Assembly (NCBI GenBank): GCA_017559545.1
Contig: JAFYRK010000007.1
Span: 1 to 64,000, forward strand
Direction: 5' to 3'
Length of the DNA: 64,000 nt
Origin: Bacteroidales bacterium
GTDB taxonomy: Bacteria; Bacteroidota; Bacteroidia; Bacteroidales; UBA932
Part shown: positions 1 through 64,000 of the stretch, piece after piece
Layout: each line of letters begins with the position of its first letter
Position numbering within the stretch: position 1 is the first letter of the stretch
The notes under the pieces: model-generated
What the model was told of the DNA's origin: nothing
Database searches by the model: none
The model's input: the letters and a program-made list of their open reading frames with translations, nothing else
Program-made: the position numbers and the translations under genes

Positions 1-384
1 CGCTGAAACAATTGTTATTATCTTTGTGGAAATGGCACATTTCAACAAGAGGATAGAGGATTGTGTGACCGATCTTGACAAGATGCTGTATCTGCTTAAA
101 TTCATAGGCAAGATGATGGAGCAGCCTGCGTGGTTACAGAAGACGGATTCCCGGAAGATAAACGCATTAAGTACGAACAGGAAATGAACGACGAGAAGAG
201 GCTCAGAAGTGAATACAATACGGCAAAAAGAATAGGTCTGGAAGAAGGTAGAGAAGAAGGTCAGCAGTCAAAGGCGATAGAAATAGCTTTGAAATTGATG
301 GCCAATGGAATGTCGTCTTCGGAAGCGGCTGAATTTGTCGGTATATCTGAGGATCTGTTGCCCCAAGAAGCTCCAAAACAATAG
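1..384 (+). pseudogene. Decayed 3' part of an Rpn/PD-(D/E)XK-family nuclease (transposase-like) gene
   Basis: The first part is open from the window edge in frame 2 and reads a segment typical of Rpn/PDDEXK 'transposase-like' proteins (FVEMAHFNKRIEDCVTDLDK, then a DKMLYLLKFIGKM-type helix). That frame ends at a stop near 185. The expected continuation, with KYEQEMNDEKRL and GLEEGREEGQQ, is in frame 1 to the stop at 384. Adding one G near 139 would restore WLQEDGFPE. Even then the usual segment between that point and DKRIKYEQ appears shortened, so there is probably also a small deletion. Family proteins end with the same charged helix and a short helix-turn-helix-like tail (SSSEAAEFVGISEDLL here). 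I infer an inactive remnant; the 5' part lies outside the window. Confidence 0.65.
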
Positions 385-420
385 TTTACCACACATCAAA
401 ACTGCCACAAAACAGCAATC

Positions 421-452
421 GTCACAGACCAATTGTTTGAATGGTCTGTGAC
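421..452. repeat. 32-bp palindromic element, copy A
   Basis: Perfect 11-bp arms GTCACAGACCA and TGGTCTGTGAC surround a 10-nt loop (ATTGTTTGAA). Its reverse complement matches the element at 30001-30032 at 30 of 32 positions, loop included, so the two copies are inverted relative to each other. It lies between the Rpn remnant and the 3' end of the deacetylase gene. It could be a REP/MITE-like element or a hairpin terminator. It has no clean T-run on either strand, and loop conservation favours a dispersed element. Confidence 0.8.
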
Positions 453-554
453 GAACAATATGTAATTCTAATGAAGGTGGTATCTGCACGTCTGATAATA
501 TGTCTGCAATCTGCATTGACATAAGAACAAGCATCTTCATAACATCATTACACC

Positions 555-1499
555 TCATCTATAATTGATAACAATCTTTCCGCCATGAGGATTGAAATCA
601 AAGTATGCGTCGCCGTTTTTATACACGACAGGAGGACGGCGGATTCCCTGTCTCACCTTGAGGCGGACTACTCCGGTCAAACACATTGTAAGAGGCATAT
701 CGTACACCGACTGATCAAGAGATAGAGAAGGAGTAACTTTTATCCTTCGACCTTTTCTGACTTCAGTCAACTGTATATCGTCCCTCTCCGCCACATATGC
801 TGCCACTTCACGAAACGTACCGACCCAGACGTTTGAGTCCTTCGCTTTTACATAGTCAAGAAACGAAGCATACCGTGAGGGGTCCTTGAAACAATCATAA
901 CCTCTGAGAATACCATGTGTCATCCAGACGGCCCACTCTCCTTTCAATATAGCCTTATCCATTCTACCACGAAGATTCACATCAGAAGATTGTTCTCCAA
1001 ATGCATATTGAAAGGTACGTGTGCCTACCCTTCCCTCAGAAGCCAATGCAATTATCTTGTCGTTCTTTGCATTATACGCATAGCAGAATGTAACTGGTCG
1101 GACACCTGTATGAGCAAAAATAGCAGAATCATTCCTCTCGATTTCCCTGACAGCCTCCTCATATGAGATTTTAGTCAGATTACGATGATTCCAACCATGG
1201 TTAGATATTTCATGTCCTCTTGAATGCAGGTCACACACATTATCCCACGTCATAATGCCTTTCCTCTGGTTGATCTCTCCTGGAATCCTGGAACAATTAA
1301 GCCAGAATGTGCCTCTCCATCCGCGTTTTTCTAGTTCTGGAGCTGCTATGGTATAATTATCCACATTACCATCGTCGAATGTAAAGCTTACTGCACATTC
1401 TTTAGCATCTTTAAATTTTGCGACATAGACTTCCTGAGCTGACATAGAAGAGGTTATCAAGATCAGCACTAATAGAATAACACTATGAATTTTGCTCAT
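555..1499 (-). CDS. Secreted polysaccharide deacetylase (NodB homology, CE4-like)
   Basis: This 314-residue protein has a cleavable signal peptide (hydrophobic residues 6-20, SSMSA then Q). The NodB fold is shown by the metal/catalytic motif TFDDG at residues 40-44 and by HEISNHGWNH at 96-105, which supplies the HxxxH metal ligands. The family removes N- or O-acetyl groups from polysaccharides with a divalent metal; the substrate cannot be read from the sequence. It is the last gene of the leftward PUL strand, separated from the GH2 gene by about 98 bp containing a 12-bp-stem hairpin. It may therefore be transcribed by read-through or from its own promoter. A role in deacetylating RG-I fragments is inference, since CE4 enzymes more often act on chitin, xylan or peptidoglycan. 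Confidence 0.85.
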   Translation of the reverse strand: MSKIHSVILLVLILITSSMSAQEVYVAKFKDAKECAVSFTFDDGNVDNYTIAAPELEKRGWRGTFWLNCSRIPGEINQRKGIMTWDNVCDLHSRGHEISNHGWNHRNLTKISYEEAVREIERNDSAIFAHTGVRPVTFCYAYNAKNDKIIALASEGRVGTRTFQYAFGEQSSDVNLRGRMDKAILKGEWAVWMTHGILRGYDCFKDPSRYASFLDYVKAKDSNVWVGTFREVAAYVAERDDIQLTEVRKGRRIKVTPSLSLDQSVYDMPLTMCLTGVVRLKVRQGIRRPPVVYKNGDAYFDFNPHGGKIVINYR

Positions 1500-1519
1500 A
1501 CACGTACTCTTAAAATTAA

Positions 1520-1561
1520 ACTGACTCTAAAGTCTCATTGTGGGAAACATTTAGAGTCAGT
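1520..1561 (-). terminator. Hairpin between GH2 and deacetylase genes
   Basis: Perfect 12-bp arms ACTGACTCTAAA (1520-1531) and TTTAGAGTCAGT (1550-1561) enclose an 18-nt loop. Read on the minus strand, the hairpin follows the GH2 stop and runs into TTTAATTTTAA, as expected for an intrinsic terminator or attenuator of the SusC/D operon. Confidence 0.6.
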
Positions 1562-1597
1562 AACGATAAACAAATAGGTATTATGATTTAAACAGTA

Positions 1598-4546
1598 TTA
1601 TCTGACTGTCTCCGTAAAGTCTATTTCAACGATATTCAACTCATATTTTGAGCTCTTGCGTGCTTCTTGTTCGTTGGCTGCATTTCCAGCAACCTCAATC
1701 AGTTCTCCGAAGGCATCATTTTCTTTAGAACTGCCCTTCATACTGACCGTAATCACATCTGTATCCACTGGATCCGCGATCTGCAGATGCACATAACCGA
1801 GACTTTTATCTGTAGTTCCGCTCCATATCAGTTTCTTGCCGGCGTAAACTTCCAATGGATAACTCTTGCGTCTCCATCCGCTGAGTTTTATGCAGACATC
1901 ATCAACAAGAGCCTTCCTCTCCAGTTTATATGTAATCCAACTATTAGAAAGCAGGCCATCGCTCTTCCACGAACTGAGTTCATTGTCATCATAACTCAAG
2001 CATGCCTCTGCATTATTTGAGCCAGCATTCACCTGCACAACATTTACAGTTTTTCTGAGATCTGCATATGATGGAGTTAAAGGAGTTTCTCCACGAACCA
2101 GGCTAACCGGCAAACTTTGAGAAGGAAGCCACTCTGATACTCCATCATGAACTACAACCGGATGTGTCTCAAAATCAATTGCTGCCAACGGCAGTCCGGC
2201 CGCCTTTGCTATAACCTTTATTTTTCCAGGTGTAGCCGTACTTCTGATCAAAGCCCTGTTCACACCACACTCAACTGGCAAGGCCCTGTTCAATACACAG
2301 TTATTCTGGCCAAGCGCAATTCCACCTCTCCACTCGCCTTCACCTTCAACCACAAACTCCACAATCCTGTCATCCAGAGGACAGCGTCTGCCCTGTGCAT
2401 CCACCACCTCAAACTGAATCATTGCAAGATCATGTCCATCTGCTTTGAAGCCTTCAGGATTCTCCCATGAGGTAATCTTCAGTGAAGCCGGCTCGCCTGC
2501 TGTTTCAATAGAATAGCGGCTTTCCTCCTTACCTGACGCGTCGTATGTTACCGCCTCAATAACACCCGGTTCAAAGGTAACACCCTTAAAGGTAAACAAG
2601 AATTCATAATCACGCACTGGTGCAGGCTGCTTCCTGCCATTGATGAAAAGATCAACCTTTTCACCGTTTGACACCACATAAACGTCTTTTACTATGCCTG
2701 GTTTATAATTCCAGTGACCTATTATGTACGTCTGAGGAGTCTCAGTGTCCACCCAACCGTTCCACATAACCTGATGAGCATAAAAACCATCCTTAGGAAT
2801 ACGCATCGCATCCGTCACACCACTACGTCTGTAATTTTCGGAGCCTCTATGGTGGGTATTGGTATCGGAGAATATGATTTTCACACCACCCGAACTCACT
2901 CTCTCACCTGTACCCGGACGTTCTCGCCAGTAATCATACCAGCGGCGTACGAGTTCTACAGCAAACTCATCCTGGTTATGATTATAACTTGTAGCTGGCT
3001 CTCCCCTATGAAGAGGGCCATCACCCTCTTTATGATAAGGGTAGCTCTCATCATCCCAATACTTGCGAAGTCCTTCATCACGGCAATATTCCATAGCCCA
3101 CATAGGATGATGCTTGCTCTTGTTTATATAAAGCATCTCACCGCCATATTCAGCCTCGCGAATATCAAGCATCTCTCTTGATCCGATTGCACGTCCTCCG
3201 TAGGGGTCGTACATATCTCTGATCGCCTTCATTTCAATCATATGTTCACGAGAAATAGACTCGTTTCCACATTCATAGAAAATAATACTTGGATTGTTCC
3301 TATTATATATGATTGCATCACGCATCAGTTCTGTGCGGTGTTCCCACTGACGACCCTGACGATCCTTTTCCGAATCACCTGCAGGCATTGCATGTGGCAT
3401 TCCGACACGATCGCATGATTCAACATCCTGTTTCCATGGAGTAATATGCATCCATCTCATCATATTTGCACCGCTCTCAATAGCAAGGGCATTAGAATAA
3501 TCGCTGAGCCATGCAGGAACAGAAGCTCCTACAGCAGGCCATTCATTAGATGTACGCTGCGCATAACCATGTACCATCATCACACGGTCATTCAACCATA
3601 TCTTTCCTTCACCGAATCTTGTCTTGCGAAAACCTGTACGTGTCGCGACTTCATCAAATACTTTTCCATCAGCATCTACGAGCTTTGTCTTGACTGTATA
3701 GAGATATCCGTAACCCCAACTCCAAAAATGTATATCCTTGAGTTTTGCAGATGCCTTGACAAGGACATCCCCTCCAGCCGGAACAGTAACCGGCTTGCCT
3801 TTGAATGTCTTTACAAGCACCCCATCAAGATCATACACAGAAACTTCATAGGTCACCTTGCGCGGGCTGTCACTATCATTTCGTACCTGAGACTCTGCAT
3901 TTACAGTCACCTTTCTGCCAGGCACATCATAGTCACTGCCATAAATATAGACTCCGGTTGTCTGAAGGTTGCTATATAGCGGAAGGGTCTGATATACCTT
4001 ATCAGTCACATGCAGAAAGACATTTTTCGGAATACCTCCGTAGTTGGCGTTGAAGTTACGGTCATTCCATTGATATCTCGTCCTTGTTTCTTTCTCTCTA
4101 TAAGTCCAACTGTTATCTATGCGCACGGCCATCACGTTGTCACCAGATTTGATATATGGCGTCAAATCAAATCCGACAGCCATCACACCATTCTCATGTA
4201 GTCCCAGGTGGTGTCCGTTTATATAGAAGTCTCCTGCCTGACGCACTCCTTCGAACTCAATAAAGAACTTCCTGTCCGCAGTTTCAGCGAGATTGAAATG
4301 CTTACGATACCATACTACCGTATCAGTAAGGTCTATGATATCCACCGCAAAAGCCTCATCCTCATTGAAGGCACATGGCAAAGTCACATTTTTCCAGTCC
4401 TTATCATTATACTTCACACCGGCAGCGGACTGAATATCCCCCACCTTCAATTTCCAGTCAGAGTTGAAATTATATTTCTTTCTATCGAAGGCATCGGCAT
4501 TAAAAACCACAGCCAATGCAAAAACGAAAAGCAGTATCTTCTTCAT
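1598..4546 (-). CDS. Glycoside hydrolase family 2 enzyme with DUF4982-type and F5/8-like C-terminal regions
   Basis: This is a 982-residue secreted GH2 protein. I chose the ATG at 4546 because it gives a clean signal peptide (KKILLFVFALAVVFNADA) and starts one base after the SusD stop; upstream in-frame starts lie inside susD. Visible parts are the N-terminal sugar-binding jelly roll with YINGHHLG (about residues 107-114), an Ig-like domain, and a TIM barrel with the acid/base region IFYECGNESI (about 422-431). A DUF4982/Ig-like part and a C-terminal discoidin-like beta sandwich follow. Bacteroidetes GH2 enzymes of this layout are mostly exo-beta-galactosidases or glucuronidases. In an RG-I locus, removal of galactose side chains in the periplasm is the natural inference; specificity is not proven. 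Confidence 0.9.
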   Translation of the reverse strand: MKKILLFVFALAVVFNADAFDRKKYNFNSDWKLKVGDIQSAAGVKYNDKDWKNVTLPCAFNEDEAFAVDIIDLTDTVVWYRKHFNLAETADRKFFIEFEGVRQAGDFYINGHHLGLHENGVMAVGFDLTPYIKSGDNVMAVRIDNSWTYREKETRTRYQWNDRNFNANYGGIPKNVFLHVTDKVYQTLPLYSNLQTTGVYIYGSDYDVPGRKVTVNAESQVRNDSDSPRKVTYEVSVYDLDGVLVKTFKGKPVTVPAGGDVLVKASAKLKDIHFWSWGYGYLYTVKTKLVDADGKVFDEVATRTGFRKTRFGEGKIWLNDRVMMVHGYAQRTSNEWPAVGASVPAWLSDYSNALAIESGANMMRWMHITPWKQDVESCDRVGMPHAMPAGDSEKDRQGRQWEHRTELMRDAIIYNRNNPSIIFYECGNESISREHMIEMKAIRDMYDPYGGRAIGSREMLDIREAEYGGEMLYINKSKHHPMWAMEYCRDEGLRKYWDDESYPYHKEGDGPLHRGEPATSYNHNQDEFAVELVRRWYDYWRERPGTGERVSSGGVKIIFSDTNTHHRGSENYRRSGVTDAMRIPKDGFYAHQVMWNGWVDTETPQTYIIGHWNYKPGIVKDVYVVSNGEKVDLFINGRKQPAPVRDYEFLFTFKGVTFEPGVIEAVTYDASGKEESRYSIETAGEPASLKITSWENPEGFKADGHDLAMIQFEVVDAQGRRCPLDDRIVEFVVEGEGEWRGGIALGQNNCVLNRALPVECGVNRALIRSTATPGKIKVIAKAAGLPLAAIDFETHPVVVHDGVSEWLPSQSLPVSLVRGETPLTPSYADLRKTVNVVQVNAGSNNAEACLSYDDNELSSWKSDGLLSNSWITYKLERKALVDDVCIKLSGWRRKSYPLEVYAGKKLIWSGTTDKSLGYVHLQIADPVDTDVITVSMKGSSKENDAFGELIEVAGNAANEQEARKSSKYELNIVEIDFTETVR

Positions 4547-4547
4547 A

Positions 4548-6143
4548 TTATCTGTATGCTTCATTTTGTGTATAAAGTCCTTCCTTAACCTTAATCTGCA
4601 CATCTGGAATAGGATACAGATATGTACCCTTGGTCACTCTACGTGCGTAATCATATATCTTCGGATTTATTATATCTCCTGTAGAATTCGTTCCATAACT
4701 TCTGAACTTAGCGGATACCAGTTCAACATGCTTGTTCCAACGGACTATATCATGCCATCTTATTCCCTCTCCTGCCAGTTCTCTCCGTCTTTCAACACGA
4801 ACAGCCTCCTCGAAATTTTCCAATTCCTTAGCCGTAAGCGATCCAATGCCCGCACGCGTACGGATCTTGTTGACATACCCGATGGCAGTGGGTGTATCTC
4901 CGACCAATTCCGCATACATAAGCATCGCATCCTCGAGGCGGATCAGAGGGAAGTTTATCGGAAAATAAAATCTGTTCACCACCTGCGCCGTATTATCAGC
5001 TTTTCCGAGGGCCTTGAGTTTCTTCTTATGCTCAAAGAACTTATTATAGAAATGTGTAGGCTCTTCCGGATCAAAATTGAAGGTCGCCTCCTTTCTGATA
5101 TCATCTGAAACTCCATCACCGGTAACATCCGTTTCATACAAGGCCAGCAGCTGATCCGTACCCGGAAGATGATATCCGGACATCTTCAAATCAATGAAAT
5201 TTGAACTTACCTGTGGTACCATCCAATAAATCATCGGATTGCCATAATCCTCCTTAGCGGCATACTGGATTTCCCATATGTGGTATTCGTTATCATTATC
5301 ACTCAACCACATCTCCTGCCACTGAGTTCCTGTAGAGGCCCAATACTTATTTTCTTTTTCAGCATAATCAACGACACTTTTCAGAAGTTCCACAGCCAGC
5401 TCCTTTTTCGACGCATCATATAAAGGATAACCCGTCATGGTAGTATATACTCTTCCCAGAAGAGCCATCGCCACTATCTTATTGACTCGGCCAGACTCTA
5501 CAGGCTTACCATCGCAATCATATGCAGTATAATCCAGACTATCCACGGCATACTGCAGATCCGGTATTATAACCTTCTCATACACATCCACAGCCTCAGA
5601 CTGCCTTGTACTCATGGCCTGATCCACGGTCTGCGGTTCCAGAACGACAGGAACACGACCGAAATATCGCACCAGATCAAAATAGGCATAAGCTCTCAAC
5701 AATCTGGCCTCCGCCTTAAACGATGCCTTCAGGTTTACGTCAAGATCATCATCAAACACAGTTTCAGTTTCAACATTCTGCAAGAACAGATTGGCCCTGC
5801 TGATGATTTTATAATAATCCAGCCACGCATCATTCAACATGGAGACAATCGACAGCGTCGGGCTATAGGTAAAAATTTCAAAATAATCCCTGGCCGCATT
5901 CGCCTCCTCGGCAGCTTCGTTCCAGACATCGTCGCTCCTCAGCTCACACATATTCCATGTATATTCAGGTATCGGAAGAAGCCCGTTATATACTCCGATC
6001 AGAGCCTGCTCCGCTTCGGTCGGAGTCTTATAGAATCCGTCAGCAGGTATATTGCTGACCGGCTCCACATTCAGCCAACCGGAACAAGATGCGACTGATA
6101 CGGCAAGTACAACAAACAATATTATTTTTCTCATAGACATCAT
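4548..6143 (-). CDS. SusD/RagB-like surface glycan-binding lipoprotein
   Basis: This 531-residue lipoprotein has the lipobox SVASC with Cys20. The start may be residue 1 or the third Met (MRKIILF). SusD proteins sit as a lid on the SusC porin and bind the oligosaccharide. The N-terminal NVEPVSNIPADGFYKTPTEA, the TPR-like helices (LLRAYAYFDLVRYFGRVPV) and the C-terminal EFAVRVERRRELAGEGIRW-like region (here EAVRVERRRELAGEGIRWHD) are family hallmarks. It follows the SusC stop by 3 bases and is followed by GH2 after 1 base, so it is translated from the same mRNA. The glycan is inferred as RG-I oligosaccharide from the neighbours. Confidence 0.95.
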   Translation of the reverse strand: MMSMRKIILFVVLAVSVASCSGWLNVEPVSNIPADGFYKTPTEAEQALIGVYNGLLPIPEYTWNMCELRSDDVWNEAAEEANAARDYFEIFTYSPTLSIVSMLNDAWLDYYKIISRANLFLQNVETETVFDDDLDVNLKASFKAEARLLRAYAYFDLVRYFGRVPVVLEPQTVDQAMSTRQSEAVDVYEKVIIPDLQYAVDSLDYTAYDCDGKPVESGRVNKIVAMALLGRVYTTMTGYPLYDASKKELAVELLKSVVDYAEKENKYWASTGTQWQEMWLSDNDNEYHIWEIQYAAKEDYGNPMIYWMVPQVSSNFIDLKMSGYHLPGTDQLLALYETDVTGDGVSDDIRKEATFNFDPEEPTHFYNKFFEHKKKLKALGKADNTAQVVNRFYFPINFPLIRLEDAMLMYAELVGDTPTAIGYVNKIRTRAGIGSLTAKELENFEEAVRVERRRELAGEGIRWHDIVRWNKHVELVSAKFRSYGTNSTGDIINPKIYDYARRVTKGTYLYPIPDVQIKVKEGLYTQNEAYR

Positions 6144-6146
6144 GGA

Positions 6147-9100
6147 TTAAAATGTGACATTAGCACCGAAGGACACGATTCTCGCCTGCGGATATGCTCC
6201 ATAGTCATATGCACGAAGCAGGTTTCCATTGTTGGTTTCTGGCGAAAATCCTCCTTTATACTTATCCCACATGTATAGATTTTCAGCATTCAGATAAAGC
6301 TTCAACCCTCTGACGAGAGATGATTTCTTGAATTTGAACCTATAGCTCAATGACAAATTCTTTATCTTTATGAAATCTGTACTGTACAGCCATCTTGTAT
6401 TGTAAAGAGATGATGTATTCAGATTGCTGATTCCAGGTGTCATACCATCTCCCGGCTCTTCAGGCGATATCCACATGTTTTTCCAGCATTCCATCATATT
6501 GGTTCCAAGACTCTGTTTCGGCACATTGATCGAACGTCCCAAGACACTGTATATCATACCACCGGTCTGGGCTGTCAGAAGAACAGAGAGCTCCCACCTT
6601 TTCCATCTGAATGTATTCCGCAATCCATATGTAAAATCAGGTGACGGCTTTCCGACAATAGTTCGGTCATCTTCAGTTATCACTCCGTCATCATTAGCAT
6701 CCCTGAATCGAGAATCTCCCAACACACTATTCTTCATTACCGGATAATATTTCAGATCATCCTCTGTCTGATATACGCCTACTGCATCATACATATAATA
6801 TGCACCTATAGGCTCACCTACCTTGAGGACCTGAGTCATGGAATCACTCCAGCCGGAATATATGGTACTGTTGTCATCTCCAAGACTTTCGACCCTGTTT
6901 CTGTTATATGAAAGGTTGAATGTTGTAGACCAACGGAAATTCCTTCCATCGATATTATGCGATGTGAATTCCAGTTCAACACCACGATTTCTTATGCTTC
7001 CCACATTATCCCAATATTTGGCAACACCAAGAGTCGCAGGGACAGACACCTGATAAAGCAAGTCATTCGTCAGCTTATCATAATACTCCAAAGACAGGAG
7101 AATTCTATTGTCAAGGAAGCCCATATCGACTCCGAGATTCCAGCTTGTAGTTCTTTCCCAGCCTAGATTCCTGTTCTCTATTCCTGTCGGAGCATATCCA
7201 TTTATCAATGTTCCATCAGAACTGTAGTTGGCACTTCCCAGAAGATTCAACGCAGCGGTGTTCGATATACGGTTATTACCGTTTATACCATAACTTGCAC
7301 GGACCTTCAACAGATTCATGGCAAAGTCATCTGACCAGAAAGGCTCGTTAGAAATTCTCCATGCAGCAGAAACTGCCGGGAAAATGCCCCATCTGTTATC
7401 CTTTCCAAGTCTTGAAGATCCGTCACCACGGATACTGGCAAGCAGCACATATCTGTCACCATATGAATATTGGGCACGTCCGAACATCGACACCAGTCTG
7501 TTTGATATATCATACATGGCATTAGCCGATGTGATAACCTCATCACTTTCATTGAAAACTATCAGATAGTCATTCGGAAATTGTGAAGCGGAGATATTTG
7601 ATGATGATCCGGAATTACCTTCAAGAGACGCTCCTGCCATCAGGCTTATCTGATGAGAGCCGAAGCTACGGTCATAATTTGTTGTGGCCTGAAGGAGGAA
7701 TCTTTCTGACCTGCTGTTAGTTCTTTTACCTGTTGCCTTGTATCCTTCGCCATACTGTTCCCATCCTGACTGGACGGAACTTGGAATAAAGCGATGTGAC
7801 TCTGATGCCTTGTAACCATATGATCCTGTCACATTAATCTTCCACCCCTTCAGCAGTTCCACCTCAGCAAAACCGGAAGCCGTCATATTGATTACAGACG
7901 ATGTCTGGGTAATCGATTCCATGTATGCAACAGGGCTTGTCGAGCTTGAAGCCCATGCATATTTGTCATATCCGGCAGAATTCGAATATACGCCAGCTTC
8001 CGGCTCGGCCACCGGACACATCTGAAGAACTCTTGTCGCCGCATTGTCCTTTCCGTCCACATCAGCACCTGACTTCTTCGACACATTCGGCTTTATGTCA
8101 AATCCGATGGTAACCTTATCATTCAGAATCTTCGTCTGCACACGTGCAAGGAGATTGAATCGGTTATAATTAGAACTTACAGCAATACCATCCTGATTGA
8201 CATAACCGGCAGAAATGCGATAGCTTGTCTTGGATGTCGCACCTGTTACGGAAATCTGATAATTCTGCTGGAGAGCTGGTCGGAAGAATGCGTCATGCCA
8301 GTCTATCAGTTTAAGACCGCCATAATCCGGCATGCTCCATCGGGGATCGGGCACGTAATTGGTGTTAACCTTGCCATTAGTATATGTAAGGCGGGTCTCA
8401 TAGTCATCCGTAGCCAAAGCTCCCAATGAACCATATTTCTCTACATAATTACCGTTAATCTGTCTGGTCCTGAATTCGATCCACTCAACAGGTGACATGA
8501 CATCTGCCTTTCGCTCCAAAGTCTGAACGCCATACGATGCTGACACATCTACTTTAAGAGACTGCTCCTTGTCTGGCATCTTCGTTGTAATAATGATCAC
8601 ACCATTCGCTCCGCGTGATCCATATATAGCCGCGGAGGATGCATCCTTGAGCACTTCAATGGAAGCAATATCGCTTGGATTGACATCAGAGATATCATCA
8701 ACCAGCACACCGTCAACCACATATAAAGGTTGCGACTCTGCGTTCACGGAAGCGACACCGCGGATACTCATAGACACGCTCGAGCCTGGCGCACCGCTAT
8801 TTGTTCGGACTTCAACACCAGCAAGCATACCCTGAAGAGCAGACGCAATGTTGGAATTATCTCTGTTTTCCAGTTTCTCAGAATCGACTTTCGCTACTGC
8901 TCCTGACAGATTACCTCTTTTGACCGTACCATATCCGATGACCACAGTTTCTTCCAGAAGGACATTGTCAATCTCCAGAACAGCGGCAATCGTTGACTTA
9001 TCCTTTACAGGCACATTAATAGTCTTGAATCCGACACTGCTTATGCGCAACAGCGTAGCGGATGCAGGTACTTCAATAGAGAATTTACCGTCAAGGTCTG

Positions 9101-9275
9101 CTATCGTGGCCACACCTGAAGCCGGTTCAACGACTATCGCTCCGATTACAGGCAGTCCTTCTGTGTCAGAAACCGTTCCATGAACAGTACGGTTCTGAGC
9201 CAAAGCGGGCAATGACAGAATCATCATAGCCACAACTATCAGGACATCCCGTAAACATTTGTACGAATTATTCAT
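6147..9275 (-). CDS. SusC/RagA-like TonB-dependent outer-membrane transporter
   Basis: This 1,042-residue protein has a signal peptide ending ALAQ. A carboxypeptidase-regulatory-like domain spans about residues 30-108 (VHGTVSDTEGLPVIGAIV), followed by a TonB-box-like EETVVIGYGTV. The plug carries ALQGMLAGVEVR, PLYVVDGV and ASIEVLKDASSAAIYGSRGA. A long beta-barrel ends in the aromatic terminus FGANVTF. It imports oligosaccharides across the outer membrane using TonB energy, in complex with the SusD partner just downstream. It is the only SusC in the window, so it should be the single entry port for this PUL. There is no N-terminal FecR-interacting extension, which agrees with control by the HTCS at 17.6-21.8 kb. 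Confidence 0.97.
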   Translation of the reverse strand: MNNSYKCLRDVLIVVAMMILSLPALAQNRTVHGTVSDTEGLPVIGAIVVEPASGVATIADLDGKFSIEVPASATLLRISSVGFKTINVPVKDKSTIAAVLEIDNVLLEETVVIGYGTVKRGNLSGAVAKVDSEKLENRDNSNIASALQGMLAGVEVRTNSGAPGSSVSMSIRGVASVNAESQPLYVVDGVLVDDISDVNPSDIASIEVLKDASSAAIYGSRGANGVIIITTKMPDKEQSLKVDVSASYGVQTLERKADVMSPVEWIEFRTRQINGNYVEKYGSLGALATDDYETRLTYTNGKVNTNYVPDPRWSMPDYGGLKLIDWHDAFFRPALQQNYQISVTGATSKTSYRISAGYVNQDGIAVSSNYNRFNLLARVQTKILNDKVTIGFDIKPNVSKKSGADVDGKDNAATRVLQMCPVAEPEAGVYSNSAGYDKYAWASSSTSPVAYMESITQTSSVINMTASGFAEVELLKGWKINVTGSYGYKASESHRFIPSSVQSGWEQYGEGYKATGKRTNSRSERFLLQATTNYDRSFGSHQISLMAGASLEGNSGSSSNISASQFPNDYLIVFNESDEVITSANAMYDISNRLVSMFGRAQYSYGDRYVLLASIRGDGSSRLGKDNRWGIFPAVSAAWRISNEPFWSDDFAMNLLKVRASYGINGNNRISNTAALNLLGSANYSSDGTLINGYAPTGIENRNLGWERTTSWNLGVDMGFLDNRILLSLEYYDKLTNDLLYQVSVPATLGVAKYWDNVGSIRNRGVELEFTSHNIDGRNFRWSTTFNLSYNRNRVESLGDDNSTIYSGWSDSMTQVLKVGEPIGAYYMYDAVGVYQTEDDLKYYPVMKNSVLGDSRFRDANDDGVITEDDRTIVGKPSPDFTYGLRNTFRWKRWELSVLLTAQTGGMIYSVLGRSINVPKQSLGTNMMECWKNMWISPEEPGDGMTPGISNLNTSSLYNTRWLYSTDFIKIKNLSLSYRFKFKKSSLVRGLKLYLNAENLYMWDKYKGGFSPETNNGNLLRAYDYGAYPQARIVSFGANVTF

Positions 9276-9286
9276 AAAGTTTATGT

Positions 9287-10072
9287 TTATTCAGCAAGGG
9301 ATTCCCAATTTCCGGTTACTCGGAAATTTCCGATACGTCCATCATATCCGTGATAATCACGGATCATAACTGAACGGATTGCATGCTTGAGAGTGCTTTC
9401 GCCGGCATTTGCAACAACAAGCGGCTGAGGCTCTGCTGTAGAGAGGTCAGGGTTCACAAATAGAGAAGCAAGGGATGCATTATAATCTATCTTGAGTACA
9501 ACAAGATTGGTCTGACCCATCTCAAAAGCCATATTCGACTCAACAGTCTCTTCTATCAGCCTTACTCCGAAATAATAATTCGTCTTTACCTGTTCATCAC
9601 GCTTTACGTATACAGTTCCTCTATGTCCGCCACCCGTATATGATGAGCAAAAACCAGCAAGCGGAGACATGTTCTTTGTACCGATCCTGTCAAAATTAAC
9701 AAGGAATGCAAGATAGAGAACACCTGAACGCAGTTCCTTTGAACTTTCTGTAAGTGAGTATACAGACATTCTGCGTCCCTTGACATCATCATTAAAAGCA
9801 GAACCTAGAAGAATCGAGCATCCAGCCTCATTATATCCTTCATATGACAGCCCTTCAGCAACCTTCGGGCTCACTGCACCTTCAACCGGCTTTGATGTAT
9901 ATCCCGCAGACCATTGATATTGAGCGATGGGATCATCCTTGGCTGTATAGATATTTTTCTCAAGCACATCTAAGGGCGCATAACCCTCCATTAAGTTATT
10001 CTTTACAATCTGAGCATCCATCGACACCGATACTGCAAGCGCAGCAACAATAGTTATAAAAATCTTTTTCAT
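9287..10072 (-). CDS. Secreted PUL protein of unknown function, possible concanavalin/LamG-like fold
   Basis: This 261-residue protein has a signal peptide (KKIFITIVAALAVSVSMDAQ). No catalytic motif is recognisable. The pattern of short beta strands, with LRSGVLYLAFLVNFD, YYFGVRLIEE, LVVLKIDYN and a final DGRIGNFRVTGNW, resembles jelly-roll sandwiches of the LamG/concanavalin type; this is a visual impression, not a match. It has no lipobox, so it is periplasmic or secreted. It sits between the CE12 esterase and SusC with gaps of 25 and 11 bp and is clearly in the operon. A glycan-binding accessory role is plausible but unproven. Confidence 0.7.
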   Translation of the reverse strand: MKKIFITIVAALAVSVSMDAQIVKNNLMEGYAPLDVLEKNIYTAKDDPIAQYQWSAGYTSKPVEGAVSPKVAEGLSYEGYNEAGCSILLGSAFNDDVKGRRMSVYSLTESSKELRSGVLYLAFLVNFDRIGTKNMSPLAGFCSSYTGGGHRGTVYVKRDEQVKTNYYFGVRLIEETVESNMAFEMGQTNLVVLKIDYNASLASLFVNPDLSTAEPQPLVVANAGESTLKHAIRSVMIRDYHGYDGRIGNFRVTGNWESLAE

Positions 10073-10097
10073 GATATTGTATTTATTTGTTAATCAA

Positions 10098-11270
10098 TTA
10101 GTTTCCTCTTGGTTTTTGATAAGTATCCTTCGGTCTTGTATACCACATGAATGATTCCGGAGCGTCCGGACATGCGGGATTGAAATTCACCCATCCCTCC
10201 TTTGTGTATCTTGAAAGACCAGGGATTCCGTCCTTGATGCCTTGAACCACACATTTTGCTGTCTCATATGCACCGAAAGGGCTGAAATGAGTATTATCCT
10301 TAAGGTCTTTATCTAATCCTTTCAGTGATCCTGCGGGCAGATGTGTCAGTAAAGCTTCTGATCCTTTTTCACCCATGGCAATATACATTGTAGTTGTCAT
10401 TGCTGTCAGGTCTATCAATGGACATTGTTCGCGTGATGCAACTAGACGCATTGCCTCCGGAAACTCACCGTGAGTGTCAATCAATTGCCCATTCTTCCAT
10501 CTGCGTCTTTGGGTCGGAGTCAGAAGAACAGGGTGAGCACCTTTAGCTTTTACCTGATCAATCATGATCTTGAGATTGGTTGAATAATAGTACCACGCTC
10601 CTGATCCGGGACGGGTCTGCTTCTCATCATTATGGCCAAACTCAAGGAACACATAATCACCGGCCTTGACTTGTGACAATCCCTTTGCAAAGCGCTTTGA
10701 GGATATGCAGGAGTTCGTTGTTTCGCCTGTTTCGGCATAATTGGCAAAGGCCACTTCCGGACCGAAAAAAGCTGGTATCATCTGGCCCCAGCTCGCATAT
10801 GGTTCACCATCATAGTCACATACGGTAGAATCACCAAACAGATAGACAGTTACCACATCCGCCGGCTCTATCGAAATCGATTTTACACATGGAGCCGAAC
10901 CGGTAAATTCAAAATTCAGACTGTCATCCCAATTCAATTTTGCAGCAACATCTGACTTCAGACGCACATAATCCGACTCAAAACCGGGACTTCTTCTATT
11001 TACTGCAAATGTCTCTGTGATAAATTCTCCTTTATCCGTTTCAACAGCATCCAGCATTACTCTAGAAGATTCCGCTCTCACGATAGTGCTTCCGGGATGT
11101 TTCTTTGCACCAAAAACTACTGTCACCTTATAGTTACCTTCTGGTAGTGAAACAGAATAAGTAAACGGTCCGTCACACCGTCCTTTAGAATCAAACTCAT
11201 GGAAGTGAGTTTGAGCAGAGACGTTCAGAGTGATCAAGCAACTGATTATCAATAGCGAAAGACTCTTCAT
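10098..11270 (-). CDS. Rhamnogalacturonan acetylesterase, SGNH hydrolase (CE12-like)
   Basis: This 390-residue protein has a signal peptide (CLITLNVSAQ). Residues about 20-135 form a beta-rich N-terminal module often seen before CE12 domains. The SGNH esterase follows, with nucleophile block GDST (146-149), the Gly/Asn blocks in NYAETGETTN and GHND (212-215), and the Asp-His pair in DNTHFSPFGAYE (Asp325, His328). CE12 enzymes remove acetyl groups from galacturonate residues of RG-I and so expose the backbone to lyases. Its place in an operon with SusCD and opposite two PL11 lyases supports that role. It is 10 bp from the fimbrillin-like gene upstream. Confidence 0.9.
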   Translation of the reverse strand: MKSLSLLIISCLITLNVSAQTHFHEFDSKGRCDGPFTYSVSLPEGNYKVTVVFGAKKHPGSTIVRAESSRVMLDAVETDKGEFITETFAVNRRSPGFESDYVRLKSDVAAKLNWDDSLNFEFTGSAPCVKSISIEPADVVTVYLFGDSTVCDYDGEPYASWGQMIPAFFGPEVAFANYAETGETTNSCISSKRFAKGLSQVKAGDYVFLEFGHNDEKQTRPGSGAWYYYSTNLKIMIDQVKAKGAHPVLLTPTQRRRWKNGQLIDTHGEFPEAMRLVASREQCPLIDLTAMTTTMYIAMGEKGSEALLTHLPAGSLKGLDKDLKDNTHFSPFGAYETAKCVVQGIKDGIPGLSRYTKEGWVNFNPACPDAPESFMWYTRPKDTYQKPRGN

Positions 11271-11280
11271 AACAAATCAT

Positions 11281-13566
11281 TTAGAATGCAAAAGCATAGC
11301 GGAAATATCCGTAACGGCCATTAACATAACCTGTCTGCATCAGTGCATTATTATTTTCATCAGACTCCCACAATGAATAGTACATACATAATGCAGTACC
11401 TGCACGAAGTGTGCTTGTCCAATAAGCCTTGAACTGATTCTTTGCACCAGCTTCAGTGCCCTCAAACACTTCTTCTCCACCGGCATGTTTAAGACTGGAA
11501 TTCAAGACTGACTCATTCTCTGCCATTTCCTCAAACTCTTTGTAGCTTGGAAGATACCAGTCTGTGGTATACGACGGAAGCACAACAGCATTTCTAAACG
11601 ATTGAATTGAAGCAGTAAAGTTCTCCATCATTCCATCAGTACCATCATACCTCAAAAGTCCGGCCGTATATCCGAAACCATTGTAGTCAGTATCCTTGTA
11701 ATCATTCTTATCCAATCCCAAATTTGTGTACCAGTCATTTTTATTCTGTGCTTTTCCAAAATATATTGCTTCCTGGTTTTCTCTTTCAAGTGCATAGACG
11801 AGAGCGTGAGTAAAGGTCGGATGTGCTGCCTCTATCTGATCGGTGGTGCCTAGCATATATATTACTCCGACTGCATTTTCAGGAGCGGGCACGTTGGGAT
11901 CATATGACACAAGTGAACCATCTGCACAAAAATAATCTCCCACCTTGATCTCCATTCTGCCACCTATATTTCCACCATCTATCTTATAAGGCCTGCAATT
12001 TCCAGCCGGAATGCCATCTGGAATATTTATGGAGAATTTCTTTGATTTTCCTGCAGAAACAAATGTACCTGAGAGTGCAAGGGAGACATCTGGCCTGACA
12101 AGGAAACGGTATGTCTGTGAGGCCTGTTCATAATACGGCTTTATCTCTATCGCCGGCTCATTGCCGATTGCAGCATTAATCACAAGATCAGTTGCTTCTG
12201 AAATGACATATGGTTTCAATACCGGTTCTGTATTGGTAAAAGTATATGAGCGTTTAGGAAAGGCCACATCTACCAGTCCAAGTCTGTGTACCATATCAAA
12301 GGTTACAGTAAACTTTCCATTCTTCTCTACCACATCGGCCGAACTGGTCATCAAGTCCGTACCATCATATTTCTCTGATGTTGAAATATCGTACGGAAGT
12401 TTCCAAGATGCAAGTTTTGATGCGAAAGGATCAGAGGCTGATGCTTCAAAAGGCGATGCCTGATCATATGGATAATATGCATAGAAAACGGCTCCCTGCA
12501 TCGATGAACTATAATTAAGTTTTGTCTCAAAAGACCACTCTGCCCCGTCAAAAGTCATCGGCAGATTGTTTACATTTGGCAATATTGCCCCATCCTTTAC
12601 CGCATAAACTCCGACAACATCACCTTCTTCAAAACTAGTCCTGAATCCGGCATCAGTCACAGCACGTGTCTGGGTTGTTCCGCCGGCATTGACATCAACC
12701 TCAATTTCCTCAGAGCTTATATCACTGCTATCTCCAACAACCCAGTCAGCAGTCCCGCCATCAATGATTGTCAATGACGCATCCAATGTCTCGACACCTA
12801 TTTTCGCCGTATACTCATGCACGGTATCCGATTCCAGGGCCACGCTGAATACTGTCGCATATGTTTTTCCTTTGTAGAGCACAGATATGGCGACCTCTGC
12901 AGACTGAGGAATCAGCAGAAGAGATGCACACATGTCAGATGCCTGCATGACAATAGCCTCAGGCCGTTCACCATCCACGACGCCGACATATCCTGTCATA
13001 GGGTCAAGTCGTCCTTTATGAACAAGACCGGAAAGAGTGTATTCCAATTCATCTGAACTTCCATCATCAGTGACGAAGTTTATTTTCATCATGCTCATCA
13101 GGTGACTGAAGTCGAATACCGCCACCGGATTTTCACGTGTAGCCGAGGCCTTTGCAAAAAGGAAATCATTAGATGTCTGACCAGATAACGTCTGCATCGA
13201 CTCATCAGTATTTATAGTCAATTCAGATGGCGCAACATTTTCTGCTCCGATAAACGGATAATACGCTATCAGAGTACGCACGGATCCCTTAAGAACGATT
13301 CCTGCCTTAGCAGGTTCAAAAGCCATAGCATCTTCGTTCCAATCAAAGGCTATATTGGTCTCTGTCCCATAATCTGACATGCCGTCGACAGAAACACTGA
13401 TCCTGTCTCCGTCCTCCCACTCCCTTGACTGAGAGTTGGAAAGTATTGTGACACTACCCTCGACAGACAACTCCTTGCCTTTGTAATCATGCCTAGAATA
13501 AGGGTCTTCACACCCTATCACCACAAGCAAAAGACCGGCAAGGCCTGAACATATTTTTCTGATCAT
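11281..13566 (-). CDS. Two-module fimbrillin-like lipoprotein with DUF1566/FISUMP-like C-terminus
   Basis: This 761-residue lipoprotein is first in the leftward operon. The start at 13566 gives a lipoprotein signal (IRKICSGLAGLLLVVIGC); the acidic residues after Cys (CEDP) fit a surface-export signal of Bacteroidetes. Two tandem fimbrillin (Mfa-like) modules follow. Each carries a W-E-D-GD-x-V/I strand pattern (REWEDGDRISVSVDG; FRTSFEEGDVVGVYAV), an AYYP motif and a SHLM/VHRLG motif. The C-terminal 170 residues include WYLPSYKEFEEM and YWTSTLRAGTALCM, as in Lcl/DUF1566 or FISUMP domains. I infer a surface glycan-binding protein, equivalent in position to an SGBP. A pilus subunit role is less likely because polymerisation genes are absent. 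Confidence 0.8.
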   Translation of the reverse strand: MIRKICSGLAGLLLVVIGCEDPYSRHDYKGKELSVEGSVTILSNSQSREWEDGDRISVSVDGMSDYGTETNIAFDWNEDAMAFEPAKAGIVLKGSVRTLIAYYPFIGAENVAPSELTINTDESMQTLSGQTSNDFLFAKASATRENPVAVFDFSHLMSMMKINFVTDDGSSDELEYTLSGLVHKGRLDPMTGYVGVVDGERPEAIVMQASDMCASLLLIPQSAEVAISVLYKGKTYATVFSVALESDTVHEYTAKIGVETLDASLTIIDGGTADWVVGDSSDISSEEIEVDVNAGGTTQTRAVTDAGFRTSFEEGDVVGVYAVKDGAILPNVNNLPMTFDGAEWSFETKLNYSSSMQGAVFYAYYPYDQASPFEASASDPFASKLASWKLPYDISTSEKYDGTDLMTSSADVVEKNGKFTVTFDMVHRLGLVDVAFPKRSYTFTNTEPVLKPYVISEATDLVINAAIGNEPAIEIKPYYEQASQTYRFLVRPDVSLALSGTFVSAGKSKKFSINIPDGIPAGNCRPYKIDGGNIGGRMEIKVGDYFCADGSLVSYDPNVPAPENAVGVIYMLGTTDQIEAAHPTFTHALVYALERENQEAIYFGKAQNKNDWYTNLGLDKNDYKDTDYNGFGYTAGLLRYDGTDGMMENFTASIQSFRNAVVLPSYTTDWYLPSYKEFEEMAENESVLNSSLKHAGGEEVFEGTEAGAKNQFKAYWTSTLRAGTALCMYYSLWESDENNNALMQTGYVNGRYGYFRYAFAF

Positions 13567-13602
13567 AGTCTTATGTTTTAACTTTACATGGTTTGGCGAA
13601 AG

Positions 13603-13610
13603 CAAAGTTA
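13603..13610 (-). promoter_or_regulatory. -7 element of the leftward PUL operon
   Basis: On the minus strand this reads TAACTTTG, matching the Bacteroidetes TAnnTTTG -7 box. It lies about 37 bases upstream of the chosen start of the fimbrillin-like lipoprotein. No convincing TTTG -33 box at the usual spacing was found, which fits activator-dependent transcription. Confidence 0.5.
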
Positions 13611-13745
13611 ATAATCGGCAAAATTTCCACCGCAGATAAAAATCCATTTTTATATGACATTCGTACGGAACCCTGGACGATACGCCATCAGACAATTATC
13701 ACATCAATTCACACAAAACACATATACCGTTTGTAATATTATATG

Positions 13746-13753
13746 TACTTTTG
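13746..13753 (+). promoter_or_regulatory. -7 element of the PL11 gene pair
   Basis: TACTTTTG matches TAnnTTTG and lies 20 bases before the ATG at 13774. Together with the minus-strand box at 13603-13610 it makes the 207-bp gap a divergent control region, the most likely target of the HTCS AraC domain. Confidence 0.5.
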
Positions 13754-13773
13754 AAGTTGGAACAGACTCTGGC

Positions 13774-15681
13774 ATGAAACATATTCTCCTGTACATATCT
13801 ATTTTGCTTCTGACCGCGCTTGACAATGTGGGTGCCCGACCGGCATACGACATGACCAAGCTCAGAATGGAGTCACTCGGAAGAGGTGTTGTCGCAGTAA
13901 GAACAAGTGACAACCATGACGTAATATCATGGAGATATCTATCATCCGATCCTGACGACATCATGTTCAACGTCTATAAAAATGGCAAGCTCATCACCCC
14001 GAAGCCGATAAAGGAAACATTTCTCACAGCCACGCATACAGAAAAGGAAGACGCAAGATATGAGGTAAGATGTATATTGAACGGCAAAGAGGCTACCGTA
14101 GGTTCATATAACGTAAAGGCTGCATCGCCGGTCGGATATATAGAAATCCCCGTAAAAACAGTTGCCGACGCGGTTACCCCATCAGGTGAGCACTATTCAT
14201 ATTATCCGGGAGATGCGTCTGTGGGTGATGTTGATGGAGATGGTGAGTATGAAATAGTTGTGATGATAGAGCCGACAAACAGGCACGATAACGCTCATGA
14301 TGGATATACCGGAAATGTTTATATAGACTGCTACGAAACCACAGGTGAATTTCTATGGCGTATAGATTTGGGCAAGAATCTTAGAGCTGGCTCTCATTAT
14401 ACAAATATGCTTGTGTACGATTTTGATGGAGACGGAAAAGCAGAAGTCGTCACTCGCACATGTGATGGTACAAAAGATTCAAAAGGCAAGATAATCGGAG
14501 ATCCGGATGTGGACTGGAGAGAGCATGGAGATTGGCAGAAAGACAAAAAAACTGGAGAGATGATATTGAAAAATCAGGGTCGTATCCTCAAGGGGAAAGA
14601 CTACCTGACTGTTTTTTCAGGAAAAACGGGGCGCGCGCTTCACACGATTGACTACATACCACAAAGAGGGAATTCGCAGGACTGGGGAGATAACAGGGCG
14701 AACCGCAGCGACCGTTTCCTTGCAGCTGTGGCATATCTCGACGGCAAGACCCCAAGTATTGTAATGTGCCGCGGATATTACACCAGGAGTGTTCTTGCAG
14801 CATTTGACTGGAACGGCAAGGAACTCATTCACAAATGGACATTCGACTCAGACACAAAAGGTAACGAGGACTATGCAGGGCAGGGGTTTCACAATCTGAC
14901 AGTGGGAGACGTCGATTCTGACGGCAAGGATGAAATCATCTATGGATCATGTACAATCGACCATGACGGCACAGGGCTTTACTCCACAAAGATGGGGCAT
15001 GGAGATGCCATCCATATGACATGTTTCAACCCAGACAGTCCAAAACTTCAGATATGGGACTGTCATGAGAACAAAAGGGACGGCTCATCATTCAGAGATG
15101 CAGCGACTGGAGATATCATCTTTCAGATAAAATCTGACATCGATGTTGGACGATGCATGGCAGCCGACATCGACCCAACAAATCATGGAGTTGAAATGTG
15201 GTCGTGGTGCACAGAAGGGCTATGCAACTACAGGGGCGAGACCTACACATCGTGGACTAAGCGTCCTCCTATGTCTATGGCGATCTGGTGGGATGGAGAT
15301 TTATCCAGAGAACTCCTCAACAAGAATCAGATATTGAAATATCGTCCTGACAGGAAGCGATGCAACGCAATCAGGACATTTGAAGGCGCAGAACACATAA
15401 ATGGAACAAAAGCGACACCATGCCTGTACGGAGACATCCTGGGAGATTGGAGAGAAGAAGTCATCCTGATCTCAGAAGACCACAGACACATCAGGATATA
15501 TGTGACAGACATACCGACGGAATATCGTTTCCATACATTCATGGAAGACCCGATATATAGGATTGGAGTCGCTATACAAAATGTTGGTTATAATCAACCT
15601 GCACATACAGGCTTTTACTTCGGAACAGACTTGAATGAAGGCATGTTCAGAGGATTTATGATAAATGCGAAAGTGAAATGA
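13774..15681 (+). CDS. Rhamnogalacturonan lyase, PL11, with signal peptide
   Basis: This 635-residue protein starts at the ATG that begins a signal peptide (KHILLYISILLLTALDNVGA); the longer reading frame upstream covers the promoter. PL11 features include the beta-strand start LGRGVVAVRTSD and an eight-bladed propeller with calcium-type loops GDVDGDGEYE, YDFDGDGKAE and GDVDSDGKDE. Also typical are YDAQGFHNL-like (here YAGQGFHNLTVGD), GSCTIDHDGTGLYSTKMGHG and GDILGDWREEVI. PL11 enzymes cleave rhamnose-galacturonate bonds of RG-I by beta-elimination and leave an unsaturated galacturonate, the GH105 substrate. There is no lipobox Cys, so it is probably periplasmic or released. Its stop overlaps the next start (ATGA). 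Confidence 0.95.
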   Translation: MKHILLYISILLLTALDNVGARPAYDMTKLRMESLGRGVVAVRTSDNHDVISWRYLSSDPDDIMFNVYKNGKLITPKPIKETFLTATHTEKEDARYEVRCILNGKEATVGSYNVKAASPVGYIEIPVKTVADAVTPSGEHYSYYPGDASVGDVDGDGEYEIVVMIEPTNRHDNAHDGYTGNVYIDCYETTGEFLWRIDLGKNLRAGSHYTNMLVYDFDGDGKAEVVTRTCDGTKDSKGKIIGDPDVDWREHGDWQKDKKTGEMILKNQGRILKGKDYLTVFSGKTGRALHTIDYIPQRGNSQDWGDNRANRSDRFLAAVAYLDGKTPSIVMCRGYYTRSVLAAFDWNGKELIHKWTFDSDTKGNEDYAGQGFHNLTVGDVDSDGKDEIIYGSCTIDHDGTGLYSTKMGHGDAIHMTCFNPDSPKLQIWDCHENKRDGSSFRDAATGDIIFQIKSDIDVGRCMAADIDPTNHGVEMWSWCTEGLCNYRGETYTSWTKRPPMSMAIWWDGDLSRELLNKNQILKYRPDRKRCNAIRTFEGAEHINGTKATPCLYGDILGDWREEVILISEDHRHIRIYVTDIPTEYRFHTFMEDPIYRIGVAIQNVGYNQPAHTGFYFGTDLNEGMFRGFMINAKVK

Positions 15682-17618
15682 GACTGAAAAATCTGCTGTT
15701 CATATCAATAATACTATCGCTTCTTTCATGCGAAAGACCGGAAACTCCCACCCAGACAGGAAACGGTAACGACAAAGAGCCGGTCACAGTTCCCGAGATA
15801 ACTCCGCGCATCATTCTTAACAGAGCATTATGGGCGTCCATCAATAATATTTCCAATGCCACAGACGCAGCACTGGCAGCAGACAACGGAAAAATACTGA
15901 TCAGCTGGAGATTATTTCCTATAGATGATGAGAATACAGCTTTTGACCTTTATCGTAGAAGCAACGATGGCAGAAAAGTCAAACTGAACTCTTCACCTAT
16001 CACCAAGTCCACATGCTGGCAGGATACCAGTGCCGACCTCTCGGCAGACAACACATACATCCTTCACATCAGCAATGAAAAAGAGGAACTTTCCAGCTAC
16101 ACCATAAAATCACAACAAGCATCCAACGGACTTCCTTATATCTCCATTCCGTTACGTCCGACCTCTGATCTTGGAAATTGGAAATATAACGCCAATGACA
16201 TATCTGTCGGAGACCTGGATGGAGACGGAATATCAGAAATCGTGATACGAAGAGTACTGGAAACAGAGTTCATAGAAGATGAAGAATCATTGGACGAAGA
16301 AGCCGGACCGACTTCCATACTGGATGCAAGACATACTAACCTTTATGAGGCCTACAAACTTGATGGTACATTTTTATGGAGGGTTGCATCGGGTCCGAAT
16401 ATAAACCTTGGCAATGCCTCCTCATTTGCCGTCTGTGATTTTGATGGTGACGGAAAATGCGAAGTGGCAATGAGGACAGCAGAAGGTACAGTTTTCGGCA
16501 ACGGCAAGGAAATACGTGACACTGACGTTGACGGGAAAACAGATTACCGCGTGCCGGGATCTTCATATCCTCGCGCATGTCCTAATTTCATATCAGTAAT
16601 CGAGGGTACGACAGGCAAGGAATTGGCACGAGACAACTACATTCCGCTTGGAACAAGCCAGGAATGGGGTGACGATTATTTCAAGAGAGCACATAGTCTG
16701 CGCGTAGGAGCAGGTAATTTTTCAGGAGGTTGTCCATCCATTGTAATAGGAAGAGGATGCTACGGAAAGATAGTTATAGAAGCCTGGGACTTCTATAATG
16801 GCAATTTATACAAGAGATGGAACTTCGACACCTCTGCCAACAATCGCGAATATAAAGCATATGAAGCCCAAGGCTACCACAACCTCAGGACTGCAGATGT
16901 TGATGGAGATGGCTTTGATGAAGTAATATATGGTTCATGTACTATTGATCACAATGGCAAAGGTCTTAACTGTTGTGGTCTGGGTCATGGCGATGCATTA
17001 CACGTAGGAGCATTTGACAGATCCGGCAGAATGCTGATATGGGGATGCTATGAGACAGGAACAGTCGGTGCCGCATTAAGAGACGGCTCTACAGGTTCAG
17101 TAATATGGAAATATGACAGCACAGACGACGTAGGCCGTGCAATGACAGCTGACATTGACCCCGACTCCCCTGGTAACGAAATGTGGTGGTATAGAGGAAA
17201 TGTCCACTCCTTTGACGGAAAGGATCTCGGATACACTGCAGCTTCATGTAACTTCGGAATCTGGTGGACAGGAGCTCTGAACCGCCAGCTCCTCGACGGC
17301 ACAAAGATTGACCAACTAAACTCGACAAAGACCTGGGACAGAGCATTTTCAGCACATCGATTCGATGTAACATCAATAAACGGCAGCAAAAACAATCCGT
17401 GCTATGTCGGAGATTTCCTAGGTGACTGGAGAGAAGAGATCATATATCCGTCATCGGACTTCCAGGAAATTAAAATCTTCTCAACATGGTATCCGACAAA
17501 TCGCAGAGTGCCATATCTGCTGAGCGACCACACCTATAATATGAGTGCAGTAAACCAGAACATCGGTTATAACCAGCCTAATCATCTTGGTTATTATCTC
17601 GATTCAGACTCTCTTTAG
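15678..17618 (+). CDS. Rhamnogalacturonan lyase, PL11, lipoprotein form
   Basis: This 646-residue protein has a lipobox ILSLLSC near residue 19 and a Pro/Thr-rich linker. A second complete PL11 propeller follows: GDLDGDGISE, CDFDGDGKCE, AQGYHNLRTADVDGDGFDE, GSCTIDHNGKGLNCCGLGHG and GDFLGDWREEIIYPS. It overlaps the first PL11 gene by 4 bases (ATGA), showing translational coupling. The lipid anchor suggests a surface endolyase making large oligosaccharides for SusCD, with the first PL11 acting elsewhere; this division is inferred. Its last 41 bases overlap the 3' end of the convergent HTCS gene. Confidence 0.93.
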   Translation: MRLKNLLFISIILSLLSCERPETPTQTGNGNDKEPVTVPEITPRIILNRALWASINNISNATDAALAADNGKILISWRLFPIDDENTAFDLYRRSNDGRKVKLNSSPITKSTCWQDTSADLSADNTYILHISNEKEELSSYTIKSQQASNGLPYISIPLRPTSDLGNWKYNANDISVGDLDGDGISEIVIRRVLETEFIEDEESLDEEAGPTSILDARHTNLYEAYKLDGTFLWRVASGPNINLGNASSFAVCDFDGDGKCEVAMRTAEGTVFGNGKEIRDTDVDGKTDYRVPGSSYPRACPNFISVIEGTTGKELARDNYIPLGTSQEWGDDYFKRAHSLRVGAGNFSGGCPSIVIGRGCYGKIVIEAWDFYNGNLYKRWNFDTSANNREYKAYEAQGYHNLRTADVDGDGFDEVIYGSCTIDHNGKGLNCCGLGHGDALHVGAFDRSGRMLIWGCYETGTVGAALRDGSTGSVIWKYDSTDDVGRAMTADIDPDSPGNEMWWYRGNVHSFDGKDLGYTAASCNFGIWWTGALNRQLLDGTKIDQLNSTKTWDRAFSAHRFDVTSINGSKNNPCYVGDFLGDWREEIIYPSSDFQEIKIFSTWYPTNRRVPYLLSDHTYNMSAVNQNIGYNQPNHLGYYLDSDSL

Positions 17619-20600
17619 CCTGTTTCTGATAGGCTTTAGGAGACATGCCGAACTGTTCCTTGAAACTCTTGCTGAAATAGCTGGCATCCTGGATACCCAC
17701 CTTATATGAAACCTCCGCAGAGGTATATTCTCCGGTCATGAGCAACTCTGCCGCCTTCTTCATCCTCAATATATGTATATATTTATTCGGTGAGTACCCT
17801 GTCAGGCTCTTTATCTTTGTAAAGAAGGTTGATCTGCCCATTGCAAGTTCTGAAGCAAAATCATCCATAGAAAAATTCGGATTTGCCAACTGTACTTCCA
17901 AAACACGGTCAATCTTATCCATAAATTCCCTATCGCGGTCATTTGTACAGATTGCATCCGTCTTAAGTGACAGGTCATTTGAAAACTTCTCGCGCAAACG
18001 GTTTCTCTGCTCTATAAGTTTCAGCATTCTGACCAGCACATATGCTGGACGGAAAGGCTTGGTGATATAAGCATCTGCCCCGCTCTTGAATCCTTCAATC
18101 TGCTTATCTTCAGAAGAAAGTGCTGTAAGCAGGACGACAGGTATATGGCAGGTATTGAAATCCGCCTTGATCCTGTCTGCGACTTCATATCCGGACATGC
18201 CCGGCATCATGACATCAGACAGCACCATTTCCACTTCTGCATCTTTTGCAATGTAAGCAAGTCCGGATTCACCATCGACAGCCTCTATGACATTAAAATA
18301 ACCAGACAGTTCTTCGACAATCATGCGCCTTATATCCGATTCGTCTTCTATCACCAGTACCTTGTGTGGATTGAGTGGCTTTGGGGGCATCTCCGTCATG
18401 AGATCTGCTTCAACAGGAGTGAAAGTCTTAGGTCCGACGCTTTCCAGGCTAGTAGATCCTGATACAAAGTCATCCTTATCAAAGATCTTCTCATCCAAAG
18501 GCAGTCTTACCGTAAATATTGAACCGCCACCCTGATTAGGAATATAGTCTATCTCCCCCTTATCGGCCTCAACCAATGCTCGTGCAAGATTCAGGCCTAA
18601 TCCCATGCTCGACTCTGAACCATCGCTCAACGTGAATCTCGAAAACAGCATCTTTCTTTTATCCTCTGTTATACCGACTCCTGTATCCGTCACCTTCAAT
18701 ATCAGCGACAAACCATCACGAACGATTTCAAAGCATACTGATCCACCAGACGGAGTATACTTTATGGCATTGGAAAGCAGATTGTACACAACCTTGTCCA
18801 TATCATCCCTATCGATATAGGCCTCCAGGGAAGTGAATGACGGCCTATATTCAAACGACAGACCCTTAGCCTGTGCTGACACTGTAAATGTCTCGAATAT
18901 ATCTCCAAAAAATCTTACGACCTCCGTCTTTTCGAGTCTGATACGATGCTTGTCATCCTGAAGTTTGCGGAATTCCAGCAACTGATTGATAAGCCTCAGC
19001 AGCCTTCTGGTGCCCGTATCCATCACCTGCACAGTCTTGGCCGCAGATGCCGGCATCTCCTGCATCCCTTTCAATTTATCCAAAGAATGAAGAATCAGAG
19101 TAAGAGGAGTACGGAACTCATGCGATATATTCGTAAAGAACAACAGTTTATATTCTGTCATCTGCTTTTCCACCTTGGCAGCATTACGCAAATCATTTAT
19201 CCTCTTAAATATCCGCAATGACACATATATAGCCGACAAAATTAGAATTACATACAAGACATAGGCTATAACCGACCTGTAAAACGGAGGATATACCCTG
19301 ATAGTCACACTCGACGGATCACTCCATCTTCCTGTGGAATCACAGGCCTTGACTGTCAGAACATATCTGCCAGGCGGCAGATTCCTGAAACTTGCTGATG
19401 AAAATTCAGAAGGGACACTCCAATCACCGTCATATCCATCCAATTTATAACTATACCTCGTTCCCAGGGAGTAATCCAATGTTGAGAATGAAACCGCAAA
19501 GGTATTCTGTCCATGCTTGAGTCTGATATCGGACTGATATGAAACAGAGGATTCGATATTGGCGCCGACTATATTCAATTCTGTAAAGACTACAGATGAA
19601 GCGACATGATTTATTGACAAGGCAACATCAGGCTCGACTACAGCAACTCCACTTTTGGTTCCGAACAGCAGTCGCCCATCATCAAGAAGCCCGACACTGT
19701 TGTCCAGACAGATGTTACTCTGCATCTTGCTTGAGAAGATAAAATTCCTGAACTCTCTGACATCGGTATCGAAACACGAGACGCCATATTCCGTGCTTAT
19801 CCAGATTCTTCCGTCCTTATCCTCCACGAATCCCTGAACAAGTCCATTTACAAGGCCTTTGTCAACTCCATAATGAGTAAACTCTACCACTCCTCGCTCA
19901 TCTGTCCTGGATACGCTGAAGCCGGCTCCACTTTCCGCGATCCATATACGTCCTTTTGAATCCTCCATCAAAGCCCGGACCTCGTTACTGCGGAGTTTTC
20001 CATTAGCACAATTATATGAAACATAAGCACTTGGATCATTCAATAATGAATCCGGATTAAAGTATAGCAATCCCTCACTTGTGCCGACCCACATATTGCC
20101 TCTCGAATCACATAAAGCGGAACGCATCCTCCTGCGACTATAAGAATCGTTAAAGAACCGTCTGAATGTTATTTTTCCATCTGGGGCCGTCTGCGCAAGA
20201 TTAAGTCCTCCGCCAAATGTAGCCAGCCACATTCTTCCACTCATATCCCGAACAACACCAAACACGTTATCGGAACTTAAGGATGAAGCATCGTCATGGC
20301 GGTTAGAATACTTCACATCCCCGACAATGACCCCTTTTCCTCTTGTTCCTATCCATTGTCTTCCCAGAGTATCTCTGCACACATCATACACACTGGCGGC
20401 ATGACTGACTGTACTGATTCTGGAGGACATATCTTTAGAATATATATGAACCTTTCCATCGCGAGTACACACCCAGACCCCTTCATTCTGACGGGTATCA
20501 ATCATTCTGACCATATCCGAGTATTCAACATCCGCTGCGCCATCAATGTGAAGCATAGAAATGCCCTCATTTAATGCGCTCAGCTTAAACAAGCCGGAAA

Positions 20601-21810
20601 ACTCCGTACCTAGCCAGAAATTATCGCCCCTGTCTTTTGTTATACACATAAGGATTCCCGATGCTGTAACCTTATCAGATAGAACATTGCTGATTGTATC
20701 TCTCTTAAGGTCATACACAAAAAGTCCCTTGTCATGAGTAGATATCCATACCTTACCGTCATCATCCCTCACAAAGTCATATCTGATTGTCCAATAGATA
20801 CTTTCATCAGGAGAGTATAGATTCAGATTTACAATATGTCCCTCTGATTTATCATAATACACAACACGGCCATGATTATCATACGCCAGAGCATTTCCGT
20901 TCTTATCAGTTATAGTTTGACCTGAGCGCAGATCCAGTTTTCCTGATACCTTCTCAACTTCTCCTGATGTACCGTCATACTTCCATGTTGAAGATGAAGT
21001 GAAAATATACCATTGAGTCCCTGTCGAGAAGCCACCCGTAATCGGAATCTTGTCAACACAATCACGATGTAATAACACTTTTTCTGATATGGACTTTCCA
21101 TTCGCCGCCCAAATAATGCCATCATCTGATATAAAGTGAGGAGTTCCATCAATTATCTCAGCAAATCGGAAAGAATGTTCTTCAGCCATATGCTCAATCT
21201 GTCCGTCTTCATATACGCACATACCTCGGTCTGTACCAATCCACGTGCAAGTGCCATGAGATAAGACAAAGTAAACTATATCAGAAGGAAGATTTTCGGA
21301 TTGCATAGAAAACTTCTCTGACACGAATGATCTATCAGCACATCTTACTCTCATACAACCTTGACTTCTTCCCCAAAGCCATACACAATCATTTGAGAAT
21401 AAAAGCTGGCCATAACTGCCATCATAGTCACCGCTACCACTATAATCCACAAAGCATTCATGCTGCAAATCATAACAGCATATTTCATCAGACATCGTTG
21501 TCACCCAAAGAAATGCATTATCATCTTCATAGATAGACTTTATACGCGGATCAGGCAGCCCTGGGGTATCATTATAAGTAGGGTATATCGTATTGAAGTT
21601 TCTTCCATCATAACGACAAAGCCCACTATTGACGGTTCCCAGCCATATAAAGCCCTTATTATCCTGATGAACGCTTCTTATGGAATTACACGGAAGACCG
21701 TCCGCCGTCGTAAGCTGGCGGAAGGATATTTCAGAATCAGATGCCCATCCGACGAGAGGAAGAGTCAGTAGCAATATTGTGAAGACGTATCTCAAATGTT
21801 TCAGCATCAT
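17578..21810 (-). CDS. Hybrid two-component system sensor/regulator (HTCS) of the PUL
   Basis: This 1,410-residue one-protein signalling system has a signal peptide (to about residue 23). Two seven-bladed propellers of Reg_prop repeats (about 30-730; GLPCNSIRSVHQDNKGFIWL, DGRIWISTEYG) and a Y_Y_Y domain (about 760-840) follow. A membrane helix at 848-866 leads to the histidine kinase with FFTNISHEFRTPL (His897), N-box NLLSNAIKYTP (1010-1020) and G-boxes. The receiver has acceptor Asp1199 in LSDVMMPG and Lys1251. An AraC-type DNA-binding domain covers about 1312-1396. Known HTCSs bind an oligosaccharide in the periplasm and switch on their PUL. Here the ligand is inferred to be an RG-I fragment. 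The start could also be the second Met. Confidence 0.97.
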   Translation of the reverse strand: MMLKHLRYVFTILLLTLPLVGWASDSEISFRQLTTADGLPCNSIRSVHQDNKGFIWLGTVNSGLCRYDGRNFNTIYPTYNDTPGLPDPRIKSIYEDDNAFLWVTTMSDEICCYDLQHECFVDYSGSGDYDGSYGQLLFSNDCVWLWGRSQGCMRVRCADRSFVSEKFSMQSENLPSDIVYFVLSHGTCTWIGTDRGMCVYEDGQIEHMAEEHSFRFAEIIDGTPHFISDDGIIWAANGKSISEKVLLHRDCVDKIPITGGFSTGTQWYIFTSSSTWKYDGTSGEVEKVSGKLDLRSGQTITDKNGNALAYDNHGRVVYYDKSEGHIVNLNLYSPDESIYWTIRYDFVRDDDGKVWISTHDKGLFVYDLKRDTISNVLSDKVTASGILMCITKDRGDNFWLGTEFSGLFKLSALNEGISMLHIDGAADVEYSDMVRMIDTRQNEGVWVCTRDGKVHIYSKDMSSRISTVSHAASVYDVCRDTLGRQWIGTRGKGVIVGDVKYSNRHDDASSLSSDNVFGVVRDMSGRMWLATFGGGLNLAQTAPDGKITFRRFFNDSYSRRRMRSALCDSRGNMWVGTSEGLLYFNPDSLLNDPSAYVSYNCANGKLRSNEVRALMEDSKGRIWIAESGAGFSVSRTDERGVVEFTHYGVDKGLVNGLVQGFVEDKDGRIWISTEYGVSCFDTDVREFRNFIFSSKMQSNICLDNSVGLLDDGRLLFGTKSGVAVVEPDVALSINHVASSVVFTELNIVGANIESSVSYQSDIRLKHGQNTFAVSFSTLDYSLGTRYSYKLDGYDGDWSVPSEFSSASFRNLPPGRYVLTVKACDSTGRWSDPSSVTIRVYPPFYRSVIAYVLYVILILSAIYVSLRIFKRINDLRNAAKVEKQMTEYKLLFFTNISHEFRTPLTLILHSLDKLKGMQEMPASAAKTVQVMDTGTRRLLRLINQLLEFRKLQDDKHRIRLEKTEVVRFFGDIFETFTVSAQAKGLSFEYRPSFTSLEAYIDRDDMDKVVYNLLSNAIKYTPSGGSVCFEIVRDGLSLILKVTDTGVGITEDKRKMLFSRFTLSDGSESSMGLGLNLARALVEADKGEIDYIPNQGGGSIFTVRLPLDEKIFDKDDFVSGSTSLESVGPKTFTPVEADLMTEMPPKPLNPHKVLVIEDESDIRRMIVEELSGYFNVIEAVDGESGLAYIAKDAEVEMVLSDVMMPGMSGYEVADRIKADFNTCHIPVVLLTALSSEDKQIEGFKSGADAYITKPFRPAYVLVRMLKLIEQRNRLREKFSNDLSLKTDAICTNDRDREFMDKIDRVLEVQLANPNFSMDDFASELAMGRSTFFTKIKSLTGYSPNKYIHILRMKKAAELLMTGEYTSAEVSYKVGIQDASYFSKSFKEQFGMSPKAYQKQAKESLNRDNNQDD

Positions 21811-21827
21811 TCGTTTTGCATTTTATG

Positions 21828-21835
21828 CAAAAATA
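21828..21835 (-). promoter_or_regulatory. -7 element of the HTCS gene
   Basis: Reads TATTTTTG on the minus strand (TAnnTTTG), ending 18 bases before the HTCS start codon. Confidence 0.45.
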
Positions 21836-21931
21836 GTATTTCAATCCAACATAACACTCAGACAAAATATATTATTTGTTCAAAAGTATAAGTCTATTGT
21901 ACAGAGGTAAATTCTCGCATCATATTGTGAT

Positions 21932-21939
21932 TAACTTTG
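21932..21939 (+). promoter_or_regulatory. -7 element of the SASA esterase/GH28 pair
   Basis: TAACTTTG matches TAnnTTTG and ends 21 bases before the ATG at 21961. The same octamer is used for the fimbrillin-like/SusC, GH106 and hutI promoters. Confidence 0.5.
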
Positions 21940-21960
21940 TTTTCAACAAAAAATGATAAG

Positions 21961-23400
21961 ATGAAAAAACTACTGACACTATTGACAAGTCTCGCATTGA
22001 CCGTCACTGGAATTCATGCTCAGATAAAGCTACCGAAAGTACTGACAGACAACATGGTACTTCAAAGTGGCAAGGAGGTACGAATATGGGGAGAAGCCCC
22101 TGTGGGTGCTAAAGTACAGGTTGAATTTCAAAAACAGAAGAAATCGGTTTATGCAGATCATATCGGCAGATGGACGATTATATTGGACACATTGAAAGTA
22201 TCAGCAACGCCATCGGAAATGGTAATCAGATGTGGCAAGGAAAAGGAGATTCTAAGCAATATTCTTGTAGGAGAAGTATGGCTTGCAAGCGGCCAGTCAA
22301 ACATGGAATATTCAATGAACAACCATCCAAAACATCCAAAACCTAAACGCGGTGATCGAGATTACCTCTACAAAGCTTATTCTACAGCAGACAATCAACT
22401 GATCAGGGTACTGCATGTAAGAAAAGAACTGACTGACACACTTCCTACTGATGGTTGGAAAGTTCTCTCTCAGGAATCACTCGCACCAATCTCCGCGGCA
22501 GCATACTTTTTCGCTGATTCCCTTTCTAAAAAACTTAATGTCCCTGTTGGCATCATATCATCTGCGTGGGGCGGTACTCCGATAGAAGCATGGACATCCG
22601 TAGAGGCGTACGAAAACTCACCTGTCTTCGAAAACAAAGTAAGCTATAACAGACTAGACGGAGTAAGCATAGCAAAAAGATTTGACTGCATGATTGCGCC
22701 TATTGTACCATATACAATGAGAGGATTTCTTTGGTATCAAGGCGAACAAAATGTTGTACAGGGAGATACGGACATATATACAGACAAGATGGCATTGCTT
22801 ATTGATGACTGGAGAGGACTGTGGAAAGACGAAAATATGCCATTCTATTTCGTACAGCTTGCACCGTACTGCTATTCGCAACGCAGAAATGATGCAAAGG
22901 CAAAGACATGGGAAGCATTACCGATGTTCTGGCAAGCACAGGAAGCATGTCTGAAAATAAACAACACAGGGATGGTTGTCACTACAGACCTGATAGACAA
23001 GACTACAGAGATACATCCTTCATACAAATGGGTCGTAGGTCGCAGACTTGCAAGACTTGCGCTTGCTAAGACGTACGGTTATACTGACATATTATGTTAC
23101 GGACCGACATTCAAATCAGTAAGTTTCCAAGGAGGAGAAGCTATCATCGAAATGGAAAACGTAGGAGAAGGTCTGCAAACCAATGATGGAAAGAGTCCAG
23201 GTTGGTTTCAGATGGCTGATAAAAGCGGAAGATTCTTTGATGCTGAAGCAAAAATTATTGCTCCAAACAAAATATCAGTCAGATGTAAGAGATACGACAA
23301 GCCACTATATGTACGATATGCATGGGATGAACTTGCATCACCGAACTTATTTAACAGCGAGGGGCTTCCAGCCGTACCATTCGGCGCAAAAATGAAATAA
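21961..23400 (+). CDS. Secreted carbohydrate acetylesterase of the sialate O-acetylesterase (SASA/DUF303) family
   Basis: This 479-residue protein has a signal peptide ending THIHAQ-like (TGIHAQ). The start is the ATG after the -7 box; an upstream in-frame Met lies inside the promoter. SGNH features are the nucleophile block ASGQSNME (Ser113), GTPIEAW, WYQGEQN (259-265) and the C-terminal EIHPSYKW with His353. Family members deacetylate sialic acid, xylan or pectic sugars. No sialic acid genes are near, and the neighbours are pectinases, so an RG-I or galacturonan acetyl group is the likely target. It is followed by the GH28 gene after 5 bases. It would be the second acetylesterase of the locus besides CE12. 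Confidence 0.87.
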   Translation: MKKLLTLLTSLALTVTGIHAQIKLPKVLTDNMVLQSGKEVRIWGEAPVGAKVQVEFQKQKKSVYADHIGRWTIILDTLKVSATPSEMVIRCGKEKEILSNILVGEVWLASGQSNMEYSMNNHPKHPKPKRGDRDYLYKAYSTADNQLIRVLHVRKELTDTLPTDGWKVLSQESLAPISAAAYFFADSLSKKLNVPVGIISSAWGGTPIEAWTSVEAYENSPVFENKVSYNRLDGVSIAKRFDCMIAPIVPYTMRGFLWYQGEQNVVQGDTDIYTDKMALLIDDWRGLWKDENMPFYFVQLAPYCYSQRRNDAKAKTWEALPMFWQAQEACLKINNTGMVVTTDLIDKTTEIHPSYKWVVGRRLARLALAKTYGYTDILCYGPTFKSVSFQGGEAIIEMENVGEGLQTNDGKSPGWFQMADKSGRFFDAEAKIIAPNKISVRCKRYDKPLYVRYAWDELASPNLFNSEGLPAVPFGAKMK

Positions 23401-23405
23401 TTATC

Positions 23406-24701
23406 ATGAGAAAAATACTGATTATATCCATACTGATTGCCATATCATCGAATGCTTTTGCTGATGGTTTATTCCCTGATGGCACAATCATAAGCAAATG
23501 GTACAGTACTGTACCAGAATTAAAGGCGGGCAAAACCTACGTCATTACCGATTACGGAGTAAAGAAGGACAGCACGAAGGTGCAGACAGCACAGATCCAA
23601 AGAGTCATTGACATCGCCGCAGAGAATGGAGGAGGAACAATAGTCATCCCTAAGGGCACATATCTTTCCGGATCACTTTTCTTCAAGCCTGGCACAAAAC
23701 TTATGCTCAAGGAGAAAGCCGTACTCAAGGGCAGCGATGACATCTCTGATTTTGCGGTAATAGACACCAGGATGGAAGGTCAATGTCTGAAATATTTTGC
23801 AGCATTGGTCAATGCTATAGGCGTAGACAATTTCGCCATAACAGGAAAAGGAACAATCAACGGCAACGGACACCGTTTCTGGAAGTCATTCTGGCTTCGC
23901 AGACAGGTAAACCCCAAATGTACAAATCTCGAAGAACTCAGACCGAGACTTGTATTTATTTCCGATTGTGAAGATGTGCACATCGAAGGGGTCAGATTTG
24001 AAAATTCACCATTCTGGACAACTCACCTCTACAAATGTGAACGTGTTCGTATCTGGAATACTGAGATCTTTGCTCCCGAATCACCTGTCAAGGCTCCAAG
24101 TTCAGACGCCATCGACATTGATGTCTGCACAGACGTCCATATCAAGGGATGCAGAATCTCCGTGAACGACGATGCAATTGCACTAAAAGGAGGCAAAGGG
24201 CCATGGGCAGACAAGGATCCGGGAAACGGGGCCAATGTTGGAATCATAATTGAAGATTGCGATTTCGGCTTCTGTCACAGTGCTCTGACCTGCGGAAGCG
24301 AATCTATCCATAACAGAAACATCATCTTCCGAAATTGCAATATTGAGAACGCGGTGAGGCTGCTCTGGCTCAAGATGAGGCCGGACACGCCTCAGAATTA
24401 TGAATATATCTGTGTGGAAGGGATGACAGGAAATGTACGCTCATTTCTCTATATCCAGCCATGGACACAGTTCTTTGACCTGAAAGACAGAAAAGACATC
24501 CCGATGTCATACTCATCCAATATTACGATGAAGAACATCAAGATGTCATGTAAAAGATTTTTCGATGTGAAGGCTGCCCCAGATCAATATTCACTGAAGG
24601 ATTTCACATTCTCAGACCTTGAAATCAAGGCTGAGAATCCGTCCTGCAACAGATCCGTCATTGAAAACTTCACATGGAACAATGTCCAGGTGAACAAATA
24701 G
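23406..24701 (+). CDS. Glycoside hydrolase family 28 (polygalacturonase/rhamnogalacturonan hydrolase type)
   Basis: This 431-residue protein has a signal peptide (ISILIAISSNAFA). The parallel beta-helix begins with ITDYGVKKDSTKVQTAQIQ. The catalytic aspartates are in SDAIDID (about 233-239) and NDDAIALKGG (Asp255, Asp256). The conserved His is in CHSALTCGSES (His291), and the substrate-binding Arg/Lys are in RLLWLKMRPDT (Arg318, Lys323). GH28 enzymes invert at galacturonic-acid linkages. In this RG-I locus an exo- or endo-acting galacturonidase for backbone fragments is inferred. It ends only 3 bases from the stop of the convergent GH105 gene. Confidence 0.93.
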   Translation: MRKILIISILIAISSNAFADGLFPDGTIISKWYSTVPELKAGKTYVITDYGVKKDSTKVQTAQIQRVIDIAAENGGGTIVIPKGTYLSGSLFFKPGTKLMLKEKAVLKGSDDISDFAVIDTRMEGQCLKYFAALVNAIGVDNFAITGKGTINGNGHRFWKSFWLRRQVNPKCTNLEELRPRLVFISDCEDVHIEGVRFENSPFWTTHLYKCERVRIWNTEIFAPESPVKAPSSDAIDIDVCTDVHIKGCRISVNDDAIALKGGKGPWADKDPGNGANVGIIIEDCDFGFCHSALTCGSESIHNRNIIFRNCNIENAVRLLWLKMRPDTPQNYEYICVEGMTGNVRSFLYIQPWTQFFDLKDRKDIPMSYSSNITMKNIKMSCKRFFDVKAAPDQYSLKDFTFSDLEIKAENPSCNRSVIENFTWNNVQVNK

Positions 24702-24704
24702 CAC

Positions 24705-25838
24705 TTAAAAGGCAAGCTTATAGACTTCGCTGGCGGCAAGGAGAAAACATCCCGCGCCATAGTCTTCAAAGTCAGGAATCGAAGTATGAGTTACAGGCTG
24801 ACCATCCTTCGGTTCCTTTCCTGTTCCCTGTACATATCCCAGAAAGCCATTATCATGAACTGCTTCATTACTCATGGCATTCCATGCTTTGGCAACAATC
24901 GGATAATACTTGTCGCGGTCAAGGATACCGTTATTGATACCCCATGCCATTCCGTATACAAATAAAGCAGTACCTGTAAGCTCCTTTCCGCCGAAATTAT
25001 CGGGATCATGGAGACTCACATTCCAAAATCCATCTGCTCTCTGACACATGGCCAACGCCTTGCACATCGCCTTAAGATCCTTGATATACAGCTTACGGTG
25101 AGGATCATCTTGAGGAATATCATTCAGAACCCTCACTAACGCCGCAACCACCCATCCATTTCCACGAGACCAGTAGCAGTCCTCGCCATTAGGTTCCTTA
25201 TATGGAGGAAGAAAATCCTTATCACGCCACCACAAGCCCTCCTTCTCATTATACAGGCCCTGCTCATCACGAGAAGATACATACATCCTCCAAGCTTTCT
25301 CAAAATAACGTTCGTCTCCCGTCAACCTGCCGAGTTTTGTCAGAACAGGCATACCCATCTGAATTGCGTCAATCCATGTCCAGTCAGCGTCCATAGGCGT
25401 ATTGACGAGCATATCCATGCAGGAAACAGTCTTACGAAGCTTATGCGGCTCAGGACAAAGACGATATAGATCTATATAAGTCTGAGCACAGCAATAGTTA
25501 TCCGAATCACGAGTGGCCGTATCATCTCTACGCATACCCCATTTATGAAAATCTGCCCATCTGAGAGCATATTCATAGTACTCGTTCCTGGGATACACCG
25601 AATACATGGCCATCAACCCTTCATAATAAACACCCCTGGTCCAGATATTTGTTTCGTAATTCTTCCTGCGTGAAGGATAGGGCATGACAGCCGTCGGATC
25701 TGCATACTTTATCTTCATCACATAGTCATTGACCTTTATCATTGTCTTGAGGACTTCCTTCTGAGACGGAAGAGTCTCAGCTGACAATGTGGAGAATGCA
25801 ACCAACGATGTCGCTATAGTCAGAAATAGTCTTTTCAT
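24705..25838 (-). CDS. Unsaturated rhamnogalacturonyl hydrolase, GH105 (YteR-like)
   Basis: This 377-residue protein has a signal peptide ending FSTLSA. It is an (alpha/alpha)6 barrel with TRGVYYEGLMAMY, the substrate Asp in DSDNYCCAQ (Asp113), the catalytic Asp in WTWIDAIQMGMP (Asp157), and the WSRGNGWV motif. GH105 hydrates the unsaturated galacturonate that PL11 leaves at the non-reducing end, releasing 4-deoxy-hexosulose uronate, which KduI can process. The gene starts one base after the GH106 stop, so the two are cotranscribed and likely act in sequence in the periplasm. Confidence 0.93.
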   Translation of the reverse strand: MKRLFLTIATSLVAFSTLSAETLPSQKEVLKTMIKVNDYVMKIKYADPTAVMPYPSRRKNYETNIWTRGVYYEGLMAMYSVYPRNEYYEYALRWADFHKWGMRRDDTATRDSDNYCCAQTYIDLYRLCPEPHKLRKTVSCMDMLVNTPMDADWTWIDAIQMGMPVLTKLGRLTGDERYFEKAWRMYVSSRDEQGLYNEKEGLWWRDKDFLPPYKEPNGEDCYWSRGNGWVVAALVRVLNDIPQDDPHRKLYIKDLKAMCKALAMCQRADGFWNVSLHDPDNFGGKELTGTALFVYGMAWGINNGILDRDKYYPIVAKAWNAMSNEAVHDNGFLGYVQGTGKEPKDGQPVTHTSIPDFEDYGAGCFLLAASEVYKLAF

Positions 25839-25839
25839 A

Positions 25840-28629
25840 TCACTTACATTTTATCTGTATCAGTTTAACTTTCGAATTCAGGCCAGAAGGGTCAGCCGGC
25901 CAGTCTGCAAACGAGAACTGCTTTGCGCCCGTCACACTTGCGATATTGGCATCCTTGAATATCCTCCACCTGACTCCCCTCCTCTCAAAATCTGCAATCC
26001 TATTGGAAGGGAGGTTACACACCTCAACCTCAAGAGTATTCATCTCCCCATTGGACAAGAGATGATCCGGACTGAAATAAAGCCTGAACGGCACACTGAA
26101 CAACACACCCATATCCTTTCCATTGAGTCTGACCTTTGCACTTTCACGCACGTCCCCCAGATCCAAAGCCCACCATTCAGCTTCCACATCAGGTGTCCTG
26201 AAGTTTATAGTATAACGTCCTGTGCCACAATTAAGTTTCAATCCCTCATCATCAAGTTTTGTCCAAGAGGATAATGTATCCAGTACAAAACTTTCTTCTA
26301 TCTTTGGATCACTTGCCGGGAAATCAAGCCTCCACCCTTTGTCAAGCACGAACTCCGCTCCCGTCTGATATGGCAACGTCCTGACATCATACTCGTCACC
26401 ATTTGATTTCTGCGGAACAATTCTTAACAGCACTGATTCTCCAGGATCCAGATTCAGATAAACCGACAAGACTTCACCATTGAATCTATGACGCGCAACT
26501 GACCACTCTCCCTTAAGCGGATCAGACATCCACACCGTACCATTCCACTTCTTCGGCAGTTTTGCTCCAAGATCCACATACCCGTGTATCGGATTGTTTT
26601 TCAGCATTGACATAAAATAGTCATAACCACCATATTCATTTCTCTGTCGAAGCATCGTTCCTCCAAGCTCAGACTTGAAAGACTCTTGAACAGCCCCGAC
26701 ATCATAAAGGAGTTCGCCATAGTCATTGCCTACGACAACTTTATTTACCAATTTATTCAGCAGAACATTCATCTGAGTGCGTCGTGAATCAAGGTTACCA
26801 AATCCGGGAACATCACTCGGAAGGCCATCAATAAAAATAATTCTTGCACCCTTTCCTGTCAGACGCACAATATTCTCCAGAGTTTCCACAGGCATCATCC
26901 GACATGCAGGTACCACAAGTGCCTTATATTCCGCACCTCCTTCTGTTACAAGTCTTCCATTCCTGACTTTCAAGGTCTTTATAAATCTGTCTGAGATGTA
27001 ATCCGCATCATAACCTTCATTTACAATGGAATTCATAGCCTCCTTAACCCTTGGCATTGTCTTGTCCATCTTATGTATATCAAAGATAAGGAACTGTCTT
27101 TCCTGCTGTTCGTGCCAGATATCATGAATCGGAAGATAAAGAAGCACATCATTATCCGGAGCGCCTTCAGTCAGGAATGCCTGACAACGTGTAACATAAT
27201 TGAAGAAGGCCGGAGCATGAGTCCAAAGATTGTTGGTCGGCGATATATTTACAGCCGCATAAAATTTCCATCCGGGAAAACCTGCATCCTTTGGTGAATA
27301 TGGCGCTCCATGAAAATACAGATGATTCACTCCTGAGGCAAACATCAGGTCCACCTCCGGCTTACACAGAGACAATGAGGTACGGAAATGCTCCGTAAGC
27401 CATGTCAACGCCTCTGCAGAAGTATATTTCTTACCTGTCAGGTGCGACGCCGAAGACGCAAATTTCAACACTGCAGGATCTCCGTCATTAGGTTTTAATA
27501 TAGGATCTTTCCTCAGGCCAGGAATATCAAACTCAGACCTGCCGAATGATTCACACTCAGGGATATCGACGGCAGCATACAGATCTATGATATTTGCAGG
27601 AGAGCCATGAGCCTGATTTCGTGTCCTTACTCCATGAGAGTGTGCCCACTCCGTCCACGGAATGGTGAAATTTTCTTCAAGTAGCCTGGCCAAAGTCTGC
27701 CTGTAATCTGTAACAATGCGGGCATGTGTGTCAGCATCCCCTTCACCCATAAATTCAGGCAGGTACATTTCAAGACGATATCCATGATCCTTATAGAACT
27801 CATCCGGCAGCGCCGTCGCCCAATCGGAGCCATAGACCTCAAATGAATCATTGAAAAACGTATCAGGCCATGGAGCACCAGAAGCGGAAAAGGCATCTTC
27901 AAAACGGCCGAGATAATGGTCAAGTGCATCGTTATCATAATGATTCATAACCAATCCTTCCCCGCCCGGTGCTGCACGTTTTACCTTCTGATATGTATGT
28001 CCGCTATAAAGAATATACAGTGTCACATCTTCATCCGGAGTCCAGTTCAATGTAGCATCCTTTGCCTTATACAAACCGTCCTCAGTCAACTGTGAGCCGA
28101 TGACATTAGCCGTCACATCATATCTGTCTGATTTTCCTACAGCAATGACTTTATGAACGACTGCATTTTCCTTCTGTCTTCTATCCTTTAGAGCAAGACT
28201 GACCTGATTCTTCTGACCTGCAGCTGCGGTTATCTTTGCTGTGATAAATTTCTTTGCACTATGATCTGGAGTAATCTGCGGACCGCCGAAGGGCCAGCCG
28301 GTACCGTTATTCAGATCTACCTGAAGTCCAAGTCTATCAGCTTCCTTTACAGTATATGAATACAGCTCCATCCACCTTGAAGAAAGATACTCGACATCGT
28401 TTGATTCATTGTTCTGGACACCATATATCGGAGTGATCTCAACACCTCCGATTCCAGCCTTGGCAAACTCCTCAAGATTCCATGTCAGTCCTTCTTCATC
28501 AACAGCGCTGCCAAGCCACCACCATCTTACAAACGGACGATTTTCAGTTTTCTCATCAGGAGCCGGCACTTGTGCCATAACATATGTTCCTGCAATCAAC
28601 AGAATAAATGATAAAATAGATTTCCGCAT
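25840..28629 (-). CDS. Alpha-L-rhamnosidase, GH106
   Basis: This 929-residue protein has a signal peptide ending TYVMA. The family-typical start is ENRPFVRWWWLGSAVDEEGL, followed by GIGGVEITPIYGV, QVDLNNGTGWPFGGP, and a barrel with HGVRTRNQAHGSPANIIDLY and GVNHLYFHG. A C-terminal beta-sandwich carries VRLNGKDMGVLF. GH106 enzymes release terminal rhamnose from RG-I or RG-II oligosaccharides by inversion. The freed rhamnose is the substrate of the rha operon starting at 30 kb, which links the two regions. It is the first gene of a GH106-GH105 operon with a TAACTTTG promoter box upstream. Confidence 0.95.
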   Translation of the reverse strand: MRKSILSFILLIAGTYVMAQVPAPDEKTENRPFVRWWWLGSAVDEEGLTWNLEEFAKAGIGGVEITPIYGVQNNESNDVEYLSSRWMELYSYTVKEADRLGLQVDLNNGTGWPFGGPQITPDHSAKKFITAKITAAAGQKNQVSLALKDRRQKENAVVHKVIAVGKSDRYDVTANVIGSQLTEDGLYKAKDATLNWTPDEDVTLYILYSGHTYQKVKRAAPGGEGLVMNHYDNDALDHYLGRFEDAFSASGAPWPDTFFNDSFEVYGSDWATALPDEFYKDHGYRLEMYLPEFMGEGDADTHARIVTDYRQTLARLLEENFTIPWTEWAHSHGVRTRNQAHGSPANIIDLYAAVDIPECESFGRSEFDIPGLRKDPILKPNDGDPAVLKFASSASHLTGKKYTSAEALTWLTEHFRTSLSLCKPEVDLMFASGVNHLYFHGAPYSPKDAGFPGWKFYAAVNISPTNNLWTHAPAFFNYVTRCQAFLTEGAPDNDVLLYLPIHDIWHEQQERQFLIFDIHKMDKTMPRVKEAMNSIVNEGYDADYISDRFIKTLKVRNGRLVTEGGAEYKALVVPACRMMPVETLENIVRLTGKGARIIFIDGLPSDVPGFGNLDSRRTQMNVLLNKLVNKVVVGNDYGELLYDVGAVQESFKSELGGTMLRQRNEYGGYDYFMSMLKNNPIHGYVDLGAKLPKKWNGTVWMSDPLKGEWSVARHRFNGEVLSVYLNLDPGESVLLRIVPQKSNGDEYDVRTLPYQTGAEFVLDKGWRLDFPASDPKIEESFVLDTLSSWTKLDDEGLKLNCGTGRYTINFRTPDVEAEWWALDLGDVRESAKVRLNGKDMGVLFSVPFRLYFSPDHLLSNGEMNTLEVEVCNLPSNRIADFERRGVRWRIFKDANIASVTGAKQFSFADWPADPSGLNSKVKLIQIKCK

Positions 28630-28647
28630 ACATGTATTCTATAACTG

Positions 28648-28655
28648 CAAAGTTA
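28648..28655 (-). promoter_or_regulatory. -7 element of the GH106-GH105 operon
   Basis: Reads TAACTTTG on the minus strand, 18 bases before the GH106 start codon. It is identical to the boxes of the SusCD and SASA/GH28 transcripts. Confidence 0.5.
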
Positions 28656-28806
28656 CTCCATATGACATAGCTAAAATCCGAGGAAAATCCAAAAAGATAG
28701 GGCTATCGTCCGAGACTTTGCCACACTATTGCACGCATTTCAAAGGATAGTTAACTTGCGGTCATATATATTTATATGGTATAATAACGCAATGAAAATC
28801 AATACT

Positions 28807-28956
28807 ATGAACAAAATGAAAATCATGCAGGAGCCGTACACCTCACCATTATGTACTGTTTCCGGAATGGAAACACAAGAAGTGCTCTGCAGCAGCGCCG
28901 TACAGCAGCCGACAAACTCGATCGATGATTATGTAGAAGAAGTTTATCAGTGGTAA
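28807..28956 (+). CDS. Small protein of the fimbrillin cassette (49 aa)
   Basis: Starts at 28792, 28807 or 28816 are possible; I used the second. The peptide runs MNKMKIMQEPYTSPLC, then METQEVLCSS and an acidic, aromatic tail DDYVEEVYQW. Short peptides with an E-x-x-x-VLCSS-type core directly before fimbrillin-like lipoproteins recur in Bacteroidales, where they lack an assigned function. It has no signal peptide. It is followed after 1 base by a Shine-Dalgarno (GGAGG, 28958-28962) and the fimbrillin gene, so the two are cotranscribed. Its small size makes it less certain than its neighbours. Confidence 0.6.
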   Translation: MNKMKIMQEPYTSPLCTVSGMETQEVLCSSAVQQPTNSIDDYVEEVYQW

Positions 28957-28970
28957 TGGAGGATAAGATT

Positions 28971-29900
28971 ATGAAGACAACAAAATACACACTCATTGCC
29001 GCATTGGCAATCTTCTCAGCAGCATGCCAGAACAAGATTACTCCAGAGCAGACAACACATGAAGTGATTTTCAGCGCCAGCATTGATTCTCCAGCAACAA
29101 AAGTCGTTCTTGGAGATGCATATGTCGGAAGCGACAACAAGAATCACTACCCGATGCTGTGGCATGGTGCAGAAAAAATCACCGTATTTGATGCAGAAGG
29201 AAAGAACAGATACTTTGTCGGATACGCTCAGGAGCGCGACGAAGAAAACAACAGAGTGAATGTCAGCATGGCCTCTGTCAATTTCAAGTTTGATAACAGA
29301 TACGAAACTGGTGCGACATTCGAATTAGCAGAAGGCACAACATATTACGCTGTGGAGCCATACAGTTCCGGACACAGCATAGTGGATGGAAAGATCACTC
29401 AAAGTATTGCAAACAGCCAGTATCCTAATCCTGAATTGGGTAATCTCCCATGCATAAGCAGAACCGTAAGCAGCGCAGGCACAATCTCTTACGGAGAAAC
29501 AGCAATGGCAGCACTTGCCAAAACAAAGGATACATATCTTTCATTCAAGCCTACTACAGCTCTGATCAAATTTACAATAGGAAATGAAAATGTAACAAGA
29601 GTCATCTTTAAGGGACAAAGTTCAGAAGTTGTTGCTGGAACTGCAACCTTTGACTTTACAGGTGAGCAGCCATCTCTTGAATCAGTCGCTTCTACCTCTA
29701 ATACAATGTATTTAAGAATAGATAGTGATGGTACTGAACTATTTACTAAGGGCGAGACTTATTATATAGCGGTTCTTCCACAGACATTGACACCACAACT
29801 TGGTTTTACAATAGGCGGAAGCACTAAGTATAAGAAAGGCGCTAATCAGATAACTCTTGCACCAGGTATGATTCTTGACCTTGGTACAGTTGAATTCTAA
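28971..29900 (+). CDS. Fimbrillin-family (Mfa-like) lipoprotein
   Basis: This 309-residue protein starts at the ATG that opens a lipoprotein signal (LIAALAIFSAAC). The clear GGAGG 8 bases upstream decides this start and is unusual for Bacteroidales. Fimbrillin-type features are EVIFSASIDSPATKVVLGD, HGAEKITVFDAEG, YYAVEPYSSG (the AYYP-like motif) and the late ETYYIAVLPQTL, which the family shows before its last strands. It could be a minor fimbrial or glycan-binding surface protein. It is encoded with a 49-residue peptide at the end of the PUL and is terminated by a strong hairpin. Confidence 0.8.
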   Translation: MKTTKYTLIAALAIFSAACQNKITPEQTTHEVIFSASIDSPATKVVLGDAYVGSDNKNHYPMLWHGAEKITVFDAEGKNRYFVGYAQERDEENNRVNVSMASVNFKFDNRYETGATFELAEGTTYYAVEPYSSGHSIVDGKITQSIANSQYPNPELGNLPCISRTVSSAGTISYGETAMAALAKTKDTYLSFKPTTALIKFTIGNENVTRVIFKGQSSEVVAGTATFDFTGEQPSLESVASTSNTMYLRIDSDGTELFTKGETYYIAVLPQTLTPQLGFTIGGSTKYKKGANQITLAPGMILDLGTVEF

Positions 29901-29965
29901 AAAAGTCCATCCATAAGTCGTTTTATTACGGCTTTCAAGAAGCCGCCGACTTCATTATATAATTT

Positions 29966-29999
29966 ATGCTCCGCAACATTATGTTCGCGGAGCATTTTT
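29966..29999 (+). terminator. Intrinsic terminator after the fimbrillin gene
   Basis: Stem ATGCTCCGC / GCGGAGCAT, extended by AACAT/ATGTT with one bulged base, is followed directly by TTTTT. It abuts palindrome copy B. Confidence 0.85.
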
Positions 30000-30000
30000 C

Positions 30001-30032
30001 GTTACAGACCATTCAAACTATTGGTCTGTGAC
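30001..30032. repeat. 32-bp palindromic element, copy B (inverted relative to copy A)
   Basis: Arms GTTACAGACCA and TGGTCTGTGAC (one mismatch) enclose a loop TTCAAACTAT. It matches the reverse complement of copy A at 30 of 32 bases, including 9 of 10 loop bases. It lies between the fimbrillin terminator and the promoter of the rha regulator, exactly where the PUL ends. Confidence 0.8.
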
Positions 30033-30059
30033 AATTAATATTTATGTCAGAATTTTGAG

Positions 30060-30067
30060 TATATTTG
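30060..30067 (+). promoter_or_regulatory. -7 element of the rha regulator gene
   Basis: TATATTTG matches TAnnTTTG and ends 21 bases before the ATG at 30089. The TTG at 30065 falls inside this box and is therefore not the start codon. Confidence 0.55.
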
Positions 30068-30088
30068 CGAAATGATTTGATTGCGCTT

Positions 30089-30985
30089 ATGACCTACAAA
30101 CCCAAAAACAGGAAAAACTACCTCACAATAAACTCTGCGGACCAGAAGTGGGGTCTTGCCATAAATTCTGTCGGACATCAGTCCATATCAGAAAACGAAG
30201 TCTATCCCCCGAATGTGCATCCAACCAGATACCTGTTCAATGTCGAGAACGGACGCACATTGAGCGAATATCAGCTCCTATATATTACTAAGGGAAGGGG
30301 GACTTTCTGTTCAAAATCTGCGGGTAAGTTCTCAGTGAAGGAAGGTCATATGTTCCTGCTGTTCCCGGGAGAATGGCATACGTACAAGCCTGACGAAAAC
30401 ACCGGATGGAACGAGTACTGGATAGGATTCAACGGCAAATTCGTTGATGAATGGGTCAGCAGCGGATTCTTATCTAAAGAAAATCCCGTATTCAAGATTG
30501 GCCTCAACGAGGAGGTCATATCCCTATACAACCGCGCGATTGTCATAGCAGAGGCTCAGGAGGCGAGTTACCAGCAGGCGCTGTCCGGCATAACATGCAA
30601 CCTTGTCAGCATGGCGATCTACTTGAGCAGGAACCTGAGTTTCAACAAATCAGACATAGCCTCCCAAATCAACCTTGCAAAAATCGCCGTCCTCGACAAT
30701 ATCAACGACATCACTCCTGAAGAGCTCGCAAGGATCACCTGCATGAGCTACTCGAAGTTCAGAAAGATCTTCAAGGAGTACACCGGATTCGCCCCTTCGC
30801 AATACATACAGGAGGTGAGGATAAACATGGCCAAGGAAATGCTCACCAATACATCCAAATCCATCAAGGAGATTGCATTTGAACTTGGATATGAAAACAA
30901 GGACTATTTCTTCACAGTTTTCAAGAAGATAACAGGAACAACACCTATATCTTATAGAGTCTATACGCAAGGAACTGCAGAATAA
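30089..30985 (+). CDS. rhaR: AraC-family transcriptional regulator, probable rhamnose activator
   Basis: This 298-residue protein has an N-terminal cupin sugar-binding domain (about residues 15-150; LLYITKGRGTF, GHMFLLFPGEWHTYKPD). Two C-terminal helix-turn-helix motifs span about 190-290 (ELARITCMSYSKFRKIFKEY; IKEIAFELGYENKDYFFTVF, then the family TPISYR). It has no signal or membrane segment. It stands 84 bases upstream of rhaB, in the same direction. In Bacteroides thetaiotaomicron an AraC-type activator, RhaR, sits beside the rha genes and responds to rhamnose; assignment here rests on that context. Expected targets are the rhaB upstream gap and perhaps its own promoter. Confidence 0.8.
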   Translation: MTYKPKNRKNYLTINSADQKWGLAINSVGHQSISENEVYPPNVHPTRYLFNVENGRTLSEYQLLYITKGRGTFCSKSAGKFSVKEGHMFLLFPGEWHTYKPDENTGWNEYWIGFNGKFVDEWVSSGFLSKENPVFKIGLNEEVISLYNRAIVIAEAQEASYQQALSGITCNLVSMAIYLSRNLSFNKSDIASQINLAKIAVLDNINDITPEELARITCMSYSKFRKIFKEYTGFAPSQYIQEVRINMAKEMLTNTSKSIKEIAFELGYENKDYFFTVFKKITGTTPISYRVYTQGTAE

Positions 30986-31069
30986 CTCAAAACGAATAGT
31001 CACAATATCAAATTTCAAAGCAGTTATTTGTGGTCAATATCTATTTTAGCACGACTAAATTAACAGGTA

Positions 31070-32533
31070 ATGGCTATAAATTTTTTCGCTATCGATCTCG
31101 GTGCCACAAGCGGCAGAACTATTCTTGCAACTTTTGACGGTTCGCGCGTGGAAATGAAAGAGATTACGCGCTTTGCAAACCCTATGATTCCTCTCGGAGG
31201 ACATCTATATTGGGACATCGCAGGATTGTATAATGAAGTGCTACGCGGACTACGCGAAATTGCTGAGAAGGGCATTCAGATTGAATCAATCGGTATTGAC
31301 ACCTGGGGCTGCGACTTTGCCTTCATCGGAACTGACGGGCAGCTGCTCGGCATGCCGCATTGCTATCGCGACCAGCATACTGTCGGAGCTCAGGAGAAAT
31401 TCTTCGAGAAGATGCCGGCTTCTGAGGTATACAAGCGTACAGGCATCCAGTTCATGGATTTCAACTCGCTTTTCCAGCTTGACACCCTTAAGAGAAACGG
31501 TTCACAGGCGCTGGAACACGCAGACAAGGTGTTGTTTATTCCAGACGCGCTCATATATATGCTGACAGGTAAGGCAATCTGCGAATACACTGTAGCATCG
31601 ACTTCTCAGATGCTTAATCCTATGACTAGAGATCTGGACGAGGATATTCTTAAAGCGCTCGGATTGCCTCGCGAGAAGTTCGGAGTCATGACTCAGCCCG
31701 GAACAGTTGTAGGCACATTGACGGCACAGGTTCAGGAGGCCACTGGCCTTGGTGCTGTTCCTGTAGTTGCTGTAGCCGGCCATGATACAGGCTCAGCTGT
31801 CGCTGCAGTTCCCGCTGAGGATAAAGAATACGCATATCTCAGCTGCGGTACATGGTCTCTGCTTGGAATCGAATCGGAAAAGGCAATCATTTCAGACGAC
31901 AGCTTCCGCGAGAACTTCACCAACGAGGGAGGAATCGAGGGCACTACACGATTCCTGAAGAACATCTGCGGACTCTGGCTGTTCGAGCAGAGCCGTAAGG
32001 AGTTCAAGGATGCACCTGCTTCCGTAGGCGAACTTGTGGCTCTTTGCGAGCAGTCTGATTATGATGGTCTCATCTTCCCTGATGCTCCATGCTTTGCCGC
32101 TCCGACATCCATGACAACAGCAATCCGTGAATATTGCCTTTCTACAGGTCAGGCGGCTCCTGAGACACCAGCAGACTACTGCAGATGCATTTTCAGAAGC
32201 CTTGCACTGCGTTACCGTCAGGTTGTGGAAATTCTCCAGAGCATGTGTGACTTTCCTATCAAGAAGCTGCATGTCATCGGAGGAGGTTCTCAGAACAAGT
32301 ATCTCATGCAGTATGCAGCAAATGCTTTGAACATGCCGGTAATCTGCGGTCCTATTGAGGGAACAGCCTTAGGAAACGTGCTTATGCAGGTTAAGGCGTC
32401 AGACAATGATTTGACATTGGAGAAAATGAGAGAAATTTCAGCTTCTTCGGTAGAGTTGGTGACATACCTCCCTTCTGACACAGAAGCATGGAATAAAGAA
32501 TACGAAAGATTCATCAAATTGATAAACAAATAA
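31070..32533 (+). CDS. rhaB: L-rhamnulokinase (FGGY family)
   Basis: This 487-residue cytoplasmic kinase phosphorylates L-rhamnulose with ATP to L-rhamnulose 1-phosphate. The phosphate-1 loop is in FFAIDLGATSGRTILATFDG, the substrate region includes IDTWGCDFAFI and RDQHT, and the C-terminal ATPase signature includes LHVIGGGSQNKYLMQYAANA. The length fits the family (about 480-490). It is the first structural gene of rhaB-rhaA-rhaT-rhaD and is followed by rhaA after 12 bases. C/G-ending codons are enriched compared with the PUL genes. Confidence 0.95.
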   Translation: MAINFFAIDLGATSGRTILATFDGSRVEMKEITRFANPMIPLGGHLYWDIAGLYNEVLRGLREIAEKGIQIESIGIDTWGCDFAFIGTDGQLLGMPHCYRDQHTVGAQEKFFEKMPASEVYKRTGIQFMDFNSLFQLDTLKRNGSQALEHADKVLFIPDALIYMLTGKAICEYTVASTSQMLNPMTRDLDEDILKALGLPREKFGVMTQPGTVVGTLTAQVQEATGLGAVPVVAVAGHDTGSAVAAVPAEDKEYAYLSCGTWSLLGIESEKAIISDDSFRENFTNEGGIEGTTRFLKNICGLWLFEQSRKEFKDAPASVGELVALCEQSDYDGLIFPDAPCFAAPTSMTTAIREYCLSTGQAAPETPADYCRCIFRSLALRYRQVVEILQSMCDFPIKKLHVIGGGSQNKYLMQYAANALNMPVICGPIEGTALGNVLMQVKASDNDLTLEKMREISASSVELVTYLPSDTEAWNKEYERFIKLINK

Positions 32534-32545
32534 ACAATAATTAAT

Positions 32546-33799
32546 ATGAAAGAGACATTAATTCACCAGGCGTATGAGATTGCCAAGGAGCGTTACGCCG
32601 AACTCGGTATCGACACAGAAAAGGTACTTGAGCAGCTTCAGAACTTCCACCTGAGCATGCACTGCTGGCAGGCAGATGACGTAAAGGGTTTCGAGGTACA
32701 GGCAGGAGACCTCTCAGGCGGTATCCAGTCAACAGGTAACTATCCAGGCGCAGCTCGCAACATTGAAGAACTCCGTGCGGATGTTCTCAAGGCTAAGAGC
32801 CTCATCCCAGGTAGCCACAGACTCAACCTCCATGAGATCTATGGAGACTTCCAGGGCAAGGTGGTTGACCGTGACGAGGTTACTGTGGAATACTTCCAGA
32901 GCTGGATCGAGTGGGCGAAGGAGAACGATACTCTTCTTGACTTCAACTCATCATCATTCTCACACCCTAAGAGCGGCAGCCTCTCGCTTTCTAACCCTGA
33001 CGAGAGCATCCGCAAGTTCTGGGTAGAGCACACAAAGCGTTGCCGTGACATCGCTGACGCTATGGGTAAGGCACAGAATGACCCATGTATCATGAACGTA
33101 TGGGTACATGACGGCTGCAAGGACGTTTCGGTAAACCACATGCTTTACCGCGAGACTCTCAAGAAGTCGCTCGATGAAATCTTCGCGGAGAAGAAGCAGT
33201 GGATGAAGGACTGCGTTGAAGGCAAGGTGTTCGGTATCGGTCTCGAGAGTTTCACAGTAGGTTCACACGATTTTTATACTGCATACGCTGCAAAGAACAA
33301 TATGATGCTTACCATCGACACAGGTCACTATCACCCAACTGAAGTGCCTGGTGACAAGGTTTCAGCTGTTCTCCAGTTCGTTCCTGAGCTCATGCTCCAC
33401 GTAAGCCGTCCTATCCGTTGGGACTCTGACCATGTGACCATCATGGACGACATGACTCAGGATCTGTTCAGCGAGATTGTTCGCGCAGGTGCACTTGACC
33501 GTGTTCACTATGGACTGGACTTCTTCGATGGTTCGATCAACCGTATCGGTGCATATGTAATCGGCTCACGTTCTGCACAGAAATGTATGGTCAAGGCCCT
33601 TCTCGAGCCAAGAGAACTTATCGCTAAGCACGAACTTGCAGGTGACACATTCGCGGTTCTCCAGCTCATCGAGGAGTGCAAGACTCTTCCTTGGAATGCT
33701 GTCTACGACGAGTTCTGCGTACGTAACAACGTACCGGTAGGAAACGAGATCATTCCTGTGATCAAGGAGTACGAGAAGTCAGTTCTTGCTAACAGATAA
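32546..33799 (+). CDS. rhaA: L-rhamnose isomerase
   Basis: This 417-residue cytoplasmic metal-dependent TIM-barrel enzyme converts L-rhamnose to L-rhamnulose. Recognisable stretches are LSMHCWQADDVKGFE, GNYPGAARNIEELRADV, HRLNLHEIYGDFQGKVVDRD, MNVWVHDGCKDVSVN, TIDTGHYHPTEV (metal ligands), RPIRWDSDHV and GLDFFDGSINRIGAYVIG. The length fits RhaA (about 419). It sits between rhaB (12 bases) and rhaT (5 bases). Confidence 0.97.
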   Translation: MKETLIHQAYEIAKERYAELGIDTEKVLEQLQNFHLSMHCWQADDVKGFEVQAGDLSGGIQSTGNYPGAARNIEELRADVLKAKSLIPGSHRLNLHEIYGDFQGKVVDRDEVTVEYFQSWIEWAKENDTLLDFNSSSFSHPKSGSLSLSNPDESIRKFWVEHTKRCRDIADAMGKAQNDPCIMNVWVHDGCKDVSVNHMLYRETLKKSLDEIFAEKKQWMKDCVEGKVFGIGLESFTVGSHDFYTAYAAKNNMMLTIDTGHYHPTEVPGDKVSAVLQFVPELMLHVSRPIRWDSDHVTIMDDMTQDLFSEIVRAGALDRVHYGLDFFDGSINRIGAYVIGSRSAQKCMVKALLEPRELIAKHELAGDTFAVLQLIEECKTLPWNAVYDEFCVRNNVPVGNEIIPVIKEYEKSVLANR

Positions 33800-33804
33800 T
33801 CACA

Positions 33805-34839
33805 ATGAACACACTTATCGGTCTTATAATCATAGCGATAGGAGCATTCTGCCAATCGAGCAGCTATGTTCCTATCAACAAGATCAAGCAGTGGAGCTGG
33901 GAGAGCTATTGGCTCGTACAGGGAGTATTTGCATGGCTTGTATTCCCATTGCTGGGCGCATTGCTTGCCGTTCCTGCAGGACATAGCCTTTTTGAACTTT
34001 ATGCAGCAGCACCAAAGGCTACTCTTCTGACCATGTTCTTCGGTATGCTCTGGGGCGTTGGTGGTCTTACATTCGGCCTCTCTATGCGTTATCTTGGAGT
34101 CGCCCTCGGTCAGTCTATCGCCCTCGGAACATGTGCCGGTCTTGGAACTATCATGGGGCCTGTGCTGCTGAATGCATTCTTCCCTGAACTCAATGCTCTC
34201 TCTTCGCTTACTGCTTCGGTAATCATCGGTGTGGTTGTCACCCTTGTCGGTATCGCCATCATCGGAGTTGCAGGCGGAATGAAATCAGCGTCACTTTCTG
34301 AGGAGGAGAAGAAAGAGGCCGTCAAGGACTTCAACTTCCCGAAAGGACTTGCCATCGCCCTGCTGGCCGGCTTCATGAGCGGCTGCTTCAATGTCGGTCT
34401 TGAATTCGGAAAGGGTCTCAACTTCGGTGAAATGACTGATCCAATGTTCCGTACTCTTCCTGCTACTCTACTTGTAACTGTCGGAGGTTTCCTTACTAAT
34501 GCTGTTTACTGTCTGTATCAGAATAAGCGCAATTCTACATTCTGTGACTATAAGAATGGCAGTGTATGGGCAAACAACCTTATGTTCTGCGCTCTTGCAG
34601 GTCTTCTCTGGTACAGCCAGTTCTTCGGACTCTCGCTCGGACGCAGTTTCTTTCAGAGCGGCAGTCCGATGGACACCCTCGCATTCTGCATCCTGATGGC
34701 TCTGAATGTCACATTCTCAAATGTCTGGGGCATTATCCTCAAGGAATGGAAGGGCTGTTCACGTAAAACTATAATTGTATTGATATCAGGAATTGCTGTG
34801 CTTGTCCTCAGTTCATTCCTTCCAGAATTATTAAAATAA
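33805..34839 (+). CDS. rhaT: L-rhamnose/H+ symporter
   Basis: This 344-residue inner-membrane protein has about ten hydrophobic helices, from IGLIIIAIGAFCQSSSYVPI at the N-terminus to KTIIVLISGIAVLVLSSFL at the C-terminus. It matches RhaT in length and in stretches such as WGVGGLTFGLSMRYLGVALG and SGCFNVGLEFGK. RhaT takes up rhamnose with protons. In this cell it would move rhamnose freed by GH106 in the periplasm into the cytoplasm. It is flanked by rhaA (5 bases) and rhaD (1 base). Confidence 0.95.
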   Translation: MNTLIGLIIIAIGAFCQSSSYVPINKIKQWSWESYWLVQGVFAWLVFPLLGALLAVPAGHSLFELYAAAPKATLLTMFFGMLWGVGGLTFGLSMRYLGVALGQSIALGTCAGLGTIMGPVLLNAFFPELNALSSLTASVIIGVVVTLVGIAIIGVAGGMKSASLSEEEKKEAVKDFNFPKGLAIALLAGFMSGCFNVGLEFGKGLNFGEMTDPMFRTLPATLLVTVGGFLTNAVYCLYQNKRNSTFCDYKNGSVWANNLMFCALAGLLWYSQFFGLSLGRSFFQSGSPMDTLAFCILMALNVTFSNVWGIILKEWKGCSRKTIIVLISGIAVLVLSSFLPELLK

Positions 34840-34840
34840 C

Positions 34841-35653
34841 ATGAGATCGATATTAGATAATCGTCCAGGCCTGCATGCTGCAGTATGGCAGGTCGCAGAG
34901 ACTGCCGGATACCTTTGGGAGAAGGGCTGGGCAGAGAGAAACGGTGGAAACATCACAGTAAACATCACTGAGCATGTAGATGACCAGATGCGTGCCCTAC
35001 CGGCAATCAGCGAGCCAAAGGCCATCGGTACTGTATTGCCGCAACTTAAAGGCTGCTGGTTTTACTGCAAGGGTACCCAGAAGCGCATGCGTGACCTTGC
35101 CCGCGACCCGATGGCAAACGGAAGCATCATCCGCATTCTTGATGACTGTGCGCACTATGAAATCGTGGCGGACCAACCTGTAGCACCTACTTCAGAGCTT
35201 CCATCACACCTCAGCGTACACAACTATCTCCTTGCAAAGGGTTCACCTTACCGTGCATCCCTCCACACCCATCCTATTGAACTCGTTGCAATGACCCATT
35301 GCCGCAAGTTCATGGAGAAGGATGTTGCTACAAAGCTCCTTTGGTCTATGATTCCTGAGACTAAGGCATTCTGCCCACGCGGTCTCGGCATGGTTCCGTA
35401 CCTTATGCCAAGCGGCGTTGAACTCGCCGAGGCTACAATCAAAGCCATCGACGATGACTACGATGTGGTGATGTGGGAGAAGCACGGAGTGTTCGCTGTC
35501 GACACAGACATAATGTCGGCTTTTGACCAGGTAGATGTACTCAATAAGGCTGCCCTGATCTACATCGCATCAAAGAACATGGGCTTCGAGCCGGAAGGCA
35601 TGTCTGACGCTCAGATGAAGGAACTGTCTGATACTTTTGGATTACCAAAATAA
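34841..35653 (+). CDS. rhaD: L-rhamnulose-1-phosphate aldolase
   Basis: This 270-residue class II (zinc) aldolase splits rhamnulose 1-phosphate into dihydroxyacetone phosphate and L-lactaldehyde. Conserved parts are AERNGGNITVNITEHVD, the catalytic Glu119 before PSHLSVHNYL, the zinc ligands HTH (142-144) in LHTHPIELVAMTH, and His215 in MWEKHGVFAVD. The start follows the rhaT stop by 1 base. It is the last gene of the operon. The lactaldehyde reductase gene that follows in B. thetaiotaomicron is not here; a decayed fragment and an unrelated lipoprotein gene follow instead. Confidence 0.96.
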   Translation: MRSILDNRPGLHAAVWQVAETAGYLWEKGWAERNGGNITVNITEHVDDQMRALPAISEPKAIGTVLPQLKGCWFYCKGTQKRMRDLARDPMANGSIIRILDDCAHYEIVADQPVAPTSELPSHLSVHNYLLAKGSPYRASLHTHPIELVAMTHCRKFMEKDVATKLLWSMIPETKAFCPRGLGMVPYLMPSGVELAEATIKAIDDDYDVVMWEKHGVFAVDTDIMSAFDQVDVLNKAALIYIASKNMGFEPEGMSDAQMKELSDTFGLPK

Positions 35654-35659
35654 TACGGG

Positions 35660-35812
35660 CTAGTACCTGTAACTTAGCACTAAACTCAACTCTTTCAACT
35701 CCACCCATACATTCTTGCCCTTGACCTTATTCTCAATTTCCACCTTGTTTGTCTTACCGCGCTTTCCCTCTCAGACATGTCATATCGTGAGAACTTCAAA
35801 AAAAAAGATTAT
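35660..35812 (-). pseudogene. Frameshifted C-terminal fragment of an unidentified protein
   Basis: Read on the minus strand, one frame gives LKFSRYDMSERE. After a shift, another frame gives KRGKTNKVEIENKVKGKNVW and then a conserved-looking tail ending LSLVLSYRY and a stop at 35660-35662. The joined peptide looks protein-like (charged strand pattern, aromatic end), unlike a random reading. I do not recognise the family; it could be the end of a transposase or a beta-rich protein. Its upstream boundary coincides with the -7 box of the next gene. Confidence 0.35.
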
Positions 35813-35817
35813 ATTTG
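35810..35817 (+). promoter_or_regulatory. -7 element of the WG-repeat lipoprotein gene
   Basis: TATATTTG matches TAnnTTTG, 38 bases before the ATG, preceded by an A-rich run. Confidence 0.5.
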
Positions 35818-35855
35818 CCTATGAGTCAGTTTGATTTACATTAAACAACAGGCAT

Positions 35856-36521
35856 ATGAAAAAACTTCTTCCCCTCATGCTGATAGCATGCCTGGCATTG
35901 CCATCATGCGGTCTTTTAAACCTTGCGTCCTCAAATCAGGCAGTCTACCAGACTCCAGGAGGTGCATTGGTGAACCCTATTACAGCTGCTATCTCTTCTA
36001 TAGCTCCGAACCCTCGAAACCTTACCGCACAGGAAGATCCAGGCACAGGACTGTATGGCTATCTCAATGAATATGGCGTATGGGTTATCGCTCCTACGTA
36101 CCGAAATGCCTCAAATTTCAATACAGATATTGGTCTGGCTATCGTACAGATTTCAAATCAGAGATGGGGCGCCATCGACGTATATGCACAAACAGTCATT
36201 CAGTTCAGCTTCGACTCCAGATTTGATGTAGAAAGTGCCATCAGAAGCATACTCAAAGGCAGATATGTAGGTATTGACCTATGGGAAATGTATGATACAA
36301 ATACTGAACTATGGGGTTATCTTGATTACTATGGAAACTGGTACATCCAGCCTCAGTACAGACATGCAACCAGCATGAGCAGCGATGGTTTCGCGATAGT
36401 GCAGATGGCTGATACCGGCCTATGGGGAGCGATCGACAGAAGAAACAACATCATAGTCCAGCCAAACTTCAAATCGCGCTTTGATGCCGAATCAGCGCTT
36501 AAAACGCTATTGAGCAAATAA
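35856..36521 (+). CDS. WG-repeat lipoprotein
   Basis: This 221-residue protein has lipobox ALPSC (Cys18). Two WG-type repeat units are visible: GLYGYLNEYGVWVIAPTYRN ... QRWGAIDVYAQTVIQ and LWGYLDYYGNWYIQPQYRH ... GLWGAIDRRNNIIVQP. Each is followed by a FDSRFDVESAIRSIL / FKSRFDAESALKTLL helix, so the repeat unit is about 95 residues. WG repeats form beta-meander, propeller-like binding surfaces; no enzymatic residues are visible. It lies 46 bases before two membrane-protein genes on the same strand and may be an envelope partner of them. Function unknown. Confidence 0.75.
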   Translation: MKKLLPLMLIACLALPSCGLLNLASSNQAVYQTPGGALVNPITAAISSIAPNPRNLTAQEDPGTGLYGYLNEYGVWVIAPTYRNASNFNTDIGLAIVQISNQRWGAIDVYAQTVIQFSFDSRFDVESAIRSILKGRYVGIDLWEMYDTNTELWGYLDYYGNWYIQPQYRHATSMSSDGFAIVQMADTGLWGAIDRRNNIIVQPNFKSRFDAESALKTLLSK

Positions 36522-36567
36522 AAAAACGCAGGGATCAGGAGTGTTTTGTTCTAAAACTAAATAACTT

Positions 36568-37644
36568 ATGGAAAATGACATCAAAAACCAGAAGGTTGAG
36601 ATTGAAATTGTCAGGCATAAAGGTCTATTTGAAATATTAAGAGATCCGAAGCAGCTATGGAAAGTCATGCTGGCGATGTTTCTGCTCATCATAGTTCTTT
36701 TCTTCGGCCTTGCCGTAGTCGTGGTCTCTGTCAAGTCAATGTACCCTTATGAGACCGTGCGCACCAACCCATATGGCGCAACGATCCTTGAGGATGAAGA
36801 CAAGGAAGTTATCTACTGGCTATTCAACACGGCAGAGCTTTGGGCAAACTCCGGCATCGAGGTCAAGGCTGATGACGTACTGACGATAAGATCATCGGGA
36901 AAGATGCATACTGCGATTCATCACCTTGTGAGAGATGCCGAAAAAAACAAGGCATTAGATGACAGATGGCTAGGAACAGAAGGCGCACCTGTAAGGAAGG
37001 ACAAACAGGCCAGGGATGAGCTCCGAACCAAATTCCGAATCGCTGAGCAAAAGCCAGAAAGCATACTTCTGATGCAGGTAATCGACTATAACCATTCCAA
37101 CCTGTCGACCGAATTCATCACTCGTTCTGATTCCAAGCATCAGGATATCCTGTCATGTAAAAATTCAAATGAAGTCATTGTAATCGGCAAGGAGAGAAGA
37201 AATCTTCGTCCGGGAAAAGACGGAATCCTCCACTTTGCCGCAAACGATATAGTGCTGACAGATAAGGTGATTGACTCCATGTACAAACAGTACATGGATT
37301 CCGTACTGGCATATGATTCTACACAACAGATATTCAACGAGACAGCAACAAAAGAGTGGAAAGCCCTCTATGAAGAATGCATTAAAGGAGATGCATCTAT
37401 AGAAGAAAGACTCGACACAAACTCGACACTATATAAAGCACTGGAAAAGCTACATCAAAGAAAAGACAAGAATAAATACACTAATGTCGGTCTTGCATTC
37501 AAGATGTATGAGCAGCAGGATACGTTAACATATCCTGTCGTGAACGAGCTCACATTTTACAAGAAAAAACAATTCCGTGATGCATGGTTTGCCGACAACA
37601 TCGGCTCTTTCCTCATAGTAATCGAACGTAAAAAGGAGAAATAG
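36568..37644 (+). CDS. Membrane-anchored protein with a LecA/PA-IL-like external domain, paralogue 1
   Basis: This 358-residue protein has a short cytoplasmic start, one membrane helix at about 32-56, and a periplasmic domain. That domain has three motifs in the order seen in LecA-type beta sandwiches: LWANSGIEVKADDVLTIRSS (about 91-110), GILHFAANDI (219-228) and WFADNIGSFLIVIE (340-353). In LecA the last two motifs are adjacent and hold the calcium ligands (an Asp in the ND motif, then two Asn before SG). Here about 110 extra residues separate them. The resemblance is by eye and remote. No function can be given. The next gene starts 2 bases later and shares all three motifs. Confidence 0.7.
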   Translation: MENDIKNQKVEIEIVRHKGLFEILRDPKQLWKVMLAMFLLIIVLFFGLAVVVVSVKSMYPYETVRTNPYGATILEDEDKEVIYWLFNTAELWANSGIEVKADDVLTIRSSGKMHTAIHHLVRDAEKNKALDDRWLGTEGAPVRKDKQARDELRTKFRIAEQKPESILLMQVIDYNHSNLSTEFITRSDSKHQDILSCKNSNEVIVIGKERRNLRPGKDGILHFAANDIVLTDKVIDSMYKQYMDSVLAYDSTQQIFNETATKEWKALYEECIKGDASIEERLDTNSTLYKALEKLHQRKDKNKYTNVGLAFKMYEQQDTLTYPVVNELTFYKKKQFRDAWFADNIGSFLIVIERKKEK

Positions 37645-37646
37645 CC

Positions 37647-39005
37647 ATGGATTTTGATGCAAATACAGTGGTAGACAACTTGATGAACGGAATCAGTGCC
37701 GAAACCAAGGAAGATCTCCTTGTCACTGATGAAGTACTGTTCTCAAAAATGATAAGTGATGGTGATCCACAAGATGACACGGATGAAAGTATCAGATGGG
37801 ATGGATTCTGCTGGGATCTCAAGTGGGATCGTCTGTTTCCAATATCAAGAGCGGTACTTTGCTTCATTTGGTCATGCTTCATGGGGCTCGTTTTTGCCAT
37901 CTATTCAGCTTTCGAGTGGATCGCATTCAGACTGACAGGCAAAAGGAAGAATTTACGTAGGTCCATAAGGACTAATTCCGTTATTCTTATTGGAGGAATG
38001 ATAGCCACCATCACAATGATTGTGGTGATGCTGGTGTTCTTCATCAAGGACGTACTTCTTTTCCCTGCCGACAATCACATAAACGATTTTGGTACTGTCA
38101 CTATGGCACAACCTTGCGGAGTCGAACATAATGTCCTATTGGTCAACAGCTGTGAATTCTGGGCTGAAACCGGAATCCGTGTGGTCAAGGGAGATGTCGT
38201 CAAGATTGCCGCTTCTGGTGCATTTTATGGAAATCTTGTGGATTTCCATGATTCTGCGCTTAAAAACAGAGAGAGGTCATATGCTCCTGATAACTTTCAT
38301 TGGAAAAAAGACGACGCACCTGGTTTCATCCAGAAACTGAAGCAACGGATATGCAAAACCGGAGCCCCAAGTGAGGAGACTCAGTTCTGCGTTTATGGCA
38401 GAAATCAAGAAAGCGATGCACGTTACGGCTCTCTGCTATATCAGATAAAGTCTGAGGGGCAAACATCCTCTGTACAGAACCCCAAGGATAAGGAACAGGT
38501 AATATTTCAGGTCAACCCCCTGAAGGACAGGGCATTTGAATTCAAAGCAAAGAAGTCAGGAGTTCTTTGCTTTGCAATCAATGACATCTATCTTGATGAT
38601 CCAGAGTTCATAAATGAGATCATTGATTATGACCTACGTAGATATGCAGAATACAAGAAGGATTCAACAAAACCGCGTCCCTTGTTATCCGAATCCACAC
38701 TGTCTCGAATTGATGGCAATCCAGCAGAACGCAAGATTTTCATCACTTCGATATTGGAGGGTAGGAAATCAAAGACAAACCCATTGCCTGCCAATAAGTC
38801 AATGTGGTACGATGATAACATCGGCGAAATTCTACTAAATGTAAACATCGAACGAAAGAATCCAGGAAATCTCTTCTCGTTTCTGACAAAACCATTCAGA
38901 TGGATATTCCACAATCATGGATGGAGATGGATACTTGGCATCCTGTGCCTGCTGTTGACAGCAGACACATTCATCGGCGCTGGAGTAAGACGAAAAAGAC
39001 AATAA
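37647..39005 (+). CDS. Membrane-anchored protein with a LecA/PA-IL-like external domain, paralogue 2
   Basis: This 452-residue protein has an acidic cytoplasmic start and membrane helices at about 66-94 and 109-138. Its external domain repeats the motifs of the previous gene: FWAETGIRVVKGDVVKIAAS (171-190), GVLCFAINDI (305-314) and WYDDNIGEILLNVNI (387-401). A further hydrophobic helix lies near 425-445, followed by RRKRQ. The two proteins arose by tandem duplication and are cotranscribed (2-base gap), so a heteromeric envelope complex is plausible. The gene ends 12 bases from the stop of the convergent giant helicase gene. Whether the sets act together is unknown. Confidence 0.7.
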   Translation: MDFDANTVVDNLMNGISAETKEDLLVTDEVLFSKMISDGDPQDDTDESIRWDGFCWDLKWDRLFPISRAVLCFIWSCFMGLVFAIYSAFEWIAFRLTGKRKNLRRSIRTNSVILIGGMIATITMIVVMLVFFIKDVLLFPADNHINDFGTVTMAQPCGVEHNVLLVNSCEFWAETGIRVVKGDVVKIAASGAFYGNLVDFHDSALKNRERSYAPDNFHWKKDDAPGFIQKLKQRICKTGAPSEETQFCVYGRNQESDARYGSLLYQIKSEGQTSSVQNPKDKEQVIFQVNPLKDRAFEFKAKKSGVLCFAINDIYLDDPEFINEIIDYDLRRYAEYKKDSTKPRPLLSESTLSRIDGNPAERKIFITSILEGRKSKTNPLPANKSMWYDDNIGEILLNVNIERKNPGNLFSFLTKPFRWIFHNHGWRWILGILCLLLTADTFIGAGVRRKRQ

Positions 39006-39017
39006 AACTCTCCCCTC

Positions 39018-42000
39018 CTACTTCACCGAAACTCTTTCGCGGCTGGAAAGGTCAATAAGGGAGAGTCTGGCTGCCAGCTCTATACCTGACCTCATGGCCA
39101 TATAGACGTTGTCGCCGGTTCTGCTGTAGCCGAATGTCTTTCCCATCTCACGCACAAGGCTCTCAAACGGCATGGCTCCCTGCTGTCTGAGGACATACAA
39201 GGCCGCATTCTTGGACTCCATGTCCGGGATATGCATAGCTTCTCTTTCGTTTGAATATCTTATCTGGCAATAGTCTTGAGGATTCTGGGAATCCTTCCAG
39301 TATACAGGTCCAGCCTCTTGAGTGGTCTTCAGATTCATGCTGTCAATAATAGATTGCATATACGCTGACATTCTTGGCCCCATCCTCGCAATATCTACTG
39401 CTCGGAGCACCCTTTTGCAAAGCAGATCATGCTTTATCGGGGCTTCGATCTCGATCACCTCCCTGATGTAACCCTTTATGAGTTCATCGTAGAATCCGTT
39501 CACCACACCTTCCGCCGAAAGTGGGAAAGGTGCCAAATCTGCGAATGAATATGGGAGGAGCTGGCTTGTGGATGTGCTATTGTTATTAACGGGTTCCACA
39601 GTTGGAGTGAATCCGGAATTATAAAGTCTTATCGGCTCTTCTTCCACCTCCACATAACTTCCAGCTATTGCATCATCGATCTTTGCACATATATCTCTCA
39701 CAGCCGCATCCTTATCGCTCCACCAATCCAAGGCCCAGAGACGCCATATCTTCCAACCAAGCTTACGAAGCACGCCCACCTGGACAATCTCACGATCTCT
39801 TGCCGAACGGGACGATGCATAATTATATCCGTCACAAAGAATGCCAAGGACATATGACGACGAGTCTAAAGGATTTACAATTCCTATATCTATCTTATAG
39901 CCAGATGATCCGATATTTGTGCGAGCCTCATATCCCTTCTCCCGGATAGCTTTTGCAACAGCTTCCACGAAACCATCTGACGACGACGCAGGTACAGTTT
40001 CAACAGACTCCGATGCGCCAGCTGCAACTCCCCTTTCAGCATACTCCAAGAACTCCTTCAGACCGGCAACACCCTCTGCAGAAGTCCTCCTAAGGTCAAT
40101 CTGCTCGGAGCGAAGAGTAGAGAAAACCTTCATCTCATAGCGTGCTCGCGACACTGCCACATTGAGTCTTCGCCAACCTCCTTCCCTGTTCAAAGGTCCG
40201 AAATTAAGCGTAACCTTGCCCGCCTTATCCTGTCCGTATCCAATTGAGAAGAGAATCACGTCCCTCTCGTCACCCTGGACATTCTCAAGGTTCTTGATGA
40301 AGATAGGTTCCTCGCATTCAAGAGCAATCTTTTCAAGATCCGGACGCTTGACAAAAAGGTCGTTAAGCATATCCTCCAGAAGCGACTGCTGGTTGGTGTT
40401 GAATGTCACCACGCCGATGCTCATCTTAGACAGGATAGGATCATCCAGTCTGCGCTCAATATCCTTGATGATAGCCTCGGCCTCGGCCTTATTCTGTCTG
40501 CTGCCACCACGGTCGTAAACTCCTTCCACATGCTGATAGCCTATCTTGGTACATAAGTCATCCGGAGACGGGAAGGTGTGGAGTTTATTCTCATAGTATT
40601 TGCTGTTGCTGAATGCTATGAGACTCTCGTGCTTGCTTCTGTAATGCCATCTGAGATACTTCGAAGGCAGAGTCAATGCAAGACAGTCATCCAGAATGCT
40701 CTCCAGATCCTCGATATGAGAATTATCCTCATCAAAGGACGTAGCGTTGAAGAAAGTAGTCGGAGGAAGCTGCTTAGGGTCACCCACAACTATAACGCTG
40801 CTACCACGGGCAATCGTTCCGACCGCCTCACATGTCGGCATCTGGGAAGCCTCGTCGAAGATGACAAGGTCGAACTTCATTCCACCAGCCTCAATATACT
40901 GGGCTACGGACATCGGGCTCATGAGCATGCAAGGGCACATCCTATGCAGGAGATCCTGGATACTTGCAAAGAAGTTGCGTAATGAAACACCCCTGCAGCC
41001 GTTGCGGATGTTGCGTTGAAGAATACCCACCTCGGAGTTCTGTGAAGCCTCTTTCTGAAACGCCGGAAGAGAAGATGCAATCTGGGCAAACAGTTCCTCC
41101 CTGGCCAAGGTCTCAAAGTCCTTGCACAGTCCTCTGAATCGCCTGATCTTTTCCTCGAACAATACGCCGTGGAAAAGCTGCAGATCCGGTTCCATTGTCA
41201 GGATATGCTCTGCGTAAGCCTTATACAGAGCCTTATGGAAGGCATCCTTAACAGCATCCGGGCCATATGAGCATGTCTCTATCTGCTCAGCAATCTCACC
41301 GAATCCGATAGTGCAGATATTCTCCTTATGCTTATTGTAAAGAACCCAGCTTCGGATCTTATCCCTTCCATTGTACCATCTTGAAATAAGGTCAATTGCA
41401 GCGGCAAAGACATCCCCTGCAGGTTCAGGCATACGCGCTCCAAGCTTATCAATGGCTATTGCAAGACGCTCACGGAGCACCTCCCTCTCGTCAAGTATGC
41501 GATTGAACACATCGCTTCCACCACTCTTAAGGATGGATGCCAAGGCACATAAAGTCCTGTTCATGGCTGCACGATCGGCAATGCGCTTGCCTAAAATCGA
41601 CCTGACACTCCTTGCGACTACGCAGGACTCTCTCACTTTAGCCCAATCGGTATCATATCCATTAATGACACTCCTGACGAACGCGATACTGCGATTCAGA
41701 TCAGCAATGAAACGATCTGCCTCCTGGAACGACTTTACTTGCTTCAGAACACTCAGTACCTGCTCGGCTGGAACAGGTTTAGAGCAATAGGTTGCAAGCC
41801 TCTTGAGGAATTTCCTGCCGGAGAAGAATCTTACCAGAGCCATCTTCGACTGGATATCTCTCCACTGTGTCTCATACTCCTTGACGTTGATCTCCAAAAG
41901 ATCCTCGCCGTATTCAGCAACAATAAGTTTCCTCAACGGATCACGGAGCACGCCTTTTTCAACGGCGTCCTCGATAGCGGCAAGCGAGCACTCCGACTCA

Positions 42001-44777
42001 CCAAGTATCGAAGCATGAAAACCTTCGGTTGTCAGAGGATAGCATAACTCCATGAGGAAATCATACTCCTCCTTTATGATATCACCGGAAGGGGTATTGA
42101 AAACCTGCTCACGGAAAGACTGGACCTTATGCTCCAATGATTCGATGAGAGAAAGTATCTGTGGCAGAGAGTTCAAGGCATTCTCAACTGAAGCATTGTA
42201 CTCTGTAGCATCTATGCCACGCAGAGGGTTCTCCGAAGGATTGCCTATGATATTGAGCACTGCCTTCAGTTCGTCCAACGCCACCTCCATCCTGGCAACC
42301 ATATCACCTGTAACAGTTTCCGCCTTGGATGCTGTCATGTCGAATTCAGGACACGACTCATCGATGGAAGTATACCTTGATATGCAGTCATAAAGCGACA
42401 AGCCCAACGGATAGGCCTTATGGAGCGTCTGGATGCAGGCATTCATCTCATCACGCACGCTGTTGATATGCTCAGCCTCGACACGATACTCCTCGGGGGA
42501 TTTAGTCATTGCTACCTCTGAAGTGCGCTTGAGCTGGGCAAGGACAGTGGATTTCTTTGCCTTGTTGGAATGCAGTTCCAGACAGAACGGTCCCAATCCT
42601 ATGGAATTGAGTCTGTTCTGCACAACCTCAAGTGCGGCCATCTTTTCGGCTACGAAAAGTACCTTCTTGCCTCGATACAATGCATTCGCAATGATATTGG
42701 TGATGGTCTGCGATTTACCTGTACCAGGAGGACCATGAAGGATATAGCTCTTACCGCTAAGGGCTGCGGTAATTGCCTCGATCTGAGACGAGTCTGCACT
42801 TATCGGCAGAAGTATATCGCCGGCCCTGAACTTCTTGTCCAGGTCTTCTGTCTCCTTGATTTCCACATTGATGCTCGGATCCACAACGCCACTCATCAGA
42901 CTGGACACGATAGGGCTCTCACAGAGGACATCTGAATTGTTATGGATATCATTCCACATTATGAACTTATTGAACGAGAAATTACCCAGAACAGCCTGCT
43001 CGACTACGTCCCAGTTCCTCTGCTCCATAATCTTCGTCCTTATCGTATTGAACACCAAAGACGTGTCAATACCGCTGACATCCTTAGGCAGCGGCTCCAG
43101 ACCTCCGATAGTGATATCAAACATCTGGCGAAGAAGTTCCAGCATCGTGATATTCAGCATCGTATCCTCGTCCCTGCTTCTGACCACATAACCGCTGGAT
43201 GCTGACTTTCTGACAATCTCCACAGGGACAAGGAGGATAGGGGCATACCTTGGCTTCTGGCTGGTAGGAGTCTCAAACCATTTGAGCAGTCCAATAGCCA
43301 GATACAAAGTATTGGCTCCATTCTCCTCCATGGATGTCTTTGCGGTCCTATACAGGTGGGTCAGAGACTTCCTCAAAGTCTCCTCATCCAGATATGCGTG
43401 AATCCTGTTTTGTCTGAGTTCCTGCTGGATGAGCTCATGAATCGGATCAGTTGCGTTGATTGTCTTGTACAAACCGTCACTCAGGAGCTCGCAATCCCAA
43501 TCTGTAGGCTTAGGACACACGATGAAGTCCTCGTTATTGGCCAAAGCATCCTCCAATGCGCCGATATTAGCTGATATGAAAGGTATATTACCCCTTGTAA
43601 CCTTAAGATTCAGAAGGTTATTCCTAAGAGTCAGATCAAGCAGTTTTCTCTCCCATATGGTCTTTCTGCTGACCACTGCCTCCGTATCAATGATAAGGTC
43701 TGTCGCACTCATCTCGGTCGGCGCCGCACAAACCCTTTCCACTTCAGTATCTTCAATAACATAGTTTCCTTTATCATCCACAGTCCTGAGCGGGAGAGGT
43801 CTGACCTGTCCTATCCTTGCCCTGCACACATCGATAAAGAAAGAAACGTCACCGCTCATCATCTTTTGCTTGGCGGCATCACAGGCTTTATCAAAGCTTG
43901 CATGACTGCCTTCGTTCATAGCGGTACACTCCACGACGAGTATCTCATTCATACCGTCTGCCATACGCTTGGTAATCAGAGCGGGATCATCCACCACACT
44001 GTCCGGAAACGAATCAGGAGTCAGCCAGCAACCGGCAAAGGCATGATCGTCAGTAAGGATTATCAACGGATGAAGGCCGGCCGCTTCAAGACAGCTGGCA
44101 TACAACATGGTCATGTCAAGACAGTTACCCATCTTCAGGGATATGATTTCATCCACAGTCCTGATGCGTTGTCCATGAGACTCAAAGCTCGCAGGCGATA
44201 CACAATATGTTATCATTTTCTCCGCGATAGCCTCATAAATTGCCGCCATCTGGAACTTAACCCTGTTGTGATCCCTGTTCTGGTAAGCGTTCAGAGACGG
44301 ATCACCTGTCCACTTTCCAAGGAACTCCGATGCTTTCTTATTGATGACAGCGACACCAGGATGATTAGGGGTCGAGAATGCGGCAAGGCTTTCAGGCATG
44401 ACGCATGAGCCTCCCCACTCATTGAAAGTGAGGATGGATATATCACAATGTTTTTCCGCCAGGAGTTCGTCACCAGATCTGGCTGTAAGATTTACGGTTC
44501 CGGCGATCCTTTCTGTAAGACTGGCCAAAAACTCAGTTGATACCGATATCGGCACAACAGAAATCTTCACAAACTTCCCTGGGGCGATAGAATCCAGACG
44601 CTGAGTATACTCCAACGCAAATTCCGGTTCAAAACGTACAACAAGATCGATGTCATTGATCTGTTCTTCACCGGTGTTCCTCAAAACGATTTCACGGATA
44701 ACGGGAACGTGATTCTGCTGCAATGCAAAATTAATCACCGGGATATAACTCAAGCTGATTTCCAGGCCTTTATTCAT
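39018..44777 (-). CDS. Giant DUF4011/SF1 helicase/Vsr-like nuclease/DUF3320 protein with transglutaminase-like domain
   Basis: This 1,919-residue cytoplasmic protein starts at ATG 44777; an upstream TTG at 44801 would add 8 residues. Order: beta-rich N-terminus (to about 125); a transglutaminase-like cysteine-protease fold with GNCLDMTMLY (Cys219) and DDHAFAGCW (His245); a DUF4011 region with WERKLLDLTLRNNLLN (about 375-395); SF1 helicase with Walker A GPPGTGKS (682-689), Walker B FDEAS (about 1305), GDPKQLPPT and VAVSRARYEMKVF. Then come a Vsr/MTES_1575-type nuclease (SSGYKIDIGI, LCDGYNYAS, ARDREIVQVGVLRKLGW) and a DUF3320 C-terminus. Similar proteins are listed among candidate single-gene anti-phage systems. 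Defence is inferred, not shown here. All major motifs look intact. Confidence 0.9.
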   Translation of the reverse strand: MNKGLEISLSYIPVINFALQQNHVPVIREIVLRNTGEEQINDIDLVVRFEPEFALEYTQRLDSIAPGKFVKISVVPISVSTEFLASLTERIAGTVNLTARSGDELLAEKHCDISILTFNEWGGSCVMPESLAAFSTPNHPGVAVINKKASEFLGKWTGDPSLNAYQNRDHNRVKFQMAAIYEAIAEKMITYCVSPASFESHGQRIRTVDEIISLKMGNCLDMTMLYASCLEAAGLHPLIILTDDHAFAGCWLTPDSFPDSVVDDPALITKRMADGMNEILVVECTAMNEGSHASFDKACDAAKQKMMSGDVSFFIDVCRARIGQVRPLPLRTVDDKGNYVIEDTEVERVCAAPTEMSATDLIIDTEAVVSRKTIWERKLLDLTLRNNLLNLKVTRGNIPFISANIGALEDALANNEDFIVCPKPTDWDCELLSDGLYKTINATDPIHELIQQELRQNRIHAYLDEETLRKSLTHLYRTAKTSMEENGANTLYLAIGLLKWFETPTSQKPRYAPILLVPVEIVRKSASSGYVVRSRDEDTMLNITMLELLRQMFDITIGGLEPLPKDVSGIDTSLVFNTIRTKIMEQRNWDVVEQAVLGNFSFNKFIMWNDIHNNSDVLCESPIVSSLMSGVVDPSINVEIKETEDLDKKFRAGDILLPISADSSQIEAITAALSGKSYILHGPPGTGKSQTITNIIANALYRGKKVLFVAEKMAALEVVQNRLNSIGLGPFCLELHSNKAKKSTVLAQLKRTSEVAMTKSPEEYRVEAEHINSVRDEMNACIQTLHKAYPLGLSLYDCISRYTSIDESCPEFDMTASKAETVTGDMVARMEVALDELKAVLNIIGNPSENPLRGIDATEYNASVENALNSLPQILSLIESLEHKVQSFREQVFNTPSGDIIKEEYDFLMELCYPLTTEGFHASILGESECSLAAIEDAVEKGVLRDPLRKLIVAEYGEDLLEINVKEYETQWRDIQSKMALVRFFSGRKFLKRLATYCSKPVPAEQVLSVLKQVKSFQEADRFIADLNRSIAFVRSVINGYDTDWAKVRESCVVARSVRSILGKRIADRAAMNRTLCALASILKSGGSDVFNRILDEREVLRERLAIAIDKLGARMPEPAGDVFAAAIDLISRWYNGRDKIRSWVLYNKHKENICTIGFGEIAEQIETCSYGPDAVKDAFHKALYKAYAEHILTMEPDLQLFHGVLFEEKIRRFRGLCKDFETLAREELFAQIASSLPAFQKEASQNSEVGILQRNIRNGCRGVSLRNFFASIQDLLHRMCPCMLMSPMSVAQYIEAGGMKFDLVIFDEASQMPTCEAVGTIARGSSVIVVGDPKQLPPTTFFNATSFDEDNSHIEDLESILDDCLALTLPSKYLRWHYRSKHESLIAFSNSKYYENKLHTFPSPDDLCTKIGYQHVEGVYDRGGSRQNKAEAEAIIKDIERRLDDPILSKMSIGVVTFNTNQQSLLEDMLNDLFVKRPDLEKIALECEEPIFIKNLENVQGDERDVILFSIGYGQDKAGKVTLNFGPLNREGGWRRLNVAVSRARYEMKVFSTLRSEQIDLRRTSAEGVAGLKEFLEYAERGVAAGASESVETVPASSSDGFVEAVAKAIREKGYEARTNIGSSGYKIDIGIVNPLDSSSYVLGILCDGYNYASSRSARDREIVQVGVLRKLGWKIWRLWALDWWSDKDAAVRDICAKIDDAIAGSYVEVEEEPIRLYNSGFTPTVEPVNNNSTSTSQLLPYSFADLAPFPLSAEGVVNGFYDELIKGYIREVIEIEAPIKHDLLCKRVLRAVDIARMGPRMSAYMQSIIDSMNLKTTQEAGPVYWKDSQNPQDYCQIRYSNEREAMHIPDMESKNAALYVLRQQGAMPFESLVREMGKTFGYSRTGDNVYMAMRSGIELAARLSLIDLSSRERVSVK

Positions 44778-44981
44778 TGGGTTTGGATGTCTGTTTATCA
44801 ATTATACTTTTGAATTCAATGTGAGGATTCTTGATAGAATATCCCCTTATATAGTATTATACGGCATTGATGAAATTTTGTGATGGTCTTCTATAAAATT
44901 TTTCCATCATTATATAATAAAACTCCCGGAACTTCCGTCCCAGGAGTCATGAACCGTCCCTCCCTCAATAAGATAACATTC

Positions 44982-45446
44982 TTACTGGAGAGCCACATTC
45001 TCCTCAATAAGATCAAGAAGATCATCAATATCCTCGTATGTAGCCGCAGTTGTAAGGACTGTCAGAAGTTTGCATGCATCCTCTGAACCCACTGCTGCGC
45101 AGATGAAGTTACATGCGAGGTTATCCTCTGTCTCCAGTTCAAATCCGAAGGCTGTCCTGCCAAGAAAGTCATACTCTGCAATAGGACTCTCATCCGGCTG
45201 CGGGCCGTTTTCACCGATAAGATCGGCGTATGTATCCTCGGCCTCGATAAGGGCATCAGAACCCTCTGGCATAGGTCCGTAGCTGATCACAACCGACCTC
45301 GGATCACCTGCAACAGCAGAGATATCGATCATCGCACACTCTCTGCCATCAGGCTCTGTGTACATCTCAGTTTCAACATGCCAGATATCCGGCACCTTCA
45401 GTTCCACTCCACCGAAGCAGACTCTCATAAGTTTGATTTCGCTCAT
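44982..45446 (-). CDS. Small acidic cytoplasmic protein of unknown function
   Basis: This 154-residue protein has no signal or membrane segment and is strongly acidic. Its sequence (MRVCFGGVELKVPDIWHVET near the start; a late DACKLLTVLTTAATYEDIDD helix) looks like an alpha/beta fold of the kind seen in small immunity-type or Mog1/PsbP-like proteins, but I cannot assign a family. A TAAATTTG -7 box (45469-45476) precedes it. It is transcribed towards the helicase gene, about 200 bases upstream of it, and could be cotranscribed with it. Confidence 0.7.
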   Translation of the reverse strand: MSEIKLMRVCFGGVELKVPDIWHVETEMYTEPDGRECAMIDISAVAGDPRSVVISYGPMPEGSDALIEAEDTYADLIGENGPQPDESPIAEYDFLGRTAFGFELETEDNLACNFICAAVGSEDACKLLTVLTTAATYEDIDDLLDLIEENVALQ

Positions 45447-45468
45447 TTCTTTTCCGATTTCTATTCTA

Positions 45469-45476
45469 CAAATTTA
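45469..45476 (-). promoter_or_regulatory. -7 element of the small acidic protein gene
   Basis: Reads TAAATTTG on the minus strand (TAnnTTTG), 22 bases before the ATG at 45446. Confidence 0.45.
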
Positions 45477-45524
45477 TTAATTTATCTTTACAATCAACCA
45501 GGAATAGAATGAATCTTATAGTTA

Positions 45525-45554
45525 CAAAAAGAGAGTCAGTCCTTTGACTGACTC
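45525..45554 (-). terminator. Intrinsic terminator of the lipocalin gene
   Basis: Perfect 9-bp stem GAGTCAGTC / GACTGACTC with a 4-base loop. On the minus strand it is followed by TCTTTTTG. Confidence 0.85.
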
Positions 45555-45620
45555 CCCGACTCTTATGGGTTCGGCCGACCGCCGTCCGTACAAAACCATC
45601 TGACCGTTGCCCCAGAAGGT

Positions 45621-46166
45621 CTATTGTTCTGCTTCCCATGCGGCGATATTACGGCTCTGATCCACCCAGATCAGCTTGGAAGTGTCATAGCCTCGGGCCT
45701 GTGCCTCATCAAGAACCATCTTGAGAAGAGCAGGATCAGGCTTTGGTGTACGGGACAGGATCCAGAGATAGTTCTCCGACTTGCTGCCTACCAGCGAGAT
45801 CTGGTAATTCTCGTCTACCATCATTACATTGTAATCGGAATAGAAGAACAGGAAGAATGACACCCTCATCTGACCAGGATGCTGTTCTGGATCAGGGTAT
45901 TTGGCCTTGCCCTCGGCTAGCTTGAACTTGCCGTCCTTCCAACCGGTGTTCAGCACCACAACCTTGCCGTCATCCTGCAGTACGTACTGAGCCATGGTAT
46001 TATCCATGCCCCTCTCGAAACTGTGATCATAACGGGCGATCTCATACCATTCCCCCAGATAACGGGAAAGATCAAACTCAGTAACCGTTGAGTTGTCAAA
46101 GTCCTTACTACATGCCCATACCGGCAGAGCAGCCGCAAAAAGGCTTAAAATCATCAGGCGTTTCAT
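45621..46166 (-). CDS. blc: Lipocalin-family outer-membrane lipoprotein (Blc-like)
   Basis: This 181-residue protein starts at ATG 46166, which gives a lipoprotein signal (RLMILSLFAAALPVWAC). Lipocalin motifs are DLSRYLGEWYEIARYDHSFE (the GxW motif of strand A), YNVMMVDENYQISLVGS, and NYLWILSRTPKPD, as in bacterial Blc. Blc proteins bind fatty acids or lysophospholipids and help envelope maintenance. The gene stands alone with its own terminator and has no visible link to neighbours. Confidence 0.92.
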   Translation of the reverse strand: MKRLMILSLFAAALPVWACSKDFDNSTVTEFDLSRYLGEWYEIARYDHSFERGMDNTMAQYVLQDDGKVVVLNTGWKDGKFKLAEGKAKYPDPEQHPGQMRVSFFLFFYSDYNVMMVDENYQISLVGSKSENYLWILSRTPKPDPALLKMVLDEAQARGYDTSKLIWVDQSRNIAAWEAEQ

Positions 46167-46297
46167 AACACTACATTTAAAAATACTAACCGCCTGACGC
46201 CAAATCAAAAACCATTCCAATGCAAGCCGGAACAGAAATCCGATAATGAGCGGCACCAATGATGGGCAGAGATGGCTTCTGATATAAAAATATTTTA

Positions 46298-46305
46298 TAT
46301 TTTTG
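46298..46305 (+). promoter_or_regulatory. -7 element of the ftcD-hutU operon
   Basis: TATTTTTG matches TAnnTTTG, 23 bases before the ATG at 46329. This makes the in-frame start at 46272 impossible. Confidence 0.5.
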
Positions 46306-46328
46306 CATTACAACAACGTAAGACATAT

Positions 46329-48032
46329 ATGGAAAGAATAATCGAATGCGTGCCTAATTTCAGTGAGGGCCGCAACATGGAAGTCATCAACTCGATCGTC
46401 ACTTCGATCGAAAAGGCAGGTGGAGTAAAGGTTCTGGACGTCGATCCGGGCGAAGCCACAAACCGCACCGTGGTAACATTCGTAGGAAGCCCTGAGGCTG
46501 TCCTCGAGGCTGCGTTCCAGGGAGTGAAGCGCGCAGGCGAGCTTATCGACATGCGTCAGCATCATGGAGCTCATCCACGTTCAGGTGCCACTGACGTGCT
46601 TCCACTCATCCCTATTTCCGGAATAACACTCGAAGAATGCGCTGAACTGGCAAGAAAGCTGGCTGAGCGCATTTATAATGAGCTAGATATCCCATGCTAC
46701 TGCTATGAGGCAGCAGCACAGAAACCTGAGAGAAAGAACCTCGCAGTATGCCGTGCTGGTGAATATGAGGCTCTGCCTGAGAAGATGGCAGACCCTCAGC
46801 GTCAGCCAGACTTCGGTCCAGGCGAATATACTGAGCGCGCTGCTCAGGCAGGCGCTACCAACGTAGGAGCGCGTGACTTCCTCATCGCTGTGAACTATAA
46901 CCTCAACACGACTTCAACACGTCGCGCAAATGCGATTGCATACGATGTACGAGAGAAGGGACGTCCAAAGAGAGAGGGCAACCCAATCACAGGAAAGATC
47001 GTAAAGGACGAGAACGGCAAGACCGTTATGATTCCTGGTACATTGAAGGGCTGCAAGGCTATCGGATGGTTCATTGATGAATATGGCATCGCTCAGGTAT
47101 CAATGAACATCACAGACATCAACACTACCCCACTCCACGTCGCATTCGACGAAGTATGCCGCGCAGCTCAGGCACGTGGTCTCCGCGTGACAGGTACTGA
47201 GATCGTAGGTCTTGTGCCTAAGCGTACACTCATCGAGGCTGGCCGATATTTCCTTGAGAAGCAGCAGCGTTCTACAGGTATCTCTGACGAAGAGATCATC
47301 AAGATCGCAGTGAAATCCATGGGCCTCGACGACCTCAAGCCGTTCGAGCCTAAGGAGAAGGTGATCGAGTACCTCATCGAGGACGAGGCGACTGCAGCAG
47401 CAAAGGAGAGACTCGTACGCATGACATGCAAGGGCTTCGCCAATGAGACTGCATCAGAGTCACCTGCTCCAGGCGGTGGATCGATCTCAGCATACATGGG
47501 CGCTCTCGGAGCTGCACTTGGAACAATGGTGGCAAACCTTTCATCTCACAAGGCCGGATGGGATGCCCGTTGGAAGGAGTTCTCTGACTGGGCTGACAAG
47601 GGACAGGCTGTTATGAACAGACTTCTCGCCCTGGTTGATGAGGATACAGCTGCATTCGACAAGATCATGGCTGCTCTCGGCATGCCTAAGGGATCTGAGG
47701 AGGAGAAGGCTGCGCGCGCTGCCGCTCTTGAGGCTGCAACACTCTATGCGACTGAGGTTCCATTGAAGACCATGAAGGCTTCTCTCGAGGTATTCCCTAT
47801 CGTGAAGGCTATGGCTACAGAGGGTAATCCTGCATCAGTGTCTGACGCAGGCGTAGGCGCACTCGCTGCACGCAGTGCCGTTCTCGGAGCCCAGATGAAC
47901 GTGCGCATCAATGCAGCAGGCCTTGCTGATAAGGTTGCAGCCGCAAAGCTCTGCGCAGAGGCAGCCGAAATCGCTGCTGCTGCCATCGCCGCAGAGGCAG
48001 AAGTACTCGAAATCGTTAACGGTAAGCTCTAA
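46329..48032 (+). CDS. ftcD: Bifunctional glutamate formimidoyltransferase / formimidoyl-THF cyclodeaminase (fused)
   Basis: This 567-residue protein is a fusion. Residues 1-330 are the formimidoyltransferase (ERIIECVPNFSEGRNMEV start, QHHGAHPRSGATDVLPLIPI, NYNLNTTSTRRANAIAYDVR). Residues about 360-560 are the cyclodeaminase (FANETASESPAPGGGSISAY, then helices rich in Ala). It transfers the formimino group of N-formimino-glutamate to tetrahydrofolate, giving glutamate, and then releases ammonia to form 5,10-methenyl-THF. The layout equals mammalian FTCD; many bacteria have two separate genes. It is followed by hutU after 7 bases and supplies the last step of the histidine pathway encoded here. 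Confidence 0.95.
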   Translation: MERIIECVPNFSEGRNMEVINSIVTSIEKAGGVKVLDVDPGEATNRTVVTFVGSPEAVLEAAFQGVKRAGELIDMRQHHGAHPRSGATDVLPLIPISGITLEECAELARKLAERIYNELDIPCYCYEAAAQKPERKNLAVCRAGEYEALPEKMADPQRQPDFGPGEYTERAAQAGATNVGARDFLIAVNYNLNTTSTRRANAIAYDVREKGRPKREGNPITGKIVKDENGKTVMIPGTLKGCKAIGWFIDEYGIAQVSMNITDINTTPLHVAFDEVCRAAQARGLRVTGTEIVGLVPKRTLIEAGRYFLEKQQRSTGISDEEIIKIAVKSMGLDDLKPFEPKEKVIEYLIEDEATAAAKERLVRMTCKGFANETASESPAPGGGSISAYMGALGAALGTMVANLSSHKAGWDARWKEFSDWADKGQAVMNRLLALVDEDTAAFDKIMAALGMPKGSEEEKAARAAALEAATLYATEVPLKTMKASLEVFPIVKAMATEGNPASVSDAGVGALAARSAVLGAQMNVRINAAGLADKVAAAKLCAEAAEIAAAAIAAEAEVLEIVNGKL

Positions 48033-48039
48033 GATTGAT

Positions 48040-50061
48040 ATGAACAGATTCCATGAAGACATATTGGCAGGTATTCCGGCAGTGCTTCCGGAGCCTAAGC
48101 CTTATGATACTACAGTAAGCCATGCCCCTAAGCGCAAGGAGATCCTCAGCGCAGAGGAGAAGGTACTGGCAATCAAGAATGCCCTCCGCTACTTCCCTGC
48201 CGAGCACCATAAGATGCTCGCTGAGGAGTTCGCGCAGGAGCTCAAGGAGTACGGACGCATCTACATGTACCGTCTCCGTCCTGACTACGAGATGTACGCA
48301 CGCCCTATCGACGAGTATCCTGCTAAGTCAAAGCAGGCCGCCGCGATCATGGCTATGATCCAGAACAACCTTGACTACCGAGTGGCTCAGCACCCACACG
48401 AGCTGATCACATACGGTGGTAACGGAGCGGTGTTCCAGAATTGGGCACAGTATCGCCTCGTTATGCAGTACCTCGCCACAATGACTGACGAGCAGACTCT
48501 CGTGATGTACTCGGGCCACCCGCTCGGACTCTTCCCAAGCCATAAGGACGCCCCACGCGTGATCGTGACTAACGGTATGGTGATTCCGAACTACTCGAAG
48601 CCTGACCACTGGGAGAAGTTCAACGCTCTCGGAGTGTCGCAGTACGGCCAGATGACCGCAGGTTCATATATGTACATCGGCCCTCAGGGCATCGTCCACG
48701 GTACTACAATCACCGTGATGAACGCAGCACGCAAGCAGCTCAAGGCTCGCGGTCTCGCCGGCACTGAGGAGAACATGAAGGGTATGCTCTTCGTGACTGC
48801 AGGTCTCGGCGGCATGTCAGGCGCACAGCCTAAGGCCGGCGTGATTTCAGGCGTAGTGAGCGTATGTGCAGAAGTTAACCCTCATGCTGCGCACAAACGT
48901 CACGACCAAGGCTGGGTTGACGAAATCCATGAGGACCTTGACGTGCTCATCCCTCGCATCCGCAAGGCTATGAAGGACAAGGAGATCATCTCCATAGCAT
49001 ACCTCGGCAACGTTGTTGACCTTTGGGAGAGGCTTGCAGAGGAGAATGTGCACGTAGACCTCGGTTCAGACCAGACATCGCTCCACAACCCATGGGCAGG
49101 TGGATACTACCCTGTGGGATATTCATATGAGGAATCTAACCGCATGATGGCTGAGGAGCCGGAGAAGTTCAGAGAGTGCGTGCAGGAGTCCCTCCGCCGC
49201 CACGCTGCTGCCGTCAACAAGCTTGCTGACAGAGGTATGTACTTCTTCGACTATGGTAACGCATTCCTCCTCGAGGCATCACGCGCAGGTGCTGACGTAG
49301 TACGCGAGGACGGACGTTTCAAGTATCCATCATACGTACAGGACATCATGGGACCTCTTTTCTTCGACTATGGATTCGGTCCGTTCCGTTGGGTATGTAT
49401 GTCCGAGAATCCAGAGGACCTCGCGAAGTCAGATGCAATCGCAGCCAAGGTTCTCCGCGAGATCATGGCAGAGGCACCGGAGGAGATCCAAGGCCAGATG
49501 ATGGACAACATCCGCTGGATCGAGGAAGCAGGCCGCAACAACCTCGTGGTAGGTTCACAGGCACGTATCCTCTACGCTGACTGCGAAGGCCGTACAAAGA
49601 TCGCCCTTGCATTCAACGAGGCTATCAAGAACGGTGAGATTTCAGCCCCTATCGTTCTCGGACGTGACCACCACGACGTCTCAGGTACAGACTCACCGTT
49701 CCGTGAGACATCTAACATCTATGACGGTTCGCAGTTCTGCGCCGACATGGCAGTGCACAATGTCATCGGTGACGGATTCCGTGGCGCCACATGGGTATCT
49801 ATCCATAACGGCGGCGGAGTCGGCTGGGGCGAGGTAATGAACGGTGGATTCGGTATGGTCATCGACGGTTCAGAGGATTCTGACCGCCATATCAAGGATA
49901 TGCTCCTTTGGGATGTGAACAACGGTATCGCACGTCGCAGCTGGGCACGTAACGAGGGTGCCATGAACGCTATCAAGCGTGAAATGGAACGCACACCTGG
50001 CTTGAAGGTGACCCTTCCTAACATCGCTGACGAGCAGATGATCAAGGAAATCCTGGGCTAG
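48040..50061 (+). CDS. hutU: Urocanate hydratase (urocanase)
   Basis: This 673-residue cytoplasmic enzyme with tightly bound NAD converts urocanate to 4-imidazolone-5-propionate. Clear segments are LITYGGNGAVFQNWAQYRL, QTLVMYSGHPLGLFPS, MTAGSYMYIGPQGIVHGTT, VTAGLGGMSGAQPKA, DQTSLHNPWAGGYYPVG and HNGGGVGWGEVMNGGFGMV. It is longer than the roughly 557-residue proteobacterial form. The long-form length, with an insert in the C-terminal half, is common in Bacteroidetes. I used the ATG 7 bases after ftcD; the earlier in-frame start lies inside ftcD. Codons are strongly C/G-ending. Confidence 0.96.
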   Translation: MNRFHEDILAGIPAVLPEPKPYDTTVSHAPKRKEILSAEEKVLAIKNALRYFPAEHHKMLAEEFAQELKEYGRIYMYRLRPDYEMYARPIDEYPAKSKQAAAIMAMIQNNLDYRVAQHPHELITYGGNGAVFQNWAQYRLVMQYLATMTDEQTLVMYSGHPLGLFPSHKDAPRVIVTNGMVIPNYSKPDHWEKFNALGVSQYGQMTAGSYMYIGPQGIVHGTTITVMNAARKQLKARGLAGTEENMKGMLFVTAGLGGMSGAQPKAGVISGVVSVCAEVNPHAAHKRHDQGWVDEIHEDLDVLIPRIRKAMKDKEIISIAYLGNVVDLWERLAEENVHVDLGSDQTSLHNPWAGGYYPVGYSYEESNRMMAEEPEKFRECVQESLRRHAAAVNKLADRGMYFFDYGNAFLLEASRAGADVVREDGRFKYPSYVQDIMGPLFFDYGFGPFRWVCMSENPEDLAKSDAIAAKVLREIMAEAPEEIQGQMMDNIRWIEEAGRNNLVVGSQARILYADCEGRTKIALAFNEAIKNGEISAPIVLGRDHHDVSGTDSPFRETSNIYDGSQFCADMAVHNVIGDGFRGATWVSIHNGGGVGWGEVMNGGFGMVIDGSEDSDRHIKDMLLWDVNNGIARRSWARNEGAMNAIKREMERTPGLKVTLPNIADEQMIKEILG

Positions 50062-50062
50062 G

Positions 50063-51037
50063 ATGAGTCCGATAGCACATAAGCCTAAAGTATCCATTGT
50101 AATGAGCTTCTTTGATGAGCCGTTGCAATGGATACGGCTTGCTATAGACTCTATACTCGCACAGACTCTACAGGATTTCGAACTGCTTCTCATATGTGAC
50201 AACCCAGAACATGACGAAGCAATAAGATATGTAAGGAATATTGCTGACAGACGCATCCGCCTTACAATCAACGCAGCCAACATCGGCCCGACAAAATCCT
50301 TCAACATTGCCATTGCGCAGGCACAAGGAGAGTATATTGCAAGGATGGATGCAGATGACATCTGTCTGGCTGAACGTCTTGAAAAACAGGTCGCATACCT
50401 TGAAAGACATCCGGAGGTAAGCGTATGCGCGACCAACACTCATTCAATAGACGGCAAAGGAAAAATCATCAGAAGAAACCGCTATGACAAGAAGCATGAC
50501 CGCGCACTGATGTTTATCTCCAACAATATCGCACATCCGACTGTGATGTTCAGACAAAGTCTGCTGGACATCAGGAAACCACTATACAACGAAGAATTTA
50601 TCTATAGCCAGGATTATGAGCTGTGGCAGCATCTGCTCCTGAGAGGACACTTGATACATACTCTTGATGAAGTACTGCTTCTTTATAGAAAGACCGAGGA
50701 GCAGATATCCTCAGCGCAAAAGCCATTACAGACCGAGCTGTTCGAGAAAGCCCAGAAGTCTTTCATATCGGAATGGCTTTCCAATCACGGAATCATACGA
50801 CATGAAGACCGAGAAGACATTCACATGATGCTGAAAAAGGCATCATGCGCATACCGTTCCGTTCCGAGCAAAGAGCTTACCCACATAATATATGCACTAT
50901 ATTTAAGTCTTGGAAGACACGAATTGAAATATAGGTTCAAATATCTATGGGACAGCAATCTCATAGTTTTCAGAGTCAGATTCATCTTCACTTTACGCCT
51001 GCTGTGCGCTAAAAAGAGGCCGAGCCTCCATAAGTGA
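50063..51037 (+). CDS. Family 2 glycosyltransferase
   Basis: This 324-residue GT-A protein has KVSIVMSFFDEPLQWIRLAI near the N-terminus, the nucleotide-sugar/metal motif ARMDADD (DxD; about residues 94-100), and FIYSQDYELWQHLLLRG, the region that holds the catalytic base in many GT2 enzymes. No membrane helix is visible, so it is a soluble or peripheral enzyme making lipopolysaccharide, capsule or glycoprotein sugars. It starts one base after hutU but has no role in histidine use. Its last 29 bases overlap the convergent Wzi-like gene, another surface-glycan gene, which is a more natural partner. Confidence 0.9.
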   Translation: MSPIAHKPKVSIVMSFFDEPLQWIRLAIDSILAQTLQDFELLLICDNPEHDEAIRYVRNIADRRIRLTINAANIGPTKSFNIAIAQAQGEYIARMDADDICLAERLEKQVAYLERHPEVSVCATNTHSIDGKGKIIRRNRYDKKHDRALMFISNNIAHPTVMFRQSLLDIRKPLYNEEFIYSQDYELWQHLLLRGHLIHTLDEVLLLYRKTEEQISSAQKPLQTELFEKAQKSFISEWLSNHGIIRHEDREDIHMMLKKASCAYRSVPSKELTHIIYALYLSLGRHELKYRFKYLWDSNLIVFRVRFIFTLRLLCAKKRPSLHK

Positions 51038-52460
51038 ACTTCAAGATGAGTCCTGCACTCTTCTGATAGAACTCACCTACATCTCCGTATACTCCAACAG
51101 TCAATGCGACAGGAAGCTTCGCAATGTTTTGGAGAAGGACCGTCTCAAGCGCCATTGACAACTGCCACAGATCCGAAGACAGCGGATGATAATATGTTCC
51201 GAAATTCTCTGTAAAAGTAGCCTTGAAGGTATATGGAACCTTATAGATGGTGCCCTTCATTCCGATATGGTATCCCCTGACCCTATTATTCATCACTCCA
51301 CGGCACACACCATCCTCTCCTGGAACCATAGGCACCATAAGAGGCAGACCTATCATCCTGCCATAATAAGTCCATCCCGAATAGTAATAGCTATTATTGA
51401 AGTAGTCATCCCTACCACCTACCACCACTTTTCCATACCACGGGCTGTCCGGATCCTGACCGGCCATCTCCTCTGGGGTTGCCGGCCTGTCATGCACCAC
51501 ACCTGACTGCCATGTTGTGTTGATATACTCGCATGTCAGATCCGTAAGTAGTCCCTGAGTACGTCCTGAAGAGAATTGGAATGTCCACACTCCATCCGGG
51601 AAATTCTGGAAACACATGCCTGAATTATCCTCAAACGGCTTATCATACTGAAATGTATAAGTACGCGTTCCTCTTCGCCATATGAGCCTTGCCCATTCAT
51701 TGCCAAGGTGATTTCCATATACATTCAGCTGGTCAGACAAAGTATCGCCCTCGCCACCTCTTTTAGCAAAGAAAACCTTCACATAGTCGTTTAATGAAGC
51801 CTGGATGCCTGTTCCACCCCACTGCGCATAATGATGAAATCCAGCCATGAGTTCTACCGTCCTGCCCGCAGCAATCCTTATCGCAATAGCCTTATCATGT
51901 ACCATGGTGCCTTTGACAAATCTATTGTCTGACATGTAATAATGAGCGAGGTTGCCTTTTACGGCAAACCACTTACCCTTCTCGAAATATATCCAGTCTG
52001 AATATAGGTTCACGCCAGGAAGGTTACGTGCATTGCCGGACATTATGATGTCACCGCCGGTGATGGACAAGTCTCCAAGATCACCATGTCGTGGCTTGAG
52101 ACCCAAATCGGCATGCAGCATTTTCCAGCCAGCACTGACATATGCCCTGTCGACTAACCCATAGACCGGTTCAGGATTCAATATGCTTTTCATGGAACAG
52201 GCTCCGACCAAGTTTGCGCCTGCACTGAAATAGAACCCCTTGTCGGTCTCATATAAAATGTCGCCGCCTGCAGTCATCAGACCCGAATTTCTGACGGGTA
52301 GAATACCGTCTTCGCCTGTCCTCGCCCAGAACGGCAAATACTCACCGGTACCACCTGTCATACGCAGGGACGCATACCAATTTGACTGCCAACCATTTGC
52401 ACTTGCATTCAGCTGACATAGAAGGCATATCTGGAACAACAAAAAAAGTAACTTCTTCAT
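51009..52460 (-). CDS. Wzi-like capsule assembly outer-membrane protein
   Basis: This 483-residue protein starts at ATG 52460, giving a signal peptide (KKLLFLLFQICLLCQLNASA). Alternating aromatic strands make up a beta-barrel ending in LILKFTYGGSASF with a terminal Phe. Family stretches include YLPFWARTGEDGILPVRNSG, DRAYVSAGWKMLHADLGLK, GDIIMSGNARNLPGVNLYSD and LNVYGNHLGNEWARLIW. In E. coli, Wzi helps attach capsule to the cell surface; in Bacteroidetes the family is widespread, often without a capsule locus. Its promoter box is fused to that of hutH in one 18-bp palindrome. Confidence 0.88.
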   Translation of the reverse strand: MKKLLFLLFQICLLCQLNASANGWQSNWYASLRMTGGTGEYLPFWARTGEDGILPVRNSGLMTAGGDILYETDKGFYFSAGANLVGACSMKSILNPEPVYGLVDRAYVSAGWKMLHADLGLKPRHGDLGDLSITGGDIIMSGNARNLPGVNLYSDWIYFEKGKWFAVKGNLAHYYMSDNRFVKGTMVHDKAIAIRIAAGRTVELMAGFHHYAQWGGTGIQASLNDYVKVFFAKRGGEGDTLSDQLNVYGNHLGNEWARLIWRRGTRTYTFQYDKPFEDNSGMCFQNFPDGVWTFQFSSGRTQGLLTDLTCEYINTTWQSGVVHDRPATPEEMAGQDPDSPWYGKVVVGGRDDYFNNSYYYSGWTYYGRMIGLPLMVPMVPGEDGVCRGVMNNRVRGYHIGMKGTIYKVPYTFKATFTENFGTYYHPLSSDLWQLSMALETVLLQNIAKLPVALTVGVYGDVGEFYQKSAGLILKFTYGGSASF

Positions 52461-52468
52461 ATTGTCAG

Positions 52469-52486
52469 CAAATATAATTATATTTG
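52469..52486. promoter_or_regulatory. Fused divergent -7 elements of the wzi-like and hutH genes
   Basis: CAAATATAATTATATTTG is a perfect 18-bp palindrome. It contains TATATTTG (TAnnTTTG) on the plus strand at 52479-52486 for hutH and the same octamer on the minus strand at 52476-52469 for the wzi-like gene. The boxes are 2 bp apart, so the two promoters should exclude each other. The wzi-like ATG is only 9 bases from its box, implying a very short leader. Confidence 0.55.
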
Positions 52487-52508
52487 TATGATATAAAATA
52501 ACAAAAGC

Positions 52509-53981
52509 ATGGACCATATAATTTCAAACAAAAGACTTACTATCGAAATGGCAGGTGCTCTTCTGGAGCCAGGATCAAAACTGACCCTCAGCAATGACTC
52601 CAAGGAGGCGATTCTGAAATGCCGCAGATATCTCGACAGCAAGATGGAGGACATAGGCAGACCAGTCTATGGAGTGACCACAGGTTTCGGTTCGCTCTGC
52701 AACATCACCATCCCAGCAGAGGATCTCTCGCAGCTCCAGCACAACCTCGTGATGTCACACGCATGCGGCACCGGAGAGACTGTCCGTCCTGAGATCGTCA
52801 AGCTGATGCTCCTGCTTAAGGTCCAGTCGCTTTCATATGGTTATTCAGGCGTTCAGCTTGTGACTGTGGAGCGTCTGATGGAAATGTTCAACAATGACAT
52901 TCTCCCAGTGGTATACCAGCAGGGTTCACTTGGAGCTTCCGGAGACCTCGCACCATTGGCACACCTCTGTCTCCCTCTTATCGGACTTGGCGAGGTCGTA
53001 TATAAAGGCGAAGTGCGTCAGTCTGCTGATGTATGGGCAGAACTTGGATGGGAGCCTATCAAGCTCCAGTCAAAAGAGGGACTCGCGCTGCTCAACGGCA
53101 CACAGTTCATGAGCGCGCACGCAGTCTGGTCACTGCTCCAGGCAGAGCGTCTGTCTGACTGGGCAGACAAGATCGGAGCGATGTCTCTTGAAGCATATGA
53201 CGGCCGTATCGAACCATTCTACTCACACGTGCATGAAGTACGTGCGCACAAGGGTCAGATAGAGACAGCCGCACGCTTCCGCGAACTCCTCGAAGGCAGC
53301 GAAATCATCAGGCAGCCTAAGGTTCATGTGCAGGATCCTTATTCATTCCGCTGCATCCCACAGGTGCATGGAGCATCAAAGGACACCATCCGCTATGTGA
53401 AGTCTGTCATTGAGATCGAGATCAACAGTGCAACAGACAACCCGACAGTGTTCCCTGACGAGGATCTCATCATCTCTGCCGGCAACTTCCACGGACAGCC
53501 TGTCGCTATTCCTATGGACATGCTCACTATAGCTCTTTCAGAGCTCTCAAACATCTCCGAGCGTCGTATCTATAAACTTATTTCAGGTCAGAGAGGACTC
53601 CCTAACTTCCTCGTGGCAAAGCCAGGACTGAACAGTGGCTTCATGATTCCGCAGTATACAGCTGCATCTATCGTGAGCCAGAGCAAGGGTCTCTGCATGC
53701 CTGCTTCCGCTGACTCTATCCCATCATCACAGGGTCAGGAAGACCATGTCAGCATGGGCGCGAATGCTGCCACAAAACTTGTACGCGTGGTGGAGAACAC
53801 AGAGAGAGTCTTGGCTATCGAACTCTTCAATGCAGCCCAGGCCCTTGAGTTCCGCAGACCTCTCCGCTCGTCATGGACAATTGAGAAGATCTTCGCCGGC
53901 TACCGCAAGGTGGTACCGTTCATCGATGATGACCGTTACATGCACCCTCTCATCGAGAAGTCTATCGACTTTATCCGTTAA
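52509..53981 (+). CDS. hutH: Histidine ammonia-lyase
   Basis: This 490-residue cytoplasmic homotetramer-type enzyme eliminates ammonia from histidine to give urocanate. The MIO cofactor forms from Ala143-Ser144-Gly145 in GSLGASGDLAPLAHL. Other marks are YGVTTGFGSL, LLNGTQFMSAHAVWSL, QDPYSFRCIPQVHGASKDTI, ATDNPTVF and SQGQEDHVSMGANAATK. It is the first step of the pathway but lies apart from ftcD-hutU, separated by the GT2 and Wzi-like genes. It ends before a 14-bp-stem bidirectional terminator. Confidence 0.97.
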   Translation: MDHIISNKRLTIEMAGALLEPGSKLTLSNDSKEAILKCRRYLDSKMEDIGRPVYGVTTGFGSLCNITIPAEDLSQLQHNLVMSHACGTGETVRPEIVKLMLLLKVQSLSYGYSGVQLVTVERLMEMFNNDILPVVYQQGSLGASGDLAPLAHLCLPLIGLGEVVYKGEVRQSADVWAELGWEPIKLQSKEGLALLNGTQFMSAHAVWSLLQAERLSDWADKIGAMSLEAYDGRIEPFYSHVHEVRAHKGQIETAARFRELLEGSEIIRQPKVHVQDPYSFRCIPQVHGASKDTIRYVKSVIEIEINSATDNPTVFPDEDLIISAGNFHGQPVAIPMDMLTIALSELSNISERRIYKLISGQRGLPNFLVAKPGLNSGFMIPQYTAASIVSQSKGLCMPASADSIPSSQGQEDHVSMGANAATKLVRVVENTERVLAIELFNAAQALEFRRPLRSSWTIEKIFAGYRKVVPFIDDDRYMHPLIEKSIDFIR

Positions 53982-54008
53982 AACATAACGTTTACCATTA
54001 CTAAATCA

Positions 54009-54060
54009 TTATACCCCACATCATTTTTGAGTAATTCTCGATGATGTGGGGTATTATTAT
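54009..54060. terminator. Bidirectional terminator between hutH and the TIR/SLOG-like gene
   Basis: Perfect 14-bp stem ATACCCCACATCAT (54011-54024) / ATGATGTGGGGTAT (54041-54054) with a 16-nt loop. A T-rich tract follows on the plus strand (TATTATTTTATT), with A/T-rich sequence on the other side. It serves both convergent genes. Confidence 0.85.
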
Positions 54061-54067
54061 TTTATTA

Positions 54068-55132
54068 TCACAAGAAACGCACAATAATCCAAGTCAATAA
54101 GTATGATATAAGGAAAAGCGCTGCCAGAGCCAGGATCGACATCGGGAGTATCTTAGTTATATTATTCCTATTCTGTTCCCTCAACTTTTCCTTTCTCTCC
54201 TCCAGTCTCATTGCCTCAACTTCCTCTAATGACAGGTTCAGGATGGACATATACCCACTTAATGAATTGTCGAATGGAATTGCCTGGCCTCCACATTCGA
54301 AGAAAAAGTTCATTCCGCAGGATTGTACATCATCTGGCATCCCAAAGGTTTCACCGAATATCGCTTTGACTTCCGAATACTTTTCAGGGTTATCCACGAT
54401 AAACACAATCTTTTCCTTCATTGATATAGCCTGCTCAATTTCCCACATACAACTCTTGCTATTGTTTATCAGAATGAATACTTTCTCGGCCTTCAGCATA
54501 AGAGAAGCAACCTTTGCCTGCCATTCCTGATTATCCGCATATACTCTATAAGCACCTATAGGACTATCCAATTCCTTGGGCATACCGACAGCACAAAGAG
54601 GAGAATTGGTGCCATATTCAACAGCCTCGGCAAAAATACGCTCACTGAAATCATTCCCGGAGAGTTCATCCTTGCTTCCAAAAGGAAGGTCATCCTCAAA
54701 GCCTCTTAAATAGAGATAGAAACTCGGTGTACACTCCAGATATTCATCTACTGTCTGATATGAAACATTTCCATAAAGTCCATTCTCCGCCTTCCTCTTC
54801 AATTCCAGATAGAAAACAATAGTTAAAATTGTATAGAGGAATATTATTATAAATAATACAATAGCATCATAACGTGCATATATCAAACTCCTGATGATAT
54901 TCATCAGAAAAATTGACAGAAAAGCAATGACAAACCACCAGATAAGTATCTTTTTCCTCTTCAAAATCAGATGCTTTCTCAACTTTGTCGCCTCTAACAC
55001 ATCTGATGTGGCATCCATACGTTTACAAGCACGTTTATCATAGTTTTTTATTATAAAATAATAGACTGCCAGAAACAGATTGAAATAAATTACGATAGCT
55101 AACATAATACTTATATAGTTTATGATTGACAA
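54068..55132 (-). CDS. Multi-span membrane protein with a TIR/SLOG-like cytoplasmic domain
   Basis: This 354-residue protein has membrane helices at about 4-28, 60-81, 87-109 and 328-352. Between the third and fourth is a soluble alpha/beta domain: FYLYLRGFEDD (138-148), AVGMPKELDSPIGAYRVYAD (181-200), then NQEWQAKVASLMLKAEKVFI, and CMWEIEQAI. This order (an LRxFxDD strand, a VGxPxE...GAxRxY loop, a WQ helix, then a strand and WEI) recurs in uncharacterised bacterial membrane proteins. It resembles Rossmann-like TIR or SLOG folds that bind nucleotides. A nucleotide-sensing or NAD-related role is speculative. It interrupts the hutH-hutI pair on the opposite strand. Confidence 0.65.
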   Translation of the reverse strand: MSIINYISIMLAIVIYFNLFLAVYYFIIKNYDKRACKRMDATSDVLEATKLRKHLILKRKKILIWWFVIAFLSIFLMNIIRSLIYARYDAIVLFIIIFLYTILTIVFYLELKRKAENGLYGNVSYQTVDEYLECTPSFYLYLRGFEDDLPFGSKDELSGNDFSERIFAEAVEYGTNSPLCAVGMPKELDSPIGAYRVYADNQEWQAKVASLMLKAEKVFILINNSKSCMWEIEQAISMKEKIVFIVDNPEKYSEVKAIFGETFGMPDDVQSCGMNFFFECGGQAIPFDNSLSGYMSILNLSLEEVEAMRLEERKEKLREQNRNNITKILPMSILALAALFLISYLLTWIIVRFL

Positions 55133-55152
55133 ACAAAAGTAGAAAAAAATAT

Positions 55153-55160
55153 TAACTTTG
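55153..55160 (+). promoter_or_regulatory. -7 element of hutI
   Basis: TAACTTTG matches TAnnTTTG and ends 21 bases before the ATG at 55182. The TTG at 55158 lies within it. Confidence 0.55.
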
Positions 55161-55181
55161 TTTAGTCATAAATATTACTTA

Positions 55182-56444
55182 ATGAGAACAATAATCTATA
55201 ATATCGGTACTCTGGCGGGAATACTGCCTGCAGACGTAAGGAAGCTGGAGGGAGCCCAGATGAACTCTGTGGAGTGCATCGAGAATGCATATCTGGTTAT
55301 CGAGGACGGCATCATCACCGACTTTGGTAGTTGCACTTGTGGTTGTAGTGGCATTCAAAACCCTGCTACCACTATAACCACTGACGTTGAATATATCGAC
55401 GCTCAGGGGGGATTTGTAATGCCGACTTTCTGTGACAGTCACACTCATATCGTGTATGCAGGCTGCCGTGACGGCGAGTTCAGAGACAAGATTGCTGGAC
55501 TAAGCTATGAGGAAATCGCTGCACGAGGCGGTGGAATCCTCAATTCTGCAGACCTTCTCCACGACACATCTGAAGACGATCTATACGAACAATCAATGGT
55601 ACGTGTCCGCGAAATCATGGCTATGGGTACCGGAGCTGTAGAAATCAAGAGTGGCTATGGACTCACAGTTGAAGATGAACTAAAGATGCTCCGAGTCATC
55701 AGACGCATCAAAGAGACTGCTCCTCTGACAGTAAAGGCGAACTTCCTTGGCGCACACGCTGTAGGACGCGCATACAAAGGACGTCAGTCTGAGTATGTGG
55801 AACTCGTGTGCAATGAGATGCTTCCGGCTGTCGCAGCTGAGGGGCTCGCTGACTTCGTGGATGTATTCTGCGATGCAGGCTTCTTCACAGTTGAAGATAC
55901 TGATAAGATTCTCACCAAGGCTGCCGAATATGGCATCACGCCGAAGATACACGCAAACGAGCTTGAAGTATCGGGTGGAGTACAGGTCGGAGTGAAACAC
56001 GGCGCTCTTTCGGTAGACCATCTTGAGAAGACCACCGAGGCCGAGATCGAAGCACTCAGGGGCAGCGGGACCATGCCGACCATGCTCCCTGGATGCTCAT
56101 TCTTCCTTGGCATCCCGTACGGAAATGCTAAAGGCTACATTGAGGCAGGCCTCCCTGTAGCACTTGCGTCTGACTACAACCCGGGATCAAGCCCAAGCGG
56201 CAACATGCGCTTTGTCATGGCACTGGGATGTATCCGCATGCGCCTCACACCGGAGCAGTCATTCAACGCCTGCACCATAAACACTGCATATGCTATGGGC
56301 GTAAGTGACCAGCTCGGCTCGATCACAATCGGCAAGAAAGCCAACCTTATCATCACCAAGCCGGTCCCATCTCTAGCCTTCATCCCATACAGCCACCAGA
56401 CACCGGTCATCGACCGCGTAATCCTCGGCAGCGTCACCATTTAG
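55182..56444 (+). CDS. hutI: Imidazolonepropionase
   Basis: This 420-residue amidohydrolase-fold metalloenzyme hydrolyses imidazolone-5-propionate to N-formimino-glutamate, the substrate of the FtcD domain. Metal and substrate motifs are CDSHTHIVYAG (HxH), KSGYGLTVEDELKMLRVIR, NFLGAHAVGRAYKG, IHANELEVSGGVQVG, SVDHLEKTTEAEI and ASDYNPGSSPSGNMRF. The N-terminal strands carry a small Cys/Thr-rich insertion (GSCTCGCSG, about residues 48-56) not usual in the family. It has its own promoter and completes the pathway. Confidence 0.96.
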   Translation: MRTIIYNIGTLAGILPADVRKLEGAQMNSVECIENAYLVIEDGIITDFGSCTCGCSGIQNPATTITTDVEYIDAQGGFVMPTFCDSHTHIVYAGCRDGEFRDKIAGLSYEEIAARGGGILNSADLLHDTSEDDLYEQSMVRVREIMAMGTGAVEIKSGYGLTVEDELKMLRVIRRIKETAPLTVKANFLGAHAVGRAYKGRQSEYVELVCNEMLPAVAAEGLADFVDVFCDAGFFTVEDTDKILTKAAEYGITPKIHANELEVSGGVQVGVKHGALSVDHLEKTTEAEIEALRGSGTMPTMLPGCSFFLGIPYGNAKGYIEAGLPVALASDYNPGSSPSGNMRFVMALGCIRMRLTPEQSFNACTINTAYAMGVSDQLGSITIGKKANLIITKPVPSLAFIPYSHQTPVIDRVILGSVTI

Positions 56445-56503
56445 CCGCAAACCGCCTGGCACTGGTATTGTAATCATGATCGGAGACTTTAAAACGAACT
56501 GAC

Positions 56504-56989
56504 ATGATTACAAGTAAATTGCAGAAGGTCATCAATGACCAGATTACAGCTGAGCTATGGTCGGCCCATCTGTACCTCCAGATGGCATATTTCCTCAAGA
56601 TGCTCGGATGGGAGGGATACTCACACTGGATGAAGGTGCATGCTGCTGAAGAGAAGAAGCATGCGATGGAAATGGGAGACTATCTCACTGACAGAGGCGG
56701 ACAGGTCAGACTCCAGATGATCAACCTGGTGCCGGAAGGCTGGGGAACAGTACTGGAGGTGTTTGAACATTCGCTCAACCAGGAGAAGATGGTGTCAAAG
56801 ATGATTAACAAGATCGTCCTGCTCGCAATTGAGGAACAGGATTTTGCGACTGAGAACTTCTTCAGGAGGTTTGTGGATGAGCAAGTGGAAGAAGAGGCTT
56901 TATTTGCAGGAATTGTCGACAGATTGAAGAGCAGTGGAAATGATGGGCTGCTTTTCATCGACAAGGAATTAGGTAGCAGACAAAAATAA
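56504..56989 (+). CDS. ftnA: Bacterial non-haem ferritin
   Basis: This 161-residue four-helix-bundle iron store has LWSAHLYLQMAYFLKMLGWEG (ferroxidase region, helix A), HAAEEKKHAMEMGDYL (the E-xx-H of helix B) and EEQDFATENFFRRFVDEQVEEE (helices C/D). All ferroxidase glutamates and the helix-B His seem present. It oxidises ferrous iron and stores the mineral in a 24-mer in the cytoplasm. It is monocistronic in appearance. Its stop codon overlaps the left arm of a large inverted repeat. Confidence 0.95.
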   Translation: MITSKLQKVINDQITAELWSAHLYLQMAYFLKMLGWEGYSHWMKVHAAEEKKHAMEMGDYLTDRGGQVRLQMINLVPEGWGTVLEVFEHSLNQEKMVSKMINKIVLLAIEEQDFATENFFRRFVDEQVEEEALFAGIVDRLKSSGNDGLLFIDKELGSRQK

Positions 56990-57083
56990 ACCAAGGCCCT
57001 TGGTCCTTGACGACATTGGCTCCCGAAAAGGGAAGGGGCCCACGTAGTGGGAAGGATCGTCTGGGACCAAGGGCCTTGGTTTT
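56989..57083. terminator. Long branched inverted-repeat element after ferritin
   Basis: Perfect 18-bp arms AACCAAGGCCCTTGGTCC (56989-57006) and GGACCAAGGGCCTTGGTT (57064-57081) are followed by TTTTATATAAA. Inside, GACGA (57009-57013) pairs with TCGTC (57057-57061). Two small hairpins fill the middle: TCCC/GGGA with a 5-nt loop (57021-57033) and CCCAC/GTGGG with a 3-nt loop (57039-57051). The predicted fold is a closed junction with two branches. It certainly can terminate ferritin transcription; its extra architecture suggests a structured RNA or mobile hairpin. Confidence 0.75.
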
Positions 57084-57098
57084 ATATAAATCTACTGA

Positions 57099-59336
57099 TT
57101 ACTCCGCAAGAAGAGTGTCAACTGTTGCGAGAGAGTCTGTACATTCTACTACTTCCTCAATAGCCTCAACTGCATTGTAACGAGGGAGCGGTGACTGGAG
57201 ACCTGCCCATGAGAGGAGGTTGGACATCCAGAGACCACCAGCTACAACTACAAGAGCAGCCAGAGCAATAGCCCACTTCTTCCACGGTGCAAGACCTGTC
57301 TTTGCAAACGGATCCTTAAGCTTCATCTTAGGGAATTTTGCAGAATCTGTCAGAGTCTCACCGAATGGAATGCTGATCTTTGAAGCGGCATTGACAGCCC
57401 AGCCGTTAGCATTGAGGAGCGGCGCGATGTTGCGGCGACGGAGTTTAAGCCATGCAAGGACCATTGCCGGACCTGAAATCAGGAGAAGCACACCCACAAG
57501 AGCGAGGATGAGCTGCCACCACGCCAACGCGAAGATACCCTTGGCAAGAGCAGCGAGAGCCGTACCGATCATACCGACTGCCATACCGATGGCAGCAAAG
57601 ATACCAGCAAACTTGGCAATATCGAACGGTGGTGTTGCAGCAGGCTTGCCGTCTGCTCCTGCAGCTGGAACAGCAGTCGGAGCAGCATTGATCTTGGCTG
57701 TTGCATTAGCCATCATCTTTGCATCCTTATCAGCCGCGCTCTTGTTGATAAGATTCTCAATAGCTGTAGCCATTCTGCGATATGGTGACCAGAAAGACTG
57801 TGCGATGCTGATAGGATTGTCAACAACCTTAGTAATCACAGCATCCCACTCAAGACCAGTATTGTCATAGTAGATTGCGTTCTTTCCTACAACGAGATCA
57901 CCAATTTCTCCTACAGTCACAGCAGCCACGATAGCGAGCTTGCCAGGCTTAGACTTAGTGGTACAGTCGCAGTAAACAAGGAACATTCCGCTGGCAGCAG
58001 CAGACGCATTATGCTTTGCAGCATCAGCAACCTGCATACAGAAACGGCACTCCCTCTGGTCAATGATTAGACAACCTGACTGGAAGATTGCAGAAACGCC
58101 CTTGTCCTTAGTATAGAAATCACTGAGAGTAACAAAGTTACGGAGAAGTCTATAGAAATCACAGAGAACATAGAGGAACTTATCTACCATCTCGATGTTT
58201 GCAGCTTCCTCCGCGAGAGCAGCATCCTGAGCTACAAGTTCAAGAAGAGCAGCCTTCTTGTCCTCTGCAAGGAACTTCTTCACTGCCTCAAGACCAAGAG
58301 CCTCAACAGCTGCACCGGCCTTCGCACCCTTCCAAGCAGTATAAGCAGCAAATGCAGCACCTACAGCAGACCAATCTGCCTCTGTGAGCTTTTTCTTGTC
58401 AGCGAAAGCCACAGACTTTACAAGCTCAAACTGGGCAGCCCATGCCGGATTGACAGGCCCAGAAAGATCAATCTCTGCCTTTCCTGTCACACGAGCGATA
58501 GGATATGCAGCAATCTCATCCATCTTGCCGGTAAGGTTCTCAGCGCTGATAGCCTGAATTCCAGCAGTCTGCACATCAAGAGAAGCAACGCTTTCAGGAG
58601 AGAACGCTGCAAGTTTCGAGCGCATGAAGAAGTCCTTCACCTTTGCATCAAGCGCATTGTAAGCCGCAATGACAGCATCAGTCTTATCTGCAAAAGGAGC
58701 CTCAACAGCAGTCTCGGTCCAAGCAACATAATCTGCGAGAGCCTTATAGAAGTTCTCGATCATCTCTGCGTTAACGCCCATAGCACCGCTTCTGTCAGCA
58801 ACACCGCCCATAGCTGCAACAGCAGCAGCGATAACTGCCTTCACATCTGCATCATCTGATGATGCCTCTGTAATGATACCATCGCCGTTGAAACGTGTCT
58901 TAGCGAAGATCGCAGCAATGTCCTTTGTATCTGCAAGAGAGATCACACCACCATCCTTGCCGAGATTCTCAAGAATCTGCTTAGCCGCAGCATAGATCTT
59001 CTTTCCGTCAACATTCTCCTGATCGATTGCATCAAGAGAAATTGAATCCTGACCTGCCGTAAGGACATTAAGGTCCTTTACCACAGCGCAAAGCCACTTT
59101 GAAGTAGCAATCACATCATTCACACGGATCTTGCCGTCAGCATCCGTATCCATGTATGAGAGGCTCTTCTCGTCAATCTCCAGACCCTTCACAGGACATG
59201 AAAGGACTGTCCACATCTTTGGATCAAGCTCATCAAGGTGAGCGATATCCTCACCTGTCGAAATCTTCACACGTGAAGCTCCACCGATATTGGCGAACTC
59301 CCACCTGTACTTCTTTTCTTTGTTAATGATTGCCAT
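57099..59336 (-). CDS. Large EF-hand-containing membrane protein of unknown function
   Basis: This 745-residue protein has no signal peptide. A calcium-binding loop DTDADGKIRVND (63-74) is canonical, and a second, partial one is FNGDGIITEAS (149-159). The middle is helical and Ala-rich. It contains a Cys-bearing segment (FQSGCLIIDQRECRFCMQVA, then YCDC), which could bind metal. The last third has hydrophobic helices near 580-650 and 700-725 and a low-complexity Ala/Pro linker before them. I cannot name a family with confidence. The gene is convergent with ferritin across the branched inverted repeat and is 46 bases downstream of the CYTH gene, so those two may be cotranscribed. Confidence 0.8.
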   Translation of the reverse strand: MAIINKEKKYRWEFANIGGASRVKISTGEDIAHLDELDPKMWTVLSCPVKGLEIDEKSLSYMDTDADGKIRVNDVIATSKWLCAVVKDLNVLTAGQDSISLDAIDQENVDGKKIYAAAKQILENLGKDGGVISLADTKDIAAIFAKTRFNGDGIITEASSDDADVKAVIAAAVAAMGGVADRSGAMGVNAEMIENFYKALADYVAWTETAVEAPFADKTDAVIAAYNALDAKVKDFFMRSKLAAFSPESVASLDVQTAGIQAISAENLTGKMDEIAAYPIARVTGKAEIDLSGPVNPAWAAQFELVKSVAFADKKKLTEADWSAVGAAFAAYTAWKGAKAGAAVEALGLEAVKKFLAEDKKAALLELVAQDAALAEEAANIEMVDKFLYVLCDFYRLLRNFVTLSDFYTKDKGVSAIFQSGCLIIDQRECRFCMQVADAAKHNASAAASGMFLVYCDCTTKSKPGKLAIVAAVTVGEIGDLVVGKNAIYYDNTGLEWDAVITKVVDNPISIAQSFWSPYRRMATAIENLINKSAADKDAKMMANATAKINAAPTAVPAAGADGKPAATPPFDIAKFAGIFAAIGMAVGMIGTALAALAKGIFALAWWQLILALVGVLLLISGPAMVLAWLKLRRRNIAPLLNANGWAVNAASKISIPFGETLTDSAKFPKMKLKDPFAKTGLAPWKKWAIALAALVVVAGGLWMSNLLSWAGLQSPLPRYNAVEAIEEVVECTDSLATVDTLLAE

Positions 59337-59382
59337 ATAAATGAAAATTTGATTAAAATCATATATAAAACACCTCCAATGG

Positions 59383-59853
59383 TCAAGCCCAATTCTTATA
59401 TGGGTTCTTCATGAGCATGGAATTATAGTACTTCACATCTCCTGTCACTTCCTTACCGAGCCACTCTGGCTTTTCGAAAACCTCGTCCTCGGAAGTAAGC
59501 TCGACCTCAGCCAATGTAAGGCCTTCGTTGTCTCCGTAGAATTCGTCTACCTCATAAGTATGCTCGCCAACCTCAACAAGATAGCGCGTCTTGTCGATAA
59601 CGCCTGGTTCACATATATGCAAAAGTTCAAGGGCTTCCGCAACAGGTATCTCCTTCTCCCACTCATAGCGGCTTGCTCCGCTTGCAGAACCGATGCCCTT
59701 GATGGTGATGAATCCTCTATCACCCTTTATGCGCACACGCACAGTCCTCTCCGGAACCGAGCATAGGTAACCTTGGGTAATGCGGATGGCCTTCCTTGCA
59801 AACGGCTTGAAGTCGCCTCCAACCAAGAATTTTCTTTCTATTTCCTGTGGCAT
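59383..59853 (-). CDS. CYTH domain protein (triphosphate tunnel enzyme)
   Basis: This 156-residue single-domain CYTH protein has the ExExK signature EIERKFL at residues 4-10. Alternating basic and acidic strands form the tunnel (RTVRVRIKGDRGFITIKG, RYEWEKEIP, KTRYLVEVGEHTYEVDEFYGD, LAEVELTSEDE). The family hydrolyses inorganic or thiamine triphosphate, or in some cases makes cAMP; short bacterial forms like this one are usually inorganic triphosphatases. It starts 26 bases downstream of the kduI stop, on the same strand. Confidence 0.92.
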   Translation of the reverse strand: MPQEIERKFLVGGDFKPFARKAIRITQGYLCSVPERTVRVRIKGDRGFITIKGIGSASGASRYEWEKEIPVAEALELLHICEPGVIDKTRYLVEVGEHTYEVDEFYGDNEGLTLAEVELTSEDEVFEKPEWLGKEVTGDVKYYNSMLMKNPYKNWA

Positions 59854-59879
59854 AGTTCTGCGGAATGTCCCGGGTGAGA

Positions 59880-60761
59880 TTATCTCATTTCAGTATAAGG
59901 GATTTCATCCTTATCTGCGTAGTTCAGGTTCTCACCGCACATACCCCAGATAAACATATAATTGCTGGTTCCTGCTGCAGAGTGGATTGACCATTCAGGA
60001 GATGTGATTGCCTGCTCGTTCTGCATCCATACAAGACGCTGCTGCTTAGGCTCGCCCATCAGGTGGCAGACAGCATTACCTGGAGCCACATTAAAGTAGA
60101 AATAAGCTTCCATACGACGTGTATGCGTATGTGCAGGCATTGTATTCCACACAGAACCAGGTTTAAGCTCCGTAAGGCCCATCTGCAGCTGATTAGTGCC
60201 GCCGCCTTCTACCTTGCTCAGCACAGTATTGACGATGAGCTGATTGACAACGCGGTCGTTGCTGTCCTCCATCTTTCCATAATTATCAGACTGAGCAAAA
60301 GCATATACAGAAGGATCTGCAGTCTTGTCGGTAGTAATCAGCTGAGTTACATATTCCTTATACGCAGGCGCTGAATTGATATAGAACTTAGCAGGATTTG
60401 CGGCCTCCACACTTCTGAAGGTAACTTCTTTCTTTCCACAACCGACATAGAGCGCCTCCTTGAAATTCATAGGATACTCCACGCCGTCAACAGTCACTAC
60501 TCCAGGGCCACCTACATTGATGACACCAAGCTCGCGTCTGTCAAGGAAATGCTCCGCCTTGAGTTCATTGAAGGTCTCGAGCTTAAGAACCTGATTTACA
60601 GGCATTACGCCTCCGTAAATCATTCGGTCATAAAGCGTATATGTAAGGTTGATCTCATCTGCGGCCATAACCCTCTCCATGAGGAATGACTTGCGCAGAC
60701 GTTCCGTATCATAGTGTTTCACGTCATCTGGATGACAGGCAAGCTGAATCTTGATATTCAT
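59880..60761 (-). CDS. kduI: 5-dehydro-4-deoxy-D-glucuronate isomerase
   Basis: This 293-residue cupin metalloenzyme isomerises 4-deoxy-L-threo-5-hexosulose uronate, the product of lyase plus GH105 action on pectin, to 2,5-diketo-3-deoxy-gluconate. Zinc ligands are in [16 protein letters not shown] (His211, His213, Glu218) and [11 protein letters not shown] (His260). The length suits KduI (about 278-280 plus a short tail). It connects functionally to the RG-I locus 31 kb away and to the beta-helix protein immediately upstream. KduD and the later steps are not in the window. Confidence 0.96.
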
Positions 60762-60775
60762 GGTATTTTAAATTT

Positions 60776-60811
60776 AAAAGTGGAGCGGAAGCCCGAAGGC
60801 CAACGCTCCAC
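60776..60811 (-). terminator. Terminator between the beta-helix protein and kduI
   Basis: Stem GTGGAGCG (60780-60787) / CGCTCCAC (60804-60811) contains an inner GCC-TTCG-GGC hairpin on the minus strand, followed by TTTTAAATTT. Confidence 0.75.
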
Positions 60812-60835
60812 AAAGATAATAAAATTGGTATATTT

Positions 60836-63800
60836 TTAGTTCGAATGGAACTCAATCTTGTAGAATCTGAGACCGTTTACTGTAGGGTAGATCTTGACAG
60901 TGCCGGCTGTGATGTTGAATTCTACTGGTACAGCACCGTTTGAGCTTGAATAACCTCCTGGGAGGGACTCTTCTGCACCGTCACCGACCTTCACTGTAAC
61001 CATACGGGTAAGGTCCTCTGAGCTACCTGTGTTCGAAGCGTAAACTGTAAGCTTACCTGCCATCTCGGTAGTGAACTCGAAGTAACGCTGTGTCTCTGAG
61101 CCAGCTCCCTTAGGCTGCCAATAATAGGTTTCTCCAGATTTATTCCAACGAACAGACGATCCACCTGCGACTACTTTAAGTCCATCATACTCAACATTAA
61201 GGTCATTATTTTCCGCACCAGCTTCGACCCCTGTTCCTGTCATTATATCCACCCACTCAGGAGCTGAGAAATCCCATACATAGTCTACTCCTGCAGGAGC
61301 TCCTTCGAGAGCATCGTAAACGATACCGTAGAAGTTGATACCGTTATTGAGGACTACCTGGATGTCACCGGCCTTCACATCTACAACAACGTATGGGAAT
61401 ACTGAAGCGTCACCTACAGTGAACTTGTCAGCATCCTGGATTACAGTTGGAGCAAGGATTTCCTTGTCACCCTGCATCAGGGCCATAGTGCGGTCTGCTG
61501 CTGATGAGTTTGCTGAACGTGCTGCGATGTAGAGCTTACCATCGTTAGGTACGGTGATAGTCATGCTCTTGCTGTCAGATGTCTTGGCACCCTTGAGACG
61601 GCTAGTATATGAGTCATACTCTGATGCACCTACGACTGCGAATTTTTGCGAATTCGCATCATACTCCCATTCACCGGTAGTGCTAACATAGAAACCAGCA
61701 TTATTATCACATACAAATTTTCCATCAGTTACCTTGATTTTCTCTCCTTCTGCTGGTGTCGGGAATACAAGCGTATATCTTACCACCTTGATGCCCGGCT
61801 CATCCGGAACGTCATTCACGTGGAATGAAAGCTCTGCAGGCTGTGACTCAACGCGTGTATAGTCGTCAGCTGCAGGGACCGCAGTCACCTGGATAGCGAA
61901 GTCTCCGCCTGCCTCTTCAACTGCATATCCGCCTGTAGCGAATGTGTATGAAGTCTCAGTAACGTTCTTCTTCTTTCCGTCTACTGTCACGTTGTATGAA
62001 CCAGCGTAGTCAACAGCGTCCCAGGTAAGAGTGATCTCATCCTCTGCACGCTCGTTTACAGTAGTCTTGCTGATCTTCACATCAGGAGTAGCAAGAACCT
62101 TGTCGAGAACCTGAATGTCTGAAGTCCACTGGAGGAATGTTATTGCTATAGGATCACATGCTGTGATGTAAATAGTAGATTCCTCAGTGATGTTAGGGAA
62201 AGTAACCTTCTGATACTCGGCGCCAACTGGAACAGAAGCAGAAACCTCACCATTAAGGCTTACTGTAAGATGCGAGTGGTCGCCAGCGAGCTCTGAAGCT
62301 GCAGTTGATACCACGATAGAACCTGGTTCATTAACCTTGATACCCATACCAGCATCAGTAGGAACACCTGCATCACCTACAGTAGACTTGCCTGTAAACT
62401 CAATCACACCACCAAGGTTGAACGGAGTGTCAGTCACATAGAAACGGATGTTTCCACGCACCATATCCTTGTCAGCCTTGCCACGGAAAACAGTTGCATC
62501 ATTAAGATCCCACGTTGTGATAGTAGACGTCACAGTCTGAGTAAGGTCTTCCGGTACTTCAACATATGGCACAAGCCATCTTGGGTCACCGGCCTTAGCA
62601 GCGAGCACGGTCTCGTCTATGACATTGCATACTCCTCCAATATAATCCTTACATGGAGATGATTCCAGAACAGCTCCACCATTTGCAAGAAGCAACTCTT
62701 TGGAAGTTCCCAGCGGATCAGCTTCTGTATCGGAATTATAGAAGAAGTTATTGGCTACGAGAGTTGGAGCCTTGCATTTTGCATCGAGAATAAGGCCATT
62801 CTCAGCTTTATACACATCAAGGAACAGATTAGATGTCATTTCAAACACGGTAACATCCTTCTGGACGATGAAGAGACCGCCATCTGTAAGCTTACCATTA
62901 GTTACAACTGTGTTGTTCCTGAAGATGATTGAAGGAACAGCGCACTTATCTATTCTCAAGATATCACGGTGATTGTTTATAATCGTGTTATTCTCGATCA
63001 GAATGCTGTTACATGCTGTAGCATCTGCTCTGAATGAAGCGAAGTCCTGTGACGCAGATCCAATATTAGTAAAGATTGATTCTCTAAGTACAAGCGAACC
63101 GAGGGTGACACCCTTATTGTCATAGTATATATTCTTCGTATAATTGCTTACTTCGCAGTTGAGCACTGTAAAGAATTCAATCTTATTGGTAACAACAGCC
63201 TCAGATATATCAATGATATTGCTTCTTTCGCCATATACCTGACCGGCTGAACCATCAAGATGCAATTGCTCAAAATGGAACTTCGCGTCTGCTGTACCGC
63301 CATTCTTGAATTTGATGCTGACCAGGACATTCGGGAATTTTCCATCCTTGGATGTCTCGCCATACAGTTCAAGAGAGTGATTGATCTGCAACTCGCCTAA
63401 CTCATATCTGATACCATCATTATATGGGAAAACAAATCTTGACTGACCGTCTGCAAGTGCCGCAGCAAAAGCTTCAGCCGACTCAACTCGAGTTACACCT
63501 TCAAGATTAGGCTGAGTCCATGCTGTAATCTGGCCGCGGTCTGCGCTCTTGAAATGAACAGCAAGCGTATACTTTACTGACGGGTTGAGACCTGTAACCT
63601 CCACCTGTGCGGCAGCCTGAGCGTCAGCAGAAACATCGAAGCGAGTGTATTCTTCCTTAGCATCAAGAGCAGGAGTGATGCGGATGTGATCCACCTCAGG
63701 ATCTTTGGTCCACTTGATGGTGATTGAAGATGCACTTCTGTCAACAAGCTCAGGATTGAGTGATGACTTGATCGCGTATGTCTGAAGAGCGCGGTCAAAT

Positions 63801-64000
63801 GTCGCCCAGTTCGAATCCTCAATGACACCGTCGCCGTTAACACCCTTTACGCGAGCATAATAGGTCATATCTGCCTCAAGATCAGCAGTATATGGAACAT
63901 CTGCGGCAGGAATTGTGAAAGTCTCGACCTTCTGCTTCATTTCCTCATCAGAGTAGAGCTCGAGAACGAACTCTGTAGCACCCTTGGACTTGGTCCATGA
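60836..64000 (-). CDS. Large secreted pectate-lyase-like beta-helix protein (DUF4957/DUF5123 type), 5' end outside window
   Basis: At least 1,055 codons are visible, and the frame stays open through the right edge, so the N-terminus is missing. Order from the edge: fibronectin type III modules (ADMTYYARVKGVNGDG; SITIKWTKDPEVDHIRITP), then a parallel beta-helix (SLELYGETSKDGKFPNVLVS; ILIENNTIINNHRDILRI; SIIFRNNTVVTN; LVANNFFY) typical of DUF4957/DUF5123 proteins beside pectate lyases. Another fibronectin module and two C-terminal sandwich modules (KLYIAARSANSSAADRTMAL; RYFEFTTEMAGKLTVYASNT) follow. It likely binds or cleaves homogalacturonan at the surface. The adjoining kduI supports this. 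No catalytic residues can be assigned. Confidence 0.8.
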   Translation of the reverse strand, partial: SWTKSKGATEFVLELYSDEEMKQKVETFTIPAADVPYTADLEADMTYYARVKGVNGDGVIEDSNWATFDRALQTYAIKSSLNPELVDRSASSITIKWTKDPEVDHIRITPALDAKEEYTRFDVSADAQAAAQVEVTGLNPSVKYTLAVHFKSADRGQITAWTQPNLEGVTRVESAEAFAAALADGQSRFVFPYNDGIRYELGELQINHSLELYGETSKDGKFPNVLVSIKFKNGGTADAKFHFEQLHLDGSAGQVYGERSNIIDISEAVVTNKIEFFTVLNCEVSNYTKNIYYDNKGVTLGSLVLRESIFTNIGSASQDFASFRADATACNSILIENNTIINNHRDILRIDKCAVPSIIFRNNTVVTNGKLTDGGLFIVQKDVTVFEMTSNLFLDVYKAENGLILDAKCKAPTLVANNFFYNSDTEADPLGTSKELLLANGGAVLESSPCKDYIGGVCNVIDETVLAAKAGDPRWLVPYVEVPEDLTQTVTSTITTWDLNDATVFRGKADKDMVRGNIRFYVTDTPFNLGGVIEFTGKSTVGDAGVPTDAGMGIKVNEPGSIVVSTAASELAGDHSHLTVSLNGEVSASVPVGAEYQKVTFPNITEESTIYITACDPIAITFLQWTSDIQVLDKVLATPDVKISKTTVNERAEDEITLTWDAVDYAGSYNVTVDGKKKNVTETSYTFATGGYAVEEAGGDFAIQVTAVPAADDYTRVESQPAELSFHVNDVPDEPGIKVVRYTLVFPTPAEGEKIKVTDGKFVCDNNAGFYVSTTGEWEYDANSQKFAVVGASEYDSYTSRLKGAKTSDSKSMTITVPNDGKLYIAARSANSSAADRTMALMQGDKEILAPTVIQDADKFTVGDASVFPYVVVDVKAGDIQVVLNNGINFYGIVYDALEGAPAGVDYVWDFSAPEWVDIMTGTGVEAGAENNDLNVEYDGLKVVAGGSSVRWNKSGETYYWQPKGAGSETQRYFEFTTEMAGKLTVYASNTGSSEDLTRMVTVKVGDGAEESLPGGYSSSNGAVPVEFNITAGTVKIYPTVNGLRFYKIEFHSN

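What the first reader, a model, noticed from the sequence alone, without database searches (positions are those of the whole stretch)
39018..44777. Giant transglutaminase-like/helicase/nuclease protein, possible single-gene phage defence
One intact gene combines a transglutaminase-like Cys-His domain, DUF4011, SF1 helicase, Vsr/MTES_1575-like nuclease and DUF3320. Helicase-Vsr-DUF3320 proteins are listed as candidate anti-phage systems. The added N-terminal protease-like fold suggests a third activity, for example cleaving a phage or host protein. It lies beside other uncharacterised genes.
Basis: partly seen in the sequence, partly recalled or inferred. Interest (0 to 1): 0.7.

Follow-up and report, generated by a model that had tools for sequence, protein, structure and literature searches.

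The report
Giant ProA-family anti-phage helicase-nuclease protein
This intact gene encodes a 1,919-residue protein of a family that NCBI already names anti-phage protein ProA, joining a predicted DNA-unwinding motor and DNA-cutting domain to a protease-like domain, and it likely protects its host bacterium from viruses; in some Bacteroides relatives such a protein likely works together with a retron.

Summary
In detail: one open frame (minus strand, 39018-44777) carries a transglutaminase-like Cys-His-Asp domain, DUF4011, SF1 helicase, Vsr-like nuclease and DUF3320/winged helices. It is not an unnamed candidate: NCBIfam NF058533.1 'anti-phage protein ProA' matches over the whole model (2061 bits, cut-off 1500), PADLOC has PDC-S37, and the domain combination was printed in 2013. 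The gene is accessory (over cut-off in 4 of 101 genus genomes) and sits between rhamnose and histidine-degradation genes; no defence island was seen. The protease-like domain is well conserved (triad 62-63 of 63; fold match) but modular: 11 long matches in 296 Bacteroidota genomes, 4 over cut-off, lack it.

Followed outward, the family shows a link that my searches did not find in print: in 13 of 62 relatives' loci a retron (reverse transcriptase plus ncRNA) lies downstream, usually tail to tail, and in Bacteroides all 17 genomes with this retron carry ProA (17 of 31 with ProA, 0 of 68 without), 9 of them unlinked. That suggests ProA is a retron effector in a subset. The window's ProA belongs to a different clade, in which no retron was seen. 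Phage defence itself is untested here.

The parts
39018..44777 (-). ProA gene, 1919 aa from ATG (in-frame TTG at 44801 would give 1927 aa)
   Evidence: NF058533.1 2061 bits over model 1-1903 of 1903
44418..44777 (-). residues 1-120, predicted beta-sandwich
43758..44417 (-). residues 121-340, transglutaminase-like cysteine domain; C219, H245, D264
43131..43646 (-). DUF4011
40122..42794 (-). SF1 helicase (AAA_11/AAA_12), Walker A K688, Walker B D1308-E1309, with a variable middle of about 400 residues
39678..39971 (-). Vsr-like MTES_1575 nuclease; D1630, D1649
39366..39491 (-). DUF3320
39021..39248 (-). predicted C-terminal winged helix (residues 1844-1919)
36568..39005 (+). two adjacent uncharacterised genes (358 and 452 aa), convergent with ProA; probably not part of the system

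Best explanation
The gene encodes a full-length member of NCBI's anti-phage ProA family on a single chain, and it likely defends the cell alone, by an SF1 helicase that would run along invading or replicating phage DNA and a Vsr-like nuclease that is predicted to cut it. The C-terminal winged helices would help to hold DNA. The N-terminal transglutaminase-like cysteine domain keeps a complete Cys-His-Asp triad and is predicted to act on a protein, most likely by cleaving or cross-linking it once the helicase engages DNA; it is an accessory module, because natural relatives without it exist. Shown: domains by profile, conserved catalytic residues, family membership, patchy distribution, relatives on plasmids. 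Inferred: defence, substrate, order of events, and that the window's copy needs no partner (no retron seen beside it).
Against: No phage assay; the paper behind the name ProA was not found, so I cannot say which member was tested or how. Among 16 other window proteins scanned, PADLOC gave only weak PDC-M43B hits to one 1410-aa protein. The plasmid count includes partial matches, so it may mix in other DUF4011 helicases. Natural forms without the cysteine domain leave its role open. Most of the phylum's genomes lack the gene, which fits defence but proves nothing.
Confidence: 0.6

Rival explanations
1. ProA is the effector of a retron: the reverse transcriptase, its ncRNA and the DNA made from it would hold ProA inactive until infection, and the window's copy is a version that lost or never had the retron.
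For: 13 of 62 named loci with at least 1.5 kb downstream carry the retron RT, usually tail to tail; ncRNA found in all 13, and in neither the window nor the 16 RT-less loci that were searched; in Bacteroides 17 of 17 RT genomes have ProA, 9 unlinked; the seven Pfam-scanned neighbours of three of the nine unlinked RTs look like housekeeping or transport genes.
Against: 49 of 62 loci have no such RT; the window clade has none; one close RT (G745) lies without ProA in the 20 kb read, and the five more distant RTs of that search had no ProA in the stretches read; the kin-corrected test has 5 pairs only, median p 0.0625; in G870 ProA is in two frames; the ncRNA shows little covariation. A similar type III case, Retron-Sda1, did not need its RT for defence against the phage tested (PMC12548924, passages).
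Confidence: 0.2
2. It is a housekeeping or stress DNA-repair helicase-nuclease.
For: SF1 helicases with nucleases serve in repair (established knowledge); the gene sits among metabolic genes.
Against: Patchy: over cut-off in 4 of 101 genus genomes; relatives on plasmids and across phyla.
Confidence: 0.1
3. It acts mainly against plasmids or other mobile elements rather than phages.
For: 324 plasmid records carry matches, as rivalry between elements would give.
Against: The family is named anti-phage by NCBI; no direct evidence either way.
Confidence: 0.1

Closest known systems
NCBIfam NF058533.1 anti-phage protein ProA
   Same: whole length, 2061 bits against cut-off 1500
   Different: nothing that I can see; the window protein is an ordinary member
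PADLOC PDC-S37
   Same: DUF4011 to C terminus, 1188 bits
   Different: the match begins at residue 382 of P0001; the 1550-position model has no N-terminal cysteine domain
Hhe (NF042953.1, PADLOC Hhe)
   Same: second helicase half and nuclease, 792 bits
   Different: cut-off 2000 not reached; best stretch only 1147-1709
MTES_1575 of Microbacterium testaceum (PMC3710099, passages)
   Same: transglutaminase, SF1 helicase, Vsr REase and wHTH on one chain
   Different: that protein is described with a fused HEPN domain; no HEPN hit here
Type III-A retrons (for the neighbours in relatives only)
   Same: RT best match RT_III-A, 349-356 bits in 7 of 7 scanned
   Different: ProA beside it where the Rhizobium relative has a phosphoribosyltransferase; N-terminal hydrophobic segment (by eye)

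Membership tests
NF058533.1 anti-phage ProA | score over the curated cut-off of 1500 bits | tested here: met
   2061 bits
NF058533.1 anti-phage ProA | full-length match (equivalog) | tested here: met
   model 1-1903 of 1903, protein 24-1894
NF058533.1 anti-phage ProA | protects against phage | not testable with these tools
   family name only
Hhe (NF042953.1) | score over cut-off 2000 | tested here: not met
   792 bits
PADLOC PDC-S37 | profile match over most of the model | tested here: met
   12-1533 of 1550, 1188 bits; no cut-off given
Transglutaminase-like cysteine superfamily | Cys-His-Asp triad | tested here: met
   C219 62/63, H245 63/63, D264 63/63
Transglutaminase-like cysteine superfamily | fold | tested here: inconclusive
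Transglutaminase-like cysteine superfamily | protease or transglutaminase activity | not testable with these tools
   -
MTES_1575 architecture | fused HEPN domain | tested here: inconclusive
   no Pfam HEPN hit at 0.01
Retron partnership (window copy) | RT and ncRNA next to ProA | tested here: not met
   no ncRNA in the window; no RT match in the window nor at E 1e-40 in its 69%-complete genome
Type III retron (neighbours in relatives) | type III-A RT | tested here: met
   RT_III-A best of all models in 7 of 7 scanned
Type III retron (neighbours in relatives) | PRTase and DNA-binding accessory proteins (as stated in PMC12548924) | tested here: inconclusive
   none in the annotation of L189 or among the neighbours scanned; only some neighbours were scanned
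Type III retron (neighbours in relatives) | RT-DNA is made | not testable with these tools
   -

The most novel reading that the evidence does not exclude
In Bacteroides, Dysgonomonas, Tannerella and Apibacter, ProA is the effector of a previously undescribed retron type: a type III-A reverse transcriptase with an N-terminal membrane anchor and its ncRNA control the giant cysteine-protease/helicase/nuclease ProA, even from hundreds of kilobases away, and ProAs like the window's are the retron-free ancestor or escapee of that system.
Probability: 0.3. Interest if true: 0.75.

Novelty: new member of a known kind. Interest (0 to 1): 0.42.

Why it matters
As it stands the window gene adds one diverged, intact member to a named anti-phage family. 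The wider pattern matters more: a protein annotated as stand-alone that co-occurs with one retron clade even when the two are unlinked gives a direct test of how retrons recruit effectors, and the natural forms with and without the cysteine domain, and with and without the retron, offer ready comparisons of what each module does.

Tried and rejected
Considered and rejected: chance or pseudogene (one open frame, motifs kept); Hhe membership (below cut-off); the downstream pair 36568-39005 as a partner (weak matches in 1 other of 101 genus genomes, G097, which has no ProA match); a two-gene short form with the cysteine domain in trans (no such gene in the stretches read around 10 short-form loci); phage carriage (one unannotated 11.4-kb 'Bacteriophage sp.' record at 44%; the IMG/VR scan with P0001, which reaches close relatives only, found none; one search was the same for the RT).

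Empty site in the window's genus: lipocalin, formiminotransferase and urocanase are kept together in G080, G026 (two contigs) and G090; in the first three the 4 to 9.5 kb read beyond the lipocalin hold neither ProA nor the rhamnose genes, in G090 the contig ends there. G032 and G024 keep the lipocalin apart from them. No exact junction was drawn.

Searches for the paper behind the name ProA or for a ProA-retron link: (PubMed Central under open licences only); none found, so 'not in print' means these searches. Papers: PMC3710099, PMC10250203 and PMC12548924 by passages; all others search listing and start of abstract only. Rfam gave nothing on L034 13000-16500, the only stretch searched. Sequence searches of the PDB with the N- and C-terminal profiles gave no credible hit.

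Corrections made on re-checking: an earlier count of 13 of 59 loci had left out ten of the 80 loci, three of them with enough flank; the full count is 13 of 62. Of the 11 long matches without the cysteine domain only 4 pass the ProA cut-off.

Results against the retron reading: 49 of 62 loci without RT (one of them, L056, has a weak hit, 32%, to another RT); G745, and five more distant RTs without ProA in the stretches read; G870's ProA in two frames; the branch holding all RT-linked ProAs has local support 92; 9 of the 13 ncRNAs were used to build the model, 4 were not (L033, L035, L072, L100); 16 of the 49 RT-less loci were searched with it; little covariation; the rpsA tree has one absurdly long branch, G847.

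Full report
What is there. The frame lies on the minus strand, 39018-44777 (1919 aa from ATG, 1927 from an upstream TTG). Pfam gives DUF4011, AAA_11/AAA_12 helicase halves, MTES_1575 nuclease and DUF3320; the N-terminal domain only scores below cut-off as DUF553. NCBIfam NF058533.1, 'anti-phage protein ProA', matches end to end at 2061 bits against a cut-off of 1500; Hhe reaches 792 of 2000. PADLOC's PDC-S37 covers residues 382-1910 of P0001. The domain combination (transglutaminase, SF1 helicase, Vsr REase, two wHTH; there with HEPN) is described in PMC3710099, passages read. I did not find the paper behind the name ProA in the open library.

Distribution. Over cut-off in 4 of 101 genus genomes (two more have strong partial matches: G010, G025), 17 of 296 Bacteroidota, 27 of 99 Bacteroides. 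Plasmids: 324 records, 61 covering at least 80% of the query. Among the phylum matches, 13 start at model position 58 or lower and reach 1720 or beyond, while 11 start at 338-359 and reach 1734 or beyond, 4 of these over cut-off; the ten of the latter that I read begin with DUF4011 and have no cysteine-domain gene in the stretch read. The cysteine domain also occurs in separate proteins of about 400 and 830 aa, and in G129 the N-terminal part and the rest are two adjacent frames.

Surroundings. On one side are rhamnose genes, on the other a lipocalin, formiminotransferase and urocanase. PADLOC scans of 16 other window proteins gave only weak PDC-M43B hits to the 1410-aa protein. In the genus the lipocalin-formiminotransferase-urocanase side is kept in G080, G026 (two contigs) and G090; in the three of these places where sequence continues beyond the lipocalin there is no ProA in 4 to 9.5 kb. 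The nearest named relatives L022 and L027 have other neighbours. ProA is thus an accessory gene at this place.

A retron beside relatives. Comparing the flanks of 38 loci, a 355-418 aa gene recurred immediately downstream of ProA and convergent in 10. The four that I scanned in Pfam are reverse transcriptases; the best PADLOC model is RT_III-A (349-356 bits, 7 of 7 scanned); YADD is in 10 of 10 and NAxxH in 9 of 10. Three more loci have it: 13 of the 62 loci, out of 80, with at least 1.5 kb downstream. In five loci where I mapped both stop codons the gap is 1-36 bases; L046 is wider (about 350), and L072 has two genes between. Upstream of the RT lies an ncRNA with an 11-pair terminal stem, TTTAGCA and a GAGG/CCTC hairpin; it is highly conserved but shows little covariation. 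The model found it in all 13 loci, and not in the window or the 16 RT-less loci searched. On the ProA tree all RT-linked rows lie in one 23-row subclade (support 92) together with 8 RT-less rows; the window protein is in a separate 10-row clade without RT. Type III retrons are characterised by a phosphoribosyltransferase and a DNA-binding protein (PMC12548924), as the Rhizobium relative L190 shows for the former; the annotated B. finegoldii record shows none.

Dependence. In 99 Bacteroides genomes ProA (E 1e-100) is in 31 and the RT (E 1e-40) in 17; all 17 RT genomes have ProA, none of the 68 other genomes has the RT (Fisher 4.8e-11, which ignores kinship). Eight pairs are adjacent; nine are not: four on one contig more than 850 kb apart, five on different contigs. 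All nine unlinked RTs keep the ncRNA (88-129 bits). Seven neighbours of three of them, scanned in Pfam, are transporters, peptide deformylase and the like; in G864 and G799 the RT alone stands between DUF5686 and rpsA, where G827 has RT plus ProA and G815 has neither. On an rpsA tree of 85 genomes there are 5 independent pairs; ProA follows the RT in 4.4 on average and never goes the other way, median p 0.0625, too few pairs to reach 0.05. In Bacteroidales at large 3 of 393 genomes have a close RT (at least 55% identity); two lie by ProA, one (G745) does not; five more distant RTs do not. In G870 ProA is in two frames. I therefore rate the retron link as suggestive.

Mechanism. I commit to a single-protein DNA-targeting defence: helicase engagement of phage DNA, cutting by the Vsr-like nuclease, and a cysteine-domain action on a protein as an accessory step. 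Only the parts list, conservation and distribution are shown; defence, order and substrate are inferred from the family name and from domain knowledge.

Noticed in passing
L028, L033, L034, L035, L039, L044, L046, L048, L050, L054, L068, L072, L100: A type III-A-like retron (RT plus ncRNA) downstream of and convergent with ProA in 13 of 62 loci; in 99 Bacteroides genomes the RT occurs only with ProA (17 of 17), 9 times unlinked.
   Followed up: yes
RT N-termini, L034:14000-15130 and nine others: The retron RTs begin with a hydrophobic stretch that looks like a membrane anchor (read by eye; no predictor run; in L100 it lies behind a misplaced start).
   Followed up: no
L155-L164: Natural short relatives (about 1550-1620 aa) without the N-terminal cysteine domain; ten loci read.
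   Followed up: partly
L166-L172: Separate proteins of about 400 and 830 aa that carry a ProA-type cysteine domain; two of the longer ones, scanned in Pfam, have weak TPR hits.
   Followed up: partly
L165 4955-10206: ProA split in two adjacent frames inside DUF4011; a break or a natural two-gene form.
   Followed up: no
window 36568-39005: Two adjacent uncharacterised genes with weak mutual similarity (24%); a similar pair occurs in G097.
   Followed up: partly
window 47911-50061: The urocanase frame overlaps the formiminotransferase-cyclodeaminase gene; its family match begins at residue 128, so the true start is likely downstream.
   Followed up: no
L182 (G745:C136): A close RT with ncRNA but no ProA in the 20 kb read; whether ProA lies elsewhere in that genome was not tested.
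   Followed up: no
rpsA-DUF5686 junction, L285, L286, L301, L302, L304: A variable site in Bacteroides: retron plus ProA, retron alone, another gene, or nothing.
   Followed up: partly
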